Shown here piece by piece: positions 1 to 18,558 of a DNA stretch of 18,558 nt (positions are counted from its first letter, which is position 1; each line of letters opens with the position of its first letter). Position numbers and translations under genes: made by a program. The DNA comes from Patescibacteria group bacterium. GTDB taxonomy: Bacteria; Patescibacteriota; Patescibacteriia; Veblenbacterales; UBA10138. Under the pieces are notes generated by a model, which was not told the DNA's origin, ran no database searches, and saw only the letters and a program-made list of their open reading frames with translations. Location: contig DOPF01000018.1 in assembly GCA_003512705.1 (NCBI GenBank), positions 2,566 through 21,123 on the forward strand. Reading direction: 5' to 3'.

Positions 1-375
1 CAACGCGGTAAGCCGCGGGGATTAAATTTTATTGATGCGGTAATTAAATTGTCACAGGAACAGCCGGAGGTAAAAATAGTGAATGATCAATTTGGCAAAC
101 CAACCGCAACCAAAGACTTAGCTGTAGCGACTTATAATTTGTGGCATAGTAATAATCAGCCGGGAATTTATCATATAGTAAACGAGGGTGTGGCCACCTG
201 GTATGATGTGGCCAAGGAAGTATTTCTGCTCAAGAATATTACTATCCCTTTGGTAGGTATTGCTTCTGCCGACTATCCCGTAAAAGCCACTAGGCCCCAG
301 CACGCTGTTTTGCTTAATACGAAACTACCTCATTTGCGAACTTGGCAAGAGGCATTGAAGGAATACTTAAGTTAA
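1..375 (+). CDS. rfbD: dTDP-4-dehydrorhamnose reductase, C-terminal part (partial)
   Basis: The reading frame is open from the first base of the window and ends at TAA 373-375, so this is the last 124 codons of a gene that starts outside. Sequence features such as GIYHIVNEGVATWYDVAKEV, the A-T-R-P motif (ATRPQHAVL) and a terminal TWQEALKEYL match the C-terminal substrate-binding part of RmlD/RfbD short-chain dehydrogenases. This enzyme reduces dTDP-4-keto-L-rhamnose with NAD(P)H as the last step of dTDP-L-rhamnose synthesis in the cytoplasm. The Rossmann fold and the Tyr-Lys catalytic pair lie upstream and cannot be seen. The original rfbA start lay only 14 bp downstream (390), consistent with an rfbD-rfbA operon. 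A related NAD-dependent epimerase is the main alternative. Confidence 0.82.
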   Translation, partial: QRGKPRGLNFIDAVIKLSQEQPEVKIVNDQFGKPTATKDLAVATYNLWHSNNQPGIYHIVNEGVATWYDVAKEVFLLKNITIPLVGIASADYPVKATRPQHAVLLNTKLPHLRTWQEALKEYLS

Positions 376-388
376 GGTAATATCCGAT

Positions 389-416
389 TATGAAAGGTGT
401 TATTTTAGCCGGCGGC
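389..416 (+). repeat. 28-bp direct repeat, left copy (rfbA start duplication)
   Basis: Bases 389-416 are identical to 1412-1439 and cover one base before the ATG plus the first nine codons of rfbA. Identity stops abruptly on both sides. The hexamer TAATAG follows this copy directly (417-422) and also precedes the right copy directly (1406-1411). This is the layout expected for a target duplication flanking an insert, with a 1023-bp period. Confidence 0.9.
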
Positions 417-419
417 TAA
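390..419 (+). pseudogene. rfbA: orphan 5' fragment of rfbA (9 codons then stop)
   Basis: ATG at 390 opens MKGVILAGG and then runs straight into TAA at 417-419. These nine codons are base-for-base the first nine of the intact rfbA at 1413. Lying 14 bp after the rfbD stop, this is most simply the original rfbA start, cut off by the 995-bp insert that follows. It could still be translated as a nonapeptide, but there is no sign that it has a function. Confidence 0.75.
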
Positions 420-441
420 TAGAGTCGGGGCAATTACTCCG

Positions 442-464
442 TATTGTTGATGACAATATTTTTT
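442..464 (+). terminator. possible intrinsic terminator after rfbD
   Basis: Stem TATTGT (442-447) and ACAATA (453-458) with loop TGATG are followed by six T (459-464). The stem is AT-rich and only 6 bp, so strength is doubtful. It sits inside the insert just after rfbD and would separate rfbD transcription from the downstream genes. Confidence 0.4.
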
Positions 465-478
465 CCCTTTATTTCTCA

Positions 479-496
479 CCCGCCCTTTTGGGCGGG
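479..496. repeat. GC-rich hairpin
   Basis: Perfect 7-bp stem CCCGCCC (479-485) and GGGCGGG (490-496) with loop TTTT. There is no T-run after it on the plus strand, so it is not a classic terminator. Its arms resemble the GC-rich hairpin at 18471-18496. The surrounding 420-625 stretch holds no gene I can support, only this hairpin, the upstream terminator-like stem and a short ATTACATG/ATTACATC/ATTACATC tandem near 584-608. Confidence 0.6.
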
Positions 497-625
497 GGGA
501 GTTTGTATTATTGGTTCTAATTTGGTCAATATTTATTATTCTTATTTATTACATTTTTATTTATTTTATTCCCGGCTGCACTATTACATGATTACATCAT
601 TACATCCCGAAAAATATCACGACAC

Positions 626-650
626 ATTTTGTCCCGATCGGGACATTTTA
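626..650. repeat. palindromic 25-mer, left copy, upstream of PaaX/Cas2-like gene
   Basis: The core TGTCCCGATCGGGACA (630-645) is a perfect 16-bp palindrome. The whole 25-mer is identical to 1240-1264 on the other side of the gene. It lies directly against the -35 region of the predicted promoter (646-651), so it is well placed as an operator for the downstream HTH protein. It may instead be a transposon-like boundary or a REP-type palindrome. Confidence 0.85.
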
Positions 651-674
651 CCGCCAATATATTTATGGTATACT
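646..674 (+). promoter_or_regulatory. putative promoter of the PaaX/Cas2-like gene
   Basis: TTTTAC (646-651), 17 bp, then TATACT (669-674), a 5/6 match to the -10 consensus. Transcription would start at about 681, within a few bases of the ATG at 683, giving a nearly leaderless mRNA. The -35 box abuts the palindrome at 630-645, so a protein bound there would compete with RNA polymerase. Confidence 0.5.
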
Positions 675-682
675 GTAAGTGT

Positions 683-1234
683 ATGAGTTCCAAAAAGTTA
701 CTACTGCCTATATCCAAATCTGTATTATACACCTTAGGTAGAATGGCCGAGGATGCTATCTGGTTTACTTTTAACTCCTACCGGTTCCGATCGGCTTTTA
801 ATAAAGGAGGGATTGAATATGCTCGATTATTAAAACGCCAATTGACCGAGGCGTCAATTAAACGATCTATTAGAGAGCTGGCGCGTAATAAATTTATCAA
901 AATAAAAAAGTTGGAAAAAAGACTCATAATCTCGCTAAATGACAAGGGCCGGTTAGCGTTGTTACAGAACCAGTTGCAGCATATAAAGCCGGGGGATGGT
1001 GTATGCACGGTAGTAGTATTTGATATACCAGAGGCGGCCAGTTCAGCTCGCCGGAAATTTCGCCGCTGGCTGAAAAATTGCCACTTTAAAATGTTGCAGC
1101 GCAGTGTTTGGATAACTGACCGTGATGTGGCTGATTTAGTGAATAAAGCCTTACCTAGTTTGCGACTGCCCGGTTGGATAATTACGCTAACTACACTATC
1201 GTCGATAGTCCATAAAAGTTATCAAAAGATTTAA
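683..1234 (+). CDS. PaaX-like transcriptional regulator with Cas2-like C-terminal domain
   Basis: 183 residues from ATG 683. The frame is open further upstream (ATG at 665, TTG at 629), but the TATACT box at 669-674 makes 683 the sensible start. Residues 1-100 look like a winged-helix domain (ASIKRSIRELARNKFIKIKK, then an ISLNDKGR wing). Residues 106-183 have the ferredoxin-like Cas2 pattern TVVVFDIPE (Asp114), RRKFRRWLKN and FKMLQRSVWI. This arrangement is known from PaaX-family C-terminal domains and is common in CPR genomes, where it is often labelled Cas2 although no CRISPR array is near; none is seen here. The likely role is DNA binding; nuclease activity is unproven. The gene sits alone in an insert splitting rfbD from rfbA and is bracketed by two identical palindromic 25-mers, suggesting autoregulation or a role in moving the segment. 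Confidence 0.8.
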   Translation: MSSKKLLLPISKSVLYTLGRMAEDAIWFTFNSYRFRSAFNKGGIEYARLLKRQLTEASIKRSIRELARNKFIKIKKLEKRLIISLNDKGRLALLQNQLQHIKPGDGVCTVVVFDIPEAASSARRKFRRWLKNCHFKMLQRSVWITDRDVADLVNKALPSLRLPGWIITLTTLSSIVHKSYQKI

Positions 1235-1239
1235 AACAT

Positions 1240-1264
1240 ATTTTGTCCCGATCGGGACATTTTA
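1240..1264. repeat. palindromic 25-mer, right copy, downstream of PaaX/Cas2-like gene
   Basis: Identical to 626-650, with the palindrome core at 1244-1259, nine bases after the stop codon at 1234. As RNA it would form an 8-bp stem with little or no loop followed by TTTTA, so a weak terminator role is possible. Its exact identity with the upstream copy argues for a protein-binding or element-boundary role. Confidence 0.85.
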
Positions 1265-1377
1265 TGACCAGCGTATTTTTTCAGATGGTGTTTTATTAAT
1301 GACTGCATCAAATCTGCTGTACACTGATATCAAGAATGTCCACCTACTAGGGTCTAGGCAGTGGCGTCGCGGCATAC

Positions 1378-1415
1378 TTGTATAGAAGGACAGTTTTTCA
1401 TACACTAATAGTATG
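1378..1415 (+). promoter_or_regulatory. putative rfbA promoter supplied by the insert
   Basis: TTGTAT (1378-1383), 17 bp, TACACT (1401-1406). The start of transcription would fall at about the ATG (1413), so rfbA may be leaderless. An inverted repeat CATAC-N7-GTATG (1399-1403 and 1411-1415) spans the -10 box and start codon. The promoter lies in the inserted segment and would replace read-through from rfbD. The match is modest. Confidence 0.4.
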
Positions 1416-1439
1416 AAAGGTGTTATTTTAGCCGGCGGC
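1412..1439 (+). repeat. 28-bp direct repeat, right copy (intact rfbA start)
   Basis: This is the second copy of the 28-mer and forms the start of the full-length rfbA reading frame. It is preceded by TAATAG (1406-1411), the same hexamer that follows the left copy. Confidence 0.9.
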
Positions 1440-2141
1440 CTAGGTACTAGGCTTAGGCCCATCACCAATGTTACTAATAAGCACTTGTTGCCAGTGTACA
1501 ACAAGCCAATGATTTATTATCCTTTGGAAACTTTAATGAAGGCGGGGATAAAGGACATTTTAATTGTCTCGGGGCCTGAACACGCTGGGCACTTCTTGCA
1601 CTTGTTAGGATCGGGTAAAGAGTTTGGGGTTAGCTTGTCTTATGAATTGCAAGATGAGCCGGGGGGTATTGCCCAGGCGTTGGGTTTGGCCGAAGATTTT
1701 TCTGATACCGAGCCAGTGGCAGCTATTTTAGGCGATAATATATTTGAAGATGATTTATCTGATGTTATTAAAAAGTTTATGTCCTCGCCCAGCGGCGGGC
1801 ATATATTTTTAAAAGAGGTTACCGACCCCCAGCGCTTTGGTGTGGCCGAGGTAGCAGGTGATAAAATTGTAAAAATAATAGAAAAACCGAAAAAACCCAC
1901 CAGTAACTTGGCTGTAACCGGTTTATATTTATACGATAGCCAGGTATTTTCGGTGATTAAAACTTTAAAACCCTCGGGTCGCGGCGAACTGGAAATAACT
2001 GATGTTAATAACGCTTATGTGGGGCAAGGTAAAATGACCTTTACAGTTGTTAAAGGTTCGTGGACAGATGCGGGGACGTTTGAATCTCTGTTGCGGGCGA
2101 ATTTGCAGGCGGCGCGCCAGCAGGGAGTGAACCTTCAGTAA
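1413..2141 (+). CDS. rfbA: glucose-1-phosphate thymidylyltransferase
   Basis: 242 residues. The nucleotidyltransferase signature GGLGTRLRPIT is at residues 8-18, followed by NKHLLPVYNKPMIYYPLE; AAILGDNIFEDD carries the metal-binding Asp and EVTDPQRFGVAEV the sugar-nucleotide region. The length fits the short form of RmlA/RfbA, which lacks the extra C-terminal helices of the about 290-residue enzyme. It couples dTTP and glucose-1-phosphate to dTDP-glucose, the first step of dTDP-rhamnose synthesis, and so belongs with the rfbD-like gene upstream. There is no Shine-Dalgarno before the ATG; the start is fixed by the conserved MKGVILAGG. The last 92 bp overlap the convergent gene on the minus strand. 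Its first 27 coding bases are duplicated at 390-416. Confidence 0.93.
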   Translation: MKGVILAGGLGTRLRPITNVTNKHLLPVYNKPMIYYPLETLMKAGIKDILIVSGPEHAGHFLHLLGSGKEFGVSLSYELQDEPGGIAQALGLAEDFSDTEPVAAILGDNIFEDDLSDVIKKFMSSPSGGHIFLKEVTDPQRFGVAEVAGDKIVKIIEKPKKPTSNLAVTGLYLYDSQVFSVIKTLKPSGRGELEITDVNNAYVGQGKMTFTVVKGSWTDAGTFESLLRANLQAARQQGVNLQ

Positions 2142-3471
2142 CTAGTAGCCGGATTAAGCCATTTTGAGTTTGCATGGTAATCACCTTGCTTTGCGGCTCT
2201 ATAAAAAGGTCGGTTATGGATTGGTCTTGAGTAGATAAAACCCAGCTTTGTTGGTGATCTCTGGAATCTAGCTCTAAAGCCACTAGTTGACCGCCGGTGT
2301 TAAGCAAAACATATTGATCATTATACCAACGCGCTTGGTTTATAACCGAACTTACCCGGTATAACAGGTTAGTCTGCTCAGTGTCGAAATTATAACTCCA
2401 CACTTCAAAGTTATTATAAAAGATAATTTTATTAGCATCTTGAGACCAGTCAATGTTGATGGCTTGGTCGATTTTTGTGACTGAACGAAAGTTTTTTAAA
2501 GGCGAGCGCAGTAGATAAAGTTGGTGGCGGTTAGAGTCTAATAAAGGTAGCCAATTACTCGATTGCTCTAAGAAGACATAATCAGTCGAAAGTGGTAGGG
2601 GTTCAGTTAACGGCACCTCTTGTAAATTTTTTGGATTTAAAATTTTTAAGGCCACGCCGCCTTTATTTTGTTCACTTAACAAGTATAAAAGACCTTGATG
2701 ATGTTGAAAATCAATTATTTGGTCGCGGCTTAGTAATTTGGCCGAATTAGTGCCTAAATCAAATTCATACAATTCGGTGGCGGTAGCGAAGTAGACCACG
2801 CTATTATCATCAGCCGACCAGTGCATAATTTTAGGGGACAGTGTGGCGGGCAAGCTAATAGCAGTGGTAGTATTATCAGTCAAATTAGTTATCTGCCAAC
2901 CGGCATCTATTACATTGAGTAAAATTTGTCGACTAGACGGCGACCATTCTAAGTAAGTTATTTTATCGGCCGCCGGGCGGCTTATTAAGGCCGAGTCGCC
3001 GGAGGCTAAATTATGCAGCCACAAACCAGCGCCTAAACCTTGGTTGGATAAGAACAATAAATTTTGCCGATTGGGTGCCAACCAGGTTTTCACCCGCGAA
3101 GTGTCGGGCAATAACGTGCCCGCCTGCTCGTTAGGCCACAACTTTATTTTACCAGTTTGGGTTACCTGGCCGCTTTTAACGGACAATTTTTTGGTCCAAG
3201 TTTGGAAGCCGTCAAGTTGTACCGTTACCTCATATTCATCGGGCGCCAGGCGGCTCCAGTTTAATGGCGTTAAGGCCGTGGCGGTTTGTTGGGTGATTCT
3301 TACTGGTGCCCCCGCTGGTACTGACTCTACGGTAATGGCGCCGGTTTTTTCAATACGACCCTTTAGTTTATTGTATTTATAACCCTGAGCGTATAAAAGC
3401 AAAACCACCGCCGCGACTGCAAATAGGGCGATAAAGCCAATATATATAATTCGGCGATACTTTAAATCCAT
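2050..3471 (-). CDS. membrane-anchored PEGA-domain / beta-propeller-like protein
   Basis: 473 residues. A short basic N-terminus and one membrane segment (about residues 8-28) are followed by a PEGA domain (about 44-112: GAITVESVPAGAPVRI ... APDEYEVTVQLDGFQTW). The remainder is built of WD40/TolB-like blade repeats such as ITYLEWSPSSRQILLN, IMHWSADDNSVVYFA, NIDWSQDANKIIFYN and QARWYNDQYVLLN. The propeller should lie outside the membrane and bind protein or glycan; no enzyme motif is visible. The type is frequent in CPR genomes and uncharacterised. The end is low-complexity (Pro/Ala/Ser-rich) and overlaps the rfbA 3' end by 92 bp. It is divergent from murA across a 65-bp gap. No Shine-Dalgarno is seen. 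Confidence 0.85.
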   Translation of the reverse strand: MDLKYRRIIYIGFIALFAVAAVVLLLYAQGYKYNKLKGRIEKTGAITVESVPAGAPVRITQQTATALTPLNWSRLAPDEYEVTVQLDGFQTWTKKLSVKSGQVTQTGKIKLWPNEQAGTLLPDTSRVKTWLAPNRQNLLFLSNQGLGAGLWLHNLASGDSALISRPAADKITYLEWSPSSRQILLNVIDAGWQITNLTDNTTTAISLPATLSPKIMHWSADDNSVVYFATATELYEFDLGTNSAKLLSRDQIIDFQHHQGLLYLLSEQNKGGVALKILNPKNLQEVPLTEPLPLSTDYVFLEQSSNWLPLLDSNRHQLYLLRSPLKNFRSVTKIDQAINIDWSQDANKIIFYNNFEVWSYNFDTEQTNLLYRVSSVINQARWYNDQYVLLNTGGQLVALELDSRDHQQSWVLSTQDQSITDLFIEPQSKVITMQTQNGLIRLLVTEGSLPAGAPPANSPATEIQTSPHLSTNL

Positions 3472-3536
3472 AGGGTTGATTTTCTTTTTTCAACTCGCTA
3501 CTATATGGTTAGTTATTATCCGTTATCCATTGTAAC
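3472..3536. promoter_or_regulatory. short divergent intergenic region between the PEGA gene and murA
   Basis: These 65 bp must hold promoters for both divergent genes. TATTAT (3514-3519) could be the murA -10 box but lacks a convincing -35. GTTGA (3475-3479) and TCAAC (3490-3494) form a small inverted repeat next to the start of the minus-strand gene. Neither gene has a Shine-Dalgarno sequence here. Confidence 0.3.
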
Positions 3537-4790
3537 ATGAGTTCATTTGTCATAGAAGGCGGGGCTAAGCTTTCTGGAACTATCAAGATTCCCGGGGCCA
3601 AGAACGCCGCCACCCCTATACTCGCCGCCTGTTTATTAACCCGTGAGGAGTGTGTTATCCATAATGTTCCGGAAATTACTGACGTGGATAAAATGTTGAA
3701 TTTGTTAAAAGAATTAGGCGCCCAAGTTAAACGCGATGGGGCCACGGTTCGGGTACGGGCCGATGACATAAGTTTGAGCGCACTGTCGACCAACGATGTT
3801 AAGGCGATGCGTTCATCAGTGTTGCTAATGGGGCCGTTACTTGCCCGGCTAAAAAATGTAAGATTGCCCGAGCCCGGCGGTTGCATTATTGGTAATCGGC
3901 CGTTAAGCGCTCACTTGGCTGGATTAGAACAGATGGGCGTAACTGTGAAAATGGACGGCGAATTTTATGAACTGACGGCAACGACTTTATCCGGAGCCCA
4001 CGTTACATTGTGGGAGTTCTCTGTGACAGCAACCGAAAATTTAGTTATGGCTGCCACTCTGGCTAAAGGGATAACGACTATTGACATCGCCGCCGCCGAA
4101 CCGCATGTTCAGGACTTGTGTAACTTTTTAAACACGCTGGGCGCTAAAATAAGCGGCGTGGGAACTCATAGTTTAACCATCGCCGGTGTAGATAAACTTC
4201 ATGGGGGCGAATATACAATTATTCCCGACCCCATAGAAGCTGGTACTTGGGCGGCCCTGGCTACAGTTACCAGGGGGAGTGTGGAAATATCTCCGGTTCA
4301 GCCACAGTACTTAGGATTAGTGCTACATAATTTAAAAAGTATCGGCGCGCAAGTAGAAGTTGACGGTCAGGTGATGCAAGTTAAGTCAACCCGGCAGTTA
4401 AAACCATTTACCAAACTCCAAGCTTTGCCTTATCCCGGCTTTCCTACCGATTTACAAGCGCCTTTTTCTGTTTTGGCCACGCAGGCGGCTGGCACCTCAC
4501 TGATTCAGGATCCGCTATACGAAGGGCGTTTAAACCATATATCAGAGCTCATAAAAATGGGTGCCAATGCGATTATTGCCGATCCACATCGCGTAGTTAT
4601 CACTGGGCCCACTCCGCTTTATGGGCGCGAAATAAAATCGTTCGACTTGCGAGCCGGCGTGAGCCTGATAATTGCTGCGTTGATGGCTGAAGGTCAGACT
4701 ATTATAAGTGATGCCGAAGTGGTGGACCGAGGTTATGAAAAATTAGAAAGCCGCCTGCGGGCCTTGGGTGCTAATATAAAAAGACAGTAA
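3537..4790 (+). CDS. murA: UDP-N-acetylglucosamine 1-carboxyvinyltransferase
   Basis: 417 residues, the usual length. It transfers enolpyruvate from PEP to UDP-GlcNAc, the first committed step of peptidoglycan synthesis, in the cytoplasm. Visible signatures are IPGAKNAATPILAA with the Lys22-Asn23 pair, the catalytic loop PEPGGCIIGNRP with Cys116 (the residue alkylated by fosfomycin in other MurA enzymes), and YPGFPTDLQAPF with the catalytic Asp. The retained Cys predicts fosfomycin sensitivity at the target level, unlike MurA enzymes with Asp at this position. The end RGYEKLESRLRALGANI is typical. The ATG at 3537 gives the expected N-terminus; no Shine-Dalgarno precedes it. Confidence 0.96.
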   Translation: MSSFVIEGGAKLSGTIKIPGAKNAATPILAACLLTREECVIHNVPEITDVDKMLNLLKELGAQVKRDGATVRVRADDISLSALSTNDVKAMRSSVLLMGPLLARLKNVRLPEPGGCIIGNRPLSAHLAGLEQMGVTVKMDGEFYELTATTLSGAHVTLWEFSVTATENLVMAATLAKGITTIDIAAAEPHVQDLCNFLNTLGAKISGVGTHSLTIAGVDKLHGGEYTIIPDPIEAGTWAALATVTRGSVEISPVQPQYLGLVLHNLKSIGAQVEVDGQVMQVKSTRQLKPFTKLQALPYPGFPTDLQAPFSVLATQAAGTSLIQDPLYEGRLNHISELIKMGANAIIADPHRVVITGPTPLYGREIKSFDLRAGVSLIIAALMAEGQTIISDAEVVDRGYEKLESRLRALGANIKRQ

Positions 4791-4801
4791 AAATAAGGGC
4801 T

Positions 4802-4830
4802 TTGACGGCGCTTCCCAGGCATGGTAAAAT
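4802..4830 (+). promoter_or_regulatory. promoter of the ctpA-acyP-rplI-pyrG operon
   Basis: TTGACG (4802-4807), 17 bp, TAAAAT (4825-4830), each a 5/6 match, with an extended -10 TG at 4822-4823. Transcription would start at about 4837, leaving a leader of about 19 nt with no clear Shine-Dalgarno. No convincing terminator separates it from murA, so some read-through is possible. Confidence 0.7.
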
Positions 4831-4855
4831 TTCACTAGTTATTTAATTTTGGAAA

Positions 4856-6118
4856 ATGAATCTTTCTTCTCCCACCAGCGCAAAGCCCGGGGCTTCTTCC
4901 AGGAGGCCGGCTTCGGGGCCGCTGGTGATTTTGTTTATACTCGCGGGCTTTATTGCCGGCATCGTCGTGGGCCAGAGTTTTACCATTCAGGTTCCGGGTC
5001 CCGGTGGGCGTCAATTAGTAAATATCACCCGCACGGCCCCTAGCTACGTAAGTAAAGAGGTTGATTTTAATTTGTTTTGGCGAGTGTGGGATTATGTAAA
5101 GGCGAATTATTTGGTTCAGCCAATTACGGAGACGGATTTATTTTATGGCAGTCTTGAGGGTATGGTGGCGTCTTTAAGCGATCCTTATTCAGTTTTTATG
5201 GATCCGGCCATGGCCGAGCAGTTTAACAAAGAACTATCAGGCAGTTTTGAAGGTATTGGATCAGAGGTGGGCATAAAAAACGATCACTTAGTTATTATTG
5301 CGCCGCTACCGGATAGCCCAGCCGAACGCGCTGGTTTGCGGCCGGGGGATAGAGTTTTAGCTATTGGTGGTGTAGATACTTCTGGCTTGGCGTTAGATTA
5401 CGCGGTTAGTTTAATTAGAGGTAAGAGAGACACTAAAGTAAAGTTGGTTATTTTATCGTCGGGCGATACTGAACCGAAGGAATTAGAAATTGTACGGGCG
5501 GTTATCAAAGTTGATATATTGCGCTCGGAGCTAAAAACTTTGAGCAATGGTCGCAAAGTCGGTTACATGAGATTGGTTCATTTTACACAAGAGTCCGATG
5601 CCTCGTTTGTTAAAGCTTGGCAGGCCCTAGCCGCTCAAGGTGCGCAAGGTCTGATTCTAGATTTGCGAAATAACCCCGGCGGCTTTTTAGATATCGCGGT
5701 GGAGTTGGCCAGTCATTGGATAAAAGAGGGAACGGTGGTTAAAGAGCAATATACCGGCGCCCAAGTGAAGGTGCACGAAGCTAACGGTAAGGGTGAGCTA
5801 GGGGATTTACCGACAATTGTATTGGTAAATCAAGGTTCAGCGTCGGCGTCGGAAATCGTGGCCGGCGCTTTGCAAGATTACAAACTAGCCACCCTGGTGG
5901 GTGAAACCACGTTTGGAAAAGGGTCGGTTCAGGATTATCAAAGTTTTCCCGATGGTTCGTCTATTAAATTAACGATTGCCAACTGGTTAACACCACTAGG
6001 TCGGCAAATAGATAAGGAAGGTATAACCCCTGATATCATGGTGCCTTTAACTGCCGATGATTACGAGGCTGATAAAGATCCACAACTAGACAAAGCCTTA
6101 GAATTGTTAAGCTTGTAA
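4856..6118 (+). CDS. S41 family carboxy-terminal processing protease (CtpA/Prc type)
   Basis: 420 residues. A cytoplasmic Ser/Pro-rich tail (1-21) and one membrane anchor (about 22-40) place the catalytic part outside the membrane. A helical N-terminal region follows, then a PDZ domain (about 128-215: SFEGIGSEVGI, DSPAERAGLRPGDRVLAIGG) that should bind substrate C-termini. The protease core shows LILDLRNNPGG (267-276), NQGSASASEI with Ser330 and FGKGSVQ with Lys355; their 25-residue spacing matches the Ser-Lys dyad of the family. Such enzymes trim or degrade envelope proteins from their C-termini. It is first in a four-gene operon, and its TAA overlaps the next ATG by one base (TAATG), implying coupled translation. 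Confidence 0.93.
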   Translation: MNLSSPTSAKPGASSRRPASGPLVILFILAGFIAGIVVGQSFTIQVPGPGGRQLVNITRTAPSYVSKEVDFNLFWRVWDYVKANYLVQPITETDLFYGSLEGMVASLSDPYSVFMDPAMAEQFNKELSGSFEGIGSEVGIKNDHLVIIAPLPDSPAERAGLRPGDRVLAIGGVDTSGLALDYAVSLIRGKRDTKVKLVILSSGDTEPKELEIVRAVIKVDILRSELKTLSNGRKVGYMRLVHFTQESDASFVKAWQALAAQGAQGLILDLRNNPGGFLDIAVELASHWIKEGTVVKEQYTGAQVKVHEANGKGELGDLPTIVLVNQGSASASEIVAGALQDYKLATLVGETTFGKGSVQDYQSFPDGSSIKLTIANWLTPLGRQIDKEGITPDIMVPLTADDYEADKDPQLDKALELLSL

Positions 6119-6387
6119 TGAAACGCCGGCGTCTAGTTCTGGTCGGCCGAGTGCAAGGAGTAGGGTTACGGTACTTGATTGCAAAAAAAGCGCGGGCTAA
6201 TTCTTTGGTGGGTTTTGTGGCCAATTTACCCGATGGCCAGGTAGCCGCGGAAATACAAGGCAACGCCGCGGCGATAGATAATTTTACACAGTGGTTACAA
6301 ACCAGTCCAGGTTGGTCAAAGATTGATAATTTAACTTACCAAGACATTGCATTAACTGACGATAAAATATTTACTATTCATGATTAA
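6118..6387 (+). CDS. acyP: acylphosphatase
   Basis: 89 residues, the normal size. The GRVQGVGLRY motif carries the phosphate-binding Arg18 and GFVANLPDG the catalytic Asn36. The usual Phe before the Arg is replaced by Leu17. The enzyme hydrolyses acyl phosphates such as acetyl phosphate or carbamoyl phosphate in the cytoplasm; its physiological role in bacteria is poorly defined. The last eight bases overlap the start of rplI in the sequence ATGATTAA. Confidence 0.92.
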   Translation: MKRRRLVLVGRVQGVGLRYLIAKKARANSLVGFVANLPDGQVAAEIQGNAAAIDNFTQWLQTSPGWSKIDNLTYQDIALTDDKIFTIHD

Positions 6388-6832
6388 GGTTATTTTTTTA
6401 AAAAGTGTGCCGGGGGTTAAGGCGGGTCAAGTTAAGGAGGTCAGTGACGGCTATGCTTTAAATTATCTCTTACCTCAAGCTATAGCAGTTAAAGCTACCG
6501 CCAGTAAATTAGTCGAATTGGACCAAACGAAGTCGCGATTAGCCGAGCAAGATCGTCAAGCACTCGCGCGTGAATCGGACTGGTTAGGGGTTGTGGCCGG
6601 TAAAGTAGTGACGGTAAAAGCTAAGGCGTCACCCGAAGGCACATTGTATGCTGGCATCACCCCGGCCGCCGTGGCCGAGGCGATAAATCAACAATTCGGA
6701 TTAAAGCTAACCAAAAAAAATATTGATCTTGATTCAGCCGTAAAAGTTGTTGGTGATCATCCGGGGCAGGTTGTCTTGGGGCCGGACAAAAAGTCGCAAT
6801 TTATTATTAGAGTGCAAACCGACCATGATTAA
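6380..6832 (+). CDS. rplI: 50S ribosomal protein L9 (bL9)
   Basis: 150 residues, the full two-domain length. The N-terminal 23S rRNA-binding domain has the expected pattern: MIKVIFLKSVPGVKAGQVKEVSDGYALNYLLP (read in two parts, 1-16 and 17-32). The long connecting helix spans about 40-75, and the C-terminal domain contains LYAGITPAAVAEAI and GLKLTKKNI. L9 is one of the ribosomal proteins lost in some CPR lineages, so its presence helps narrow the host. It overlaps acyP upstream and pyrG downstream by the same eight bases, ATGATTAA. No Shine-Dalgarno is seen, which fits translation by coupling. Confidence 0.95.
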   Translation: MIKVIFLKSVPGVKAGQVKEVSDGYALNYLLPQAIAVKATASKLVELDQTKSRLAEQDRQALARESDWLGVVAGKVVTVKAKASPEGTLYAGITPAAVAEAINQQFGLKLTKKNIDLDSAVKVVGDHPGQVVLGPDKKSQFIIRVQTDHD

Positions 6833-8453
6833 AACTAAATTTGTTTTCGTATCAGGCGGTGTCATGTCGTCCGTCGGCAAAGGTATTGCCGTAGCGTCGT
6901 TATCAAAACTTCTACAAAGTAAAGGCTACACCGTTTGTACAGTTAAATGTGAAAATTATTTAAATGTTGATGCCGGAACTATTCGTCCCACCGAACACGG
7001 CGAGGTGTTTGTGTGTGACGACGGCATAGAAACCGATCAGGATATCGGCACCTATGAAAGGTTTTTAGACCGATCTTTATCGCGCGATAATTTTATAACC
7101 ATGGGCCAAATTTATCAGACGGTCATTGAGCGGGAGCGCAGTTTTGGTTATGAGGGTGAAGATGTTGAGGCGATTCCGCATTTATGTGATGAAATTATCG
7201 GCCGTATTAAGCAAGCGGGTAGAAAAATGAAAGCCGATATTGTGGTTATAGAACTCGGGGGCACGGCGGGTGAATATCAAAATATTTTTTACTACGAGTC
7301 GTCGCGCATTATGAAATTACGCGACAAAGACAGCGTACTGCACGTGCATGTGGCGTATTTGCCGACACCGCCGTCGGTCGGCGAAATGAAGTCGAAACCG
7401 GTGCAAACGTCAGTGCATATTTTAAACTCCATTGGTATTCAGCCCGATTTTTTAGTGGCGCGTGCCCAGCATGAGGTTGATAAAAAACGCCGGGAGCGTT
7501 TGGCTATGTTCTGCAATATGGACGCGGATGATATTATTTCTAATCCAGATTTGCATTCCATTTATGATGTGGCGATTAAACTTGATGAACAAGATTTCGC
7601 GGAAAAAATATTAAAGAAAATTCATTTAAAAACCAAGAGCAAGGATTTAACTGATTGGCGAAAACTCGCCAACGTGGTAAAGTCGGTGGAAAAGGAACTG
7701 CCCATCGCTGTGGTAGGCAAATACTTTTCGACCGGTGATTATGTGTTAGGAGATGTATACGTATCAGTGCTAGAATCACTGAAACACGCCTGTTGGCTAA
7801 ATGGCGTTAAACCTAAACTGTATTGGATAGATTCAGAAAAAATAGAAGCCGACGGCGCGGAGAAATATTTAAAGGGTATGGCCGGTATGGTGGTGCCGGG
7901 TGGTTTTGGCAGTCGCGGCATTGAGGGTATTATTCAGGCCGTAACTTATGTCAGAGAAAATAATATACCATATTTTGGTTTATGTTATGGCATGCAGTTA
8001 GCCACCATAGAAGTAGCCCGAAATTTAGCTGGGTTAAAAAATGCTAATTCAACTGAAATCAACCCCAAAACTAAATATCCGGTTATTCATATTATGCCTG
8101 ATCAAGAAAAGAAATTACTTTCGCGCGATTACGGCGCCACGATGCGGTTAGGGGCTTGGGATTGTAGTTTAGTAAAGGGGACTAAAGCGCACGAGGCTTA
8201 TGGTGAAAATAAAATATCGGAACGGCACCGACACCGTTATGAGTTTAATAATGATTATAAAACTAAGTTAGAAAAAGTCGGATTAGTAGTTTCAGGAACA
8301 TCACCTGACGGCCATTTAGTGGAAATTGTGGAACTAAAAAATCACCCTTGGTTTGTGGGTGTGCAGTTTCACCCGGAATTTAAATCCCGCCCCCTGCGGC
8401 CACACCCACTGTTTAGGGAATTTATCAAAGCAGCTATCTTTAATTTGAGTTAG
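6825..8453 (+). CDS. pyrG: CTP synthase (glutamine hydrolysing)
   Basis: 542 residues from ATG 6825. The frame is open further upstream to 6747, but the family starts right at MIKTKFVFVSGGVMSSVGKG, so 6825 is chosen; it also reproduces the eight-base overlap with rplI. The synthetase domain (1-about 270) has the P-loop SSVGKGI and HGEVFVCDDGIETD. The glutamine amidotransferase domain has PGGFGSRG, the nucleophile in GLCYGM (Cys387), and QFHPEF with His516 and Glu518. It converts UTP to CTP using ATP and glutamine. The core is divergent: the usual GGTVGDIE is GGTAGEYQ, with Glu at the common Asp position, and the usual YLNVDPG is YLNVDAG. No clear intrinsic terminator follows. Confidence 0.96.
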   Translation: MIKTKFVFVSGGVMSSVGKGIAVASLSKLLQSKGYTVCTVKCENYLNVDAGTIRPTEHGEVFVCDDGIETDQDIGTYERFLDRSLSRDNFITMGQIYQTVIERERSFGYEGEDVEAIPHLCDEIIGRIKQAGRKMKADIVVIELGGTAGEYQNIFYYESSRIMKLRDKDSVLHVHVAYLPTPPSVGEMKSKPVQTSVHILNSIGIQPDFLVARAQHEVDKKRRERLAMFCNMDADDIISNPDLHSIYDVAIKLDEQDFAEKILKKIHLKTKSKDLTDWRKLANVVKSVEKELPIAVVGKYFSTGDYVLGDVYVSVLESLKHACWLNGVKPKLYWIDSEKIEADGAEKYLKGMAGMVVPGGFGSRGIEGIIQAVTYVRENNIPYFGLCYGMQLATIEVARNLAGLKNANSTEINPKTKYPVIHIMPDQEKKLLSRDYGATMRLGAWDCSLVKGTKAHEAYGENKISERHRHRYEFNNDYKTKLEKVGLVVSGTSPDGHLVEIVELKNHPWFVGVQFHPEFKSRPLRPHPLFREFIKAAIFNLS

Positions 8454-8482
8454 ACAGTCGTCCATTTTGACTTGGTCGTTTT

Positions 8483-8500
8483 TATGTCCAGCTGGACATA
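8483..8500. repeat. 18-bp perfect palindrome upstream of an unknown gene
   Basis: TATGTCCAGCTGGACATA is fully self-complementary. It belongs to the same TGTCC...GGACA family as the palindromes at 626, 1240 and 14123, and its right arm plus flank (GGACATATTTCC, 8494-8505) is exactly shared with 14143-14154. It lies between the pyrG stop and the next promoter and may be an operator or a dispersed repeat. Confidence 0.75.
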
Positions 8501-8532
8501 TTTCCGACACTATTTTTTGCCTGGTTTTATTA

Positions 8533-8559
8533 TTGACAAAAATTTGCGCTAGGTATAAG
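8533..8559 (+). promoter_or_regulatory. putative promoter for the gene at 8623
   Basis: TTGACA (8533-8538) is a perfect -35 box. TATAAG (8554-8559) follows at a short 15-bp spacing, so the -10 assignment is uncertain. The upstream palindrome (8483-8500) could bind a regulator. Confidence 0.4.
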
Positions 8560-8622
8560 TTAATATCAATTAAAATCGGTCCTTAAATCACTATTCAACC
8601 ACTTTTTTCATAGAGGTATGTC

Positions 8623-9066
8623 ATGGGTCAGGGTCAGTTGTTAATCATAATACTTGGTGTTATTGTCGTTGGCATCGCCATTGCCGTGGGGATCAGTATG
8701 TTCCAGGGAGACCAGCCACAGGCAGAAGCGGTGGAGTTTTACGGATATTCCAGCACCATAGAAAGAATGGGGTATATCCGACAATGGGCTGAAAATAGTC
8801 GCGATTCCGCGACTGGAAAATATCAGTCGGCCGATTCTATAATAGCCTATTTCGCAAACAAGTGGAGTACGCCCCGCAATCCTTGGGCTGCTAAACTTTT
8901 TCGCATGGATAGTGCGAGTGTAAAGTGGGCCAAACTAGGTGCTATTGGTATCTGGGTGTGCCCGGATGAGAGCACTTGGTGCAAAATTTCGGCTTTTGGC
9001 CCGCACGGCGAGTTGATTGCTACAACCGACAACTTCAACGAGGGCCACTCAACCATTATTGAGTAA
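8623..9066 (+). CDS. small membrane-anchored protein of unknown function
   Basis: 147 residues. A very short Gly-Gln N-terminus (MGQGQ) leads into a long hydrophobic helix (about 6-26, LLIIILGVIVVGIAIAVGIS), then a soluble domain with aromatic residues and one Cys pair (Cys-Pro-Asp-Glu-Ser-Thr-Trp-Cys, about 119-126) that could form a disulfide outside the cell. The N-terminus resembles type IV pilin-like helices, but no prepilin cleavage motif is visible. From memory, similar MGQ-x-QLL-x-I-x-LGVI-x-VGIA starts occur in uncharacterised proteins of FCB-group bacteria; I cannot verify this. It is one of the few genes here with a good Shine-Dalgarno (AGAGGT, 8612-8617, five bases before the ATG). 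It has its own promoter and terminator, so it is a single-gene unit. Confidence 0.75.
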   Translation: MGQGQLLIIILGVIVVGIAIAVGISMFQGDQPQAEAVEFYGYSSTIERMGYIRQWAENSRDSATGKYQSADSIIAYFANKWSTPRNPWAAKLFRMDSASVKWAKLGAIGIWVCPDESTWCKISAFGPHGELIATTDNFNEGHSTIIE

Positions 9067-9093
9067 TTAATCTGAAAGCGTAAAACTTTTCAG

Positions 9094-9120
9094 AAGGGAG
9101 ATTTCGTACCTCCCTTTTTT
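9094..9120 (+). terminator. intrinsic terminator after the 8623 gene
   Basis: Stem AAGGGAG (9094-9100) and CTCCCTT (9110-9116) with a nine-base loop containing TTCG, followed by a T-run to 9120. It is a clear Rho-independent terminator 27 bp after the stop codon. Confidence 0.85.
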
Positions 9121-9131
9121 ATTTAAACATA

Positions 9132-9160
9132 TTGACAGGGCGGCAAGTATTTGCTATTCT
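9132..9160 (+). promoter_or_regulatory. promoter of the chitinase-like gene
   Basis: TTGACA (9132-9137), exactly 17 bp, TATTCT (9155-9160). Transcription should begin at about 9167, giving a leader of about 46 nt that contains the hairpin at 9175-9198. Confidence 0.7.
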
Positions 9161-9174
9161 TAAAATATATAGTC

Positions 9175-9198
9175 AAAACACCGGATAGGGTGTTTTTT
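9175..9198 (+). terminator. terminator-like hairpin in the leader of the chitinase-like gene
   Basis: Stem AAAACACC (9175-9182) and GGTGTTTT (9189-9196) with a six-base loop and a six-T run (9193-9198), placed between the promoter and the ATG at 9213. It has the form of an intrinsic terminator and could attenuate expression or protect the 5' end. It shares its stem sequence with the terminator after the same gene (12682-12715). Confidence 0.55.
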
Positions 9199-9212
9199 GT
9201 TTACCCAAAAAT

Positions 9213-12200
9213 ATGTTTAGAAAATTAGTACCCATAAGTTTGCTCATACCCTTGGTTGTAAGTGGCGTGTTGGTTTACGCTTTTTTACCCGGCGCGCAAG
9301 CCGCGTCCGATTTAGTAATTTATGAGGACAGTATTACGCCACCGTGGCAGGAAGTTTCTTGGGGCGCGTCGGCTAAAGATTTGACATCTCCAGAGCAAGT
9401 GTTGAGTGGCAGTAAATCAATTAAAGTTACTTTATCCGCCTGGGGTGCGCTGCGTTTGCGTTCCGGCCCGTGGGGACAGCCTAACAATATTAACGCTGGT
9501 GATTATTCGAGTTTAAGCATGAGTGTATACGGCGGTGCCAATGGCGGCAACGTGGTTTTAAAATTGGAAAACGATTCTAATCAAACCTTTCCCACCAAAT
9601 CATTTAGCCTGGCGGCCAACACCTGGAATGCAATATTAGGAACTATGGCCGAACTTAATCCGTCGAGCCAAGTGATCCACGGTTTTTATTTACAAGAACA
9701 CAACGGGCAAACTAAAACTTATTACGTTGATGATATTAAATTCGTAGGCTTAGGCTTAAATGATGGGGGAGGATCAGCGCCGCCCAGCGATACTTCCCTG
9801 CCAACTGTAAGTTTGTCACAACCAGTCAGCGGCGCTACCGTATCGGGTACTATAACTTTAACCGCAACGGCGAGCGACAATGTCGGTGTGGTTGGCGTGC
9901 AATTTAAAGTTGATGATCAAAATATTGCCAGTGAAGATGTTACCAGTCCTTATAGCGTAAATTGGGATTCTGCGTTAGTCGCTGATGGATCACATACTGT
10001 ATCAGCTGTCGCCCGCGATGCTGCTGGAAATATCAGTACGCCGCAATCGTTAACAGTTACGGTTAGTAATATAGTGGTTACGCCGCCAAACTCAACGCCA
10101 AATCCGCCCTCGTCGGCTGGTTCCGGGTCATCGGCCCCCAGCAATTTATGGGTGACGGCTTACATATCATCTTGGGAATTCAATACCCAATCAGGAGATG
10201 GTAATTGGGGTTCTTATACCGAGCCAGAAATTGATTGGGATGCTTTTACTCATTTAATATTTTTTGCCACTGGGCTTGATGGTAGTGGTGGGTGTTGCCG
10301 AGTGGCGACCAACAGTAACTGGAATGACAATCGTTTGAAAAAAGCAGTGGCCGCGGCTCATGCTAACGGTAAACCAATTTTATTTAGCGTCGGCGGCGCT
10401 GGCGGCGGCGGGTGGAATTCGGCCTTGTCTAATTCAGCTACACGCGCTACCGCGGTAACGAACCTTATTAGTTTTATGAATCAATACCAGTTTGATGGTA
10501 TTGATTTGGATCCAGAAGAAAGCACTATCACTGGCGCGGGAAACTCTTGGGATGATTTCATAGACGTTTTTGCCCAAGAGATAAAAGCCAAAATGAATTT
10601 ACAGACGGCTTATTATGATGTGAGTAAGAAACCAATTTTAACGGCCGCTATTTTCAATAATTTTAATGATTGGGCGCGAGCCGAGCCTTATTTGGACCAA
10701 ATTAATATAATGAGCTATGACCAAACTGGCACCTGGACTAAAGAAACTTGGCATAATAATGCCGCCCAAAATATTAAGAATCCAGACGGCACTTGTGCTA
10801 CACTGGACATCGCCGAAGGCAATGGAAATACTTGTATGGCCACTATAGAATCAGATGTTGATGATTTAATTGCTCAAGGCGTACCCAAAAGTAAAATTGG
10901 CGGTGGCATTGATTTTAATGGCTGGGTTTGGCGCGGTGGGACAAAATTAAATGATAGTAGCAGTGCTCCTTTGACGCCGCGTGACCGTTGGGGGACGACG
11001 CCGGCGCAAGTATCAGTCGGTACCGCGTCAGCCAATTCCGATTGTAATTTCCGTTCGACGGTTGAAACTAGGTATTACAATATAAAAAAATGTTACCTGG
11101 ATAAATATCCCAGTTCAATTAAATGGGATTCTTATAGCAATGTTTCATATTTTGCCTTAGATAACTCGGGAACAGCCGATGATGTTTATATAACATTTCA
11201 GGATGCCAAATCGGTTACTAAGGCGGTTGAGTTTATAAAAAATAAAGGCATTGGTGGAATGATTTTGTGGGAAATAGGCGGCGGCTATTTAGGAAAAAAT
11301 AATTTTTCCACTTATTCTGGCCAACGAGACGAGCTATTACAGGCTGTAAAGGCGGCCACACTCGGCGTTACCATGCCACCACCACCCACTGGCGACACCC
11401 AGGCTCCCGCCGTCTCCATTACCGCGCCCGCGAGCGGCGTGACTGTCTCTGGCACCACAGTCACCATATCAGCCACGGCTTCTGACAACGTTGGCGTTAT
11501 TGGTGTGCAGTTTAAGCTTGACGGTGTGAATCTTGGCAGTGAAGATACCAGTAGCCCCCACAGTATCATCTGGAATACCACCCAATCCTTGAATGGATTT
11601 CATACTCTTACTGTCGTGGCTAGGGACGCGGGTGGCAATCAGGCCACTGCTACGAGCGTTATCGTAACAGTGCAGAACGGCACGCCACCGCCAGCCGGTA
11701 GCGATACCGTGCCGCCGGTCGTGGCGCTCACCGAACCCGCGTCGGGGGCATTTGTCTCAGGTAGTGTGACGCTCGTGGCTACTGCTTCCGACAATACCGC
11801 CGTTACCAAAGTGGAATTCATCGTCGACGGCGTGGTGGTGGCGAGCGACACTAGTACGCCGTACAGTACCAGCTGGTTAGTATCAGGTGCTGGCCGCATT
11901 AGACTGGCGGCGCGCGCTTATGACGCTGCGGGTAATGTTGGTACAGCAACAAGTATTGAGGTGAATGTGTCCTCGGGTTTAAGCGATGGGGGAACGGCTG
12001 GTTCTGGTAATACCGGCGGTTCATCGTCTAATGGTTCTTCGGGTAGTGCCGGTTCATCCACCTCGGGAGGTGGTGCTAGCGGCGCTATTAATTTTAATAA
12101 TTTATCGCAGTCTAGCCCCGTGGTACTAAATGAGACCTCTAAAACCGAATCACAAGAAATATCGGGTCATAATCAATTTGTTAATTTGGATTCAGTGGGG

Positions 12201-12680
12201 ATCAGTATCTATAGCCGAATAGTTGCATTAAATTCTGATCTAGAAATTAATAAACGCTACGCCATCGCCTACTTTTTACAAAATGGCACCACTAATACGT
12301 TGTGGTTGGGAATGGGTGAGCGGGCTGGAGTTGTGGATAGTTTTAAGTCAGCCTTCGCGCGTTTGCCGCAAACTGATTTAGATTGGCAAGATGTTATAAA
12401 AATTGCCAACGGTCGTTGGCCGTCTAGGTTAAGTCCAGAGCGTGAGCAGGCAGTGTACACTCATTATAAGAAAATATATTTAAAAGACCCCGATCGGAAA
12501 AATCCTCATGATGACGCGGCCATAACTATTATGGCTTATGGCTTAAGAAATCCGAATCGCAATTTAAATTCCGAAAAAACAGCCATTAAATACTTTAAAG
12601 ATATTTACGGACGAGTGCCGGCTAGCGCCAGTGATTGGGACATTATGCGGGCCATTGCTTATTCCGGGGCCGTTAGATAA
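9213..12680 (+). CDS. secreted multidomain GH18 chitinase-like glycoside hydrolase
   Basis: 1155 residues. Signal peptide 1-30 (cleavage after GAQA likely). Residues 33-180 resemble a beta-sandwich carbohydrate-binding module (ending YYVDDIKFVG). Ig-like repeat 1 spans 197-286. The GH18 barrel is about 312-715 with GKPILFSVGGAG, the catalytic DGIDLDPE (428-435, acid Glu435), INIMSYD (497-503) and GGMILWE (681-687), so all catalytic signatures are intact. Ig-like repeats 2 and 3 are at 732-821 and 835-919, a Ser/Gly linker at 921-960, and a C-terminal domain at about 965-1155 that I do not recognise. The family cleaves beta-1,4-GlcNAc polymers (chitin) or related glycans by substrate-assisted catalysis. 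It likely acts outside the cell on host, prey or environmental polymer. It is a single-gene unit with its own promoter and terminator. DNA for repeats 2-3 is more GC-rich than the rest. Confidence 0.9.
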   Translation: MFRKLVPISLLIPLVVSGVLVYAFLPGAQAASDLVIYEDSITPPWQEVSWGASAKDLTSPEQVLSGSKSIKVTLSAWGALRLRSGPWGQPNNINAGDYSSLSMSVYGGANGGNVVLKLENDSNQTFPTKSFSLAANTWNAILGTMAELNPSSQVIHGFYLQEHNGQTKTYYVDDIKFVGLGLNDGGGSAPPSDTSLPTVSLSQPVSGATVSGTITLTATASDNVGVVGVQFKVDDQNIASEDVTSPYSVNWDSALVADGSHTVSAVARDAAGNISTPQSLTVTVSNIVVTPPNSTPNPPSSAGSGSSAPSNLWVTAYISSWEFNTQSGDGNWGSYTEPEIDWDAFTHLIFFATGLDGSGGCCRVATNSNWNDNRLKKAVAAAHANGKPILFSVGGAGGGGWNSALSNSATRATAVTNLISFMNQYQFDGIDLDPEESTITGAGNSWDDFIDVFAQEIKAKMNLQTAYYDVSKKPILTAAIFNNFNDWARAEPYLDQINIMSYDQTGTWTKETWHNNAAQNIKNPDGTCATLDIAEGNGNTCMATIESDVDDLIAQGVPKSKIGGGIDFNGWVWRGGTKLNDSSSAPLTPRDRWGTTPAQVSVGTASANSDCNFRSTVETRYYNIKKCYLDKYPSSIKWDSYSNVSYFALDNSGTADDVYITFQDAKSVTKAVEFIKNKGIGGMILWEIGGGYLGKNNFSTYSGQRDELLQAVKAATLGVTMPPPPTGDTQAPAVSITAPASGVTVSGTTVTISATASDNVGVIGVQFKLDGVNLGSEDTSSPHSIIWNTTQSLNGFHTLTVVARDAGGNQATATSVIVTVQNGTPPPAGSDTVPPVVALTEPASGAFVSGSVTLVATASDNTAVTKVEFIVDGVVVASDTSTPYSTSWLVSGAGRIRLAARAYDAAGNVGTATSIEVNVSSGLSDGGTAGSGNTGGSSSNGSSGSAGSSTSGGGASGAINFNNLSQSSPVVLNETSKTESQEISGHNQFVNLDSVGISIYSRIVALNSDLEINKRYAIAYFLQNGTTNTLWLGMGERAGVVDSFKSAFARLPQTDLDWQDVIKIANGRWPSRLSPEREQAVYTHYKKIYLKDPDRKNPHDDAAITIMAYGLRNPNRNLNSEKTAIKYFKDIYGRVPASASDWDIMRAIAYSGAVR

Positions 12681-12681
12681 C

Positions 12682-12715
12682 AAAAAACACCACGCGCTAC
12701 GAGAGGTGTTTTTTT
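12682..12715. terminator. bidirectional terminator between the chitinase-like gene and rpmA
   Basis: Stem AAAAAACACC (12682-12691) and GGTGTTTTTT (12705-12714) with a 13-base loop. The A-run on one side and T-run on the other let it serve both convergent genes. It starts two bases after the chitinase-like stop and ends before the rpmA stop. Confidence 0.85.
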
Positions 12716-12720
12716 AATAG

Positions 12721-13002
12721 CTACTTTTGTGGTGTTACCGAAATTACCCTAATTTGTCTTAACTTGCCGGTAAAGGCTTTGCGCCATTTGGTCTTAAACT
12801 GGAGAACACCGGCGCGAGAGGCAAATAAGGTGTCATCGGATCCTCTTTTTACACCTTCACCGGGAAAGAATTTAGTACCACGTTGTCTAACAATAACCAT
12901 ACCCGCCTTAGCTGGTTGTCCGGCAAAAAGCTTAACGCCTAGTCTTTTAGATTGTGATTCGCGGCCTAAACTTGTACTGCCGCCTGCCTTGGTATGAGCC
13001 AT
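12721..13002 (-). CDS. rpmA: 50S ribosomal protein L27 (bL27)
   Basis: 93 residues. [24 protein letters not shown] and [15 protein letters not shown] (each part of the strongly conserved N-terminal half) identify L27 without doubt. The N-terminus that reaches the peptidyl transferase centre starts directly with MAH, so no Firmicutes-type N-terminal extension needs to be cleaved. It is normally next to rplU (L21) and obg; here it stands alone, convergent with the chitinase-like gene and divergent from the C39-like gene. The C-terminal 20 residues are basic and slightly extended. There is no Shine-Dalgarno. Confidence 0.97.
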
Positions 13003-13049
13003 ATTTTAGAATAAAGAATACAGAATAATGAATTATAAATAGTGGTATC

Positions 13050-13078
13050 ATTATATAATCAGTTTTATAATTAGTCAA
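13050..13078 (-). promoter_or_regulatory. rpmA promoter
   Basis: Read on the minus strand: TTGACT (13078-13073), exactly 17 bp, TATAAT (13055-13050). This is the strongest promoter match in the window, with a leader of about 40 nt to the ATG, as expected for a ribosomal protein gene. Confidence 0.85.
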
Positions 13079-13127
13079 GATTTGACGGTTGGGTAGGGGA
13101 GTTAAGCGTGCTATTATTTATAAATCT

Positions 13128-13919
13128 ATGCGTAGGTGGGCGTTAATTTCATTATTGATCTTAGGGGTTCTAGCTGCTGGCATTTTTTGGTCTATGAGTA
13201 AACCAGCGCCGGTTTTTATAGAAAATTACCAAGAGCCAGTTTATGAGGAAGCTGTTAATGGTAATGTTAATGTTGAAAAGCCAGTGGCGCCAGTAGTTGA
13301 TAAAGAAGAAGTGACTGTAATTGAAACGATACCCAAAGAGCCAACGGAGCTAGTAGAACATTCGATAAAAATATTACCAGTTCCATTCACGGTACAGGCG
13401 CCGTACGCCAACTGGGATTTACCTTATCAAGAGGCCTGCGAAGAAGCCAGTATCATTATGTTAGTGGATTTTGTTCTGGGCCGTGATGATTTACGTTTAA
13501 CGCCAGAAGAAGCGGATGAGCGCATTTTAGAGCTGGTTCAGTGGGAAACCGATAATGGTTATACAATTGATATTACCGCTCAAGAAGTTACACAAGTGCT
13601 TAATGAACGGTTTGGTGTGCGAGCCGAAGTTGTATCTTACAGTGTGGATGCCATAAAGCAGCAGATTAATTTAGGCAAGCCGGTAATTTTGCCGGCGGCC
13701 GGCAGGCTTTTGGGCAATCCTTACTTTAGAACACCCGGTCCTTTGTATCATATGTTAGTGGTTAAGGGCTATGAGGGCGATGAATTTATAACTAATGATC
13801 CCGGAACCAGACGGGGAGAAAATTTTCGCTATCACTATTCAGCCTTTGACCGAGCGGTACATGATTGGAACGGAGGAGAGGTGGAAAGCGGAGAACAAGT
13901 GATGATTGTATTAAAATAA
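13128..13919 (+). CDS. membrane-anchored C39-like cysteine peptidase
   Basis: 263 residues from ATG 13128. The frame can be read back to a TTG at 13089, but the ATG gives a clean N-terminal anchor: MRRW followed by a hydrophobic helix (about 5-22). Residues 25-80 form a Pro/Glu/Val-rich linker. The peptidase_C39_2-like domain (about 82-263) begins PVPFTVQAPYANWDLPYQEACEEAS with Cys104, and continues with YHMLVVKGY (His208) and ITNDPGTRRG (Asn223/Asp224), which together form a papain-like catalytic set. C39 peptidases of ABC exporters cleave double-Gly leaders, but this stand-alone extracytoplasmic form is of unknown substrate. It is a common CPR protein type. It is divergent from rpmA with a 125-bp gap; a weak TATTAT box is at 13112-13117. 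Confidence 0.85.
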   Translation: MRRWALISLLILGVLAAGIFWSMSKPAPVFIENYQEPVYEEAVNGNVNVEKPVAPVVDKEEVTVIETIPKEPTELVEHSIKILPVPFTVQAPYANWDLPYQEACEEASIIMLVDFVLGRDDLRLTPEEADERILELVQWETDNGYTIDITAQEVTQVLNERFGVRAEVVSYSVDAIKQQINLGKPVILPAAGRLLGNPYFRTPGPLYHMLVVKGYEGDEFITNDPGTRRGENFRYHYSAFDRAVHDWNGGEVESGEQVMIVLK

Positions 13920-13923
13920 TATC

Positions 13924-13952
13924 TTGTATTACTTGTGATATTTTGTTATTAT
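13924..13952 (+). promoter_or_regulatory. promoter for a candidate small RNA
   Basis: TTGTAT (13924-13929), 17 bp, TATTAT (13947-13952), just after the stop of the peptidase gene. Transcription would start at about 13960, where the structured sequence begins. Confidence 0.5.
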
Positions 13953-13959
13953 TTTATTT

Positions 13960-14111
13960 AGGGTGGCCGCAATAAAGGATGTTTTGCGGAAGTGAAAGGT
14001 GTGCATTTTCTGTCCCCGCAGTTCCCGCCCTTGCTAACCTACGGCGGCACAGGGAACTAAGTGTTGCCAAGGCCCAGCGATGCAATAGGGACGACGCTGG
14101 GCTTGTTTTTT
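13960..14111 (+). ncRNA. candidate structured small RNA, family not recognised
   Basis: About 150 nt with its own promoter and a strong terminator and no open reading frame of note. Stems seen: CCGCAA (13968-13973) with TTGCGG; AGTTCCC paired with GGGAACT across about 24 nt near 14022-14060; and the terminal GCCCAGCG/CGCTGGGC. It is more GC-rich than its flanks. I checked by eye for SRP RNA (no GGAAG...AGCAG loop), RNase P RNA (no GAGGAAAGTCC) and tmRNA (no tRNA-like ends) and found none. The size and isolated unit would suit a 6S-like or other housekeeping RNA, but that is a guess. Confidence 0.5.
14072..14111 (+). terminator. intrinsic terminator of the candidate small RNA
   Basis: Stem GCCCAGCG (14072-14079) and CGCTGGGC (14095-14102) with a 15-base loop, then TTGTTTTTTG. 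It is a strong GC-rich stem with a T-tract. It lies more than 150 bp after the nearest protein gene, which supports a separate transcript ending here. Confidence 0.8.
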
Positions 14112-14122
14112 GTCTATGAGTA

Positions 14123-14158
14123 TTGGGGAAATATGTCCGATCGGACATATTTCCCCAA
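14123..14158. repeat. 36-bp perfect palindrome (left end of a 408-bp noncoding block)
   Basis: Arms 14123-14140 and 14141-14158 are fully complementary, reading TTGGGGAAATATGTCCGA outward in. The core TATGTCCGATCGGACATA is of the same type as the palindromes at 630, 1244 and 8483. A nearly identical outer arm recurs at 14493-14530. Confidence 0.92.
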
Positions 14159-14229
14159 AGGAGTTCATCCCCTTTAGTACTAAAGCCATGGTGATTTCAT
14201 TTATCAAAATTCACTTGACACTTCGACGA

Positions 14230-14254
14230 CAAGCCCCAATGTTTAGCATTGGGG
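14230..14254. repeat. CCCCAATG hairpin repeat, copy 1
   Basis: Stem CCCCAATG (14234-14241) and CATTGGGG (14247-14254) preceded by CAAG. The 25 bases match 14315-14339 at 23 positions, 85 bp apart. No T-run follows, so it is not a terminator. A smaller hairpin AGCCC-GCC-GGGCT (14268-14280) lies between the copies. Confidence 0.75.
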
Positions 14255-14314
14255 AACCAGAGTCGCCAGCCCGCCGGGCTTGTTGCTCAGTGTCGCGCGC
14301 GAAATATAGATAGT

Positions 14315-14339
14315 CAAGCCCCAATGCTTGGCATTGGGG
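14315..14339. repeat. CCCCAATG hairpin repeat, copy 2
   Basis: Stem CCCCAATGC (14319-14327) and GCATTGGGG (14331-14339), loop TTG, preceded by CAAG as in copy 1. One of the two differences from copy 1 extends the stem to a full ninth Watson-Crick pair, and the hairpin is kept, suggesting that the structure matters. Confidence 0.75.
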
Positions 14340-14353
14340 TTACCTAAGCGCGC

Positions 14354-14382
14354 TTGACATTTTTTGGCTTATGGGCTAAGAT
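14354..14382 (+). promoter_or_regulatory. promoter-like element inside the noncoding block
   Basis: TTGACA (14354-14359), exactly 17 bp, TAAGAT (14377-14382). It points into 100 bp with no protein gene that ends in a seven-T run (14476-14482). Confidence 0.5.
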
Positions 14383-14388
14383 GGCAAA

Positions 14389-14482
14389 AAATAATAGCTA
14401 TAGCGTCAAGGGGCCGATTTGGGGTTGGTATGACCCACTTCACCAATCACCGGTGGATTAGAGACAAGTCGACCCTTTTTTT
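14389..14482 (+). ncRNA. candidate small RNA 2, family not recognised
   Basis: About 94 nt from the predicted start to the T-run at 14476-14482. GGTTGGT (14423-14429) can pair with ACCAATC (14442-14448), or GGGTTGGT (14422-14429) with GTCGACCC (14468-14475) just before the T-run, so the two folds compete. The second fold would be a wobble-rich terminator stem. Evidence is limited to promoter, T-run and pairing; it may instead be part of a repeat element. Confidence 0.3.
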
Positions 14483-14492
14483 GATTTTTAGC

Positions 14493-14530
14493 CTTGGGGA
14501 AATATATGCGATCGCATACATTTCCCCAAG
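14493..14530. repeat. 38-bp near-perfect palindrome (right end of the noncoding block)
   Basis: Arms 14493-14511 and 14512-14530 are complementary except for one pair. The outer arm CTTGGGGAAATAT matches that of the 14123-14158 palindrome, while the core is ATGCGATCGCAT in place of TGTCCGATCGGACA. The central CGATCG is kept. Confidence 0.9.
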
Positions 14531-14577
14531 ATGTTTTTTTTAAATATTTAAAGAATTTTATTTCACAGACCGCAGAC

Positions 14578-14606
14578 TTGACCCTAACCTAGATTGCTGA
14601 TATACT
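14578..14606 (+). promoter_or_regulatory. promoter of the AbrB-exporter operon
   Basis: TTGACC (14578-14583), exactly 17 bp, TATACT (14601-14606), both 5/6 matches. Transcription should start at about 14613, leaving a 24-nt leader made largely of a tandem repeat. Confidence 0.75.
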
Positions 14607-14636
14607 TAAGTACGATAATTCATACTTTTCATACTT
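14603..14636. promoter_or_regulatory. candidate operator: palindrome and tandem TTCATACTT repeat
   Basis: TACTTAAGTA (14603-14612) is a perfect 10-bp palindrome overlapping the -10 box. Two exact copies of TTCATACTT follow (14619-14627 and 14628-14636), the second abutting the ATG at 14637. This is a plausible binding region for the AbrB-like protein encoded directly downstream (autoregulation), inferred from position only. No Shine-Dalgarno is present. Confidence 0.45.
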
Positions 14637-14876
14637 ATGCCCAAAACCCATAAATCGCACAATATTTTAAATGAAGTTTTTTTTGGCACCACCACTATGG
14701 GGTCACGCGGGCAAGTCGTTATCCCGGCTAGTGCGCGCAGTGCTTTAAAATTGAAAGCCGGCGACAAGTTAATGGTTTTTGGTAAGTTTGGTCAAGTAGT
14801 CGGCTTAGTGAAAGCCGAAGCGATTGATAGTTTTATTAAAAAACTAATGTCCCAGTTTGGAAAGCTTAGAAAATAA
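14637..14876 (+). CDS. AbrB/SpoVT/MazE-like DNA-binding protein
   Basis: 79 residues. The swapped-hairpin DNA-binding domain spans about residues 14-60: GTTTMGSRGQVVIPASARSALKLKAGDKLMVFGKFGQVVGL, with the typical GQVVIP...R...L...GD pattern (read in parts). A short basic helix ends the protein. It should bind DNA as a dimer. No toxin gene is next to it; instead it leads an operon of membrane fusion protein, ATPase and permease with one base between stop and next ATG, so it is probably the local regulator of this exporter, not an antitoxin. The start is set by the ATG after the TTCATACTT repeats. Confidence 0.87.
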   Translation: MPKTHKSHNILNEVFFGTTTMGSRGQVVIPASARSALKLKAGDKLMVFGKFGQVVGLVKAEAIDSFIKKLMSQFGKLRK

Positions 14877-14877
14877 T

Positions 14878-16446
14878 ATGCTAAGAATCTTAAAATTAAA
14901 AAAAGTCTGGATACCACTAGTGATTATGGCAGCTATAGTGACCCTGATTGTGTACCAAAATAAGCAAAACACCAAGCCGCGGTACACCACCGAACGTGTG
15001 GTGGAACAGGATTTGGTGCAAACCGTCTCGGTTACCGGTACGGTGGAAGCCGCTGAAAAGGTTGATTTAAATTTTAAAGCATCGGGTCGCTTATCTACTT
15101 TATCGGTAAAGGTTGGCGATGAAGTGAAGGCCGGTCAGCGCTTGGCTACCCTGCAGTCAGGCGACGCTCAAGCCGCTGTCTTATCAGCCCAAGCGCAACT
15201 AGAGCAGGCGCAGGCGGCGGTGGATAAATTAAACGCCGGGGCGTCGGTAGAAGACGTGTCGGTTAGCGAGGCGGCCGTCGCAGCCGCTGAAGTAACTTTA
15301 GCCAACGCGGAAAAGTCATTAGATAATACTAAAGCCACTCAAGACCAAGCGGTGGCCAATGCTTGGCTTCAATTGGTTGGTTTAACCCCCGAAGCAACGC
15401 CTAAAGCAACTAATGTATCAACCGTTACCATTACCATTGGGGGTACTTATACTGGCAAGGAAACAGGCTCATATACAATTAGGTTGGATAATCCGGTTAA
15501 TTTAACCTATTCAATTTTTGGGCTGGAATCGCGTTATGGCAATGAAGGCAGTCGCCTTACCACCACCGCCCTGGGCTCATATGGTTTAACTATACAATTT
15601 AGCAGCACGGGCACTTTTATGGCTGGAGATGAGTGGATAGCGGAAATACCTAACACTTCAAGTTCCAGTTATACTACTTATAAAGCCGCTTATGATGCCG
15701 CTTTAACTACTCGTAATCAGCAGGTGGATGCGGCCGAGGCCACGGTTCTGGCCGCCGAGCAGGCATTAATAGAGGCCGAGGCCAAGCTGGCTTTAAAACA
15801 AGCCCCGGCTCGTAGTTTTGATTTAGCCTCGGCCACGGCGGCGGTGACTGCCGCTAAAGCTGCATTACTCAAAGCCCAAAGCGATTTAGCTGACCGATCC
15901 ATCGTTGCCCCGGCTGACGGCACGATTACTAAAATCAATAATCAGGCGGGCGAAACAACTTCACTAGCCACACCTGTTTTAGTGCTGTTATCAAAAGGTA
16001 ATTATGAAATAACCATGCAGGTACCTGAAGCGGATGTGGCCAAATTAGATACTGGGCAGGTGGCTGATATTACTTTAGACGCTTTTGGATCGGGGCAACA
16101 TTTTTCTGGACACATTGCTTTTGTTGATCCGGCTTCTACTGTTTTATCCGATGTGGTATATTATGAAGTCACGGTTTTGTTTGATAATACCGACGACGGA
16201 ATTAAGCCGGGGATGACCGCCAACATTGATGTTACCACCGCGTCACGGTCGGGTGTGTTGGTAATTCCCTTACGAGCGGTTAAATACGATTCCGATTTCA
16301 AACCGTTTGTGGAAGTCATGCAAAAAAACACACTGGCTACGCGGATGGTTGAACTGGGGTTAAAGGGAGATGACGGGTTAGTAGAGGTAACGAATGGATT
16401 AACCGCTGGAGAATTGGTAGTAACCTCTAAGACCAATGGCAAGTAA
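14878..16446 (+). CDS. HlyD/MacA-type membrane fusion protein with inserted domain
   Basis: 522 residues from ATG 14878; the frame opens earlier (TTG 14857), but that start lies inside the previous gene. One membrane helix (about 11-26), first half of the lipoyl-like domain (about 50-95: GRLSTLSVKVGDEVKAGQRLATL), an Ala-rich coiled-coil helix (about 97-162), an unusual beta-rich insert (about 178-263: VTITIGGTYTGKETGSYTI...), the returning helix (about 267-338), the second lipoyl half (SIVAPADGTITKINNQAGE) and beta-barrel and membrane-proximal domains with IKPGMTANIDV. It bridges the permease to the exterior. In MacA the hairpin tip meets TolC; an insert at that tip fits an envelope lacking TolC. 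It overlaps the ATPase gene by 11 bp. Confidence 0.88.
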   Translation: MLRILKLKKVWIPLVIMAAIVTLIVYQNKQNTKPRYTTERVVEQDLVQTVSVTGTVEAAEKVDLNFKASGRLSTLSVKVGDEVKAGQRLATLQSGDAQAAVLSAQAQLEQAQAAVDKLNAGASVEDVSVSEAAVAAAEVTLANAEKSLDNTKATQDQAVANAWLQLVGLTPEATPKATNVSTVTITIGGTYTGKETGSYTIRLDNPVNLTYSIFGLESRYGNEGSRLTTTALGSYGLTIQFSSTGTFMAGDEWIAEIPNTSSSSYTTYKAAYDAALTTRNQQVDAAEATVLAAEQALIEAEAKLALKQAPARSFDLASATAAVTAAKAALLKAQSDLADRSIVAPADGTITKINNQAGETTSLATPVLVLLSKGNYEITMQVPEADVAKLDTGQVADITLDAFGSGQHFSGHIAFVDPASTVLSDVVYYEVTVLFDNTDDGIKPGMTANIDVTTASRSGVLVIPLRAVKYDSDFKPFVEVMQKNTLATRMVELGLKGDDGLVEVTNGLTAGELVVTSKTNGK

Positions 16447-17176
16447 TAACTCTGAATTAATTAAGGTAGAAAAATTAAGCAAGCAATATGACAATGACGG
16501 CGTGGTAACGCCGGTGTTGCATAATTTGTCTTTCACCATAAAACCAGGCGAGTTTGTTTCCATTATGGGTCCCTCCGGTTCGGGCAAATCCACCCTAATG
16601 CATATTTTGGGTTTTTTGGATAAATTATCTAGTGGCCAATACTGGTTTGAGGGGCGCGATGTTAGTGGTTTGAACGATGACGAATTGGCGGTTTTTAGGT
16701 TGGAAAAAGTCGGTTTTGTGTTTCAGCAATTTAATCTATTGCCCAAAACTACGGTTTTGGAAAATGTTAAATTGCCGCTATTATACACCGACCTAGCCGA
16801 AGAGGAACGGGTGTCTAAGGCTCGGGAAACTATAAAGGCGGTGGGTTTAGAGCACCGGGTAGAATATTTATCCAATCAATTATCCGGTGGTGAAAAACAG
16901 CGGGTAGCTATAGCCCGGGCGCTGGTTAATAATCCGTCGCTGGTGTTTGCCGATGAACCGACCGGTAACCTGGATTCCAAATCCGGCGCGCAAATAATGA
17001 AAATTTTATTTGACTTAAATGTCAGCCGCGGCCATACGGTTATTTTGGTGACACATGAAATGTACACAGCCAGCCACGCCCAAAGGATTTTGCGACTTAA
17101 AGACGGTGGTTTAGTTTCTGACGAAGCGGTGCCCGAAAGTACGCGCCAGCAAGCTTTAAGCGGTGAATTAAAATAA
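16436..17176 (+). CDS. ABC transporter ATP-binding protein, MacB/LolD type
   Basis: 246 residues with every ABC motif: Walker A GPSGSGKST (45-53), Q-loop FVFQQFNLL (about 94-102), signature LSGGEKQR (149-156), Walker B SLVFADEP (168-175) with Glu174, D-loop GNLD and switch His207 in VTHE. The FQQFNLLP and DEPTGNLDSKSG wording is typical of the MacB/LolD/FtsE class. It powers the permease encoded 13 bp downstream. The start ATG overlaps the end of the fusion protein gene, so translation is probably coupled. Confidence 0.94.
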   Translation: MASNNSELIKVEKLSKQYDNDGVVTPVLHNLSFTIKPGEFVSIMGPSGSGKSTLMHILGFLDKLSSGQYWFEGRDVSGLNDDELAVFRLEKVGFVFQQFNLLPKTTVLENVKLPLLYTDLAEEERVSKARETIKAVGLEHRVEYLSNQLSGGEKQRVAIARALVNNPSLVFADEPTGNLDSKSGAQIMKILFDLNVSRGHTVILVTHEMYTASHAQRILRLKDGGLVSDEAVPESTRQQALSGELK

Positions 17177-17189
17177 TTATCCTACCCAC

Positions 17190-18434
17190 ATGGAAATTAG
17201 GGGAGTCATAAAATTGGTCAGCACCAATCTGCGCGCCAACCGCCTGCGGTCATTTTTAACCATGCTGGGGTTAATTATCGGTATTGGGTCGGTGGTACTA
17301 ATTATTTCCATTGGCGCCGGCGCACAATCATTGATTTTACAGCAAGTTAATAGCTTAGGCAGTGACTTGGTGGGGGTTCTGCCCGGGGCGTCCGACGAAA
17401 CCGGCCCGCCCGCCGCGGTTTTTGGTATCCAAGTAAAAACCCTGGTTAACGATGATGTTAAGGCGCTTCTTAATGACCCTAGAACGTATCATATTGTAGC
17501 AGCGTCAGGGTATGCGCAGGGCCGGGGAAAAGTAGTTTATCAAAACCGATCCATTGATTCCGGTACTTATACTGGGGTGGAGGCGTCTTATCCCGATATT
17601 GAAAAACTGGAATTAAAGTCGGGCCGTTTTTTTACAGCTGAAGAAGATATCGGTCTGGCGCGGGTGGTGGTTTTAGGCAGTGCCATGTCCGAGGAATTGT
17701 TTCAAGGCGACGACCCGGTTGGTCAAAGCATAAAGATCGGTCGCGAAACATTTAGGGTAATTGGTGAAGCCAAAGAGCGTGGCACGGTAGCGTTTACTAA
17801 TCAGGATAATCAGGTATTTATACCATTAAACACCGCTCAAAAAATAATGCTGGGCTGGAGGCATTTATCTTTAATCCGGGCTCGGGTTGATGACGCTGCC
17901 GCCATTGATCAAACCTTAGAAGGCATCAAACAAGTATTACGGGAAAAGCATAAGCTGGATTCTGATCAAGAGGATGATTTTTCCGTGCGCGCGGCGGTGC
18001 AGGCGCTTGATTTATTAACGCAAATTACCGACGCCTTGAAGTTTTTCTTGGCCGCCATAGCCGCCTTATCCTTGTTAGTCGGCGGCATTGGCATAATGAA
18101 CATTATGTTGGTGGCGGTAACGGAAAGGTTTAGGGAAATCGGGTTGCGTAAAGCGGTGGGCGCGCGGCGGCGTGATATTTTAAATCAATTTTTAATAGAA
18201 ACTTTAATAATTACCGGAGTCGCATCGATTATCGGTATTTTGGGAGGTTCAACAGTGTCGGCCTTAATTGCCGCCGTGGCAAAAAGTTTGGGTTATGCCT
18301 GGTCGTTCATTGTTTCGCCGACTTCCATTATTGTGGCAGTGGGGGTCGGTGGATTAATTGGTTTAGTATTTGGTTTTTACCCCGCCAGCCGCGCCGCTAA
18401 ACTTAATCCAGTAGACACATTGCGTTATGAATAG
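17190..18434 (+). CDS. ABC transporter permease, MacB/FtsX family
   Basis: 414 residues. The N-terminus NLRANRLRSFLTMLGLIIGIGSVVLIISIGAG (about 13-44) is the classic first MacB membrane helix. A large extracytoplasmic domain (about 50-275) follows, then three helices (about 284-310, 334-366, 377-397) with the FtsX motif VTERFREIGLRKAVGARRRDI (read in parts) between the first two. The end, FYPASRAAKLNPVDTLRYE, is typical. MacB-type systems are mechanotransmitters exporting peptides, lipoproteins or toxins; the substrate here is unknown. It forms a tripartite unit with the upstream ATPase and fusion protein. Confidence 0.93.
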   Translation: MEIRGVIKLVSTNLRANRLRSFLTMLGLIIGIGSVVLIISIGAGAQSLILQQVNSLGSDLVGVLPGASDETGPPAAVFGIQVKTLVNDDVKALLNDPRTYHIVAASGYAQGRGKVVYQNRSIDSGTYTGVEASYPDIEKLELKSGRFFTAEEDIGLARVVVLGSAMSEELFQGDDPVGQSIKIGRETFRVIGEAKERGTVAFTNQDNQVFIPLNTAQKIMLGWRHLSLIRARVDDAAAIDQTLEGIKQVLREKHKLDSDQEDDFSVRAAVQALDLLTQITDALKFFLAAIAALSLLVGGIGIMNIMLVAVTERFREIGLRKAVGARRRDILNQFLIETLIITGVASIIGILGGSTVSALIAAVAKSLGYAWSFIVSPTSIIVAVGVGGLIGLVFGFYPASRAAKLNPVDTLRYE

Positions 18435-18534
18435 ACTAGTATTAGTTGAGATAAGTATCAGCTTAGCTTTGGCGGGCAGGCCCGCCCGTCGGGCGGCCTC
18501 ACTAGACCCAGTGGTTACCTTAAGGTACGAATAA
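18427..18534 (+). pseudogene. remnant of a second MacB-type permease C-terminus
   Basis: An ATG at 18427 overlaps the permease stop in another frame and opens 35 codons ending RPARRAASLDPVVTLRYE, then TAA (18532-18534). This repeats the permease ending YPASRAAKLNPVDTLRYE at the protein level while most third codon positions differ, so it is an old paralogous tail and not a recent duplication. No transmembrane part precedes it. It is most likely the decayed remainder of a tandem permease gene; translation as a small protein cannot be excluded. Confidence 0.6.
18471..18496. repeat. GC-rich overlapping hairpins
   Basis: GGCGGG-CAGG-CCCGCC (18471-18486) and CCGCCC-GTC-GGGCGG (18482-18496) overlap, so two alternative stems are possible. 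The arms resemble the 479-496 hairpin. They lie in the permease-tail remnant and partly encode its Arg/Ala stretch. Confidence 0.5.
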
Positions 18535-18535
18535 T

Positions 18536-18558
18536 ATGACTTGGCGTAATTACTTTAT
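18536..18558 (+). CDS. start of another gene (partial)
   Basis: ATG at 18536 opens MTWRNYF and runs out of the window. Its position one base after the remnant stop, in a MacB-type cluster, suggests a second permease or other exporter component, but seven codons cannot establish this. Confidence 0.3.

Follow-up and report, generated by a model that had tools for sequence, protein, structure and literature searches.

The window, that is, the whole stretch of 18,558 nucleotides analysed here, opens on an rfbD-rfbA locus in which the two genes are separated by a 995-bp insert carrying one PaaX/Cas2-like gene. The insert is bordered by an exact duplication of the start of rfbA, and the gene at 683-1234 is bracketed, further in, by two copies of a palindrome that the initial annotation of this DNA did not record. 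The features used below, with the strand where there is one, are the following.

49-375, + strand: 3′ part of rfbD (RmlD-like), clipped by the window start (Pfam RmlD_sub_bind, 84.6 bits)
389-416, + strand: left copy of the 28-bp direct repeat (exact), rfbA codons 1-9, a dead end with a stop after MKGVILAGG
417-1411: insert of 995 bp, with TAATAG at its inner ends (417-422 and 1406-1411), as read from the sequence
622-664: predicted left end of the palindrome-bounded unit, a 43-nt repeat with the palindrome TGTCCCGATCGGGACA at 630-645
683-1234, + strand: PaaX/Cas2-like gene, 183 aa from the ATG at 683, a winged helix and then a Cas2-like ferredoxin domain (Pfam, fold model, and similarity to PaaX and Cas2 in Foldseek and VIA)
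1236-1278: predicted right end of the unit, a 43-nt repeat with 84% identity to its left counterpart, holding the palindrome TGTCCCGATCGGGACA at 1244-1259
1412-1439, + strand: right copy of the 28-bp direct repeat (exact), start of the intact rfbA
1413-2141, + strand: rfbA (glucose-1-phosphate thymidylyltransferase-like), intact (Pfam NTP_transferase, 211 bits)
8483-8500: lone palindrome TATGTCCAGCTGGACATA between genes, with no PaaX-like gene nearby
14123-14158: perfect 36-nt palindrome, the left one of two that have no PaaX-like gene
14493-14530: 38-nt palindrome, near-perfect, the right one of the same two, similar to the palindromes of locus L006

Much of what was first said of this locus is confirmed: positions 389-416 and 1412-1439 are identical over 28 nt, TAATAG lies next to the duplication on both inner sides, and the left copy of the rfbA start terminates directly after its nine codons. 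The left side retains the rfbD stop, 14 nt, and the ATG. The proposal that the insert splits an operon is also borne out, as a search for the empty site found rfbD running directly into rfbA in five of seven same-family relatives (G001, G004, G005, G006, and G007), and rfbA of the window is intact; on inspection, G003 has a different sequence upstream of rfbA, and in G002 the contig ends inside rfbA. The gene that we take to be rfbD in the relatives' loci was recognised by eye from its C-terminal sequence. In 704 control pairs, each combining the left flank of a locus with the right flank of a different one, the longest exact repeat was 17 nt, and the 28-nt repeat is therefore beyond chance. 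A new promoter had been proposed before the right rfbA copy, but a consensus scan of 370-1450 found one promoter-like site (shuffle mean 3.7), which lies at 647-674, before the PaaX-like gene.

The protein encoded within the insert carries the Cas2-like domain initially assigned to it, with profile matches to PaaX_M (48.1 bits, cut-off 24), CRISPR_Cas2 (28.3 bits, cut-off 23.8), and TIGR01573 (26.8 bits, cut-off 24.5), and with agreement from the fold model and the Foldseek and VIA comparisons. PaaX_M and CRISPR_Cas2 are its only Pfam domains, no further PaaX model being found at E 0.01. Similarity to Cas2 in sequence and fold centres on D114 and on Q139-S141-V142-W143, and the Cas2-like domain has an invariant Asp closing its first strand. 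PaaX_M is present in 27 of 27 relatives. An HUH-like motif occurs in none of the 31 rows of alignment A1 and in one of the 27 rows of alignment A5 (P0019), and a profile search for Y1_Tnp gave no match above the cut-off in the eight family genomes, with 5 of 14 control genomes positive. The insert, whose sole gene is the PaaX/Cas2-like one, contains no Cas1, and neither a CRISPR array nor cas1 lies beside that gene, the neighbours being rfbD and rfbA. The protein belongs to a cluster of three member sequences on five contigs, and the window genome carries related genes (E ≤1e-3) in nine places. Among related sequences, P0002 is 82% identical and P0003 64%. A genome collection yielded no close relatives of the protein, viral contigs no relative, and an Rfam search no match; a PADLOC scan returned only weak Cas2, CARF, and other models.

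Bracketing by palindromes is a trait of the gene family. Of seven other loci recovered by the initial search, five have a perfect palindrome close to the gene, and all seven have palindromes when mismatches are allowed. In a flank test of 61 loci from the family and class, 58 of which had enough flank, the upstream and downstream 260-nt flanks had a stretch of at least 14 nt in common at 37 loci, against 1.8% of 3306 swapped pairs, and a stretch of at least 16 nt at 32 of the 58, against 0.6%. By group, the 14-nt threshold was reached at 20 of 28 family loci and 17 of 30 outside the family; the 21 loci without such a stretch include eight family loci, several of which have a diverged palindrome on one or both sides. 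The palindromes match within an element and differ between elements.

Comparison of copies suggests where the copied DNA ends. Between L003 and L004, both in the window genome, DNA similarity covers 1409-2072 of L003, whose palindromes span 1406-2076; between L004 and L006, it covers 1386-2112, about 50 and 20 nt past the L004 palindromes (1433 and 2089), and the palindrome cores of these two copies show the same difference on both sides. The alignment of L005 with L007 is confined to the gene. Because the similarity between copies ends at or near the palindromes and the cores differ alike on both sides, the copied unit consists of the gene plus its two palindromes. Judged from these alignments and the flank test, what repeats in the family is the stretch from one palindrome to the other, which would place the unit of the window at about 622-1278.

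Related palindromes also stand alone. The core pattern TGTCCN{4,6}GGACA, unlike the total palindrome count, separates genomes: it has 87 sites in the eight family genomes, against 11 sites for a control pattern, 54 against 20 in 12 further genomes that have the gene, and 78 against 43 in 37 genomes without it, where it is thus also somewhat above control. Over these 57 genomes, site number is correlated with gene number (Spearman 0.53, p 3e-5; control pattern 0.13), and G003 has the gene with no pattern site. The window genome (G000) holds 25 sites (control 1) and G005 holds 16 (control 0). In G000, 8 of the sites flank the genes, 10 stand alone and have a palindromic core, and in 7 the centre is not palindromic; the corresponding numbers for G005 are 4, 10, and 2. 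Since the stretches of the own-genome census were chosen from contigs with known matches, only the whole-genome pattern counts are unbiased. Long-palindrome counts in one census were inflated by runs of N, and long-palindrome totals do not separate genomes, the gene-less G013 having 17 even palindromes in 199 kb and G005 16 in 200 kb, those of G013 being of other sequence types. In two stretches of the same control genome (L174 and L179), an unrelated palindrome type, GACCAGTCAGTCGCGACTGACTGGTC with variants, occurs four times in 200 kb.

In the window genome and G005, 28 palindromic-core sites were examined, with four lone ones left out. With crude gene calling, none of the 28 lies inside an open frame of at least 120 aa, and the 16 lone sites among them divide into four between convergent genes, nine between tandem genes, one between divergent genes, and two of unclear setting. 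The 44-nt palindrome beside the L039 gene of G005 recurs exactly, alone, between convergent genes at G005:C6:31961, with 0 nt of flank in common. At G005:C12:4348 and 4484, palindromes of different arm types stand 136 nt apart with no gene between them, in the manner of a REP doublet. At the 28 sites, the two arms pair at 229 of the 280 positions lying 9-18 from the centre, compared with a mean of 110 and a maximum of 157 in 2000 permutations; as the permutation mixes palindrome types, this shows that the arms change together, whether by selection or by template-switch correction.

Presence and absence were followed through the eight family genomes by one search with twelve neighbour-gene pieces and inspection of the intervals. 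A unit between ligA and gatC is found in the window genome only, and one between uvrB and ruvA in G004 only, each being absent from the seven other family genomes; the uvrB-ruvA interval of the window genome contains a run of N, yet is too short for a unit, and that of G003 is long (1.6 kb) and has no such palindrome. In this G003 interval (L205, on contig C27), there are open frames whose sequence may be that of a broken reverse transcriptase. Other copies are common to several genomes: those beside gyrA to G003, G007, and G001, and those beside a murE-like gene to G004 and G006. The murE-side genes of G004 and G006 are sisters in the tree, as are the gyrA-side genes of G003 and G007, and copies of the window genome cluster by genome (L003/L004/L006 and L005/L007). 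We infer a history of slow gain by copying combined with vertical descent, in which some copies are old; movement of the unit is likewise suggested by gains deduced from draft genomes. The initial idea of a possible new type of mobile segment is supported to this extent, because units are missing from several sites in relatives and palindromes have been copied to unlinked sites. Two further arrangements were seen among the loci. A PaaX-like gene lies between the same two neighbours in two genera, in opposite orientation (L059 in G002 and L078 in G007), and units stand beside the same type of membrane-protein gene at L002 (G000), L058 (G005), and L061 and L083 (both G001), though their own genes are not closest kin.

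The 28-bp repeat had been linked to a duplication of the kind made by Cas1-Cas2, and an insert that holds a Cas2-fold gene and has an exact 28-nt repeat at its borders would suit a target duplication of the element, which the Cas2-like protein would generate in the manner of spacer insertion. Its position and its singularity make this hardly credible: the repeats stand 205 bp (left) and 133 bp (right) outside the palindrome-bounded unit, the insert has one gene only and no Cas1 within it, and the proposed search for similar direct repeats around other PaaX/Cas2-like genes gave nothing comparable at 28 other family loci. Across 29 loci, with up to 400 nt per side, the longest direct repeats after the 28-mer measure 15 nt (L040), 12 nt (L004), and 11 nt (L039). 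At the window genome's eight loci, exact repeats of at least 12 nt within 900 nt are limited to the palindromes, an A-rich 12-mer (L004), and the 28-mer. Beyond the L040 match, translated comparison of left and right flanks returned mostly palindromes, plus a glycosyltransferase-like pair at L089 (swapped pairs 0/60). An arrival of the 995-bp segment by illegitimate or homologous joining, through fill-in of a staggered break, a template switch, or a circle sharing 28 bp, with the PaaX-like unit as a passenger, is improbable as an account in its own right; it concerns the duplication and is compatible with the reading of the unit preferred below. The insert flanks 417-621 and 1279-1411 agree with it, having no further copy in the eight family genomes (short AT-rich matches occur in G005 and G006 only), as does a duplication unlike anything at the other copies, whereas no donor locus was found. 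An assembly artefact at the repeat appears very improbable: the genome is a draft of 784,533 bases in 84 contigs with runs of N, but both junctions fall inside a single contig, where the genes to either side make sense, and the protein's cluster spans five contigs, although the cluster does not show the junctions. Since the 28-bp repeat lies outside the unit, in DNA that has no other copy in the eight family genomes, and has no likeness at the 28 other family loci compared, we treat it as a trace of the joining of this segment to rfbA; the outer 338 bp and the duplication would then reflect a separate step, the joining of the segment into rfbA.

The 15-nt match at L040 was considered as a target duplication and rejected, as it consists of a glycosyltransferase-like gene end and a diverged second end; the right flank of this locus (G004:C74) holds a diverged second copy of the glycosyltransferase-like 3′ end present in its left flank.

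Palindromes of the REP type are known together with Y1 transposases. RAYT systems, as described in PMC2817692, have a small gene between two copies of a palindrome, the palindromes being gene-specific and further copies standing between genes; the present family is alike in all these respects, its additional intergenic copies occurring singly or as close pairs. The maintenance of palindromic symmetry by matched changes also resembles REPINs as portrayed in PMC3116915. The gene is flanked by its own palindrome (at least 14 nt at 37/58 loci, against 1.8% of swapped pairs), and further intergenic copies exist, below typical REP numbers: 10 lone palindromic-core sites in each of G000 and G005, against the 37 to 427 perfect palindrome copies given for the RAYT case study in PMC2817692. 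The palindromes differ from REPs in being perfect through the centre in the 28 examined sites, a selected set, and the protein matches PaaX_M and Cas2 in place of a Y1 (HUH) domain. Because the defining Y1 domain was not found, we do not file the family under REP/RAYT despite its like layout and spread.

Similar partial likenesses extend to other systems. IS200/IS605 elements have hairpin-forming ends, and the tiny single-gene unit shares with them such ends and the want of a regular target duplication; it differs in its gene without a Y1 domain, Y1_Tnp being above cut-off in none of the eight family genomes. PaaX regulators are three-part proteins of about 300 aa. The window protein has their PaaX_M Cas2-like domain (48.1 bits against a cut-off of 24), but at 183 aa is short of the 305 residues of the solved chain 8a39, with other PaaX domains not reported, and unlike them it has matched palindromes on both sides and occurs in multi-copy units. 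The Cas2 of CRISPR systems is similar in domain sequence and fold, whereas the window Cas2 domain is fused to a winged helix, with no Cas1 or CRISPR array in the insert. Casposons would likewise join Cas-type proteins to mobile DNA, but use Cas1, which the single gene of the insert does not encode.

Taken together, the insertion in the window is real and its core belongs to a palindrome-bounded, multi-copy family with a single gene; we consider it somewhat probable that this family is REP/RAYT-like, with a winged-helix and Cas2-fold protein replacing the Y1 transposase. In such a system, a protein dimer would recognise its own palindrome through the winged helix, the Cas2-like domain with its invariant Asp might nick or hold the palindrome or its hairpin or cruciform, and repair would then place a further palindrome copy, either alone or together with the gene, at a different intergenic site; recombination between two flanking palindromes may be a further source of lone palindromes. 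A tentative extension is that a new class of palindromic element is mobilised by the Cas2-fold, winged-helix protein itself, which would recognise, process, and spread its own palindrome with or without the gene and so give Cas2-type proteins a part in disseminating repeats beyond CRISPR. Against the element reading, no target duplication recurs at the other family loci compared, movement is deduced from draft genomes, some copies are old, 21 of 58 loci lack a common 14-nt stretch, lone copies are few for REPs, G003 has the gene with no pattern site, gene-less genomes also lie somewhat above control, and the gene-less G013 has about as many even palindromes as G005. The protein might as well be a DNA-binding regulator, and its family has no known role in moving DNA.

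The winged helix and the PaaX_M domain would also suit an autoregulating PaaX-type transcription factor, an unlikely reading that nonetheless deserves weight, in which the upstream palindrome would serve as operator, its downstream partner as another operator or a two-way terminator, and the lone palindromes as the operators of a regulon; ordinary duplication and transfer would account for the family's spread. Regulation is favoured by the position of the window's upstream palindrome next to the promoter-like site (647-674), by the terminator-like character of its downstream palindrome on either strand, and by the vertical conservation of some copies. It is more difficult to reconcile with the exact recurrence of a 44-nt palindrome at an unlinked site, with symmetry that continues far past the core and is more than an operator requires, with 4 of 16 lone sites between convergent genes, where neither gene's promoter is expected, and with matched palindromes that accompany the gene to new sites.

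A search of the open-licence PMC literature found no paper that describes palindromes on both sides of PaaX/Cas2-like genes. If the REP/RAYT-like reading holds, the family would represent a second, independent solution for palindrome spread, in Patescibacteria with their small genomes, and would suggest that Cas2-like proteins have a non-CRISPR role in DNA mobility; it would also account for part of the solo PaaX/Cas2-annotated genes in these genomes.

Elsewhere in the window, the two long palindromes within 14123-14530 stand 335 nt apart with no PaaX-like gene between them, and could be a gene-less unit or a chance pair of lone palindromes. Between them, at 14214-14361, lies a repeat of about 150 bp with two hairpins of the CCCCAATG...CATTGGGG type, which recurs at 15 further places in the window genome over at least 66 nt at 88% identity or more (or at 84% over 135 nt) and in many shorter copies as well, several of them at contig ends. 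At 9213-12680, the window also encodes a 1155-aa secreted protein that presumably resembles a family 18 chitinase with Ig-like repeats.
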